Below, piece by piece: positions 1-37,975 of a stretch of DNA of 37,975 nt (positions are counted from its first letter, which is position 1; every line of letters starts with the position of its first letter). Position numbers and translations under genes: made by a program. The notes below the pieces were generated by a model, which was not told where the DNA came from, ran no database searches, and saw only the letters and a program-made list of their open reading frames with translations. Origin of the DNA: Clostridia bacterium. Its GTDB lineage: Bacteria; Bacillota; DULZ01. The stretch lies in the NCBI GenBank assembly GCA_012840125.1, contig DULZ01000065.1:1-37975 (forward strand), given 5' to 3'.

Positions 1-267
1 AAACTGCTCTCGTTTGATCTCCTGCCCGCGCCGGATCTGGCCGGAAATGGTGAGCTGCGTCCCTTCTACGTCAATCTGCACGTCGTCTTTTTTCTCCAGA
101 CCCGGCAGTTCGCAGGATACCACCACTTCTTCCGGCGTTTCATAGACATCAATGCGCACCGTGCGAAAACCGGCGTTCAAAATGCTGGGCCAGTCATCAA
201 TCATCCGCTCCAGGTCTTTGCGCCATCCTTCACCGAAAAAGCCGCTGTGGGGTGTTAAAAAAGTCAC
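1..267 (-). CDS. Hsp20 family small heat-shock protein (3' end outside window)
   Basis: The reading frame begins at a GTG (267-265) behind a strong ribosome site (GGAGGAAGGA, complement of 271-280) and runs off the left edge after 89 codons. The start of the alpha-crystallin domain is visible: an 'RVDVYE'-like strand (here RIDVYETPEEVVV), then ELPGLEKKDDVQIDVEG and LTISGQI, typical of bacterial Hsp20 chaperones. The N-terminal arm is short and contains the usual WRKDLERMIDDW-type helix. Such proteins hold unfolding proteins in the cytoplasm without using ATP. The C-terminal half, with the IXI motif, is not in the window. The gene diverges from the muramidase gene on the right. No CIRCE element was seen upstream. 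Confidence 0.85.
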   Translation of the reverse strand, partial: MTFLTPHSGFFGEGWRKDLERMIDDWPSILNAGFRTVRIDVYETPEEVVVSCELPGLEKKDDVQIDVEGTQLTISGQIRRGQEIKREQF

Positions 268-574
268 TTATCCTTCCTCCTTTTTTGCTGCTTATTTCGT
301 CTTTAGTGTTCCCTGCCGGTCCCGGTCTATCCGGCATTTTTTAGCTTACCACCAGGTCCTTGGGTTTAGAGATGCCGGCGCTCCCGGCCCGACCCTTGTC
401 CTGCCGCATGATGGCACCACTGGCAGCAAGCGCCACTGCCGCGGCAGGTTCCCCGGGGAACTTATTGTCCCCCGGGACAGTCAGTATAGGTAGTGTAACA
501 TCTGCCTTTCCGGCAGGGAAAACTCCCGCGCAAGCAGAAATAAGCCGGGCAAGAACAGAGAAAGGAGTCGTTTC
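268..574. other. Divergent intergenic region with three adjacent dyads
   Basis: This gap separates Hsp20 (minus) from the muramidase gene (plus). No gene is supported here; the overlapping open frames lack ribosome sites and recognisable motifs. The notable content is three back-to-back palindromes: 436-447 (CTGCCGCGGCAG), 448-461 (GTTCCCCGGGGAAC) and 466-479 (TGTCCC-CC-GGGACA). They could be operator half-sites or, in RNA, a run of small hairpins. I could not assign a convincing -35/-10 pair to either gene. Confidence 0.6.
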
Positions 575-2119
575 ATGAGAAAAATTCTGGCTTTATTATT
601 GATTTTCGCTTTCACCCTGCTGCCCCTCTCCGGCGTTCTAGCCGCTCCAAAAGTCAAGTTGGGCAATGAAGTCCTGCTGGAGGAATACCGCCACTTAATT
701 GCAGGGAAAAGAATCGGCCTGGTGACCAACCACACCGGCGTGGACAGCCGGGGCCGCAGCTTCGTCGATATCCTAAGCAGTGACCCGTCCCTCAACCTGG
801 CGGCTCTTTACGCACCGGAACACGGCCTGGACGGGACGGCCAAAGCCGGGGAATACGTGGCCTCGTATACTCACCCCACCCTGGGCATCCCGGTTTACAG
901 CCTGTACGGATCCACCCGCATGCCCACGGAAGCCATGTTGAAAGACATTGATGTGCTGCTGTTCGATATCCAGGACATCGGCGCCCGCACCTATACCTAC
1001 ATGTCCACCTTGAATTACGTGATGCAAGCCGCCGCCAAGTACCATAAACCGGTCATGGTCCTGGACCGGCCCAATCCCCTGGGCGGCCTGACCGTGGACG
1101 GTCCCATGATGGAAGACAAGTTCATCTCTTTTGTCGGCGTGGACAACCTGCCCATGGCCCACGGCATGACCGCCGGCGAACTGGCATTGTTTTTCAACCG
1201 GAAAATCGGGGCTGATTTGACCGTCATCCCCATGAAGGGCTGGACCCGGGACATGGTCTGGCAGGATACGGGACTGCCCTGGGTCGGCACTTCCCCGAAC
1301 ATTCCAGACTTGGTCTCTTGTTTCGGTTACATGGCTACGGGCCTCGGGGAAGGAACGGGCATCTACCAGGCGGATAAATTCAAATGGATCGGCGGCAAGG
1401 GCATTGACCCTTACCGCTTTGCCGAGCTCCTTAACAGCGCCGGCCTCCCCGGGGTGGAATTTCTCCCCGAGTACCAGGGACAAGCCGGGGGCGTGCGCTT
1501 GCAGATTACCGACTACCACCAGTTTAACCCGGCCAAGACCGGAATTTACGCCCTGGCTTATGCCAAATCCCTCAACAACTTTACCGTCCCCAAAAGCGGG
1601 GCCACCATCGTCATGTTTGACAAGATCATGGGCACGGACAAAATCGGCGCCGCGTTAGAACAAGGGCTCTCCCCCCAAGAAATAGAAGCCATTTATGCCC
1701 CGGCCCTGGCTAAATTTAAAGAAGAAAGGCAGCAGTACTTGCTGTACGGCCCTGTCCCTGCCAAAGACGGCGGCATCAAGATTTTCGTCAACAACCACCA
1801 AGTCAACTTTGACGTGCCTCCCTACCTGGATGAAAACAACCGGCTGCTGGTACCCTTCCGGGCCATCGCGGAAGCCATGGGAGCCGGTGTCCACTGGCTG
1901 CCTGACACCAAGCAGGTATCCGTGGTAGGCCGGGGCCGGATCATCTTGTTGACGGTAGGCGACCACAGCGCTGTCGTCAATGGGGAAACCCATATGATGG
2001 ATACTACGCCGGTGATCAGAGACGGGAGAACCCTGGTACCGGTGCGCTATGTAGGTGAGTTCTTGCAGGGAGTGGTGCACTGGGACCAAAATGAGAAGTT
2101 AGTGGACATTAAATTCTAA
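575..2119 (+). CDS. Secreted NamZ-type exo-beta-N-acetylmuramidase (DUF1343, GH171) with C-terminal stalk domain
   Basis: The 514-residue protein starts with a signal peptide (about 1-23: MRKI, hydrophobic core, then VLAAP). Residues about 30-390 are a DUF1343 domain, recognisable from GKRIGLVTNHTGVD, LYAPEHGLDG, FDIQDIGARTYTY, VLDRPNPLGG and GTGIYQADKFKW. The family was characterised in Bacillus (NamZ/YbbC) as an exo-muramidase releasing terminal MurNAc from peptidoglycan fragments. Residues about 400-514 form a copper-amine-oxidase N-terminal-type domain (two VPFRAIAEAMGA / VPVRYVGEFL-like repeats), common as a cell-wall stalk in clostridia; it carries no oxidase activity. The ribosome site AAAGGAG lies about 10 bases before the ATG. 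A hairpin follows the stop. The gene stands alone, so a role in wall recycling or turnover is inferred from the family only. Confidence 0.85.
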   Translation: MRKILALLLIFAFTLLPLSGVLAAPKVKLGNEVLLEEYRHLIAGKRIGLVTNHTGVDSRGRSFVDILSSDPSLNLAALYAPEHGLDGTAKAGEYVASYTHPTLGIPVYSLYGSTRMPTEAMLKDIDVLLFDIQDIGARTYTYMSTLNYVMQAAAKYHKPVMVLDRPNPLGGLTVDGPMMEDKFISFVGVDNLPMAHGMTAGELALFFNRKIGADLTVIPMKGWTRDMVWQDTGLPWVGTSPNIPDLVSCFGYMATGLGEGTGIYQADKFKWIGGKGIDPYRFAELLNSAGLPGVEFLPEYQGQAGGVRLQITDYHQFNPAKTGIYALAYAKSLNNFTVPKSGATIVMFDKIMGTDKIGAALEQGLSPQEIEAIYAPALAKFKEERQQYLLYGPVPAKDGGIKIFVNNHQVNFDVPPYLDENNRLLVPFRAIAEAMGAGVHWLPDTKQVSVVGRGRIILLTVGDHSAVVNGETHMMDTTPVIRDGRTLVPVRYVGEFLQGVVHWDQNEKLVDIKF

Positions 2120-2140
2120 AGCCTCCCCACGGAGGCTTTT
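2120..2140. terminator. Bidirectional rho-independent terminator
   Basis: A 7-bp stem (AGCCTCC, CCAC loop, GGAGGCT) followed by TTTT sits directly after the muramidase stop and just before the convergent ABC transporter stop. The AAA before the stem could give a short U-run on the opposite strand. Confidence 0.8.
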
Positions 2141-2145
2141 CCCAT

Positions 2146-3984
2146 TTAGGCATTCGTAACACCCAGCCAGTTACTGCGATAGAGATTGTAATAGAACCCT
2201 TTCCGGGCCATCAGTTCCCGGTGGGTACCTCTTTCGATGATCTCCCCTTGATCGATCACGAGAATCTGGTCCGCATTACGCACCGTGCTCAGCCGGTGGG
2301 CAATGACAAAACTGGTCCGGCCTTTCATCAGTTCCGCCATGGCCTGCTGGATATAGACTTCCGTCCTGGTATCCACATTGCTGGTAGCTTCATCCAGGAT
2401 GAGAATGGCCGGATCCGCCAGAATGGCCCTGGCAATGGCCAAGAGCTGCCGCTGCCCCTGGCTGAGGTTACCCCCGTCTTCCCCCAGGACGGTGTCGTAG
2501 CCTTGCGGCAAGCGGAGGATAAAATGCTCCGCATTGGCTAACCGGGCCGCTCGTCTCACTTCCTCATCAGTAGCCGACAGCCGCCCGTAACGGATATTGT
2601 CCGCCACCGTTTCGGAAAAGAGATACGTATCCTGCAGCACAATCCCCAGGAAAGAGCGCAGTTCTTCCCGGTCGATGTTTCTAATATCCTGCCCGTCGAT
2701 ATAAATGGCGCCTTCATCCACATCGTAGAACCTGGTTAACAGGTTGATGACGGTCGTTTTCCCGGCCCCGGTGGGCCCGACCAGGGCGACGGTTTGACCC
2801 GGGTGAGCCACCAGGTTGATGTTTTTCAGCACCGGCACCCCGGGCCGGTAGCTGAAAGAAACATGCCTGAACTCCACGTGGCCCTTCACTACCCTGAGGC
2901 GACCCGGCTCCGTACCGTCACCGGCCTTCTCCGGCGGCTCGTCCATGACGGCAAACACCCGTTCCGCACCGGCCAGAGCTGACTGGATCATATTGAACTG
3001 GTTGGCAATTTCATTCACGGGCCGGACAAACTGCTTGGCGTAATTGAGGAAGCTGGCAATAACCCCCACGGAAACAACACCTTTAACGGCCAGCCACCCC
3101 CCTACCGCGGCTACCACGATGAAGCTCAAATTGTTAAAAACGTGCATGAGCGGCATCATGAAGCCGGAAAAAATCTGGGCTCTAATACCGGCAGCCAGCA
3201 GCTGCCGGTTAAAGCCGGTAAATGCATCGATTTGCCGGTTTTCCCGGTTGAACATCTGCACCGTTTTTTGCCCGGAAATGGTTTCTTCAATAAAGCCGTT
3301 TAATTCCCCCAAAGCTTGCTGCTGGCGGCTGAAAAAGGCCCTGGTTCTTTTCGCAATGGCCGCCGTCGTCACCCCCATCAGGGGTGTCACCAGCACCGTC
3401 AGCAGGGTGAGCACGGGACTCATCCACAGCATCACGGCCATGGCCCCGGTGAGCATCAGAAGACTGTAAAACAGGTGGGTAATGCTGTTGTTGAGAGTAT
3501 TGCTGATATTATCCACATCGTTGGTGAGGCGGCTCATCAAGTCCCCGTGGGTTCTTTCATCAAAGAAACGCACGGGTAGGGTTTGCAGTTTATCGAACAA
3601 GTCCTGCCGGATTTCCTTGACCGTGAGCTGGGCCAGATCAATGACGGCATAGTTCTGCCACCAGGCGGTCAAAGAGCCTAGCCCGTACACCAGGAGCAAG
3701 AGCAGGCACATCCGCAGCAACCCGGGAAAATCACCCGGCACCAGGTAATCATCGATGGCCCGGCCGATCAGAAAAGGTCCCGCCAAGTTGAAGACCGCAC
3801 CCAGAGTTACCAAAAGGAATACCAGCAGCAACAGCTTTTTATGCTGCTTCAAATAACCCCATAATCTTTTTAAAGTCTCCCTGGTGTTCTTCGGCTTAGC
3901 CAGGGGCCCGAACCTGGCATGCCTGGCACCCCAGGCCGGCCTAACCGGCACCTGCCCCGCCCCACCTGCCGGTTTGCTAGACAT
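2146..3984 (-). CDS. Heterodimeric ABC exporter, catalytically complete half (permease-ATPase fusion)
   Basis: The 612-residue protein has an N-terminal tail rich in Pro, Gly and Arg (about 1-35), six membrane helices (about 45-340) and a nucleotide-binding domain. Walker A is GPTGAGKT (403-410), the signature is LSQGQ (507-511, one change from LSGGQ), Walker B ends in the normal catalytic Glu (ILILDE, 532) and the H-loop His is at 563. The start chosen is ATG 3984: it has a GGAGG site, overlaps the upstream gene stop by 8 bases, and removes a non-homologous extension. With its partner it should form a BmrCD/TM287-288-type multidrug or lipid exporter. An altered signature in this half and an altered catalytic residue in the other is the usual pattern for heterodimers. 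The substrate cannot be deduced. Confidence 0.9.
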   Translation of the reverse strand: MSSKPAGGAGQVPVRPAWGARHARFGPLAKPKNTRETLKRLWGYLKQHKKLLLLVFLLVTLGAVFNLAGPFLIGRAIDDYLVPGDFPGLLRMCLLLLLVYGLGSLTAWWQNYAVIDLAQLTVKEIRQDLFDKLQTLPVRFFDERTHGDLMSRLTNDVDNISNTLNNSITHLFYSLLMLTGAMAVMLWMSPVLTLLTVLVTPLMGVTTAAIAKRTRAFFSRQQQALGELNGFIEETISGQKTVQMFNRENRQIDAFTGFNRQLLAAGIRAQIFSGFMMPLMHVFNNLSFIVVAAVGGWLAVKGVVSVGVIASFLNYAKQFVRPVNEIANQFNMIQSALAGAERVFAVMDEPPEKAGDGTEPGRLRVVKGHVEFRHVSFSYRPGVPVLKNINLVAHPGQTVALVGPTGAGKTTVINLLTRFYDVDEGAIYIDGQDIRNIDREELRSFLGIVLQDTYLFSETVADNIRYGRLSATDEEVRRAARLANAEHFILRLPQGYDTVLGEDGGNLSQGQRQLLAIARAILADPAILILDEATSNVDTRTEVYIQQAMAELMKGRTSFVIAHRLSTVRNADQILVIDQGEIIERGTHRELMARKGFYYNLYRSNWLGVTNA

Positions 3985-5710
3985 CAGCCGCCACCTCCTG
4001 CCCCCACTGGGACCGGTAGATATCCCGGTAGAGAGAACTTTGCGCCAGTAAACCGGCGTGGGTACCGGTGGCCTCGATGACCCCGTTGTCCAACACAATA
4101 ATCTGATCCGCTTCCATGACGGAGCTGATCTTTTGAGAGATGACGATCCTGGTGCACGGTCCCAGGTACTCTTTCAGGGACTGCCTCAGCTTCGCTTCCG
4201 TCACCGCATCCAGGGCGCTGGTGCTGTCATCCAGGATGAGCACGGCGGGCCGGCGCAGCAGGGCCCTGGCAATGGCCAAACGCTGTTTCTGTCCCCCGGA
4301 CAGGTTAACCCCCCGCTGGCCTAAAACAGTGTCATACCCATCAGGCAGGCTCATGATGAATTCATGGGCCTGGGCAGCCTGGGCGGCCCGGATAATCTCC
4401 TCCATGGCCGCGTCTTCCCTGCCCCAGCGGATATTCTCCGCCACGGTGCCGGAAAACAGGGTTATTTCCTGGGGCACGATCCCAATGCCGCTCCGCAGCT
4501 GGTTCAGGCGGTAATCCCTCACATCAACCCCGTCCACCAGGACGCGACCACGGGTCACATCGTAAAAACGAGGGATCAGCAGGCTCAAAGTGGTCTTCCC
4601 GGCCCCGGTACCGCCTATGATGCCCACTACGTGCCCGGGTTTAATGTGCAAATTGATGTTTTCCAATACCGGCGCCCCGGCTCCGGGATATTGGAAATAA
4701 ACTTTTTCAAACACGATTTCTCCCCTGGTAACTTTCCCGGGCACCGGCCGGGTTGTTTCCCGGATTTCACCTGCCGCCGTCAAGATTTCATTAATGCGGG
4801 AAGCAGAAGCCTTAGCCCTGGAGAGAGCCATCAGGACGAAAACCACCAGCATTAATGCAAACAGGATTTGGGACACGTAATTGATAAAAGCCATGACCTG
4901 GCCCACGGTCATTTCCCCGGTGTCCACTTTGATGCCGCCAAACCAGAGGATGGCTACGATGCTGGCATTCATGACCAGCATCATGATAGGCATCAAGGTG
5001 GAAACCACCCGGGAAGCCCGGATATTCATCCGGGCCAACTGCTCGTTGGCATCGCGAAAACGCTCCTTTTCCTTATCCCCCCGGACGAATGCTTTGACTA
5101 CCCTCACCCCTACCAGGTTCTCCCGCATCACTGCGTTCACCCGGTCGATGCGCTCCTGCACCAAGGCAAATAAGGGATAGCTTTTATTGATGACCACCCA
5201 CAAGGTCCCGGCCAGCAAGGGTATCGTCACCAGGATGATCAGGGATAGCCCGGGATTAAGGGTGGCAGCCATCGCCAACCCGCCCAGGGCCAATAGAGGG
5301 GCCCGGATCATGGCCCTTAACATCATCATGACCGTATGCTGGACCTGGGTGATGTCATTGGTCAAGCGGGTAATCAGGGAAGGAGTACGAAACTCATCCA
5401 GTTTGGCAAAAGAAAAGGACTGTACTTTGGTGAAGGCCGCCAGTCTCAAATCGGCACCGAACCGCTGGCTGGCAATACTGGAGGCCACAATGCCGCCCAT
5501 GCCGCCGGCCAACCCGATGACCGCCAGGCCTAACATCAAGAGCCCCACCCGCAAGATGTAGGCCACATCCCCCTGCACCACCCCGTAATCGATGATCCTG
5601 GCCAGCAATAGGGGCAGCAGCAGGTCCATACCTACTTCCACCATCATGCACAAGGGGCTTAAGACGGCTATTCTCCAATGTTTCCACAAAAAAGACAAGA
5701 GCCGGAGCAC
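3977..5710 (-). CDS. Heterodimeric ABC exporter, degenerate-site half (permease-ATPase fusion)
   Basis: This 577-residue permease-ATPase is translated just before, and overlaps by 8 bases, the other exporter half. Six membrane helices span about 10-300. Walker A (GGTGAGKT, 366-373) and LSGGQ (470-474) are intact. The Walker B segment reads LILDDS, so Asp495 replaces the catalytic Glu, and the H-loop has Gln526 instead of His (ISQKISS). These are the known hallmarks of the non-hydrolysing site in TM287/BmrC-like subunits, so this half is expected to bind ATP and power transport only with its partner. I chose GTG 5710 because GAGGTG lies six bases upstream; the in-frame GTG at 5719 overlaps that site and would add three residues. 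Confidence 0.9.
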   Translation of the reverse strand: MLRLLSFLWKHWRIAVLSPLCMMVEVGMDLLLPLLLARIIDYGVVQGDVAYILRVGLLMLGLAVIGLAGGMGGIVASSIASQRFGADLRLAAFTKVQSFSFAKLDEFRTPSLITRLTNDITQVQHTVMMMLRAMIRAPLLALGGLAMAATLNPGLSLIILVTIPLLAGTLWVVINKSYPLFALVQERIDRVNAVMRENLVGVRVVKAFVRGDKEKERFRDANEQLARMNIRASRVVSTLMPIMMLVMNASIVAILWFGGIKVDTGEMTVGQVMAFINYVSQILFALMLVVFVLMALSRAKASASRINEILTAAGEIRETTRPVPGKVTRGEIVFEKVYFQYPGAGAPVLENINLHIKPGHVVGIIGGTGAGKTTLSLLIPRFYDVTRGRVLVDGVDVRDYRLNQLRSGIGIVPQEITLFSGTVAENIRWGREDAAMEEIIRAAQAAQAHEFIMSLPDGYDTVLGQRGVNLSGGQKQRLAIARALLRRPAVLILDDSTSALDAVTEAKLRQSLKEYLGPCTRIVISQKISSVMEADQIIVLDNGVIEATGTHAGLLAQSSLYRDIYRSQWGQEVAADV

Positions 5711-5737
5711 AGGATTCACCTCGACAACCCGCCTGTA

Positions 5738-5766
5738 TTGCCTGGGCTGGGAATATCAGTTAAAAT
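5738..5766 (+). promoter_or_regulatory. Sigma-A-type promoter for the corrinoid adenosyltransferase
   Basis: TTGCCT (5738-5743) and TAAAAT (5761-5766) are separated by exactly 17 bases. The -10 box matches the consensus at five of six positions. It lies just upstream of the GTG start at 5801 and diverges from the ABC exporter genes. Confidence 0.65.
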
Positions 5767-5800
5767 GGTGTTAGCTTGTCCTAAGAAGGAGGCAATACGC

Positions 5801-6316
5801 GTGAGTAGGGGTCAAATTCATATTTATACCGGCAACGGCAAAGGCAAGACCACGGCCGCCCTGGGCCTTTCTTTAAGAGCGGTCTGTGCCGGCAAGAAAG
5901 TCTATTTCGGTCAATTTGTCAAAGGGATGGATTACAGCGAATTAAAAGCACCCGCTTACCTGCCCGGATTTGAAATGCACCAGTTCGGCCGCGGCCGTTT
6001 CATTTACAATAAGCCGGCTGAGGAAGACATCGCCGCGGCGAGACAAGGTCTGGAAACCTGCCGCCAGGTGCTTTTGGCCGGTCGCCATGACCTGGTAGTA
6101 TTAGATGAACTTAACATTGCTTTATATTATAAGCTTTTTAGCGTGGAAGAGGCAATTGAATTGATCAAGTGCAAGCAGGAAGCCACGGAACTGGTCATCA
6201 CCGGGAGGTACGCCCCGCCGGAATTAATAGAATTAGCCGACCTTGTCACGGAAATGACGGAAATCAAGCACTACTATACGCAAAATGTGCCCGCCCGGGA
6301 GGGCATAGAGTTCTAG
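5801..6316 (+). CDS. cobO: Cob(I)alamin/corrinoid adenosyltransferase (CobO/BtuR type)
   Basis: The 171-residue protein begins HIYTGNGKGKTTAALGLSLRA, containing the family's modified P-loop GNGKGKTT near residue 12. It also has the conserved FGQFVKG, a Walker-B-like LVVLDELNIAL segment and ELVITGRYAPPELIELADLVTEM close to the C terminus, all typical of CobA/CobO/BtuR. The enzyme transfers the adenosyl group from ATP to Co(I) corrinoids in the cytoplasm. The start is GTG 5801 behind AAGGAGG; longer in-frame starts lack such a site. It is the only gene between its promoter and a strong terminator. It fits the corrinoid enzymes at the right end of the window but is not linked to them. Confidence 0.9.
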   Translation: MSRGQIHIYTGNGKGKTTAALGLSLRAVCAGKKVYFGQFVKGMDYSELKAPAYLPGFEMHQFGRGRFIYNKPAEEDIAAARQGLETCRQVLLAGRHDLVVLDELNIALYYKLFSVEEAIELIKCKQEATELVITGRYAPPELIELADLVTEMTEIKHYYTQNVPAREGIEF

Positions 6317-6334
6317 ACCTTTATTTAACAAAGA

Positions 6335-6380
6335 CTAAAGGCCGGTTCTCACCGCCAGCAGGGTGAGAACCGGCCTTTAG
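6335..6380. terminator. Bidirectional terminator, 19-bp perfect stem
   Basis: CTAAAGGCCGGTTCTCACC (6335-6353) pairs perfectly with 6362-6380 around an 8-base loop. It lies between the convergent cobO and phoU stops, with A/T runs on both flanks, and would end transcription from both sides. Confidence 0.85.
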
Positions 6381-6381
6381 C

Positions 6382-7041
6382 TTAGTTCAGGCGGATGCGG
6401 TTCCCGGAAACCTCGTAAATGACCAGCTCCCCGATATTGGTGGCATGATCGCCGACCCGTTCCAGATGCCTGGCCACCAGCAGCAAATAGGTAGCCTGTG
6501 ACACGGTTTTGGGATCTTGCATCATGATGAGCAGGAGTTCCCGGAATACCTGATCCCAAAGACTGTCCATTTCTTTTTCCATCGAAAACAGCCCCTCAGC
6601 TTTCTCCTCACTGCCCCCCACATAAGCGTCCAGGGCTTGCCTGGTCATCCTTTGGGCTATTTCCGCCATCCTGGGAATGTCAATGAGGGGCTTGATGTAC
6701 GGCTCCTTTAGCAGCCCCTGGGCAATCTCGGCTACATTAACGGCCAGATCAGAAATCCTTTCCAAGTCCGTGGCCAGCTTAATGGCCGCAAAAATCATCC
6801 GCAGGTCTTTCGCCAGGGGCTGCTGCCGGGCAATGAGACTTACGCAGCGGTCTTCGATCTCCAATTGCAGCCGGTCCACCGCCTCATCCCGGTCAATGAC
6901 TTGTTGAGCTAAAGTACCGTCTTTATGCACCAGCGCAGCGACGGCTTCTGCAATCTGCCCCTCTACCAGGCCGCCCATGTACAAGAGCTGTCGCTGGAGC
7001 GCTTCCAATTCCCCTTGAAAAGCAGTTCTGGTGGGAACCAT
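6382..7041 (-). CDS. phoU: Phosphate-specific transport regulator PhoU
   Basis: The 219-residue, all-helical protein carries two copies of the PhoU three-helix bundle. The metal-binding E/D-rich motifs are visible as DLERISDLAVNVAE in the first half and RHLERVGDHATNIGE in the second. PhoU links the phosphate transporter to the PhoR kinase and keeps the regulon off when phosphate is ample. The start is ATG 7041 behind AAGGAGGTG; a 32-residue upstream extension overlaps pstB and is not like PhoU. It is the last gene of the pst-pho operon, 13 bases after pstB, and ends in the 6335-6380 terminator. Confidence 0.93.
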   Translation of the reverse strand: MVPTRTAFQGELEALQRQLLYMGGLVEGQIAEAVAALVHKDGTLAQQVIDRDEAVDRLQLEIEDRCVSLIARQQPLAKDLRMIFAAIKLATDLERISDLAVNVAEIAQGLLKEPYIKPLIDIPRMAEIAQRMTRQALDAYVGGSEEKAEGLFSMEKEMDSLWDQVFRELLLIMMQDPKTVSQATYLLLVARHLERVGDHATNIGELVIYEVSGNRIRLN

Positions 7042-7054
7042 GGAACACCTCCTT

Positions 7055-7810
7055 TTAGCCGAACCGGCCCGTGATATAATCTTCCGTCCGGCGGTCTTGG
7101 GGCCGGTAAAACATCTTGTCCGTAGCACCCGCTTCAATGATTTCCCCGTTTAAGAAAAAGACGGTTTCTTGGGAAATCCTGGCGGCTTGCTGCATGTTGT
7201 GGGTCACCACCACCAGCGTGTATTTCTGTCTTAACTCATGCATTAACTCTTCAAGTTTCATAGTGGAAATAGGGTCCAGAGCGGAACAAGGTTCATCCAT
7301 CAAAATGATTTCCGGCTCCACTGCCAACACCCTGGCAATGCACAATCGCTGCTGCTGTCCTCCTGATAAACCTAAAGCAGGGGCGTCCAGCCGGTCCTTT
7401 ACTTCTTCCCACAGGGCAGCGGCCTTTAGACTTTTTTCCACCATTTCGTCTATCAATTCCTTGTTCCTGAGGCCATGGATTCTAAGCCCGTAGGCCACGT
7501 TATCATAAATGGACATGGGAAAAGGATTTGGTTTTTGAAACACCATGCCCACTTTCTTGCGCAAAGCGACCAGGTCAATATCCGGCGCCAGGATGTTTCG
7601 CCCGTCAATGGTCACTTCGCCCTCGGCCCGGACCCCTTCAATCAGATCATTCATCCGGTTGAAAGTGCGCAGCAATGTGGATTTACCGCAACCGGAGGGC
7701 CCGATGAAGGCGGTCACCGCATGGGCCTTGATGGATAAATTGATATCTTTCAAGGCTTGAAAAGAACCGTAATAAAAATTCAGCCGGCGTACGACTATCT
7801 TACCTGTCAT
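7055..7810 (-). CDS. pstB: Phosphate ABC transporter ATP-binding protein PstB
   Basis: This 251-residue ATPase has every PstB mark: Walker [10 protein letters not shown], the family-specific TFNRMND after it, Q-loop [17 protein letters not shown], signature LSGGQQQR, Walker [14 protein letters not shown] and the H-loop THNM. It energises phosphate import through PstCA at the inner face of the membrane. The start overlaps the phoR stop by 11 bases, with AGGAGGACAG upstream, so the two are probably translationally coupled. The gene is separated from pstSCA by phoB and phoR, which is unusual. Confidence 0.95.
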
Positions 7811-9584
7811 GACTGTCCTCCTGTCTTACTGCTGCCTTCGGCAATCTGACGGTGAACCGTGAACCTTTACCTAATTCGCTCCTTACTTCGACGGTGCCGC
7901 CCATGCCGTCAACCAGGTGCTTGACCAAAGCCAGCCCCAGGCCGGTACCGGGAACTTCCCTGGTCCGCGCTTTATCCACCCGGTAAAACCTCTCAAAAAT
8001 CCTGGGCAGCGCCTCTGGTGGTATCCCGGTCCCCTGATCGATGACGGAACAAGCTACGTGGGTTTCATCCTCCTCCGCCCGGATGGTAATGGAAGTACCC
8101 GGAGGAGAATACTTCCCGGCATTATCGATTAAATTCAAAAACACTTGTTCCAAGCTGTCTTCCACCACCAGGGCCGGAGATAAATGTTCCGGGAAATCAT
8201 AAATCAACTGCTGATCCCGTTCCTCTAAAGCCGTAGCCAGCAAATTGACCGCCCTAGAGGCTACTGCCGCCACATCCACGGGAACTGGGGCACTCTGCCC
8301 TTTGGCACTTTCGATCCGGGACAGCTGCAGCAAGTCTTCAATCAGCTTCTTGAGGCGTTCCGCTTCCCTCTGAATAATGCCCAAGAAGCGCAAGTTAACG
8401 GCGGGATCCTGATAAGCACCGCCCAGCAGGGTTTCCACGTAACCGGCGATGGAGGTGAGCGGTGTTCGCAGTTCGTGGGAGACATTGGCCACGAACTCCC
8501 TGCGCATTTGTTCCGCCCGCCGCACATCCGTCATATCCCGCAGTACCGCCACGGCCCCCCGGGAGTTTTCTGCAGCCAAGGGAGTCACATGGACCTTGAA
8601 GTGTTTTTCATGAGGCGTATATAAAGTCAATTCCTGCCGTACGGTTTTGCCCTGCTGCAGCACGGCGTCAACCAAATGAAACAATCCTTCATGGCGGACC
8701 ACTTCCAACAGGTGCCGCCCCGCGGTCTGGTCTTCGGACACCCCAAAGAGTTCAGCCGCCGGGGGATTGAGCACCATCATTTTTCCTTCAGCATCGACGG
8801 CGATGAGACTATCGTCCATGCTGCCGAGAATGGTTTCCAAGAGTCTTTTCCTCCCGGTCAGTTGATGAATGAAATCTTCCAAGTTGCCCGCCATCCGGTT
8901 GAACGCCTCAGCCAGAACTTTGATTTCGCCAGTCCACCTCCGGCTCCTCAATCTCTCGCTGTACCGGCCTTGAGCAATCTGCCCGGCGGTCAAAGCAATC
9001 TCCTGCAGGGGCTTGGTCAGGGAAGAGGCAGCCATGAAGCTTATCAGGCCTGCCACCAGGAAAACCACCAGACCGGTGGCAAGAATCCATTTCCACAGAA
9101 ACCTGGAAACTCGATAGACCTCCTCCAGGGACAACGCAACCCGCACGACGCCGCCGACCCTGTCTTCCATAATCACCGGGACGGCCAGGTACAGCATCTC
9201 CGTGTGCAAAGAGCTGCTGTAGCGAATGCTCGTTCCCACCCTGCCTTGGAGAGCCTGTTGAATCTCCGGTCGGCCAAGATGGGAATCCAGTTCTGCCGCC
9301 TTTGCAGCCGAATCACCCAGTACTTTTCCTTGTAAATCAATAATGGTGACCCTGGCTCCGGCGGATTTGCCCAGAGAAGCTGCTAGACCTTCCCATGCAT
9401 GGGGGTGAGACCCTTCTTCCATGGCTTGAGCTACCACCCGTGCCATGAGTTCCGCGTTGCTGAGGAGCTTGTCTTCCAGCCGCCCGAGCAAATACCGCTC
9501 CGACATCCCAGTTAGCAAAAAGCCCATAGAAATCATGCTGCCGAGCACCACCAGCAGCACCGTAATGAGTATTTTCCGCCTCAA
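7800..9584 (-). CDS. phoR: Phosphate sensor histidine kinase PhoR
   Basis: The 594-residue kinase has a first membrane helix (about 5-27), an extracytoplasmic sensor of about 135 residues, a second helix (about 163-187), HAMP (about 188-240), PAS (about 245-350), a HisKA domain with phosphoacceptor His370 in NVSHELRTP, and a HATPase domain with an N-box ([10 protein letters not shown]) and G-boxes ([14 protein letters not shown]). This is the Gram-positive PhoR layout. The start is TTG 9584, four bases after the phoB stop, with AAGGTGAGG upstream. It presumably phosphorylates the adjacent PhoB under phosphate limitation. Confidence 0.92.
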
Positions 9585-9588
9585 GACC

Positions 9589-10296
9589 TCACCTTCTTAT
9601 CAAAAACCGGTAACCCACGCCCCGCACCGTTTCAATCCGGATCCCCGCAGTACTGTCTTCACCGCCTAGCTTCCGGCGCAAATTGCAAATATGCACATCC
9701 ACCGTTCTGGTATCGCCCACAAAATCATAACCCCAGAGGCGGTCCAGCAGCTGTTCCCGGGAAAACACCCGGTTCGGATGGGTTGCCAGCAACTCCAAAA
9801 GCTCATATTCCTTTAGAGTCAGGTCCAGGGTCTCTCCTTTTAACCTGGCTACTTTTTGTTCCGGGTCGATGACTAAATCCCCCTGCTTGATGCTCCCTTC
9901 CGTCTCATCCCGGCTGAACCGCCGCAAGACGGCGCCGACTCTCGCCACCAACTCCCGGGGGCTGAAGGGCTTGGTCACATAATCATCGGCACCCAGTTCC
10001 AAGCCCACAATCTTATCCACTTCACTACCTAAAGCGGTCAGCATAATGATCGGAATATGGCAGGTGACCGGGTCAGCTTTTAAGAGCCGGCAAACTTCCA
10101 AACCGTCAATCTTAGGCAGCATTAGATCTAAAATGATCAGAACAGGTTGAAGCTGCCTGGTCAGTTCTACGGCCTTTGCGCCATCGGCGGCCTCCTCCAC
10201 CCGGTAGCCCCGCATTTCCAAATTATAGCGAACCAATTCCCGGATATCCGGTTCATCATCGACCACTAAAACCAGTTTTTCCTTACTTGCTCCCAC
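9589..10296 (-). CDS. phoB: Phosphate response regulator PhoB/PhoP (OmpR family)
   Basis: The 235-residue regulator has a receiver domain (acidic pair D13-D14, phosphoacceptor D57 in ILDLMLP, Lys in YVTKPFSP) and an OmpR-type winged helix (LTLKEYELLELLATHPNRVFSREQLLDRLWG ... RTVDVHICNLRRKLG ... GVGYRF, given in parts). It starts at GTG 10296 with AGGAG upstream, 15 bases after pstA. It would bind the TTAACA repeats at 12957-12984 ahead of pstS, giving an autoregulated operon. Bacillus would call this PhoP; the assignment rests on the kinase and transport context. Confidence 0.92.
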   Translation of the reverse strand: MGASKEKLVLVVDDEPDIRELVRYNLEMRGYRVEEAADGAKAVELTRQLQPVLIILDLMLPKIDGLEVCRLLKADPVTCHIPIIMLTALGSEVDKIVGLELGADDYVTKPFSPRELVARVGAVLRRFSRDETEGSIKQGDLVIDPEQKVARLKGETLDLTLKEYELLELLATHPNRVFSREQLLDRLWGYDFVGDTRTVDVHICNLRRKLGGEDSTAGIRIETVRGVGYRFLIRR

Positions 10297-10311
10297 GCTG
10301 TTCCTCTCCTG

Positions 10312-11148
10312 TCATCGCACCCCGGCATAAAAGCGACCCACCAGCCGGGCAGCCAGATTGATGGTCAAAACCAGCAGAATTAACACTGCGGCCGCACCAA
10401 AGGCCACTTCCATGGCCCCGACTTCCATCGCCACCAGGTAAATATGCATGGCCAGGGTCCGGGCCGGATCAAAGACCGAAGCCGGCAGTAACACCGAGCC
10501 TCCCAAAGTGACCAGTAAGGCGGCCGTTTCACCCACAATGCGGCCCACGCCCAGAATTATACCGGTCAAAATCCCCGGCATCGCCGCCGGGAGCACGACC
10601 CTGGCGATGGTCTGCCACTTGGTGGCCCCCAGGGCTAGACTTCCTTCCACATAGCTGCGCGGCAAAGCTTTGATGGCCTCTTCCGTCGAGCGCACCAGCA
10701 CCGGCAGCATCATGAGAGCCGCTGTCAGGGACCCGGACAAAATGGACCAGCCTCCCGTTAACGGCTTCAGGATTACGACAAAGAAAGTAAAGCCGAACAG
10801 GCCATACACAATGGAAGGGATCCCGGCCAGTACATTGACGCCAAACCGCACCCACCGGGTAAAGAGACCTGACGGGGCATACTCGGCCAGGAAGACCGCC
10901 GTACCGATGCCTAAGGGAGTTGCCACGACTACGGTCACGATTACGAAATAAACGGTACTTACGATAGCCGGGAAAATACCACCCGCTGCACCCATTTTGC
11001 GGGGACTGCCCGTAAGAAAATCCCAATCGATCATGGGCAGGCCCTGCGATAGGATATAGACAATGATCACCAGCAGGATTACCACTGTCAACAATCCATT
11101 GACCCAGAGAACTCCTTGCACCACCTTTTCTACCTGTTGGGGTTTCAT
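10312..11148 (-). CDS. pstA: Phosphate ABC transporter permease PstA
   Basis: The 278-residue membrane protein has six predicted helices and the permease EAA-type loop (ALPRSYVEGSLALGATKWQTIARVVLP). LAGIPSIVYGLFG is characteristic of Pst permeases. The start is ATG 11148, which overlaps the pstC stop as ATGA and has GGAGGG upstream; a longer frame reading back through pstC is a shadow. Together with PstC it forms the membrane channel for phosphate. It is followed directly by phoB. Confidence 0.94.
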   Translation of the reverse strand: MKPQQVEKVVQGVLWVNGLLTVVILLVIIVYILSQGLPMIDWDFLTGSPRKMGAAGGIFPAIVSTVYFVIVTVVVATPLGIGTAVFLAEYAPSGLFTRWVRFGVNVLAGIPSIVYGLFGFTFFVVILKPLTGGWSILSGSLTAALMMLPVLVRSTEEAIKALPRSYVEGSLALGATKWQTIARVVLPAAMPGILTGIILGVGRIVGETAALLVTLGGSVLLPASVFDPARTLAMHIYLVAMEVGAMEVAFGAAAVLILLVLTINLAARLVGRFYAGVR

Positions 11149-12044
11149 TTCACTTGCCCTCCTTGCGCCGCGATTTTCACCGCCAGGGCATTCAAGAGGA
11201 CAATTAAGACAAATAATACGATCCCCGTGCCGTACAAAGCTTGCGTGTGGGGACCCTGGGCAGCATAGCCGATTTCGATGGCAATATTGCTGGTCAAGGT
11301 CCGGACAGGTGAAAACAAGGAAGTGGGCACCAGGGCCGTATTGCCGGCGACCATGATCACCGCCATGGTCTCTCCGATGGCTCTTCCCATACCTAAAATT
11401 ATACCAGTAAAGATCCCTGAGCGGGCCACCGGCAGGACCACTTCCTTGATCGTCTGCCACCGGGTCGCCCCTAAAGCCAGGGATCCCTCTTTGAACTCCC
11501 GTGGTACCGCCTGTAAAGCATCGACGCCCATGTTAATCACCGTAGGAGCAATCATAATGGACAGGATCATCACCGCCGCCAATAGGCTAAACCCGGTGGC
11601 CGGAGCCCCGGCACTCTGACCGGTCAGGAAAGCCTTTTCCAGGGCCCGGACGATAGGTACCACCGTGGTCATGCCGAACAGTCCATAGATCACCGAGGGA
11701 ATCCCTGCCAGCAGTTCAATGGCCGGGTTAAGCACAGATACGGCTCTTTTCGGTGCATACTCCGCCAAAAAGACGGCCGTCAGCAGGCTGAAAGGCACTC
11801 CTAACACCAAAGCACCGAGAGTGACGGCGATACTGCCTACCAGCATGGGGAAAACGCCGAACTTGCCGGCACCGGGGCTCCATTCCAATCCCAACAAGAA
11901 ACCCGCCGGCCCGGGGTCCTTGAATACCGGATAACCCTGCAGGAAGATGAAAAATCCAATTGCAACAAAAGCTAGGAGAAAAATCCCGGCACTAATTCCT
12001 AACAAAGCAGTATATAAATGCTCCAGCTTAATTCGCCCTGTCAT
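11145..12044 (-). CDS. pstC: Phosphate ABC transporter permease PstC
   Basis: The 299-residue permease has an N-terminal helix (about 12-35), LAGIPSVIYGLFG, the cytoplasmic loop AVPREFKEGSLALGATRWQTIKEVVLP and a conserved GMGRAIGETMAVIMVAGN stretch, matching PstC. It pairs with PstA. The ATG at 12044 has only a weak ribosome site, so translation may depend on the upstream pstS. Its stop overlaps the pstA start by four bases. Confidence 0.94.
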   Translation of the reverse strand: MTGRIKLEHLYTALLGISAGIFLLAFVAIGFFIFLQGYPVFKDPGPAGFLLGLEWSPGAGKFGVFPMLVGSIAVTLGALVLGVPFSLLTAVFLAEYAPKRAVSVLNPAIELLAGIPSVIYGLFGMTTVVPIVRALEKAFLTGQSAGAPATGFSLLAAVMILSIMIAPTVINMGVDALQAVPREFKEGSLALGATRWQTIKEVVLPVARSGIFTGIILGMGRAIGETMAVIMVAGNTALVPTSLFSPVRTLTSNIAIEIGYAAQGPHTQALYGTGIVLFVLIVLLNALAVKIAAQGGQVK

Positions 12045-12071
12045 AACTCTGGCTCATCCCTCCCGGCACCA

Positions 12072-12893
12072 TCAGTTTCCTACGGGCACAAAACTCTCCC
12101 CGACAATCCTCTGCCCCTCCGGACTCAACACAAACTCGATAAAAACTTGCGTCAACCCTTGAGGCTCTTCCCCGGTCAAAAACAGGAAGGGCCTGGCGAT
12201 TTTGTAACTGCCATCCAGGATGGCAGCCGTGCTCGGTGCCACCCCATCAATGGTTACGGCTTTGACTTGGTCATTGATCATCCCGGCGGAGATAAAACCG
12301 ATGGCATCGGGATTACCCGCCACGGCGGTACGAACGGCACCGGTGGAGTTCTGCACCAGGGCTTCCACCGGTATGGTTTCCCCCTCGCCCAGTACCATTT
12401 CCTCGAAGGCACCCCGGGTACCGGAACCTTCTTCCCGTACCACCAGCATGATAGGAGCGTCATTCCCTCCCACTTCCCGCCAATTGGTGATTTCTCCGGA
12501 GAAGATTTTTCTGAGTTGGTCTAAGGTCAAATCATTTACTTCATTGTCCCGGTGAACAATAATGGCAATGCCGTCCTTGGCGATAAGAAATTCTTTAACC
12601 TGCTTCTCCTCCGGTTGCAATTCCCTGGAGGAGGTACCAATATCCACCGTGCCCGTTTGCGCCCCCTTGATGCCGGCTCCGGAACCGCCGCCGGCAACGT
12701 CGATTTTCACACCGGGATGTCTCGCCATGAATTCGGCCGCCAGTTCCTCCGCCAGTCCTTGTACCGAGGTAGAACCGCCGATTTGGATGGAACCGCTTAA
12801 TGTGCTCCCATTGCTATCTTGCGCACATCCACAAAACACTAATCCCACCGCGACCATGCCTAACCAGGAAATGACTTTTTTCCACCGCCTCAT
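12072..12893 (-). CDS. pstS: Phosphate-binding lipoprotein PstS
   Basis: The 273-residue protein has a lipoprotein signal peptide ending VFCGC (lipidated Cys near residue 23), so it should be anchored outside the membrane. The mature part contains GSTSVQGLAEELA, AGGGSGAGIKGAQTGTVDIGTSSR and REEGSGTRGAFEE, the phosphate-binding loops of PstS. The start is ATG 12893 with GGAG eight bases upstream; the longer frame would add 21 non-signal residues. It is the first gene of the operon, 27 bases before pstC and directly downstream of the Pho box promoter. Confidence 0.95.
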   Translation of the reverse strand: MRRWKKVISWLGMVAVGLVFCGCAQDSNGSTLSGSIQIGGSTSVQGLAEELAAEFMARHPGVKIDVAGGGSGAGIKGAQTGTVDIGTSSRELQPEEKQVKEFLIAKDGIAIIVHRDNEVNDLTLDQLRKIFSGEITNWREVGGNDAPIMLVVREEGSGTRGAFEEMVLGEGETIPVEALVQNSTGAVRTAVAGNPDAIGFISAGMINDQVKAVTIDGVAPSTAAILDGSYKIARPFLFLTGEEPQGLTQVFIEFVLSPEGQRIVGESFVPVGN

Positions 12894-12941
12894 ACCGGTG
12901 ACTCCACTCCCTTTCTTTAAGATATTGGCTTGTTCAAGCCC

Positions 12942-12984
12942 ATTATAGAGGGGCATTCTTAAAGAAATGTTAAGGGAATGTTAA
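12942..12984 (-). promoter_or_regulatory. Pho box (three TTAACA-type repeats, 11-bp period) plus -10 box for the pst operon
   Basis: Read on the minus strand, TTAACA (12984-12979), TTAACA (12973-12968) and TTAAGA (12962-12957) recur every 11 bases, followed nine bases later by a perfect TATAAT (12947-12942). TT(A/T/C)ACA hexamers every 11 bp are the known PhoP binding pattern in Bacillus. There is no good -35 box at 17-bp spacing, which suits an activator-dependent promoter. The site lies about 50 bases before the pstS start. Confidence 0.88.
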
Positions 12985-13039
12985 ATCTGCGGCGGTACAG
13001 GTGAAGAACGTGCCTGTGGTGGTAAGATGGCGTCAATCA

Positions 13040-13068
13040 TTGACTTTAGAGGTTAATTATGGGATAAT
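13040..13068 (+). promoter_or_regulatory. Sigma-A-type promoter for the PPOX-fold protein
   Basis: TTGACT (13040-13045) and GATAAT (13063-13068) are separated by 17 bases, each one mismatch from consensus. The ATG lies 28 bases further on. It diverges from the Pho-controlled promoter. Confidence 0.75.
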
Positions 13069-13095
13069 GAGGCAAAAACGACGGGAGGTATCGCC

Positions 13096-13491
13096 ATGGC
13101 CAAATTGACGGAAGCCATGAAAGAAATGGTGGCCAACCATCAATGCTACATAGCCACGGTGGATGAGAACGGGTATCCCAATATCGGACCGAAACGCTCC
13201 ACCCGGGTACTGGACGATTCAACTTTGATGTTTGTGGAAGGCACCGGCAAGCAAACTTATCAGAATTTACTGGCAAATCCCAAGGTGGCAATTGCCGTCG
13301 CGGACCGGAGTGTTTTAGACGGGTATCGCTTTGTGGGCACGGCGGAAGTGCTGCACGAAGGAGAGTTATACGAGCGGGCAGCCGCCATGTCCGCCCAGGC
13401 GGGCATGCCCAAACCGAAAGCGGTGGTAAAAGTGCACGTGGAAGCTATCTACAGCCTTAAACCCGGGTCGGCGGGGGAACGAATCGATTAG
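13096..13491 (+). CDS. Pyridoxamine 5'-phosphate oxidase-fold (PPOX) flavin-binding protein
   Basis: The 131-residue protein has the small split-barrel PPOX pattern: CYIATVDENGYPNIGPKRS near the N terminus, LMFVEGTGKQTYQNLLANPKVAIAVAD in the middle and a VHVEAIYSLKPG end. Family members bind FMN or other cofactors and include flavin reductase-like and haem-related proteins. Nothing here shows that it makes pyridoxal phosphate. GGGAGGT precedes the ATG. It has its own promoter and converges on dinB four bases after its stop. Function beyond probable flavin binding is unknown. Confidence 0.8.
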   Translation: MAKLTEAMKEMVANHQCYIATVDENGYPNIGPKRSTRVLDDSTLMFVEGTGKQTYQNLLANPKVAIAVADRSVLDGYRFVGTAEVLHEGELYERAAAMSAQAGMPKPKAVVKVHVEAIYSLKPGSAGERID

Positions 13492-13495
13492 GCGC

Positions 13496-14635
13496 TCAGG
13501 GCTTGAAAAGGCTGGACCTTTTAATAGTCCCTTTACCGTACTTATCATTAAGCTGGTCTACCAATTGGGCCAGCTTAATTTCTTTTTCTTTCCGGTCATC
13601 GAAGAGGCTGAGCTGCCTCCCCTGCTCCAGGTTGGAAACCTGGATTCCGACCAGGCGAATGGGAGCCAGGTTTTTCAAAGACAGGTAAAGTTCCCTGGCA
13701 GCGGCGAAGATATCTTGATCGGTATAGAATAAATCTTCCGAGGTACAGGACCTGGTAATGGTTTTAAAATCCGCATACCTGATTTTCAGGGTGACGGTCC
13801 TGGCCAAATGACCGGATTTTCTCAGCCGGTAACCTACTTCTGCACTCAAGCCGTTTAGAATCGACAGCACTTGTTTCTCATCCGTCACATCCTCCGGCAG
13901 GGTTTCCTCCCGGCCGATGGATTTCCGTTCCCGGTCCAGGACCAGAGGCCGGTCATCCCGCCAGTGGACGTAGTCATACATTTCTTCGCCCCAGCTGCCG
14001 AATTCCCGCAAGAACCATTCCCGGGGATAAGCAGCCAGCTGGGCGATGGTTTCAATCCCATAACCTTTCAGTTTCTCCGCCGTCTTTGGTCCGATGCCGG
14101 GAATGAGCCGGACGGAATGGCCGCCCAGTTTTTCCGGCGCTTCTTCGGGCCAAATGGCCAGGCAGCCGTCGGGCTTGGCCAGGCCGCTGCTGATTTTCGC
14201 CAGGAGCTTGTTGCTGCTCACCCCGATGGAAACAGCCAGGCCCAGCTCTTCTCGCACCGCTTTGCGGATGGACCGGGCCACGGCCAGGCCGGTGCCCCGG
14301 TTTACCTCTAAGTAGGCCTCGTCGATGGAAACCTCCTCTATAAGAGGGGTGAACCGCTGGTAAATGGCCACCACTTTCCGGGACATCTCCTTGTACCTCT
14401 TGAAGTTCACCGGCAGGAAGATCCCATGGGGGCACAGCTTCTTCGCCATGAACATAGGCATGGCGGACCGCACCCCATAGGCCCGGGCCTCATAGGAACA
14501 AGTTGACACCACGCCCCGGCCGCCGGGGTCCCCGCCCACGATCACCGGCTTACCTTTTAGCTGGGGATGATCCAATTGCTCCACCGAGGCAAAAAAAGCA
14601 TCCAAATCACACAATAAGATGTCCCCGCGTTTCAT
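13496..14635 (-). CDS. dinB: DNA polymerase IV (Y-family translesion polymerase)
   Basis: The 379-residue protein carries the Y-family catalytic motifs: CDLDAFFASVEQ (D10) and SIDEAYLEV (D105, E106). YEARAYGVRSAMP and SNKLLAKISSGLAKP are also typical, followed by helix-hairpin-helix residues LIPGIGPKTAEKLKGYGI and a little-finger domain. A sliding-clamp-binding motif QLSLF sits at about 341-345. The enzyme copies past damaged DNA with low fidelity. Starts at 14647, 14641 and 14635 are all possible with weak ribosome sites; the shortest best fits the family. No LexA box was identified upstream. Confidence 0.93.
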   Translation of the reverse strand: MKRGDILLCDLDAFFASVEQLDHPQLKGKPVIVGGDPGGRGVVSTCSYEARAYGVRSAMPMFMAKKLCPHGIFLPVNFKRYKEMSRKVVAIYQRFTPLIEEVSIDEAYLEVNRGTGLAVARSIRKAVREELGLAVSIGVSSNKLLAKISSGLAKPDGCLAIWPEEAPEKLGGHSVRLIPGIGPKTAEKLKGYGIETIAQLAAYPREWFLREFGSWGEEMYDYVHWRDDRPLVLDRERKSIGREETLPEDVTDEKQVLSILNGLSAEVGYRLRKSGHLARTVTLKIRYADFKTITRSCTSEDLFYTDQDIFAAARELYLSLKNLAPIRLVGIQVSNLEQGRQLSLFDDRKEKEIKLAQLVDQLNDKYGKGTIKRSSLFKP

Positions 14636-14649
14636 GTCCATCACCATCT

Positions 14650-15834
14650 TTATTTTAACACTATTTGACAGCGCTGCAGCAAGTTTTCGCTCGTCGTCTT
14701 GATGTTGGTGATGGCTTGGGAAATATCACCGATGGCGCCTTTCTCCTGCATGGATAAGGTAGCGATATTCTCGATGTGCTCCTGATTCACCTTCATTTCG
14801 TGGGCCAGCTGTTCCAGGGCAGGTGCAATATCCCCCACCACTTGATGCATGTTATCCACATAGGACTTGATCCGGTCGGCGGAAGCCTGGCTGTCATTGG
14901 CCAGCTTCCTCACTTCCTGGGCCACGACGCCAAATCCCCTGCCTAAATCCCCGGCTCTTGCCGCCTCAATGGCCGCATTCAAAGCCAGCAGGTTGGTTTG
15001 CCTGGCAATGTTCCTAATGGTATCCATCACCGCATTGATGCTGTCGGCCGCTTTGACCAGTGAATCAGCAATGGTGTAAAGATGATTGATATTGGCCACG
15101 TCTTCCGCAATCTTGGTCACTACCGCCGTGACCGTGATACCCGTATTCTCAATGGATTTATCCATCTCCTGAATAGCTGCGGTGATTTCCTCAATCTGGT
15201 CATTCAAGTTTTGGGAAATCTGCTGGGTTTCGCTGACCAGGCGCTCATAGTTAACCCGCAAAACACCTTTGATGACTTCCTTTGTACTGTCATAAGTGGC
15301 AATTCTCCTGGCAGCGATGATCACTGCCTCTTTAGGCACATACCCATCGTACTTGACACGGAGCATCCCCTCGGGTCCTACCATGGTCTCCGCACCGGCT
15401 ATGTACTTGGCCGCCGCCAATCCTGCCGCCACTTCCTCCTCCGGCATCTCATTGTAAGCGATGACTTCATATTTGAGATGGTCTAACCCCTTCTGGCGGC
15501 AATACTCGATGATTTTATTCCCCTGGGCGAAATTGTTGTTGAACACAACGACCGTGGCACCCGCCGGCAGCCTGGCCAGGGCCAGGTAGAAAGGAGTATC
15601 CGGAACCAGTTCCAGGGCGACTATTTTATCCCGGGGCACACCTTTTGAGACAACTTCATCCACTCTGGTGGGTAATGCCACAAATAAGTCCGCCATGGCG
15701 GGATCCTGTAAAGCTTTGACCGGGATGCCCCCGGCGGCGACTTCATCGCCGAAAATATCTTTGACCACGGCCAACAATTCCTGGGCGATAATTTCCGTGC
15801 TGCCTACCGTCATGACTCTTATTTTTGCTTCCAT
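14650..15834 (-). CDS. Soluble methyl-accepting chemotaxis-like protein with N-terminal ligand-sensor domain
   Basis: The 394-residue protein has no membrane helix. Residues about 1-185 are an alpha/beta region (RVMTVGSTEIIAQELLAVV..., VVVFNNNFAQGNKIIEYC) that loosely resembles PrpR-N-type sensor domains; this resemblance is from memory and unproven. Residues about 200-394 are a chemoreceptor signalling hairpin with the conserved tip TNLLALNAAIEAARAGDLGRGFGVVAQEVRKLA. It would signal through CheA/CheW from the cytoplasm, or act as a methyl-accepting-type regulator. ATG 15834 follows GGGAGTG. It is downstream of no obvious operon partner; dinB follows 14 bases later. Confidence 0.8.
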   Translation of the reverse strand: MEAKIRVMTVGSTEIIAQELLAVVKDIFGDEVAAGGIPVKALQDPAMADLFVALPTRVDEVVSKGVPRDKIVALELVPDTPFYLALARLPAGATVVVFNNNFAQGNKIIEYCRQKGLDHLKYEVIAYNEMPEEEVAAGLAAAKYIAGAETMVGPEGMLRVKYDGYVPKEAVIIAARRIATYDSTKEVIKGVLRVNYERLVSETQQISQNLNDQIEEITAAIQEMDKSIENTGITVTAVVTKIAEDVANINHLYTIADSLVKAADSINAVMDTIRNIARQTNLLALNAAIEAARAGDLGRGFGVVAQEVRKLANDSQASADRIKSYVDNMHQVVGDIAPALEQLAHEMKVNQEHIENIATLSMQEKGAIGDISQAITNIKTTSENLLQRCQIVLK

Positions 15835-16080
15835 GCGGGTCACTCCCTAAATATTGTTGCAAAGCCTTACTTTTAATGAAAGTTCGCGATTGTGATGATT
15901 TTCCCTTTTCATTTTTATTAAGATTTGCGCAAACATTTTTTAGTTATTTGTTAGAATTGTTAGCATATGTTATGTATTTGTTATTTGTATCCTTACTAGA
16001 ATCAGTATAAAATTATTCTTATAGTTTTTAATTTATAGCTAAGTTAAAAAAATTAAAAAAGTAAGGAGAGGAAGCATTGG

Positions 16081-17637
16081 ATGAGCACACTCAAGGAGTT
16101 GGAAAAAGAGAAGCGGTTCACAAGAAGAAGTTTCCTCAAAATGCTGACCAGCGCAGGCATCATAGGCGCGACAGCATCTCTCACCGGTTGTACCATTGTC
16201 GATGATACGGCCGGCACCGGTTGGCTGCCGGAGCAATATGAGATTCCCGGATCTTGGCCCGTGCAAGTCAGGGGTCGGGTACCTTTAGACCCGCTGAATC
16301 CTTCTTTAATCAGAAATGACCAGAAATGCATTTTGTGCGGCCAGTGCTTGGAAGTCTGCCAACAGGTGCAAAGCGTGTTCGGCTATTACGACCTGCCGGT
16401 GTTCGATGATTTCGTTTGTGTCCACTGCGGCCAGTGCGCTTTATGGTGTCCCACCGCAGCTATCACCGAAAGAAACGATATAGCGAAAGTGAGGGAAGCG
16501 CTGGCGGATCCTGAAAAGATAGTGATAGTGCAGACCGCTCCTGCCACGCGGGTCGGTCTGGGCGAAGAATTCGGCCTACCGGCAGGTGCCTGGGTTGAAG
16601 GGCGGCAAGTGGCTGCTTTAAGGAGATTAGGGTTCGACTACGTCTTTGACACCAACTTCACCGCCGACCTGACCATTATGGAGGAAGGGACCGAACTCAT
16701 CCAGCGGATGACCGGAAAAATCGACGCTCCCTTGCCGCAGTTTACCTCTTGCTGCCCGGGTTGGATTAAGTTTTTTGAATACTTCTACCCGGATCTGAAA
16801 GATCATATTTCATCTGCCAAGTCTCCTATGCAAATGGCCGGCGCGGTTATCAAGACACACTTTGCCAGCACGAAAAACATCGACCCGGGCAAAATCGTCA
16901 GCGTGGCCATCATGCCCTGCACGGCCAAGAAATTTGAGGCCCAACGGCCGGAATTCAATGCCAGCGGCAAGTACTGGGGCAAAGAAACCATCCGGGACGT
17001 GGATTACGTTTTGACCACCAGGGAACTGGCCCGCATGTTGAAAGAAGATGGCATTAACTTGCCTGAGCTACCCGAAGAAAAATATGATCCCCTCTTAGGA
17101 GAGGGTTCCGGTGCCGCATTGATCTTCGGCAACACCGGCGGGGTAATGGAAGCGGCGGTCCGCTCCGTATATTATTTATTAACCGGACATAAGGCTCCGG
17201 CCGAGCTGTTTGATTTCCAACCCGTTCGCGGCCTGCAAGGCATCAAGGAAGGGTCCGTTGATATTCCCGGTGTAGGTACATTGCGAGTAGCGGTGGTGCA
17301 TGGATTGGGTAATGCCAGGGTAATATGCGAAAGCGCCTACAAAAACAACCTTCCCTACCATTTCATAGAAATTATGGCTTGCCCCGGCGGGTGCATCTCC
17401 GGCGGAGGTCAGCCTCGCACCAGCGTGCCGCCGGCAGATTACGTCCGCGAGCAACGGATGGCCAGCATGTATCAAAAGGACGAGGCTTACGTCTTAAGGG
17501 AGAGTTATGAAAACAAAGAGGTTTTAGAATTGTATCAAACATTCCTGCAGCATCCCATGAGCGAATTGGCCCACGAGCTCCTGCACACTGCTTACACCTC
17601 GCGGGCTGGAAAACTGACAGCTAAGAGGTTGGCTTAA
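16081..17637 (+). CDS. Tat-exported [FeFe]-hydrogenase catalytic subunit (probable lipoprotein)
   Basis: The 518-residue protein begins with a twin-arginine signal (RRSFLK, 15-20) and a hydrophobic stretch ending LTGC, so Cys37 may be lipidated. Two ferredoxin-type [4Fe-4S] motifs follow (Cys83/86/89/93 and Cys113/116/119/123). The H-cluster motifs are intact: L1 TSCCPGW (222-228), L2 MPCTAKK (278-284) and L3 ACPGGCISGGGQ (433-444). It should take up or make H2 on the outer membrane face. GGAGAGG lies about 10 bases before the ATG. The next two genes supply an electron-transfer subunit and a membrane partner, so a quinone-linked hydrogenase complex is inferred. The AT-rich 245 bases upstream hold no clear promoter. 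Confidence 0.92.
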   Translation: MSTLKELEKEKRFTRRSFLKMLTSAGIIGATASLTGCTIVDDTAGTGWLPEQYEIPGSWPVQVRGRVPLDPLNPSLIRNDQKCILCGQCLEVCQQVQSVFGYYDLPVFDDFVCVHCGQCALWCPTAAITERNDIAKVREALADPEKIVIVQTAPATRVGLGEEFGLPAGAWVEGRQVAALRRLGFDYVFDTNFTADLTIMEEGTELIQRMTGKIDAPLPQFTSCCPGWIKFFEYFYPDLKDHISSAKSPMQMAGAVIKTHFASTKNIDPGKIVSVAIMPCTAKKFEAQRPEFNASGKYWGKETIRDVDYVLTTRELARMLKEDGINLPELPEEKYDPLLGEGSGAALIFGNTGGVMEAAVRSVYYLLTGHKAPAELFDFQPVRGLQGIKEGSVDIPGVGTLRVAVVHGLGNARVICESAYKNNLPYHFIEIMACPGGCISGGGQPRTSVPPADYVREQRMASMYQKDEAYVLRESYENKEVLELYQTFLQHPMSELAHELLHTAYTSRAGKLTAKRLA

Positions 17638-17661
17638 GATCTGGAGACGGAGGTATAGGCA

Positions 17662-18438
17662 ATGAGTAAAGGTGTGCTGGTAGATATTACTAAGTGCGTG
17701 GGTTGTGGCAGCTGCGCCGTGGCTTGCAAACTCTGGAACGATCTGAAATACAAAGAAGATGAGCCGGCTCAGGGGCCGGAAGCCAGGGCCACCAGCAATA
17801 ACTGGACGACGGTCAACCACTACCAGGTGGAGAAGGACGATAAAGTGGTTTGGCGGTTTGTGAAAAGGCAATGCTTTCATTGCCTCGAACCCGCTTGCGC
17901 TTCTGTCTGTTTTTCCAAAGCCTTAAGCCGCAGCGAAGGAGGACCGGTGGTATACCATCCCGAGCTGTGCGTAGGGTGCCGCTATTGTATCCTGGCTTGT
18001 CCTTTTGAGGTCCCCAAATACCAGTGGGACAAGATGCTGCCCGCCGTCACCAAATGTCAAATGTGTGACACCAGGGTAGCCCACGGGGAGGCTCCCGCCT
18101 GCACCACTGTTTGTCCCACCGGGGCCTTGACTTTCGGCGAGCGGGATGCACTGCTGCAGCAAGCGAAAGAAACCATCAACAGTGACCACAAATATGTGAA
18201 GCATATTTACGGGGAAACGGAAGCGGGGGGCACCGGCTGGCTGTATCTCTCCGATGTACCCTTTGAGGAACTGGGCATGAACACCCAAGTACCCAACACG
18301 GCCCTGCCCAGCTTTACCCATGAGTATCTCAAATGGACGCCGGCGGTATTCTTAGGCGGGGGTGCTCTTTTCACGGCACTGAATATTTACACCAAGCGGC
18401 GGCTGGAAAATGAAGAGAAAAACAGCAAGGGGGAGTGA
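17662..18438 (+). CDS. Four-cluster ferredoxin-like electron-transfer subunit (HybA/FdhB/DmsB type) with C-terminal anchor
   Basis: The 258-residue protein has four Cys groups (12/15/18/22; 71/74/79/83; 103/106/109/113; 132/135/147/151), enough for four [4Fe-4S] clusters, in the order seen in HybA, FdnH and DmsB. Residues about 225-243 form a single C-terminal membrane helix. There is no signal peptide, so it probably crosses the membrane by hitch-hiking on the Tat signal of the hydrogenase encoded 24 bases upstream. It would wire the H-cluster subunit to the NrfD-type membrane protein that starts three bases after its stop. Confidence 0.92.
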   Translation: MSKGVLVDITKCVGCGSCAVACKLWNDLKYKEDEPAQGPEARATSNNWTTVNHYQVEKDDKVVWRFVKRQCFHCLEPACASVCFSKALSRSEGGPVVYHPELCVGCRYCILACPFEVPKYQWDKMLPAVTKCQMCDTRVAHGEAPACTTVCPTGALTFGERDALLQQAKETINSDHKYVKHIYGETEAGGTGWLYLSDVPFEELGMNTQVPNTALPSFTHEYLKWTPAVFLGGGALFTALNIYTKRRLENEEKNSKGE

Positions 18439-18441
18439 AGC

Positions 18442-19611
18442 ATGCCAACCCATAGGTGGAGTTTCCAATTAACGACCTTTAGAAAACTCTTAATTGCTTT
18501 AACTGTCATCGGCCTGGTTATGATCTTTTATCGCCTCTATGTGGGGCTGGGAGGTGCTACTAACCTCAACGATCAATGGCCTTGGGGATTGTGGATTGGC
18601 GTGGACCTGTCAGCTATCGCCCTGGCAGGGACCGGGTTCAGTGTGGCCGTCTTGGCTAATATCCTGAACATTAAAAAGTATAAAACCGTCGTGCGGCATT
18701 CTTTGTTGATCTCCTTCTTGACCTATATCTTTGTGTTAGCCGTATTGATTATTGAAATCGGCCGGTGGGATAATTTCTGGCGTCCCTTTGTCTCCTGGGG
18801 CTATCATTCCCCCATGTTTGAAGTCTTCATGTGTGTTGCCGGTTATACATTGATGCAGTTGATTGAGTTTGCCGAAATCGTCACGGAAAAAATCGGCCAA
18901 AAGTGGCATAAGCTCATCTCCATCCTTATGCCGGCGGTGATCATCATTGCGGCCCTTTTGCCTTTTGGTCACCAGGCCTCCCTAGGCGCCATTTACCTCA
19001 TTATGGCGGGGAAACTGGATCCCCTCTGGTTCTCCCCTCTCTTACCCTGGTTTTTCCTGATTTCCTCCTTCTTTGTGGGACCGGCGGTCATCTCCCTGGA
19101 GACGCTGCGGGTAAACAAAAAGTACAGTTTGCGTTTCGATGATGCCGTCATCAAAAGCCTGCTGCGGGTTTCCGGCTACATTATGCTTGGTTATCTCGTT
19201 TTAAAGATCTATGACCTGGCCGGGCGGGGTATGCTAGGCAGGGTCTTTGCCGGCACCCTTGAAGGGAATATGCTGCTGTTGGAGCTGGCCGTCGGTGTGA
19301 TCATTCCCATCATCATCTGCTTCACTCCTTGGCTCAACAGCCGGCCGGGGCAAATCGCTTTTTGCGCGGCCGCCATCGCCGGGGTGGTCTTAAGCCGCGT
19401 GAACGTGGTCTTTACCGGCATGTATCGCACTTTGGGACCCGGATACGTCCCTTCCTGGATGGAATGGGTGATCACCGTCAGCCTGTTTGCGCTGGTCCTC
19501 TTGGTTTACTTGTTTGTCATTGAAAACTTCAATATCTTCACCCAATGGGAGAAAAAAGATACCGGCGCCAGAGATGTCAAGCTGCCGGTTTCCCCCAAGG
19601 TGGCCGAGTAA
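18442..19611 (+). CDS. NrfD/HybB-type integral membrane quinone-reactive subunit
   Basis: The 389-residue protein has about ten membrane helices. N-terminal features fit NrfD/HybB (YVGLGGATNLNDQWPWGLWIGVDL; GWGYHSPMFEVFM; NVVFTGMYRTLGP), a family that exchanges electrons with menaquinone in Fe-S respiratory complexes. It has no haem-binding signature. It follows the ferredoxin subunit by three bases and ends in a strong hairpin at 19623. The three genes are best read as one membrane-bound hydrogenase; whether it oxidises or produces H2 cannot be seen. Confidence 0.9.
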   Translation: MPTHRWSFQLTTFRKLLIALTVIGLVMIFYRLYVGLGGATNLNDQWPWGLWIGVDLSAIALAGTGFSVAVLANILNIKKYKTVVRHSLLISFLTYIFVLAVLIIEIGRWDNFWRPFVSWGYHSPMFEVFMCVAGYTLMQLIEFAEIVTEKIGQKWHKLISILMPAVIIIAALLPFGHQASLGAIYLIMAGKLDPLWFSPLLPWFFLISSFFVGPAVISLETLRVNKKYSLRFDDAVIKSLLRVSGYIMLGYLVLKIYDLAGRGMLGRVFAGTLEGNMLLLELAVGVIIPIIICFTPWLNSRPGQIAFCAAAIAGVVLSRVNVVFTGMYRTLGPGYVPSWMEWVITVSLFALVLLVYLFVIENFNIFTQWEKKDTGARDVKLPVSPKVAE

Positions 19612-19622
19612 TTCAAAAATAA

Positions 19623-19650
19623 GGGCTGCCGGGAGTTTTCCCGGTAGCCC
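19623..19650. terminator. Terminator hairpin shared by the hydrogenase operon and the icd fragment
   Basis: A 12-bp stem (GGGCTGCCGGGA / TCCCGGTAGCCC with one G-U pair) around GTTT lies between the convergent hydrogenase operon and the icd fragment. An identical copy is found at 23001-23028, where it belongs to the complete icd. Confidence 0.85.
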
Positions 19651-19657
19651 TTCATGG

Positions 19658-20030
19658 TTATCGGAGGTTCTCCGCCAATCGCTTGGCGATTTCTTTTAAG
19701 AAGCCCTCGGTGTTGACCACCGTGATATTGTCCATCTCCGCCAGGGCGGCTAAGTCCTTGGTCATGATGCCTTCCTCAATGGTTTGAATGGAGGCTTTCT
19801 CTAAAGCACCGGCAAAGGTTACCAGATCCGGTAGGTTGTCCAGCTCTCCCCTTTTGCGCAGAGCACCGGTCCAGGCAAAGATGGTAGCCATGGAATTGGT
19901 GGAGGTCTCTTCCCCTTGCAAGTGCTTGTAATAGTGCCTGGTCACGGTGCCGTGGGCCGCTTCGTATTCAAAATGGCCCTCGGGGGACACCAGCACCGAG
20001 GTCATCATGGCCAAGCTGCCGAACGCCGCC
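19658..20030 (-). pseudogene. icd: 3' fragment of isocitrate dehydrogenase gene, 5' part missing
   Basis: About 124 C-terminal codons of NADP-dependent isocitrate dehydrogenase ([20 protein letters not shown] onward, ending KRLAENLR) match the intact gene at 23036 with only six amino-acid changes in that stretch. Upstream of codon 1 of the fragment the sequence turns into the 3' end of ssrA read backwards. An ATG further up would give a chimeric frame ([19 protein letters not shown]...), which is an artefact of the tmRNA sequence. The fragment lacks the substrate-binding half and cannot be an enzyme. The excess of silent changes shows that it diverged while still under selection, so it is not a fresh local copy. 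Confidence 0.9.
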
Positions 20031-20033
20031 ACC

Positions 20034-20070
20034 CGGACAGGGGTTCGACTCCCCTCGCCTCCACCAGACA
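20034..20070 (+). repeat. 37-bp copy of the ssrA 3' end (attachment-site-like)
   Basis: These 37 bases are identical to 28823-28859, the T-arm, acceptor end and CCA of the intact tmRNA gene plus four bases beyond, in the same orientation. The 3' end of ssrA is a well-known integration target of tyrosine recombinases. No recombinase gene is present in the window, so this is a relic rather than a demonstrated att site. Confidence 0.88.
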
Positions 20071-20121
20071 GAAAGAGCCATCTGTTGAACAATAATCAAT
20101 AGATGGCCTCACATGGTAGAT

Positions 20122-20150
20122 CACGATGGCATCCGTTCTTGGATGCCGTG
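20122..20150. terminator. Hairpin downstream of the truncated helicase-like gene
   Basis: GGCATCC (20128-20134), loop GTTCTT, GGATGCC (20141-20147), extended by CACG/CGTG arms. It is a strong stem after the stop of the minus-strand gene at 20178, but the U-run is poor on either strand. Confidence 0.45.
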
Positions 20151-20177
20151 TTTCATGCTCGCAAACAACTAGCCGGT

Positions 20178-21377
20178 TTACACTTCCCGCATGCGTACTG
20201 CCACTTCTCTGTTAATGCGCCCCAGTACCGTCACGAGACTCAGTTCGCTCTTTTTCTTTTTCAGACTATCCGCTAGTCGCCCGGCGACATGACAAGCAGA
20301 AGTTAAGATAATTCTCGGTACTGGGACCGCTTCAACATCACCGAGGCTGGGAACGTGGTAATCAAAAAGCAGCTCTTGGCTGAAAGTTCGAAGGATACTG
20401 GTTGGTAGACCATCAATAAGTATACGCTCCCTTTCCAGCACCAGTTCCTCCACTTCTTTGAGCACCGGCCAAAACAGAGGTGACTTGCCGGCATTATGTC
20501 CTCGGACTTCCAATAAGTTCTTAGCTACCAAAAGGGTAACCACTTCATGAGCAACAGCCACCCGCACATTATGTTTTTCAATCCGCTGCAGACCAAAATA
20601 ATGATTGAACTCCTTGTTCACTTCCCGCTCCAGTTGCTGACGCAGTTCATGGAGTTCCGTCTCGTGAACCCTGTCTCCTTCAGCTAGTTGCAGCTCTTTT
20701 AGGTCTTGCCAGGACCGGATCAACACCGCTTTTCTCTTTCCACCGGATTCTTGGCACACGGCAGCCAAAGCTACTACTTCTACCTCTTCTAATTGGGGCA
20801 CTGGAACCGTCAATTTGGTTATGCAAGTAGGCAGATCATACTGGCTAAAATAATCCAAAACAGCATCGAAGACAGGATCTCCATAGGAAGCAAAATGTAC
20901 CTTAGCAGTACCGTCAGCCAAGCCTTCTTCGTAAAGTTCCCGTGAAATTGTTAACACAACGTCGGCAGCCACTCCCGGTACACCCGATATTTTCAAACCT
21001 TGACGGCCGTTTTGTCCGATTATTTCACACCCCAAGGAACGTAGATGCTCCGATTCCACCAGCGTGGTCCAAATATCTTCCAGCGTAACCGGTGATGAAA
21101 TGCCGTCAATCGCTTTACTCATCCTTTGATAAATCTCGTACAATTCCCCAGCGCTGAGCTCCATACTTTCGGTACGTTGTCGTTGGGCGACCAATCGTTC
21201 CCTGGCTCTGGCCTCCAATTCTTCCGGTGTCAAAATACCTTCAGCCAGTTGGCGAAAATCTTCCGGTTCTACAGGAAGCAGGGATATTTGCTGGGTTCCG
21301 ACAATGAGACTAGCTTCTGAGAGCCTTTTCAGCAGTCTATTGTAGACAATTTCTTCCGCTACCAGGTAAATCCATTC
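20178..21377 (-). pseudogene. 5'-truncated gene, possibly the C-terminal part of a large SNF2/DEAD-type helicase
   Basis: The frame is open from 21377, just after an in-frame TAA, to 20178. It has no good start: the best internal one is a TTG at 21233 without a clear ribosome site, which would give 351 residues. The upstream codons (YLVAEEIVYNRLLKRL ... SLLPVEPEDFRQLAEG) look like the end of a helicase C-lobe, where a conserved Glu-rich helix leads into an accessory region. The rest (LTISRELYEEGL, FASYGDPVFDAVLDYF, and many charged helices) resembles C-terminal extensions of large phage-defence-type helicases. This is from pattern memory, not a search. No motor motifs remain, so it is probably a remnant of a much longer gene. 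Confidence 0.5.
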
Positions 21378-21608
21378 TTACCGTCTTAACCAGCCAATCT
21401 AGGTATATTGTTTGTTCTTCGCTAAACGCTGAAGATTTCCTTTACATGCCTTATGAGGCGGGTGTACTAAACGCACAAAAAACGCGTACAGCTAAACTGG
21501 GAACAAGCCATTTTCCACGAACACCAACTACATGTTACGAAATAACCCGTAAACAACGGCATTTATAGCTCTTTACGGCGATTAATATATGAAGGAGTTT
21601 CCTATTTT

Positions 21609-21636
21609 TTGTAGAAAATTGTAATCCATCTAATAC
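21609..21636 (+). promoter_or_regulatory. Possible promoter of the DUF3467/nuclease/DUF2283 cassette
   Basis: TTGTAG (21609-21614) and TAATAC (21631-21636) are 16 bases apart and lie about 40 bases before the first ATG. Both boxes are imperfect. The preceding 230 bases (21378-21608) hold no gene or repeat that I can support. Confidence 0.35.
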
Positions 21637-21674
21637 CTCAAATGGAAAAAGAATAAACAAAGGAGGTTATCCCA

Positions 21675-21977
21675 ATGGAACACGAAAAGCAATGCTTTTC
21701 ACCTATAACAGATGAAAGGTCATGTTTCTCAGTGTATTGCAACTCCTTAAGTGTAGGGTTCAGCCTCTATGACTTTGAAATAATTCTTAGGGAAAAATTC
21801 AACAACAACGAAAAACAGCTAGGAATAATAAAAATGAGTCCTCAGCATGCAAAAGTCTTCGCCCAAATCTTAAATGATAACATAGCTGTGTACGAAAACA
21901 TTTTTGGTCCCATACCTGAACCGAAAGAAGAGAAGCTGCGGGAAGCTCAAGAGAAAGGAGAAATCAACATTGGCTAA
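21675..21977 (+). CDS. DUF3467-like small protein
   Basis: The 100-residue protein fits DUF3467: CFSVYCNSLSVGFSLYDFEIILRE at the front (a 'YaNs... s.~DF' pattern), then MSPQHAKVFAQILNDNIAVYENIFGPIPEP (the 'SPqHAK ... YE..FG.I' pattern). The family's function is unknown. The ribosome site AAAGGAGGT is very strong. It is the first gene of an AT-rich three-gene cassette and ends 20 bases before the nuclease-like gene. Being first with the strongest ribosome site, it could be a regulator or antitoxin for the cassette; that is inference. Confidence 0.7.
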   Translation: MEHEKQCFSPITDERSCFSVYCNSLSVGFSLYDFEIILREKFNNNEKQLGIIKMSPQHAKVFAQILNDNIAVYENIFGPIPEPKEEKLREAQEKGEINIG

Positions 21978-21997
21978 CCTTAAAGGTGAAGAATAAG

Positions 21998-22408
21998 ATG
22001 AACATTGGCAACAAACCCGAAATCATCTTTAGCACTACTGATCCGTTAGGTCGAACAGTTCAGCTAAAAGCCACCACATGGTATAATCATATTACCGGAG
22101 GGCATCATAAACGTATAGAATTGGTTGGTCAGGAAAATACTGTTAAAGAAGTAATAGAAGACCCCGCATTCATATTGCCAAACAACCCTGAGGATGTCTC
22201 AGATACGCGCCAGAAATACGTAGATTTAGTTACTCTTCCTCATCTTAAAAGACTTACATATCTCGTTGTGGTCGTAGATTATAATACAACTGATGGTAGC
22301 GGTGATGTCGTAACTGTCATCCCCAAAAAGAAAATTCAGGAATCAGTAGAAGGAGGGATAATCTATGTTCGCGCAAAAATTGGCAAGAGTGGAAGGGATC
22401 GAGTTTAG
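21998..22408 (+). CDS. BECR-fold nuclease-like protein (PBECR type), candidate toxin
   Basis: The 136-residue protein resembles the phage-type Barnase-EndoU-ColicinE5/D-RelE-like nucleases. It has an early His-rich helix (TTWYNHITGGHHKRIEL), then TVKEVIEDPAFILP, a strand LTYLVVVVDYN, and DVVTVIPKKK as the last strand. In this family the His and the Ser/Thr before the final strand are thought to form the active site. ATG 21998 is chosen because AAAGGTGA lies eight bases upstream; the GTG at 21986 falls inside that site. The end overlaps the DUF2283-like gene by 44 bases. Target RNA or DNA is unknown, and an inactive or non-toxic member is possible. Confidence 0.6.
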   Translation: MNIGNKPEIIFSTTDPLGRTVQLKATTWYNHITGGHHKRIELVGQENTVKEVIEDPAFILPNNPEDVSDTRQKYVDLVTLPHLKRLTYLVVVVDYNTTDGSGDVVTVIPKKKIQESVEGGIIYVRAKIGKSGRDRV

Positions 22409-22628
22409 TTATGATTATTTGCATGATGTTCTTTACATCTACTTTGGCGAACCTAGGCCTTCCTTCTCTGAAGAAATAGCTCCTGGTTTTTTCATCAGCC
22501 TCTCCGAGGATGATGAGACACTCACAGGAATTATAATTATTGACTACAAAAAGAGAGATAAAGATTTCCTAGCTGCCAAAGCACCGATTAGTATTGACTT
22601 CGACAGAATTAATGCTATGCTTCATTAG
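22365..22628 (+). CDS. DUF2283-like small protein, candidate antitoxin/immunity protein
   Basis: The 87-residue protein matches DUF2283: EFSYDYLHDVLYIYFGEPRPSFSEEIAPGFFISLSEDDETLTGIIIIDYKKR (shown here only in its order: YD..DVLYI strand, acidic turn, GI.I.D strand). It has its own strong site AAGGAGGG six bases before ATG 22365, inside the 3' end of the nuclease-like gene, so the two are probably translated together. DUF2283 genes are often found beside small toxin-like genes, but their function is not established. The protein is acidic in its middle part, as expected for an inhibitor of a nucleic-acid-binding enzyme. Confidence 0.7.
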   Translation: MFAQKLARVEGIEFSYDYLHDVLYIYFGEPRPSFSEEIAPGFFISLSEDDETLTGIIIIDYKKRDKDFLAAKAPISIDFDRINAMLH

Positions 22629-23000
22629 GCCACCAAGTCGGCAGCCGTGTTTTCCGGCCTGGCTGTTGACATCCGAAAGCATTTGACTCTCTGGCGCTAA
22701 AATGATACCGGTGAGTCTGTGCACGTGAAGTCAAACGAATTGAGAATTTGAGATCGTGAGAAATCACATCATTGCTCAGCATGCTAGTTCGCATCACAAG
22801 AACTGGCATCGTTATGCCACCCATGAGCTGGTTCTTAACACCTTTGCGATGATCCTGACCATAAGACCTGCTACTTGGTTTCCATACCTACGCTGGCAAC
22901 CATCCAGTCTTCTGTTAAACATCATCGACAAGGTCTAGACAGCTTGATAGCAAGACTCAAGCTTCTGCAACAGACACCCTCCCAAGTAAGCAATAAAATG
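22629..23000. other. Non-coding gap between the cassette and icd
   Basis: Short frames occur on both strands but none has a ribosome site or a family I recognise. Many stops interrupt all frames. Codon-like stretches around 22790-22950 could be decayed IS or gene remnants, but I cannot name one. The left edge of the icd duplication is at 23001. Confidence 0.5.
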
Positions 23001-23028
23001 GGGCTGCCGGGAGTTTTCCCGGTAGCCC
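23001..23028. terminator. Terminator of the intact icd
   Basis: The hairpin is identical to 19623-19650 (12-bp stem, GTTT loop). It lies seven bases after the icd stop on the minus strand. Confidence 0.8.
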
Positions 23029-23408
23029 TTCATGGTTATCGGAGGTTCTCCGCCAACCGCTTGGCGATTTCTTTTAAGAAGCCCTCCGTATTGACTACCT
23101 TGATATCGTCTATCTCCGCCAAAGCGGCCAAATCTTTCGTCATAACCCCTTCTTCTATGGTTTGAATGGAGGCTTTCTCTAAAGCACCGGCGAAGGTTAC
23201 CAGATCCGGTAGGTTGTCCAGCTCTCCCCGCTTGCGCAGAGCACCGGTCCAGGCAAAGATGGTGGCCATGGAATTGGTCGAAGTTTCCTCCCCTTTTAGA
23301 TGTCTGTAATAGTGCCTGGTCACGGTGCCGTGGGCCGCTTCGTATTCAAAATGGCCCTCGGGGGACACCAGCACCGAGGTCATCATGGCCAGGCTGCCGA
23401 ACGCCGCC
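23001..23408. repeat. Diverged duplication, copy 2 (inside intact icd and its terminator)
   Basis: This is the counterpart of 19623-20030. The homology covers the last 124 codons of icd and the terminator but not the flanks on either side. Confidence 0.9.
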
Positions 23409-24250
23409 GCAATCATGTCGGACATCACGTCCCCGTCATAGTTCTTGCAGGCCCAGATGAAACCGCCTTCGGAACGCATGACCCGGGCCACCGCATCGTC
23501 GATGAGGGTGTAGAAATACTCCAGCTTGGCCGCCTCAAATTTGTCCTGGAACTCCCGCTCGAAGACTTCCTGGAAAATGTCCTTAAAGGAATGGTCATAC
23601 ACTTTGGAAATGGTGTCCTTGGTAGCGAACCACAGGTCCTGCTTGATATCCAACGCATAATTAAAACACGCCCGGGCAAAGCTCCGGATGGAGCTGTCCA
23701 GGTTATGCATCCCCAGGATGACACCGCTTTCCGCAAATTCATGTATGATCTGCCGGGACGTGTCCCCATCCGCCGCGGTAAACACCAGTTCCGCCTTGCC
23801 GGGCTTGTCCACCCGGTACTCCACATCCTTATAAACATCACCGTAGGCATGGCGGGCAATGGTAATCGGTTTCCGCCAGGTTTTGACCAAAGGCTTGATG
23901 TGCTTCACCACAATGGGGGTGCGGAACACGGTCCCGTCCAGGATGGCGCGGATGGTGCCGTTGGGGCTTTTCCACATCTTTTTCAGCTTGTATTCTTCCA
24001 CCCGCTGGGCATTGGGGGTAATGGTGGCGCATTTCACCGCCACCCCCAGTCTCTTGGTGGCCAGGGCCGCCTCAATGGTCACCTGATCCTCGGTGGCATC
24101 CCGGTTGGGCAGCCCTAAATCGTAATATTCCGTTTTCAGCTCTATGTAAGGCTCCAAAAGGATTTCCTTGATTTTTTGCCAGATAATCCTGGTCATTTCG
24201 TCCCCGTCCATCTCCACCAGCGGGGTTTTCATCGTGATTTTCTCCGGCAT
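23036..24250 (-). CDS. icd: NADP-dependent isocitrate dehydrogenase, eukaryotic-type (subfamily II)
   Basis: The 404-residue enzyme begins [17 protein letters not shown] and has [24 protein letters not shown] (the isocitrate-binding S/N/R loop), [23 protein letters not shown] (metal-binding Asp) and [29 protein letters not shown] (NADP-binding region); these identify the dimeric IDH1-like subfamily rather than the E. coli type. It oxidatively decarboxylates isocitrate to 2-oxoglutarate in the cytoplasm. ATG 24250 has AGGGG upstream; a TTG two codons earlier is less likely. It has its own promoter and terminator. Its 3' third is duplicated at 19658. Confidence 0.95.
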
Positions 24251-24287
24251 GGCCAAATCCCCTTTCCCTATCCAAGTTCTTGTACTT

Positions 24288-24316
24288 AGTATAGTTTAGC
24301 ATAAAACCCTGGACAA
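24288..24316 (-). promoter_or_regulatory. Promoter of icd
   Basis: On the minus strand TTGTCC (24316-24311) and TATACT (24293-24288) are 17 bases apart, the latter five of six matches to consensus. The start codon is about 38 bases downstream. Confidence 0.65.
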
Positions 24317-24441
24317 CCAAAGGCAAATGTCAAAACAAAAGGGCGAACCATGGAAGCAGGAACTTCAACCGCTCCCCCACCCCCGTGGCAAATGCTGCCG
24401 GAACCCGTGGAACCCGGCCGGCGTTTAAACTCCCTTCATGC

Positions 24442-25071
24442 TCAGGCGGAATAGGGCGACTGCAAGAAGTATGACCGGTACGAGGGGTTTTGCTTGGCTT
24501 CCTCCGTCAAAAGGGCGTGGAAAATAAAATCTATGTAGCGATCCCGCAGCTCCTCAATGGACAAATCACCCTCCGGGTCATACCAGATGTACAGCCAGTT
24601 CACCATGCCGAAAATCATGAAAGCCACGATGGGCAGGGGCTCCAGGGGCCGGAACTCCTTCTTGGCCACTCCTTCCGCCAGGACATCCGTGAGAATCCGG
24701 TAATACAAATCCCGCTTCTGCCGCATCTTCTGGTAGTACTCCGGCGCCAGGTAGTGGTTTTCCTGGTACATGACCACCACGGCGTCATTATACCGGTAGA
24801 AGGTACTCATGAAACCGGAAATGATGCCGTGGAGTTTCTCCACGGGGGTCTTGCCGGGCTGGAGTACCTCCTGGGCCTTTTCCAACACATAATCCATGAT
24901 AAATTCATTGATAGCAAACAACAGCTCATCCTTGGCAGTAAAGTAATGATAAAAACAGCCGTTGGAAACATCGGCCTCCTTAATGATGTTGCGCACGGAA
25001 ACCTGGTGAAAGCCCCGCTCTTTAAACAGCTTGACGGCAGCTTGGATAATCCTGGTTCTCCTGTCTTGCAT
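24442..25071 (-). CDS. TetR/AcrR family regulator
   Basis: The 209-residue protein has a TetR DNA-binding domain at residues about 5-50 (RIIQAAVKLFKERGFHQVSVRNIIKEADVSNGCFYHYFTAKDELL). The all-helical C-terminal domain is of the kind that binds hydrophobic ligands, and fatty-acid-degradation repressors of Firmicutes look similar. It follows the acyl-CoA synthetase on the same strand, 120 bases downstream, so it is the natural candidate to bind the palindrome upstream of that gene and respond to acyl-CoA. The start is ATG 25071; a weak GGAGG-like site is present in the upstream purine-rich stretch. Confidence 0.85.
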   Translation of the reverse strand: MQDRRTRIIQAAVKLFKERGFHQVSVRNIIKEADVSNGCFYHYFTAKDELLFAINEFIMDYVLEKAQEVLQPGKTPVEKLHGIISGFMSTFYRYNDAVVVMYQENHYLAPEYYQKMRQKRDLYYRILTDVLAEGVAKKEFRPLEPLPIVAFMIFGMVNWLYIWYDPEGDLSIEELRDRYIDFIFHALLTEEAKQNPSYRSYFLQSPYSA

Positions 25072-25121
25072 GTTCTTGCCTCCCCGGCTTGAAGCCTGCT
25101 CCGCAGTGGGCTGAAAAATAA

Positions 25122-25160
25122 GAGTCTCGCTAGAGTTATTATAACACTCTATTGAGACTC
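25122..25160. promoter_or_regulatory. 39-bp interrupted palindrome between acyl-CoA synthetase and TetR gene
   Basis: GAGTCTC, three bases, AGAGT, a TTATAA-containing centre, ACTCT, three bases, GAGACTC. On the minus strand it is followed by TTATTTTT, so it can act as a terminator for the synthetase. It also holds a TATAAT in the direction of tetR and may double as that gene's operator/promoter. Confidence 0.55.
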
Positions 25161-25191
25161 GTACCTGAAAATTTTGAAAATTGGATCTATT

Positions 25192-26808
25192 TTAGCTGAC
25201 TTTCACTTTGTCGCGGATTTGTTCACGCAGGGCGCGCTTGAGCATTTTACCTACGGAGCTCTTGGGAATTTCATCCATGAAGATAATGGCATCCGGGAGC
25301 CACCATTTGGCAAATTTGGGTCTTAGGAACTCAATCAGATCCTTGTCCGATACTTTGCCTTTATACTCTTCTTTCAAAACAACACAAGCTACCGGCCTCT
25401 CATCCCATTTTTCACTGGGCACGGCCACCACGGCAGCCTCGAAAACGGCTTCATGGGCCATGAGGGCATTCTCCAGATCCACCGAGGAGATCCATTCCCC
25501 ACCGCTCTTAATCAGGTCTTTGGTCCTGTCCACCAGTTTGACAAAGCCTTCTTGGTCCACAGTAGCGATGTCCCCGGTGTGGAGCCAACCGTCCTTAAAG
25601 GTATCGCCGGACCGCTCGTCGTTGTAGTACCCGTCGGCAATCCACGGGCCTCTCAGGAGGAGTTCACCCATTTCCTTACCGTCCCAAGCTACGTCTCCAT
25701 TAGCACCTACAACCCGCATTTCCAGCCCGGGCACCAGTAAGCCTTGCTTCGCCTTGAAAGTGTACTTCTCATCCTGAGGCAGGTTCTCCTGGTGCCTCTT
25801 TAAGCGAGAAACCGTCACCACCGGCGTGGTTTCCGTCATACCGTAGGCATGGATGAAGGGGATCTTATGCTTTTCTTCATAAGCCTTAATCAAGGACACC
25901 GGCGCAGCGGAACCGCCGCAGACCACGGCCCGCAGACTGCTCATATCCCGGCCGCCCTTTTCGATCTCCTGCAGCAGGCCCAGCCAGATGGTAGGTACAC
26001 CGGCGGTAAAGGTCACTTTCTCCTGCTCAATCAGATCGGCCAGGATCTTCGGGGTAAACTGCGGCCCCGGGAAAACTTGCTTGGTACCGAACCAGGTGGC
26101 GGCATAGGGCATACCCCAGGCGTTGACATGGAACATGGGCACCACGGGCATGCACACGTCTTTTTCCGATAGGGCCAGTGTATCCGCTAACCCCAGGCAC
26201 AGGCTGTGGAGGAAGAGCGCACGGTGAGTGTAGACAACTCCTTTGGGGTTTCCTGTGGTCGCCGAGGTGAAACACATACCGGCAGGGGAAAATTCGTCGA
26301 TGTCCTTTCTGAAAGGGAAAGTGGGGTCTCCTTGGGCGAGCAGTTTTTCATAAGAGTACAAAGGCTGGCCGGATGTTTCCGGTAACTCTTCTTGGTCGGT
26401 CATCAGGATGAAATGCCGCACGGTAGTAAGCCGGTCTTTAATCTTTTCAATAATAGGCAATAAGTCCTCATCAATGAATAGAGCTTTGTTGCCCGCGTGA
26501 TTGATGATGTAAACGATATGGTCCGGTGATAAGCGGATATTAACCATGTGCAAAACGGCTCCGATACCAGGCACGGCAAAATAAGCTTCCAGGTGGCGGT
26601 GCTGGTTCCAGGCAAAGGTGGCTACCCGGTCCCCGGGCTCAATACCCAGCTTTACCAGAGCGCTGGCCAGCCGCCTGGTTCTCTCGCCTACTTCCTTGTA
26701 AGTTAACCGGTGCATTTTGGTCAAGGTGCGAGAGACCACTTCTTTGTGGGGAAAGAGTTTTTCGGCCCTTTCCAACATGGTGCTGATGTTGAGGGGGACT
26801 CTCATCAT
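25192..26808 (-). CDS. Acyl-CoA synthetase (AMP-forming, fatty-acid/medium-chain type)
   Basis: The roughly 538-residue enzyme is a member of the ANL superfamily. Its A3 P-loop is TSATTGNPKGVVYTH, A5 is YGMTETTPVV, A7 GWLHTGD, A8 FVKLVDRTKDLIKSGGEWIS and the catalytic lysine near the end is in PKSSVGKMLKRALR. It activates a carboxylic acid with ATP to the acyl-CoA; the LNIRL...H substrate region resembles medium/long-chain fatty-acid ligases. ATG 26808 lies 11 bases from GGAGG; ATG 26817 is only two bases from it, and the longer frame reads back across the promoter. A promoter and TetR-type operator lie upstream. Confidence 0.9.
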   Translation of the reverse strand: MMRVPLNISTMLERAEKLFPHKEVVSRTLTKMHRLTYKEVGERTRRLASALVKLGIEPGDRVATFAWNQHRHLEAYFAVPGIGAVLHMVNIRLSPDHIVYIINHAGNKALFIDEDLLPIIEKIKDRLTTVRHFILMTDQEELPETSGQPLYSYEKLLAQGDPTFPFRKDIDEFSPAGMCFTSATTGNPKGVVYTHRALFLHSLCLGLADTLALSEKDVCMPVVPMFHVNAWGMPYAATWFGTKQVFPGPQFTPKILADLIEQEKVTFTAGVPTIWLGLLQEIEKGGRDMSSLRAVVCGGSAAPVSLIKAYEEKHKIPFIHAYGMTETTPVVTVSRLKRHQENLPQDEKYTFKAKQGLLVPGLEMRVVGANGDVAWDGKEMGELLLRGPWIADGYYNDERSGDTFKDGWLHTGDIATVDQEGFVKLVDRTKDLIKSGGEWISSVDLENALMAHEAVFEAAVVAVPSEKWDERPVACVVLKEEYKGKVSDKDLIEFLRPKFAKWWLPDAIIFMDEIPKSSVGKMLKRALREQIRDKVKVS

Positions 26809-26835
26809 TTTGTGCATCTCCTCCTTTTCTCTTGT

Positions 26836-26855
26836 TAGACCGACCGATCGGTCTA
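26836..26855. promoter_or_regulatory. TetR-type operator
   Basis: TAGACCGACCGATCGGTCTA has 8-bp arms (TAGACCGA/TCGGTCTA) around a four-base centre. It sits between the -10 box and the start codon of the synthetase, where a repressor would block transcription. GACCGA...TCGGTC dyads are typical for TetR regulators of acyl-CoA genes. Confidence 0.75.
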
Positions 26856-26865
26856 TTTTTACAGA

Positions 26866-26894
26866 ATCGTATAATAATTCTGACATCCAGTCAA
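26866..26894 (-). promoter_or_regulatory. Promoter of the acyl-CoA synthetase
   Basis: TTGACT (26894-26889) and TACGAT (26871-26866) are 17 bases apart on the minus strand. The operator begins 11 bases downstream of the -10 box. Confidence 0.65.
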
Positions 26895-26939
26895 TACCCA
26901 ACTCCTTATCTTTGCCGCGCCACTTCACCCCGGATGTTG

Positions 26940-27115
26940 TATAATAAGGGAGTACGAGCCCCGACCGGTAATACCGGAAGGGAGCAATGGCGCAGTCTAC
27001 GCCTGCACCCCCGGTAACCCATCACCGGCCGCCGGCGCCATCGATCCAGCCTTTGGCAGGTTTCTCAGCCACCACCTTGCCGGCGGCTTTGTGGGGTGCC
27101 TGCCTGCATTTTTGA
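26940..27115 (+). ncRNA. Candidate structured leader or small RNA upstream of the QueG-like gene
   Basis: A perfect TATAAT (26940-26945) is followed by about 165 bases rich in pairing segments. ATGGCGC near 26993 can pair with GCGCCAT near 27039 around an inner CCGGT/ACCGG hairpin. GGCAGG and CCTGCC near 27058 and 27098 enclose a second long hairpin, ending in ATTTTT (27108-27113), which would be a terminator. A CCGGAAGGGAGCA stretch near 26976 resembles the tip of SRP RNA, but the flanks do not pair as SRP needs. No -35 box is seen at proper spacing. It may be a riboswitch, an attenuator or a free RNA. Confidence 0.4.
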
Positions 27116-27130
27116 CGTGAGGTGATGCCT

Positions 27131-27874
27131 ATGGATTTGGCTGTCCCCATTACAAACCGGATCAAAGAACTGGTATCCCAGGCGCAGGGATCCACCCCCT
27201 ACCGCGAGCCCCTGGTGGGTTTTGCCGCCGCCCGGGATCCCTTATTCCATGAACTGAAAGAGGTCATCGGCCCCCACCACTTGCTGCCGGAAGACTTGCT
27301 GCCGGGAGCAAAAACGGTGGTAGCCTTTTTCATCCCCTTCGGGAAGGAAGTGATCGCCGCCCAGCGCCGGGCGGCAGGAGTAGCCCGGGAATGGGCCGTC
27401 GCCTATGTGGAAACCAACCGTTTAATCGGGGACATCTGCCGGGAGATGCAGGAATGGCTCGGGCAGGAAGGCGTCGGAGCCGCTTTCCAGAAAGCCACCC
27501 ATAACTTCGACCCGGTCAGTTTAAAGGCGGTCTGGTCCCATAAAAGCGCCGCCGTAATTGCCGGGCTGGGACGGTTTGGCCACCACCGGCAGGTCATCAC
27601 GGGGAAAGGCTGTGCCGGCCGTTTCGGCAGCTTCGTGATAGATGCGGGCATTCCCCCTTCCCCGCGGCCGCAGGACGAATTCTGCCTTTTCAAGAAGGAA
27701 AGTCAGTGCTTGTATTGCGTCAAAGCTTGTCCCGCCGGTGCCCTGACGGAGCAGGGTTTGGATAAGCAAGCATGTTACGGGCGGCTTCTGGAAGTCGCGA
27801 AAACGTTTCAAGACCTCGGGCTCTGTGATGTATGCGGCAAGTGTTCCCTGGGCCCCTGCGCCTATTACCAGTAG
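27131..27874 (+). CDS. QueG-like (COG1600) iron-sulfur protein
   Basis: The 247-residue protein ends with two Fe-S sets: CLYCVKACPAGAL (Cys193/196/200) and CDVCGKCSLGPC (Cys232/235/238/243), with additional Cys at 161, 185 and 215. A WSHKSAAVIAGLGRFGHH segment resembles the cobalamin-binding core of epoxyqueuosine reductase, but the protein is shorter than QueG (no HEAT-like end) and its sequence is divergent, so I would not call it a true tRNA-modifying enzyme. ATG 27131 is chosen: GAGGTG is six bases upstream, whereas the earlier GTG/ATG codons overlap that site. It has a structured leader upstream. Substrate unknown. Confidence 0.65.
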   Translation: MDLAVPITNRIKELVSQAQGSTPYREPLVGFAAARDPLFHELKEVIGPHHLLPEDLLPGAKTVVAFFIPFGKEVIAAQRRAAGVAREWAVAYVETNRLIGDICREMQEWLGQEGVGAAFQKATHNFDPVSLKAVWSHKSAAVIAGLGRFGHHRQVITGKGCAGRFGSFVIDAGIPPSPRPQDEFCLFKKESQCLYCVKACPAGALTEQGLDKQACYGRLLEVAKTFQDLGLCDVCGKCSLGPCAYYQ

Positions 27875-27891
27875 CGGGTAAATGAACCAGG

Positions 27892-27919
27892 TTGACAGGA
27901 GAACCAGTTGTGTTATAAT
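27892..27919 (+). promoter_or_regulatory. Promoter of smpB (and perhaps ssrA)
   Basis: A perfect TTGACA (27892-27897) and a perfect TATAAT (27914-27919) separated by 16 bases. It is the strongest-looking sigma-A promoter in the window. Confidence 0.85.
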
Positions 27920-27951
27920 AAAGGTGCACTTGAAGCCATAGATTGAGCAGG

Positions 27952-27990
27952 ACCCTTGGATGCTTTCGGAGCAGCACAAGGGTTGTTTTA
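27952..27990 (+). terminator. Attenuator-like hairpin in the smpB leader
   Basis: ACCCTTG (27952-27958) pairs with CAAGGGT (27977-27983) around an inner TGCT/AGCA stem, followed by TGTTTTAT. It lies between the promoter and the smpB start, so it may partly end transcription before smpB. Confidence 0.5.
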
Positions 27991-28010
27991 TCTCAGCGGA
28001 GGGAAACGAA

Positions 28011-28484
28011 GTGACCGGCAAGGGAATAAAAGTCGTCACCGAGAACCGGAAAGCAAGACACGATTATTTTATCGAGGAAACCTATGAAGCCGGCATCGCC
28101 TTAACGGGCACCGAGGTGAAATCCCTCCGGCTGGGGAGAGCCAACCTGCAGGACAGTTTTGCCAGGGTGGAAAACGGCGAAGTGTTTCTTTACAACATGC
28201 ATATCAGCCCTTATGATCAGGGCAACCGCTTTAATCATGACCCCAAGAGAGTCAGGAAACTGTTGATGCACAAATCCGAAATTCGCCGTTTGATTGGCAA
28301 GACGCAGGAGAAAGGGCTGACCCTGGTGCCTTTGAAAGTCTATTTCAACCCCAGGGGCTTGGCCAAACTGGAACTGGCCTTGGCCCGCGGTAAGAAGCTC
28401 TATGATAAGCGAGACGCCATGGCGGAAAGAGACGCCAAGCGGGAAATGGCCAAAGCCCTGCGGGAGAAGCAAAAGCTGGGTTAA
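28011..28484 (+). CDS. smpB: SsrA-binding protein SmpB
   Basis: The 157-residue protein shows the full SmpB pattern: [47 protein letters not shown]-like [42 protein letters not shown] and a basic C-terminal tail ([20 protein letters not shown]). It delivers tmRNA to stalled ribosomes. GTG 28011 is seven bases from GGAGGG; the open frame extends further up through the leader hairpin, which argues against a longer start. The tmRNA gene follows 22 bases after the stop. Confidence 0.95.
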
Positions 28485-28506
28485 TAGTGTATAATGATAA
28501 TAGTAT

Positions 28507-28855
28507 GGGGGCGTACTGGTTTCGACGGGGGAATGTATTGGCAAAAGTAGCCAGGCGGGGTCCCACTAGCCCGTAACACGGTGGACCAACATTAAGTGCC
28601 AAAGAAAATTACGCTTTAGCTGCTTAATTCAGCTAACCTCCTACCTTCGCTCTCCCGCGGCGTAGGATAGGGGGCCGACCAGCGGGATACTTCAGGCCCA
28701 CGATCCGCTAAGCCTGGGGGAAAACCAGCGGATTAGTCGGAAGTAGATCCTGTCCTTGGGAGCTATTTCCGGCGAAAGTAAAACAAGGACTATCCTGGTA
28801 GAAGCTTTTGTGGGTACTCCTTCGGACAGGGGTTCGACTCCCCTCGCCTCCACCA
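28507..28855 (+). ncRNA. ssrA: Transfer-messenger RNA (tmRNA, SsrA)
   Basis: The 5' end GGGGGCG pairs with CGCCTCC before the 3' CCA, forming the acceptor stem. GACGGGGG (D-loop region) and GGTTCGACTCCCC (T-arm, GTTCGA loop) are present. The tag frame reads GCC AAA GAA AAT TAC GCT TTA GCT GCT TAA at 28598-28627, giving AKENYALAA, a normal degradation tag. A TATAAT sits at 28490-28495. It tags proteins from stalled ribosomes for proteolysis. Its last 33 bases plus four flanking bases recur at 20034-20070. Confidence 0.97.
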
Positions 28856-28861
28856 GACATA

Positions 28862-28917
28862 GAAGGGGCGTGTCGCAAAACGTTAAATCAAGAACGCAGG
28901 GCGACACGCCCTTCTTA
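28862..28917 (+). terminator. Hairpin after ssrA, possibly an IS end
   Basis: GAAGGGGCGTGTCGC (about 28862-28876) pairs with GCGACACGCCCTTC (about 28901-28914) with one bulged G, around a 24-base loop. GGGCGTGTCGCAAAA-like sequences also occur as terminal inverted repeats of IS1182-type elements, and a remnant of such a transposase follows, so the arm nearest ssrA may mark that IS edge. Confidence 0.55.
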
Positions 28918-29024
28918 GTGATCGAAAACTGATTTTGATGGTCTTATATGTCATTCCGTCCCAATTTTGGGCACAGCAAAGCTAGGGAAGGCTCTTTCCT
29001 TGAAAATGACTTTTCATTTATCCG

Positions 29025-29231
29025 CTAAACAGCCTTAAGAATGTGCAGGTATGCTCCACAGCGGTTGGTCTGGATCTTGCTGTGGAGTTTGTTTATGTTA
29101 AAGGCAATCGCCAACAAGAAGAGCTCGATTTGCACTTTTGCCTGGCCTCGCATGAGAAAACGGCGAAATCCCATGTCATGTTTAAGTACCCCAATGGCGC
29201 CTTCAACTTGGATGGAGCAATTGACTCGCAA
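29025..29231 (-). pseudogene. C-terminal remnant of an IS1182-like transposase
   Basis: About 69 codons on the minus strand read RVNCSIQVEGAIGVLKHDMG, then FRRFLMRGQAKVQIELFLLA, IAFNINKLHSKI and end HILKAV. This matches the conserved end of IS1182-type DDE transposases ('S.qvEGaFGvlKqdmgFrRFl.RG ... NinKLh.Ki'). Everything upstream of about 29231 is replaced by IS21 sequence on the other strand. No active transposase remains. Confidence 0.65.
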
Positions 29232-29234
29232 TAG

Positions 29235-29774
29235 AATACCTTGGAAGAGTTTGACTCTTCCTCTCAACCCAGTATTGAGGAACGGCTTATCCGGGAACCG
29301 GCCGGCTCGACCTTTGTGGGAAGACATGAGAACGTACTGTTTCTCGGACCACCGGGAGTGGGCAAGACGCATCTGGCGGTAGCCATTGCCATGGAGGCTA
29401 TTGCCCAAGGGTTATCCGTATATTTTGTCTCTCTCCCCCAACTGGAAAACGACTTATGCAAAGCATATGAGGAAAACCGTTTGGACAAGCGGATGAGAAT
29501 ATATCTAAGACCTCGGTTGTTTATCGTGGATGGGGTTGGCTCTCTTCCTCTCGACCCGCTGGCCGCGAATCTGTTTTTCCAGTTGGTTCCGGCTAGGTAT
29601 GAACAAGGGAGCTTCATCTTGACCAGCAACAAGAGCTTTGGCGAGTGGGGCGAATTGCTGGGCGACCCAGTTCTGGCAACAGCCGTATTGGACAGGCTGT
29701 CGCACCACTGTCACGTGATAAACATCCGGGGCAACAGCTACCGATTAAAGGACAAGCTCGAGACCGGAATTTAG
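29235..29774 (+). pseudogene. istB: 5'-truncated istB (IS21-family helper ATPase)
   Basis: The frame opens after a stop at 29232 and reads NTLEEFDSSSQPSIEERLI, lacking roughly the first 70 residues of a 250-residue IstB. Walker A (GPPGVGKTH) is intact. The Walker B region reads LFIVDGVGSLPLD where IstB normally has DE(I/V)G, so the catalytic Glu is lost. ILTSNKSFGEWGE ... ATAVLDRLSHH and the YRLKDK end are typical. No istA is present. The fragment is inert and marks a site used repeatedly by insertion sequences. Confidence 0.85.
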
Positions 29775-29793
29775 GCGACGCCAAGCGCACAGG

Positions 29794-29841
29794 TGGGTCA
29801 AAATTAGTCCGGCGCTAATGGGTCAAATCAATTCCGGCGTT
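29794..29841 (+). repeat. IS21-type terminal direct repeats
   Basis: Two imperfect 23-bp repeats beginning TGGGTCAAA and ending CCGGCG(C/T)T at 29794-29816 and 29819-29841. Multiple such repeats are usual at the right end of IS21 elements, just after istB. The IS edge is near 29845. Confidence 0.65.
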
Positions 29842-29894
29842 GACAACACTTTGGGATAATGAAAATGTCTCCTGCCATAAGAAGTCCATAAGAA

Positions 29895-30227
29895 TTAGAC
29901 TAGATTGTCGATTTTTTCTACGTTGATAGATGCTTCTTGCGGCAAAGCCAATCCTGCCGCCACTTCTATAGTCTTAAGAATACCCGATAATCCCGGACAA
30001 CTGGGGTGGGGAATCGTCTTGGCAAACAGCTGGAAAACCTCTCCTTGGCCTAAAGGTGAAAAAAGCTCTTTAAAGGCATCGGCTTGTTGCAGGCTTTCGG
30101 ACAGTTTTTGATAATTGCCGCAATTGCTCTTAATTTCTAATTTGACCTCACCCCGTCCTTTGGCTTCTGCCAACACTTCAACATAATGCCCGCAAATGCC
30201 ACAATCAATCCTTCCTTTAACCACCAT
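29895..30227 (-). CDS. Small Cys-containing protein of unknown function
   Basis: The 110-residue protein has Cys9 and Cys12 in CGICGH, a third in SNCGNY (36) and a fourth in HPSCPG (77), a set that could bind a metal or [Fe-S] cluster. I do not recognise the family with confidence. It is predicted to be cytoplasmic. It starts at ATG 30227 behind AGGTGG and is the last gene of the methyltransferase operon, 15 bases after the TauE/SafE permease gene, so a role in that pathway (for example handling a product or a metal) is likely but unproven. No terminator is evident before the IS21 edge. Confidence 0.6.
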   Translation of the reverse strand: MVVKGRIDCGICGHYVEVLAEAKGRGEVKLEIKSNCGNYQKLSESLQQADAFKELFSPLGQGEVFQLFAKTIPHPSCPGLSGILKTIEVAAGLALPQEASINVEKIDNLV

Positions 30228-30241
30228 TACACCACCTTTTT

Positions 30242-31015
30242 TTATTTAAATACATCAGTCCACAATTTGAGGGATGACAAGGCCACCACGCAAGTCATCA
30301 TCCAATGGAGTACCTGAACGGGAGCCCGATGGGATACCCTCGAACCCAACTGGGCTGCAGGTACGGAGCCGAGGACTAACGCCACTCCCAGCAACCAAAC
30401 CATCTGTCCGCTGGCAATTTTGCCGATCATGCTCATCAATGAAGTCAACAACACAATGCCCAAGGTAGAGCCAATAGTCACCCGCAACGGTATATTTAAA
30501 ATATACACACAAACCGGTACAAAAATAAAAGCGCCGGGAGCTCCGATCATACCTCCTATGAAGCCAATTATAGCAGCTAACGAAGAAGCCAAAAAGGGAT
30601 TAAAATCAAGTTCCTTTTCATCATTTTCGAGTACTTTTTTGGGCACAAACATAAGGAAAGTAGCAACGGTGGAAATGCCGGCAAAAATCGCTAAGAGTAT
30701 TTTCGGATTGACGTATTGGGAAAGGAAAGCCCCGCCGAATCCGGCTACTGCCGCCGGCAACCCCATGGTTTTGATCACTTTCATGCTGAAAGCTCTTCTT
30801 TTGCGATGAGCGATCGCACCAGAAGCTGCACTGGCGAACACCTGTAAAGTACTGATGGCAGCTACCGTTTTCATATCCAGTGGAGCCAGGTGAAATAAGG
30901 GAGGCACATATAAAAGAAGAGGTATCATCAAAATGGCGCCTCCCAGGCCTAGCAAACCTGAAAAAAATCCTCCCAGCATCCCTAAGACGAATAACAAACC
31001 GAAATATTCCATCAT
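30242..31015 (-). CDS. TauE/SafE family membrane permease
   Basis: The 257-residue protein has about eight membrane helices. GGFFSGLLGLGGAILMIPLLL at the N terminus and GFIGGMIGAPGAFIFVPVCVYIL in the middle are the two repeat signatures of TauE/SafE (the usual GxGGG motifs are altered to GLGGA and GAPGA). Members are implicated in export of sulfite, sulfonates or other organic anions. ATG 31015 has GGGGG eight bases upstream; the longer frame reads back through a hairpin. It may export a product of the methyltransferase pathway; direction and substrate cannot be seen. Confidence 0.8.
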   Translation of the reverse strand: MMEYFGLLFVLGMLGGFFSGLLGLGGAILMIPLLLYVPPLFHLAPLDMKTVAAISTLQVFASAASGAIAHRKRRAFSMKVIKTMGLPAAVAGFGGAFLSQYVNPKILLAIFAGISTVATFLMFVPKKVLENDEKELDFNPFLASSLAAIIGFIGGMIGAPGAFIFVPVCVYILNIPLRVTIGSTLGIVLLTSLMSMIGKIASGQMVWLLGVALVLGSVPAAQLGSRVSHRAPVQVLHWMMTCVVALSSLKLWTDVFK

Positions 31016-31056
31016 ATCCCATACCCCCTGCCAGACAAGTATCTCTATAAGTGAAT

Positions 31057-31083
31057 GACCCTTGTGCCTGCAACACAAGGGTC
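31057..31083. repeat. Intra-operon hairpin between symporter and permease genes
   Basis: GACCCTTGTG and CACAAGGGTC form a perfect 10-bp stem with a 7-base loop. On the minus strand, the direction of the operon, no U-run follows, so it more likely protects the upstream part of the mRNA from decay than ends transcription. Confidence 0.65.
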
Positions 31084-31100
31084 AATTGATGGTTTTTTGC

Positions 31101-32750
31101 TTATTTACCGATGCTGCCGGTGTCCATATCCATTTCTTTGGCTGTCGATATACAGCTTCCCTCCGCCAGCTGGACAAAACTGATCAAAACTATCCAAACC
31201 AGGAATACCAGTATGAACAGGAACATGCCTAATAACCCTTTGTCAAACAGCCAGGCGTAATCTAGTGCTATCAAAAAGAGTAAGGCTATCGCCATCAATG
31301 CACTCCCAAAACCGATGAGCCGTTTCGTACCCGATACATTAGTGCTAAATTTGAGATTGCCGATGCGGCCCACCAGGCTAAATACCACTAGACTTGCAAT
31401 ATTAAAAATCATTCCTACCCAGACAGGGTGAGTATTAAGGTAGAAGTTTTCTGCTGACCAGTTGCCTAGGCTGTTCCACACTAAGCCGCTGGTAAATCCA
31501 AGTACCATGGCTGCTAAAACCCCCTTGCGGGTGGCCACCGGCCAGGCCAGGGCAGCTAATACAGGTGCAAAAGTGGCTCCGTTACGAGCTGTCCAGGCAA
31601 AAACATTCCACCAAGCTGCGTTTTCCGCCCGCAAGAACCCGTAAACCACCATGAGAACAGTTAAAATCACCAGGGATATTTTGGTCCACTTAACTTGGGT
31701 TTCAGGACTGACCTGGGGATAAATGGCTTTGCCAAAATCCTTGCCCAGAGAAGTAGCGCCGGAAAACTGGCAAGGTGCACCCCAGCCTAAAGCCGCCGCC
31801 CAAATCCCCAGGGTGAATACGCCTACCATCCAAGGAGGCAATGTTCCCATCAAATACGTGGGTACCGCTACCAGACCCCTACTGATACCTGGAGTAACTG
31901 CAGCCGCCGACAGACCAATAACTACAGCCATAATAATGAAAATCGCATTAAAGCCTGCCGCAATATATAGCCCTTTCCTCCCTTCTTCCGGGGTTTTACA
32001 AGACAGAGCCATCTGGAAAGCTGCTTGAGCAACCAGCACATTTACCCAGAACGTACCAAACCAAGCCATGATCATCTGCAAACCTACATGGTCCAGGTCA
32101 AACATTTCCGGCTGCGTCAGCTTCAAATGGGCCAGCCCCTCAAGACCGGGGCTGGCAAGAACGGCAATAATGCCCACAACAAACATGGCGAAAAAAGCAA
32201 TAGAATTGGCTGTCTGGGTAAACGCAATCGACCACATGCCTCCTGCTTGTAAATAGACCAAAAGCAACACTGCCGTTACCGTCACCGAAGCCATTAAAGA
32301 CAAGCCCGTCAGTACATGCAGAGCAGAGGCAAAGGCCAAAGCTGTAGCCACTGACCACATAGGAAAAGTAACCGCAGTGATGAAACCAGCGATGCCTAGA
32401 GCCGCCCGGCCGTATGTATCCCCTATTAAACCGGAAATAGTCACGAGCAGCTTTTCCCTAAAAGAGCCTAGCAGCACAATGGCGATGATTAAGATATGGG
32501 TCAATTCTGCCACTCCATACCAGACAGCCGATATTCCTTTGAGATAAGTGAGTTCCAAGATGGAAATATAAGTAGATCCGGCAAACAAACCGGTGATCAT
32601 GAACGCCACGGTCCAGCGGTTGAACTGTCTTCCTCCAACAAAAAAACCTTCACTCTGGGAGACTCTTTTCCTAGCAACCATCCCAGCGCCAATTAAGAGC
32701 ATAGTATAAAGAAGGGCAATGCCTAACATCCAATATCCATAGGCATTCAT
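31101..32750 (-). CDS. Sodium:solute symporter (SSS family)
   Basis: The 549-residue protein has about 13 membrane helices. SEGFFVGGRQFNRWTVAFMITGLFAGSTYI near the N terminus and GGMWSIAFTQTANSIAFFAMF are SSS signatures; the helix-8 region (WAAALGWGAPCQFSGATSLGKDF) carries the conserved small/polar residues seen at the sodium site. It should import an organic acid, amine or similar solute with Na+. ATG 32750 has GGGGG about 11 bases upstream. Its place directly behind three corrinoid-pathway genes makes it the probable uptake system for the methyl-donor substrate. Confidence 0.88.
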   Translation of the reverse strand: MNAYGYWMLGIALLYTMLLIGAGMVARKRVSQSEGFFVGGRQFNRWTVAFMITGLFAGSTYISILELTYLKGISAVWYGVAELTHILIIAIVLLGSFREKLLVTISGLIGDTYGRAALGIAGFITAVTFPMWSVATALAFASALHVLTGLSLMASVTVTAVLLLVYLQAGGMWSIAFTQTANSIAFFAMFVVGIIAVLASPGLEGLAHLKLTQPEMFDLDHVGLQMIMAWFGTFWVNVLVAQAAFQMALSCKTPEEGRKGLYIAAGFNAIFIIMAVVIGLSAAAVTPGISRGLVAVPTYLMGTLPPWMVGVFTLGIWAAALGWGAPCQFSGATSLGKDFGKAIYPQVSPETQVKWTKISLVILTVLMVVYGFLRAENAAWWNVFAWTARNGATFAPVLAALAWPVATRKGVLAAMVLGFTSGLVWNSLGNWSAENFYLNTHPVWVGMIFNIASLVVFSLVGRIGNLKFSTNVSGTKRLIGFGSALMAIALLFLIALDYAWLFDKGLLGMFLFILVFLVWIVLISFVQLAEGSCISTAKEMDMDTGSIGK

Positions 32751-32771
32751 CGATTTCGATTCCCCCTTTAT

Positions 32772-33644
32772 TCAGGATGCATTGCCCGAATGTAGCTCAG
32801 AATATTCACGGTAGTCATTTAAATAGTTTAGCCCCCACTGGTCCTTACCCAACAGCAAATCTGCCCCTTTCACCGTCCGCCGCATGCCTTCCGCGGTCGG
32901 ATCCATAATAACACACGTTAACCCGGCCTTGATGGCCATGGCCAGCATGGTTCGGGTGATACTGGGCCTGTCTGGTAAACCGAAAGAGACATTGCTCACT
33001 CCCAAAATAATGTTCGTACCCAGCTCAGCAACCACTTTTTCAATGGTTTTCAGTGTCACCAGAGCTGCTTGTGGATCTGAACTGACTGTCATAGTTACAC
33101 AATCAATAATCACATCAGAGCGTTCGATTCCCATTTGTTCAGCCCGTTCAACTATTTTGGAGGCAATCGCCAATCTTTTGTCAGGGTTAGGAGCAATCCC
33201 GTCTTCATCCATGACTAATCCCACTACTGCCGCTCCGTGCTCCTTTACCACCGGCAGGATGGATACCAGGGATTTTTCTTCCCCTGTTACTGAGTTCACC
33301 AACGCTTTTCCTTCGTAAACTTCTAAAGCTGCGGCCAGAGCACGTGGATGGCTAGAATCGATACATAACGGTACATCGACAGTCTCTGCAACTAGTTTGA
33401 CTACCTTCGGCAATAACGAAACTTCATCGGCACCGGCTACCCCTACGTTTATATCCAAAGCATCAGCACCATATTTTACCTGGTTAATGGCTTCTCGTTT
33501 AACCAGTTCAAAATCGCCAGCCAGTAAAGCTTCGCCGAGTTTTTTCTTACCAGTAGGGTTAATGCGTTCTCCGATAATTGCCACCGGCAAATCATGGCCA
33601 ATGGTAAGTACTTTGTTCTTACTCCGAATTTCTGTGTAGACCAA
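32772..33644 (-). CDS. Pterin-binding methyltransferase (methyl-corrinoid:tetrahydrofolate type, MtgA/AcsE-like)
   Basis: The 290-residue TIM-barrel protein has the pterin-binding signature: IIGERINPTGKKKLGEAL, GADALDINVG, PLCIDSSHPRAL, GKALVNSVTGEE, ILGVSNVSFGLPDRPS and a terminal VIMDPTAEG. These match AcsE and MtgA, which move methyl groups between corrinoid proteins and tetrahydrofolate. It starts at TTG 33644 with GGAGG five bases upstream. Sitting behind the UroD-like methyltransferase and corrinoid protein genes, it should complete the transfer of the substrate methyl to THF. It lacks the MtrH-type membrane-complex context. Confidence 0.88.
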   Translation of the reverse strand: MVYTEIRSKNKVLTIGHDLPVAIIGERINPTGKKKLGEALLAGDFELVKREAINQVKYGADALDINVGVAGADEVSLLPKVVKLVAETVDVPLCIDSSHPRALAAALEVYEGKALVNSVTGEEKSLVSILPVVKEHGAAVVGLVMDEDGIAPNPDKRLAIASKIVERAEQMGIERSDVIIDCVTMTVSSDPQAALVTLKTIEKVVAELGTNIILGVSNVSFGLPDRPSITRTMLAMAIKAGLTCVIMDPTAEGMRRTVKGADLLLGKDQWGLNYLNDYREYSELHSGNAS

Positions 33645-33659
33645 GTTTTCCTCCCCCTT

Positions 33660-34298
33660 TTAAGCAACTCCTAATAATTGACGCGCCGCCTCTACAGCAG
33701 CGGTCGCATCCCTACCGAAGGCATCTGCACCAATTTGTTTAGCCCAATCCTCGGTAACCGGGGCGCCGCCCACCATAATTTTGACAGAATCCCTCAAACC
33801 CGCATTCTGGATTGCTTTGATAGTCTCTTCCACCCAGTGAAGAGTAGAAGTAATTAAACTGGACATACCTACAATTTGGGGTTGATGCTTCTCAATAGCA
33901 GCCACAAAACTCTCAGGAGAGACATTCACTCCCAAATCCACTACCTCAAATCCAGCTCCCTCCAGCATCATAACCACCAAGTTCTTGCCAATATCATGGA
34001 GATCATCTTTAACAGTGCCTATCACTACTTTCCCTTTGGTTTCTGTCTGCCGCTGGCTTAAAATGGGCCGCAGTACGTCCAATCCTTCGTGGGTGGCCTT
34101 TGCAGCGATCAGGACCTCTGGGATAAAAATCTCATTATTCTTAAATTTCACTCCAATGACATTCATTCCCTCAATTAATCCCTCATTCAGAATGCGGTCT
34201 GGTTCTATTCCTTCATCTAAAGCTTGTTGACAAAGCTTTCTTACCTCTGCCGGTTTGTAAGCGAGCACCGCATTTTTGATGTTCTCGAGCAATTGCAT
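33660..34298 (-). CDS. Methyl-accepting corrinoid (B12-binding) protein
   Basis: The 212-residue protein has the two-domain layout of MtaC/MttC/MtgC. A helical cap comes first (IPEVLIAAKATHEGLDVLRPIL), then a B12-binding Rossmann domain with the lower-ligand motif DLHDIGK (Asp99, His101, Gly104), VVDLGVNVSPE, GMSSLITSTLHWVEETI and a GGAPV loop. The His displaces the base of the cofactor and the cobalt carries the methyl group. ATG 34298 is seven bases from GGAGG; the ATG at 34304 is only one base from it. Confidence 0.93.
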   Translation of the reverse strand: MQLLENIKNAVLAYKPAEVRKLCQQALDEGIEPDRILNEGLIEGMNVIGVKFKNNEIFIPEVLIAAKATHEGLDVLRPILSQRQTETKGKVVIGTVKDDLHDIGKNLVVMMLEGAGFEVVDLGVNVSPESFVAAIEKHQPQIVGMSSLITSTLHWVEETIKAIQNAGLRDSVKIMVGGAPVTEDWAKQIGADAFGRDATAAVEAARQLLGVA

Positions 34299-34328
34299 TG
34301 CCATTCCTCCTTACCTAGTTAATATGGA

Positions 34329-35384
34329 TTAAAGACCAGCTTTAATCAGCTCGGCGCTGTATTCCCTCGCAGTATTCACCATAGCCCTAATGTTTGCATC
34401 AGGCGTCCCATAATCAACCCCCACAGCATCGATCGACAGCTTATCAAGCGGGCCACCAGTATCGATAATTTTGCGCACGTCGTCGGCTATTTCCTCCGCA
34501 GTGCATTTGTACAAACGCACCGGATCAATCCTAGCATTGATGTACACATCCGGCATGAGTTCCCTCACTCGGCCCAAATCAGAATTAGGCCCTACCTCGA
34601 GAAATTCCAGATTCTTGATTTTGCTATAACCCTCCACAACATTATTCACCGAACCGCAATGGTGAATGCCAAAGGGCCGCATCGCCTCCGCCAGTCTCTG
34701 CTCATAAGGTAGGACAAATCTTTCGTAAGCTTCATTGGAAATCTGAGCTACGGTACAGTTGGGCAGCACATACATTTCCGGTGGAGCCATCGGGGTTACT
34801 GACGACGCTAGGGTACCGGTTCTTTTCCGGACATATGTAGCTAGACGTATGATGCTTTCCAAACATATTTTCATCAGCTTGTGTACCAGCTGAGGATTTT
34901 CATAGAAGTCGAGATACAGCTGGTCGCCCCTGATTTTTAAAGCCAGATTTAGAATACCGGTAGTATTGATGTTACCTGTAACCCGACCATATTTCTCCTC
35001 AAGATAATCCATTTGCCGAATAATCTCGGTCATGGGATAACTGTTTTCAATATCCGGTACCGTCAGTTTTTCAATTTCTTTTTCCGACAAGTTGGCAGGA
35101 TTAGCCCACGGTAATGCATCATCGAAAAAGGTAATTTCACAGCCGAACATTTCGGGCAATAGCACCATACCGTAATCAATAAACGGATTGGGTTCCGGAT
35201 TAGGATTGCCCATACCCAAATCGCCAAAACGTTCATAGAGAATCTTTTGCTGCTTCAGGTTAGCTTCTACCCGGTAGTCTGGGTCATGGTAATACTGCTT
35301 GTTATATGAGATACCATAATTACGCCACCACCAGCTGGCGTACATGCTCACACTCACCGGAATATGCTTGATTTTCCGGCTCAT
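34329..35384 (-). CDS. UroD-fold corrinoid-dependent methyltransferase (substrate:corrinoid)
   Basis: The 351-residue protein belongs to the uroporphyrinogen-decarboxylase-like family, which includes MtaA, CmuA and the MtvB-type O-demethylases. The presumed zinc ligands are visible as His241-x-Cys243 (HHCGSVNN) and a later Cys294 (LYKCTAEE), as in MtaA. It is therefore a methyltransferase, not a haem enzyme. It probably moves the methyl of an unknown substrate onto the corrinoid protein encoded 30 bases downstream. A His/Trp-rich N terminus (MYASWWWRNYGISYNKQYYH) is unusual and may shape the substrate site. ATG 35384 has GGAAGGGGG upstream; the longer frame would begin upstream of the sigma-54 promoter and is excluded. 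Confidence 0.85.
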   Translation of the reverse strand: MSRKIKHIPVSVSMYASWWWRNYGISYNKQYYHDPDYRVEANLKQQKILYERFGDLGMGNPNPEPNPFIDYGMVLLPEMFGCEITFFDDALPWANPANLSEKEIEKLTVPDIENSYPMTEIIRQMDYLEEKYGRVTGNINTTGILNLALKIRGDQLYLDFYENPQLVHKLMKICLESIIRLATYVRKRTGTLASSVTPMAPPEMYVLPNCTVAQISNEAYERFVLPYEQRLAEAMRPFGIHHCGSVNNVVEGYSKIKNLEFLEVGPNSDLGRVRELMPDVYINARIDPVRLYKCTAEEIADDVRKIIDTGGPLDKLSIDAVGVDYGTPDANIRAMVNTAREYSAELIKAGL

Positions 35385-35420
35385 ATCTAGTCCCCCTTCC
35401 AGTTTTTGATGACTATGACC

Positions 35421-35436
35421 AGCAACTTCTGTGCCA
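35421..35436 (-). promoter_or_regulatory. Sigma-54 (-24/-12) promoter of the methyltransferase operon
   Basis: On the minus strand TGGCACAGAAGTTGCT matches the -24/-12 consensus (TGGCAC-N5-TTGC[A/T]), with the invariant GG and GC ten bases apart. Transcription would begin about 12 bases downstream, roughly 25 bases before the ATG at 35384. The adjacent regulator is a sigma-54 activator. Confidence 0.9.
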
Positions 35437-35474
35437 AAGTCTAAAACGCGCCATTTCAATAGGTGCAAAAAAAA

Positions 35475-35498
35475 TAGCGGAACAATTGAGTTCCACTA
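35475..35498. promoter_or_regulatory. Activator site, proximal inverted repeat
   Basis: TAGCGGAAC, six bases, GTTCCACTA: nine-base arms with one mismatch. The centre lies about 58 bp upstream of the sigma-54 promoter. It shares the GGAAC/GTTCC arms of the repeat at 35579-35596. Confidence 0.75.
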
Positions 35499-35578
35499 TG
35501 GTCTATAATTGGATTATAAATTCTGAAAAATCTGTATAATCTTGCTTGCTGGCGGTGCTGGTACTCCCAAATTCCGGG

Positions 35579-35596
35579 TGGAACTGAAAAGTTCCA
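35579..35596. promoter_or_regulatory. Activator site, distal inverted repeat
   Basis: TGGAACT, GAAA, AGTTCCA: perfect seven-base arms. It is 101 bp centre-to-centre from the proximal repeat and just downstream of the regulator's stop codon, a normal enhancer distance for a sigma-54 activator. Confidence 0.75.
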
Positions 35597-35607
35597 CTAT
35601 ATTATTC

Positions 35608-37689
35608 CTATAAGTCATAATGCTTACGTTTTCGTATAACGGTCGTATGGGTTATCCCTAACAGTTCAGCAGTCTGACGGGTGCTCATCCCTTTCTCCAG
35701 CGCTTTCTTCAGCAGCGCCTTTTCCATTAGCTCTAGACCCTCCTGCCAGGAGACTATTTCTTTGATCCTAATCTCTACTGTTTGAGCGTTTTTTTCTCCT
35801 TGCCCCAAATGCTCCGGCAAATGCGAAGCATCGATTACTTCACCCTGGCTTAATATTACAGCTCTCTCAACGATATTTTCCAATTCCCGCACATTGCCCG
35901 GCCATGAATAGCGCTCGAATATTTTATAAACCTCAGGGCTGATCACTTTATTTTTTCCATACTGGCTATTATATTTGGCCAGGAAGTGGTTGGCGAGGGG
36001 CACGATGTCTTCCGGCCGCTTTCTTAGAGGGGGAATTTCTATTTGCACCACATTCAAGCGGTAAAACAAATCCTCTCGAAATTCCTGCCTTGCCACCATT
36101 TCCTTTAGGTTCCGGTTGGTGGCAGCAATAATCCGCACATTCAATTTAACCGGTTCAACTCCTCCTACCCGGTAAATCACCTTGTCCTGCAGGGCTCGCA
36201 AAAGCTTTACTTGCAAGTTCAAAGGTAATTCACCAATCTCGTCCAAAAACAACGTGCCTCCATCAGCTGCTTCCATTAAGCCTATTTTCCCTGTTTTTCT
36301 AGCCCCAGTAAAGGCTCCTTTCTCATAACCGAAGAGTTCAGACTCCAGTAATGTCTCGGGAATGGCACCGCAGTTCACGGTAATAAAAGGACCACCTTGC
36401 CTATCACTTAAGCTATGAATGGTTTTAGCTACTACCTCTTTACCGACCCCTGACTCGCCGGTGATCAAAACCGTGGAATCCACTTTTGACACTCTCACCA
36501 CCAGCTCCATAACAGAGTACATAGCTGGGCTTTTAGTAATGATTTTATCGGTTAAAATTTTGGATCTCAGTTCTTTAAGCTCTTCCGAAAACCGCTGCTT
36601 TTCCTCCTCCACATGGGCTACTTGGGATTTCAAGCAATTAAGTTCAGTCATGTCTCTCAGGTTGAAAATGACCTGAACTAGCTGGTTTTCATTATCAAAA
36701 CAAGGGTTGCCGGTAATTACCACTTCCTGCCCACTTTGTAAAATACACGCCCTGGTCGATGACTGTTTTGAAATTTTGATGATTTTGACCATATCCGCTA
36801 GCTGGTGAGCCAGTTCTGAGTTTAGTTCGTTCAGGGAAACACATGGAGAACATGTTTCCTGTATTAGTTCCAATGCACTACGATTTGCTCTCAGTACCTT
36901 TTGCTGGCTATCCACCACTATGATGCCGTCATAAGAGGATTCAATAATATTGTCCAATTGGTCTTTCAGTTCCCGTACCCTGGAAAGCTCTAGAATTAGG
37001 TTTTCCATTTCTGATAAGTCCTGCAGCACTATGACAGCCCCGACAACTGCCCGCCCACTCATAATGGGGGTTGCATTAGCCGCCACGTGTCTGCCGTTTA
37101 TTTCAATTTTAAATCCTAAACGAGGCGTGCCTTTTAGCACCTCTTTCCATCCTTGGAAAGGGACTATTTCCGCTATAGGCTTACCCGTTACTTCCTGAGT
37201 TCTTAACCCTAACAGTTTTTCTGCGCCTTTATTAAACAAATAGATATGACCCCCACTATCATAAGCAATGATAGCGTGGCTAACAGACTGCAGCACCACA
37301 TTTAATTCGTTTTTTGTTTCTTCCCATGAGCGGTAGACCCTTTTTATCAACTCGACTTTGGAAAGGATACCCGACAATCGATTGTTCTGATCTATGACTA
37401 GCAGCCGCTCCATTTCTGGGATTTGAGCGATATATTCCAAGTCTGTATCTTCTGAAATTATACCTGGAGGATCATCCATGTACGCTTCGATTTTTTCTTC
37501 CTTGGGAATGTCGTACAATAAGCAACTCAATATCTTTGAAGAAGTAATAATACCTACGACGTTTCCCTTGTAGTCCACTACAGGAGCACAGTTAACATCT
37601 GCTTTGAGAAACAGCTTTCCCACTTCGGAAATGGTGTTATCAGGCCGCACCGTGGCAGGATTACAAAGCATAACTTGTTTTGCTTTCAC
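35608..37689 (-). CDS. Sigma-54-dependent activator with CBS, PAS and AAA+ domains
   Basis: The 693-residue protein has two CBS motifs (about 1-118), two PAS domains (about 125-230 and 240-350), a short coiled segment (about 355-378), a sigma-54 AAA+ domain (about 383-620) and a C-terminal helix-turn-helix (about 667-690, TRQTAELLGITHTTVIRKRK). Walker A is GESGVGKE (411-418), the sigma-54 contact loop GAFTGA is intact (458-463) and Walker B is GTLFLDE. CBS pairs bind adenosyl nucleotides, and PAS domains sense ligands or redox. GTG 37689 lies eight bases from AGGAGGGG. It precedes and surely controls the methyltransferase operon through the 35475-35596 repeats. Confidence 0.92.
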   Translation of the reverse strand: MKAKQVMLCNPATVRPDNTISEVGKLFLKADVNCAPVVDYKGNVVGIITSSKILSCLLYDIPKEEKIEAYMDDPPGIISEDTDLEYIAQIPEMERLLVIDQNNRLSGILSKVELIKRVYRSWEETKNELNVVLQSVSHAIIAYDSGGHIYLFNKGAEKLLGLRTQEVTGKPIAEIVPFQGWKEVLKGTPRLGFKIEINGRHVAANATPIMSGRAVVGAVIVLQDLSEMENLILELSRVRELKDQLDNIIESSYDGIIVVDSQQKVLRANRSALELIQETCSPCVSLNELNSELAHQLADMVKIIKISKQSSTRACILQSGQEVVITGNPCFDNENQLVQVIFNLRDMTELNCLKSQVAHVEEEKQRFSEELKELRSKILTDKIITKSPAMYSVMELVVRVSKVDSTVLITGESGVGKEVVAKTIHSLSDRQGGPFITVNCGAIPETLLESELFGYEKGAFTGARKTGKIGLMEAADGGTLFLDEIGELPLNLQVKLLRALQDKVIYRVGGVEPVKLNVRIIAATNRNLKEMVARQEFREDLFYRLNVVQIEIPPLRKRPEDIVPLANHFLAKYNSQYGKNKVISPEVYKIFERYSWPGNVRELENIVERAVILSQGEVIDASHLPEHLGQGEKNAQTVEIRIKEIVSWQEGLELMEKALLKKALEKGMSTRQTAELLGITHTTVIRKRKHYDL

Positions 37690-37975
37690 CTAAAATCCCC
37701 CTCCTGGCCAGAAATCCACACAATCAATTTGCATAGCAAACTCCATGCCTAAGAACAATTAACTTCACCCTTTTGTCATTGACCTTTTTATCCTCTCTCC
37801 AACAAAAAGAAATATTCCAAACTAATCCAGCTAAACAGAGCTTCCTATGCTGTTAATGGCCATGATAAAATCGACATAAATGGTCACGAAAAACCCGCAA
37901 AACCGGTCATTTAGAAAAGGAAAAAAGCTCGTTCCCTACAACATTTTCATTGGAACCAAAACATTAAAGAAGGGA
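37690..37975. other. Upstream region of the sigma-54 activator, no gene seen
   Basis: AT-rich sequence to the window end without a supportable gene. A weak promoter reading toward the activator is possible (TTGTTC at 37758-37753 and TATGCA at 37735-37730, 17-bp spacing). Confidence 0.4.

Follow-up and report, generated by a model that had tools for sequence, protein, structure and literature searches.

Do three small adjoining genes of a Clostridia bacterium form a toxin-antitoxin or defence module, and if so, which of them encodes the toxin and which its inhibitor? The window, that is, the whole stretch of DNA analysed (37,975 nucleotides, contig DULZ01000065.1), carries the following features in and around these genes.

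21675 to 21977, forward strand: gene 1, DUF3467 protein of 100 aa, strong Shine-Dalgarno AAGGAGG (Pfam PF11950, phrog_7919)
21998 to 22408, forward strand: gene 2, solo PBECR-like predicted RNase of 136 aa, weak Shine-Dalgarno (sub-threshold PBECR2 match, AlphaFold, BFVD, conservation)
22365 to 22628, forward strand: gene 3, DUF2283 protein of 87 aa, candidate antitoxin (PF10049, phrog_36767, AlphaFold)
22349 to 22367, forward strand: embedded ribosome-binding site and gene 3 start (GAAGGAGGGATAATCTATG), within the gene 2 codons for EGGIIY(V/E/D)R
19623 to 20030, reverse strand: duplicate of the icd (isocitrate dehydrogenase) 3' end, 408 bp, 92% identical to 23001-23408 (protein 93%)
20034 to 20070, forward strand: exact copy of the ssrA (tmRNA) 3' end, candidate attachment-site remnant, 37/37 identical to 28823-28859
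20178 to 21233, reverse strand: apparently truncated gene of 351 aa on the same island, without a family match

The cassette and its island

The first-pass annotation had described three small same-strand genes of the DUF3467, BECR and DUF2283 types. They are present as described, and Pfam backs genes 1 and 3: gene 1 matches DUF3467 at E 2.7e-8 (34.2 bits against a cut-off of 25) and gene 3 matches DUF2283 at E 2.3e-6 (28.1 bits against 23). The same two genes fall in PHROGs families without assigned function, at E 4.5e-11 for phrog_7919 and E 2e-21 for phrog_36767. The overlap of 44 bp between genes 2 and 3 is exact, and the AT-rich island is seen as a GC content of 38% against 50-55% around it. 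An earlier start of gene 2, at an in-frame GTG at 21986, is possible. The very strong ribosome sites claimed for all three genes were found for genes 1 and 3 (about -12.3 and -12.2 kcal/mol) but not for gene 2 (-4.3 kcal/mol).

Neither gene 2 nor DUF2283 has a second significant copy elsewhere in the genome. A promoter and terminator scan gave no convincing promoter for the trio, and no inverted repeat lies upstream of it in the window; AT-rich inverted repeats are found upstream in some relatives. PDB sequence searches with all three families returned chance hits only. No cassette gene matched PADLOC at E <= 1, and a link to the PADLOC defence systems was rejected for want of matches.

The recombination scars reported beside the cassette were recovered as the icd duplicate and the ssrA repeat, which border the small island. 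The intact tmRNA gene occupies 28507-28855, and the ssrA copy, which lies 3 bp beyond the duplicated icd fragment, is a candidate for either an attachment-site remnant or part of a composite rearrangement. In a genome of the same family, icd is directly followed by a gene matching window 13926-14650 (dinB-like by sequence), so the intervening stretch of the window is an insertion or rearrangement. Both ssrA and icd are known phage integration sites, and the island resembles an integration at one or the other. No integrase was seen on it, and an assembly error in the draft is a possible source of the icd/ssrA junctions. The truncated neighbour at 20178-21233 had been called helicase-like; Pfam, NCBIfam and PADLOC place it in no helicase family, and tblastn against plasmids gave no match. 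Elsewhere in the window, an imperfect palindrome of about 61 bp lies at 6327-6387 (84% over 64 aligned columns), and a direct repeat of about 290 bp with 67% identity, probably paralogous coding sequence, lies at 2358-2646 and 4195-4483.

Recurrence of the three-gene order

Profiles of the three genes identified the order DUF3467, nuclease, DUF2283 in 13 phage, plasmid and bacterial-genome records. These are the window, L003, L004, L005, L007, L011, L016, L019, L029, L031, L032, L035 and L039; L040 is the same record as L005, L033 is a near copy of L032, and L004 and L029 are close relatives. The recurrence of this order had been set beforehand as a check on the cassette, and the order recurs. 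The queries used to scan for trio loci were the closer nuclease pairs and DUF2283 or DUF3467 baits. An alignment of all the divergent nucleases contained no conserved stretch, and a scan with the window DUF2283 alone gave no matches. Gene 2 has homologues in a Staphylococcus phage, two plasmids (one of Anoxybacillus, one of S. nepalensis), several genomes of the same phylum and viral contigs. The first gene is a homologous DUF3467 gene in all intact trio loci, and all eight gene 1 homologues compared with PF11950 matched it (8/8); gene 1 of L011 lacks its N-terminal part.

The ten representative trios have a mean pairwise identity of about 30-33%, with minima of 16-23%. Identities this low mean that the linkage is old or has been selected repeatedly. 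Distances correlate best between genes 2 and 3 (Mantel r 0.68, ten loci), and gene 1 distances correlate less with those of genes 2 and 3 (r 0.45 and 0.55). Between L004 and L029, dN/dS is about 0.11, 0.06 and 0.02 for genes 1, 2 and 3; by this sequence comparison all three genes are under purifying selection. The nuclease and DUF2283 genes overlap on the same strand in 13/13 intact trio records and, to judge from the overlap, would be co-transcribed. Conservation of a small gene pair as a unit across replicons, as found here, is a criterion for type II toxin-antitoxin modules.

Among the phage and prophage contigs, the trio follows an amidase or holin gene in L019, L035, L039 and L005; in L004 and L029 it has a LexA-like repressor on one side and a serine recombinase on the other. 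Such phage positions are the usual places of lysogenic-conversion, immunity and defence genes. The trio is a genuine cassette, conserved time and again, and its carriers are mostly temperate phages, plasmids and genomic islands.

The middle protein as a predicted PBECR-type nuclease

Gene 2 matches Pfam PBECR2 (PF18810) at E 7e-4 with 20.2 bits, under the cut-off of 27.1, and is filed as a relative rather than a member of that family because the cut-off was missed. Six of nine members of the nuclease family match PBECR2 at E <= 0.1, the best at 1.2e-4. An AlphaFold model of gene 2 built from nine sequences (pLDDT 87.4, pTM 0.82) has the order strand-strand-helix-helix-strand-strand-strand-strand, with helices at 25-32 and 46-54 followed by strands at 58-61, 71-80, 85-95 and 102-110. 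This agrees with the helix followed by four strands that defines the PBECR fold (PMC5512222).

H31, in the N-terminal helix, is kept in 14/15 family sequences and T106, in the last strand, in 15/15. The family also has a His at 36 or 37, and R71 and Y74 are nearly invariant. H31, H36, R71 and T106 are thus the candidate catalytic residues, and the His/Thr configuration is the one described for PBECR domains (PMC5512222). The structure check set beforehand for the BECR fold of gene 2 therefore came out in its favour, on the helix and four strands, the PBECR2 matches and the His/Thr residues. By predicted fold and residues, we file gene 2 as a solo nuclease of the PBECR clade. The nuclease encoded at L031:3493-4041 is extended at its N-terminus by an acidic stretch of about 60 residues.

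A catalytically dead middle protein that joins its two neighbours in a regulatory complex binding RNA is very improbable. MuF of phage Mu is known to contain an inactive PBECR domain (PMC5512222), but the retention of H31 and T106 in 14/15 and 15/15 sequences and a gene 2 dN/dS of about 0.06 argue against such a loss.

A Foldseek search of gene 2 against PDB gave nothing significant (E >= 0.25), with RelE and HigB2 at E about 1. In BFVD, the best matches were to domains that form part of phage polyvalent and minor capsid proteins; the strongest had a probability of 1.0, but E values were only 1e-3 to 2e-2. These matches fit a phage accessory RNase acting on host defences or on phage or host mRNA, for which both DUF proteins would be cofactors or regulators and not parts of a toxin-antitoxin pair. 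The trio does occur in phage context, PBECR domains are otherwise phage effectors, and those in polyvalent proteins have been proposed to act against host defences or phage/host mRNA (PMC5512222). We nevertheless consider such a role unlikely. The trio genes are small, separate and not fused to virion proteins, and except in L031 they lie at late-end or immunity-region accessory sites and not in head-gene clusters. DUF4258, which is listed as a type II toxin family (PMC11980606), is likewise a partner of DUF2283.

Compared with solo PBECR nucleases of the PBECR2 family (PF18810; Iyer et al. 2017, PMC5512222), the trio nuclease shares the helix and four strands and the carriage by phages and mobile elements, and several trio nucleases match PBECR2. 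It differs in that the window nuclease scores under the cut-off and that the trio nuclease always occurs with DUF2283 and usually with DUF3467, whereas neither DUF was found near PBECR2-family genes in the same phylum (0/8 loci inspected).

DUF2283 and DUF3467 as candidate partners of the nuclease

The AlphaFold model of gene 3 (pLDDT 86.4) is a six-strand sheet with two C-terminal helices. A fold search against PDB found no significant counterpart, and no DNA-binding or known antitoxin domain was recognised in DUF2283. The partial overlap with one chain of an EF-Tu/CdiA/CdiI entry (41 residues, E 0.74) was too weak to be accepted.

The DUF2283 genes in 200 genomes of the phylum often lie directly 3' of a small BECR-type gene. 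DUF4258-DUF2283 pairs without DUF3467 occur in L041, L042, L044, L048 and L056, and PBECR-like-DUF2283 pairs without DUF3467 in L050 and L018; the L050 nuclease is related to the trio nuclease (E 3e-14). In L051 and L047 a truncated PBECR-like gene lies 5' of DUF2283, again without DUF3467. DUF4258 is one of 13 BECR toxin families listed for type II modules, with its target given as unknown, and its modules are tabulated in antitoxin-first order (Gerdes 2025, PMC11980606). The pairs without DUF3467, together with the PBECR2 loci that have neither DUF, show that BECR-DUF2283 is a wider pairing. Judged from gene content, the trio is its DUF3467-containing variant. The role of DUF2283 as a partner of BECR-type proteins, suggested in the first-pass annotation, is well supported by both kinds of pair.

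In all intact trios measured, the DUF2283 gene starts in the +1 frame inside the nuclease gene, and the overlap is 20-44 bp. The DUF2283 ATG starts at the second base of the TAT Tyr codon in the nuclease motif GG-I-I-Y-x-R, and the nuclease codons just 5' of this codon spell the GGAGG-type ribosome site of DUF2283. This arrangement was computed in 11 loci (the window, L019, L004, L031, L032, L035, L005, L003, L025/L016, L007 and L008/L022) and read from the sequence by eye in L011 and L039. The degenerate copies L023 (L009) and L024 (L010) still have it. As the ATG lies inside the TAT codon, the residue after Tyr always comes from a codon beginning with G, and conservation of Y123 may be partly due to the DUF2283 start codon and not to catalysis. 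Median predicted anti-Shine-Dalgarno pairing over ten loci is -8.5, -5.2 and -11.2 kcal/mol for genes 1, 2 and 3. The ribosome site is stronger for gene 3 than for gene 2 (p 0.002) and for gene 1 than for gene 2 (p 0.019).

In L009 and L017 a frameshift or truncation disrupts the nuclease, and in L010 two in-frame stops interrupt it; DUF2283 is open in all three. In L020, a staphylococcal-type phage contig, DUF2283 is intact at 6062-6310 and only the last 32 nuclease codons are left; its DUF2283 stretch is 93% DNA-identical to phage phiSP119-2. This orphan could be a stand-alone antitoxin that counters related modules. Among the loci examined, DUF2283 was never broken or missing where the nuclease was intact. 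Loss of the nuclease with DUF2283 kept is what a protective role of DUF2283 against the nuclease would predict. There are four cases only, partly from draft assemblies in which broken nucleases could be sequencing errors; they came from nuclease queries, a bias if anything toward intact nucleases.

We conclude that the cassette is probably a mobile module of the toxin-antitoxin type, with a PBECR RNase as toxin, DUF2283 as a neutraliser made in excess via the embedded start, and DUF3467 as an accessory. The middle protein would belong to the phage-BECR clade as a metal-independent RNase and would arrest growth by cutting RNA. DUF2283 would be the cognate antitoxin, produced in excess from the strong ribosome site in the last codons of the toxin gene, and would bind the nuclease and keep it inactive. 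DUF3467 would serve as a third partner, whether regulator, chaperone-like co-inhibitor or trigger sensor. Temperate phages and islands would carry the module to secure their own persistence or to shield the host cell from other phages. We infer RNase activity, toxicity, neutralisation by binding, the DUF3467 role and the benefit.

In favour of this reading we count the conserved order, the PBECR fold with its His/Thr residues, the ribosome-site strengths, the DUF3467-free pairs, the nuclease-only decay, the gene 2-3 distance correlation, purifying selection and the phage accessory-gene positions. Against it we count the sub-cut-off PBECR2 score, the lack of a significant PDB fold match, viral matches at E about 1e-3, a DUF2283 without DNA-binding or antitoxin domain or structural match, and the almost constant retention of DUF3467, for which a simple two-part model has no need.

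Another reading is that the upstream gene, DUF3467, encodes the true antitoxin, in the classic antitoxin-first order, with DUF2283 as the accessory. DUF3467 is 5' of the nuclease in every intact trio and its ribosome site is strong (median -8.5 vs -5.2 kcal/mol, p 0.019). However, PBECR-like and DUF4258 genes pair with DUF2283 in its absence, no nuclease was seen with DUF3467 but without DUF2283, and DUF3467 occurs without either partner in L062 and L067 and is present in control genomes as well. Its function is therefore not confined to the trio module, and we regard it as quite improbable that it is the antitoxin. A three-part, phage-borne defence module is possible, if doubtful. Here the PBECR RNase would be held by DUF2283 and released through DUF3467 as sensor or chaperone; the antitoxin ribosome site and start codon lie within the nuclease C-terminal motif, so the toxin would not be easily separated from its antitoxin.

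Known systems resemble the proposed toxin-antitoxin module in part. DUF4258-DUF2283 pairs likewise have a small BECR-type gene directly before or overlapping DUF2283, but they belong to another nuclease family, lack DUF3467 and have a canonical, not a trio-type, DUF2283. Type II RelBE and HigBA modules share a BECR-fold toxin with a small partner, overlapping genes and mobile carriage; unlike them, the trio has a third gene, no recognisable DNA-binding antitoxin and no significant RelE or HigB structural match. Tripartite toxin-antitoxin systems consist of a toxin, an antitoxin and a third regulator or chaperone. The trio is like them in its three-gene layout, but it has no HTH regulator or SecB-like chaperone and shares no families with them. 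In the literature searched, which had few of the subscription papers, we found no description of a nuclease-inhibitor-third-partner trio, no mention of DUF2283 and nothing relevant on COG5428 or PF10049, and a single mention of DUF3467 in an unrelated context.

The proposed module gives a directly testable role to two widespread uncharacterised families, DUF2283 and DUF3467. If true, the phage-BECR clade, so far known as injected or virion-linked effectors, would join the toxin-antitoxin systems, and DUF2283 would become an added antitoxin family that serves several distinct BECR nucleases. With its embedded ribosome site and start, the overlap also suggests a simple hypothesis for how toxin and antitoxin dosage could be locked together.

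Two further arrangements of these families were observed. At L036:3962-4654, and also in L037, a trio-type DUF2283 domain forms the N-terminus of a 231-aa phage protein; the C-terminal part of the L036 protein ends in a hydrophobic, membrane-like segment, and no adjacent nuclease was found there. On the reverse strand of L062, at about 1486-1749 of the reversed locus, a DUF3467 relative lies directly upstream of a gene for an SbcC/RecF-like ATPase.

Follow-up and report, generated by a model that had tools for sequence, protein, structure and literature searches.

A probable sigma-54-controlled corrinoid methyl-transfer operon with a UroD-fold protein of separate lineage and two transporter genes in a Clostridia bacterium

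Systems in which a substrate:corrinoid protein methyltransferase (MT1), a corrinoid protein (CorrP) and a second methyltransferase (MT2) act as separate components are already known. The closest described examples, the phenolic O-demethylases MtvABC of Moorella, Odm/Vdm of Acetobacterium and MtoABCD of Methermicoccus, combine an MT1 of the UroD superfamily with a small corrinoid protein and an MtrH/MeTr-like MT2. The chloromethane system Cdm (CdmBCA) of Acetobacterium dehalogenans is likewise built of MT1, CorrP and MT2 with a UroD-fold MT1, and CdmB is reported to be closest to MtoB and near MtvB/OdmB/VdmB (PMC13222342). In CmuA of Methylorubrum, which also serves chloromethane, a UroD-domain methyltransferase is fused to the corrinoid domain with which it works. 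The UroD fold together with an H-x-C motif occurs in MtaA/MtbA and in the Mlp proteins, whose type 1 gene clusters (MGCs) combine two or more Mlps with CorrP and a Ram protein and lack an H4folate methyltransferase in the vicinity (PMC10418091). Which methylated compounds anaerobes can use depends in part on UroD-fold methyltransferases, and many clades of these enzymes are without a known substrate.

The locus described here lies in a stretch of 37,975 nucleotides from a Clostridia bacterium (GCA_012840125.1 DULZ01000065.1:1-37975; genome G000), which is called the window throughout. An initial annotation of this DNA had proposed a six-gene operon, and the open reading frames and Pfam families bear it out in coordinates, strand and gene families; its range of 29895-35384 leaves out the adjacent sigma-54 activator gene. 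The gene content, read directly from the DNA, is as follows.

35608-37689, minus strand: sigma-54-dependent activator, PrdR-like, with CBS-PAS-AAA+-HTH domains (Pfam Sigma54_activat, 242 bits)
35421-35436, minus strand: sigma-54 (-24/-12) promoter TGGCACAGAAGTTGCT, 11/11 consensus positions, which begins 52 nt upstream of the UroD ATG
34329-35384, minus strand: UroD-fold methyltransferase, proposed MT1, 351 aa (Pfam URO-D, 80 bits; H241-x-C243 motif)
33660-34304, minus strand: corrinoid-binding protein, predicted methyl carrier, 214 aa (B12-binding_2 and B12-binding)
32772-33644, minus strand: methyl-corrinoid:H4folate methyltransferase (MT2, MeTr), 290 aa (Pterin_bind; PRK07535, 281 bits, exceeding the cut-off of 259)
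32751-32771, minus strand: MeTr/SSS junction of 21 bp, the site of DUF1638 and RACo genes in related operons
31101-32750, minus strand: SSS-family sodium:solute symporter, 549 aa (Pfam SSF; TIGR00813 under cut-off)
30242-31078, minus strand: TauE/SafE-family permease (Pfam TauE, 156 bits)
29895-30227, minus strand: DUF6951 small protein, 110 aa (PF22263, 110 bits)

The six genes from 35384 down to 29895 are closely packed, with gaps of 14-24 bp by ORF bounds, and are therefore likely to form one transcript. The true start of the TauE permease is possibly an ATG near 31018. An MT1 candidate, a B12-binding methyl carrier and a pterin-binding MT2 are all present in one operon, so the families of all genes support the earlier reading of a full methyl-transfer route packed with transporters. 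The corrinoid protein has MtgC (221 bits), pyl_corrinoid and MtbC as its top NCBIfam matches, all under cut-off. The likeness to MtgBC/MttB-type quaternary amine systems extends to an MT2 of the PRK07535 type, but the window MT1 is UroD-fold and not MttB. The nearest solved relatives of the SSS symporter are, weakly, SLC5A7-type choline transporters. The operon further differs from MtvABC, Odm/Vdm and MtoABCD in its SSS and TauE transporters and sigma-54 activator, whereas MFS transporters occur in the known systems. CmuA is a fusion, unlike the window UroD, which stands apart from it also in the phylogeny. A type 1 mlp gene cluster was ruled out, as the window holds one UroD and one MeTr and no local RACo, and the tree excludes a grouping of the window UroD with MtaA.

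The core of UroD, corrinoid protein and MeTr genes with the upstream sigma-54 activator gene was found at nine further loci, with UroD identities of 69-82%. Its carriers are Paradesulfitobacterium ferrireducens (L031), Desulfosporosinus (L033, L035, L036, L037), Moorella stamsii (L034), a genome very similar to the latter (G371), genome G390 and two MAGs (L032, L038). In the trees of UroD, CorrP and MeTr, the ortholog operons each time form a well-supported clade. The fullest gene order, seen in P. ferrireducens, is sigma-54 activator, UroD, corrinoid protein, MeTr, DUF1638, RACo, SSS, TauE and DUF6951. An SSS gene lies near UroD in seven of the ten loci. Three Desulfosporosinus loci have none close to the operon and continue with genes for ferredoxin, a flavoprotein and formate-dehydrogenase-like proteins. 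TauE occurs in four of the ten loci and is thus not essential; it comes in two distinct versions. The orthologs of the window TauE are 72% (L031) and 66-67% (L033) identical to it, and the TauE of L038, only about 36% identical, occupies a different operon position, so TauE probably joined this operon system twice. As SSS and TauE are both missing from some loci, the transporter roles do not appear to be fixed.

The activator gene directly upstream of UroD scored 516 bits with the PrdR model, under its cut-off of 795, and a sigma-54 activator gene holds this position in every ortholog locus. The promoter at 35436-35421 is the sole 11/11 sigma-54 site on both strands of the window, and shuffling the region 2000 times never produced such a score. 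Among the nine relatives, eight carry sites of 9-10/11 upstream of UroD; in the ninth (L038) the operon starts with TauE, and an 11/11 site precedes that gene. Both marks of a sigma-54-regulated operon, a -24/-12 promoter and an adjacent AAA+ activator, are therefore found at the window locus. The UroD ATG at 35384 is preceded by GGAAGGGGG and agrees with the ortholog starts, and the promoter lies upstream of it, which makes this ATG the likely true start; an alternative longer ORF from a TTG (to 35468) crosses the sigma-54 promoter. A further sigma-54-like site (10/11) at 34303 overlies the start of the corrinoid gene. An Rfam scan of 29000-37975 returned no RNA element.

RACo-type activases are a feature that the known O-demethylase systems share with the related operons. 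The window operon has none, as the initial annotation had remarked for RamA-like proteins, and its MeTr and SSS genes are separated by 21 bp only, compared with about 2.6-2.8 kb holding DUF1638 and RACo in L031, L032 and L033. The remark holds for the window, yet a RACo gene follows MeTr in seven of the nine relatives, and the most plausible account of its absence is a loss at this locus relative to the related operons. The Moorella locus is likewise without a local RACo, and G390 has a transposase-like gene where RACo sits in relatives. No DUF1638 gene was found in the whole window genome. The same genome does encode two RACo proteins, one in its CODH/ACS cluster (contig C61) and one as an unlinked copy on contig C88, where it lies near clpC- and radA-like genes. 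This second copy groups with 98% support with the RACo of a UroD/CorrP/MeTr cluster in the Paradesulfitobacterium genome, to which it is 57% identical. The corrinoid-binding domain has eight matches in the window genome, more than there are RACo genes, and the simplest reading is one activase shared in trans; the operon's corrinoid protein is therefore likely to be activated by a RACo encoded elsewhere.

The position of the candidate MT1 was examined with a METHYLTRANSFERASE phylogeny of UroD-family proteins from related genomes, labelled by their neighbours, together with MtaA (PDB 4ay7) and CmuA (pCMU01), as a fast tree of 102 sequences and a careful tree of 49. In both trees the operon UroD family falls into a clade (100/97 in the careful one) that also holds five UroD-like genes for which the fetched stretches contain no corrinoid gene; their neighbours are TRAP or ABC transporters, mannonate/altronate dehydratase, NagA/NagB-like or glycosidase-like genes. 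As to a possible hidden corrinoid partner of these sister genes, the corrinoid-binding matches in the genomes that carry them number one in G302, one in G202 and 11 in G086. A tblastn search of plasmids gave one sister gene. The GTDB classes of the window and of G086 offered only three and four genomes, respectively, for widening the sister clade, and a phylum-wide profile search found only eight carriers in 399 genomes. Since the nearest UroD relatives outside the operon family are without a corrinoid gene in the fetched stretches, the ancestral reaction of the clade may have been something other than corrinoid methyl transfer.

As the closest group to the operon family, the MtaA group (p-AU 1.4e-4), CmuA (p-AU 2e-25) and the O-demethylase-like clade (p-AU 1e-12) were all rejected, the last being defined by a corrinoid/MeTr neighbourhood and the lack of H-x-C rather than by a named reference. 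The named references in the tree were MtaA and CmuA, so that separation from CdmB, MecE, MtoB and MtvB is indirect. The family models agree, as the UroD protein reached 56 bits with TIGR01463 (MtaA/CmuA family methyltransferase; cut-off 235) and 67 bits with PRK06252 (cut-off 244). By these comparisons the candidate MT1 belongs to a separate UroD lineage that is not MtaA, CmuA or O-demethylase-like. The idea of an unusual methyltransferase operon, for which placement of its UroD protein in a family with a known substrate had been named as the decisive check, came through the part of that check that was run.

This position weighs on two readings that would assign the operon to a known chemistry. 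An ordinary phenolic O-demethylase operon (MtvB/OdmB/MtoB type) for methoxylated aromatics would account for the three-part MT1-CorrP-MT2 architecture and the RACo genes of the relatives, and systems of this type often act on methoxylated aromatics (PMC8630106, PMC13222342). The window UroD, however, stands well apart from the context-defined O-demethylase-like clade, is shorter (351 aa against the 47-48 kDa of MtoB; PMC8630106) and carries the H-x-C motif, in place of which that clade has AEG, and we regard such an operon as very unlikely. Nearly as improbable is dehalogenation of a methyl halide or dichloromethane in a Cdm- or Mec-like manner. UroD-fold haloalkane methyltransferases may have more than one origin, Desulfitobacterium, Dehalobacter and Formimonas harbour clades that are uncharacterised (PMC13222342), and several of the operon relatives are Desulfitobacterium-like. 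A membrane-permeable gas, such as the substrate of Cdm, would nevertheless make an SSS importer needless, and the UroD protein does not group with CmuA, which stands for the haloalkane enzymes in the tree; no CdmB structure is among the PDB matches.

The AlphaFold (AF2) model of the UroD protein has a pLDDT of 83, and its best fold matches are MtaA and UROD, at a TM of about 0.7. Searches of PDB sequences with the UroD protein or its profile returned no true relative, and the fold search alone found some. H241 and C243 align with the zinc ligands that form the H-x-C motif of MtaA, and both are invariant among the operon proteins. Near position 323, the counterpart of the third zinc ligand of MtaA, the residue is Val in the window and Val or Leu in most orthologs; Cys appears there only in Moorella (L034), G390 and L038, a set also tabulated as L034, L038 and L040. 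A zinc site in the UroD protein is thus possible.

These residues are part of the case for a methylated sulfur compound (a methylthio acid, DMSP or an S-methyl thiol) that would be demethylated, with a sulfur-containing acid leaving through TauE. The initial annotation had taken the TauE/SafE partner as a hint of a sulfur-containing or acidic product. Support for sulfur extends no further than the TauE/SafE family name and the H-x-C motif, which resembles that of the thiol-handling MtaA lineage. The emphasis on TauE as a partner has gained substance, as the operon of L038 opens with a second version (36% identical) directly after a perfect sigma-54 promoter, and the family joined the system in two versions. 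Most orthologs are nevertheless without TauE, the third zinc Cys is not conserved, and the nearest UroD relatives lie among sugar acid genes rather than sulfur genes. The context of the sister genes speaks with at least equal force for organic or sugar acids, and the sulfur reading, the main alternative to an O-methyl organic or sugar acid, appears rather unlikely. The balance tips slightly towards the latter, given the sugar-acid genes around the sister genes and the ability of both transporter families to carry anions; a methylated acid of this organic or sugar type is accordingly offered as a guess at the substrate, and a tentative one.

Taken as a whole, the locus is probably a sigma-54-controlled operon that draws methyl groups from a soluble methylated compound, with an MT1 of separate lineage. 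The catalytic steps, the transport direction and the activation in trans are predictions from the gene families and their context. Upon induction through the sigma-54 activator, the SSS symporter would import the methylated compound, and the UroD-fold MT1 would demethylate it, with Co(I) of the corrinoid protein as the acceptor. From there MeTr would hand the methyl group on to tetrahydrofolate, and methyl-H4folate would enter the Wood-Ljungdahl pathway; CODH/ACS genes are present in the window genome. TauE may export the demethylated acidic product or another anion. Reactivation of the corrinoid protein would fall to the shared RACo on C88, the operon's own RACo and DUF1638 having presumably been lost.

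A module that runs in reverse or serves cofactor maintenance, methylating or maturing something, has a precedent in RdhUVW of Desulfitobacterium, a CorrP-UroD-MeTr trio co-expressed with reductive dehalogenases and proposed to have a role in corrinoid assembly (PMC9888536). The two transporters and the dedicated sigma-54 activator fit catabolism better, however, as do the co-directional formate-dehydrogenase-like redox genes of the relatives, and little likelihood is left for a reverse or maintenance role. Use of a soluble methyl donor thus stays the preferred reading.

It is conceivable, although we would not expect it, that a new class of corrinoid-dependent MT1 is seen here, with the UroD protein as its first recognised representative. 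This protein would descend from a UroD clade linked to sugar acids, its recruitment being independent of the MtaA, CmuA and O-demethylase lineages, and would demethylate a donor new to corrinoid systems, e.g., an O-methyl sugar acid or a small methoxy acid. In that case, the sister genes that Bacillota carry in uronate and sugar clusters may act on related methylated compounds. New as far as tested are the different UroD lineage as MT1, the frequent SSS and the twice-joined TauE partner, and the open-access papers searched (subscription papers lay outside the search) gave no description of the operon, also when searched for DUF6951, for TauE with corrinoid operons and for methoxyacetate. The operon is conserved in culturable Moorella, Desulfosporosinus and Paradesulfitobacterium, is served by a sigma-54 promoter of its own and two transporters, and belongs to a UroD clade with no known member in this analysis. 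It offers a directly testable entry to an unassigned part of the superfamily, and perhaps to a methyl donor that is new.

The last gene of the operon had been annotated as a small Cys-containing protein and is identified here as DUF6951. Its alignment displays four conserved potential ligands (C12, C36, H74 and C77), with a spacing near that of IscU. The AF2 model (pLDDT 93.8) gave Foldseek top matches that are nearly all IscU/SufU (best E 0.023, TM about 0.5), and an IscU/SufU-like fold is predicted on this basis; a sequence-profile comparison with E. coli IscU showed no similarity. Many of the sampled DUF6951 copies have unrelated neighbours, and others adjoin corrinoid genes (L084, L096, L097). 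A role near methyl-H4folate or Fe-S chemistry may be guessed at, and the closest relatives outside the ortholog operons lie directly behind methylene-H4folate reductase genes.

Because the gene for the UroD-fold methyltransferase (UroD) is absent from both class relatives of this genome (the class comprises only three genomes in the collection searched), while orthologs with 69–82% identity to the window UroD are present in other lineages, sequence comparison indicates that the gene was likely acquired by horizontal transfer. The operon is located immediately past the following stretch:

window 28507–28855, tmRNA gene (tag AKENYALAA), beside smpB
window 29241–29774, truncated IS21 IstB-like gene

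Given its place directly beyond tmRNA, smpB and the truncated IstB-like gene, the operon possibly belongs to an island whose insertion site was the tmRNA gene.

Additional genes accompany the operon in Moorella stamsii (locus L034) and in genome G390 (locus L040):

L034 1995–6502, second sigma-54 activator, OsmC-like gene and second SSS symporter, adjoining the operon
L034 14445–15863 and L040 15427–16800, short CODH/prismane-like protein (approximately 470 aa), downstream of the operon

The second symporter of M. stamsii shows 55% identity to the window SSS symporter, and on the downstream side the CODH/prismane-like gene is accompanied in both loci by flavoprotein and formate-dehydrogenase-like genes. 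Within the operon, DUF6951 (window 29895–30227, minus strand), present in 51 of 399 genomes of the phylum, is predicted by modelling to adopt an IscU/SufU-like fold; residues C12, C36, H74 and C77 are conserved (alignment A3).

The genome also encodes a second cluster of this kind:

L052 (contig C93) 1364–6078, UroD, corrinoid protein and methyltransferase (MeTr) genes, O-demethylase-like clade

A local reductive activase (RACo) is missing there too, as at the window operon. UroD-like genes at five other loci (L042, L044, L043, L045 and L030) reside in sugar/uronate/TRAP or ABC transporter clusters with no corrinoid genes nearby, and in two cases three UroD paralogs are grouped together.
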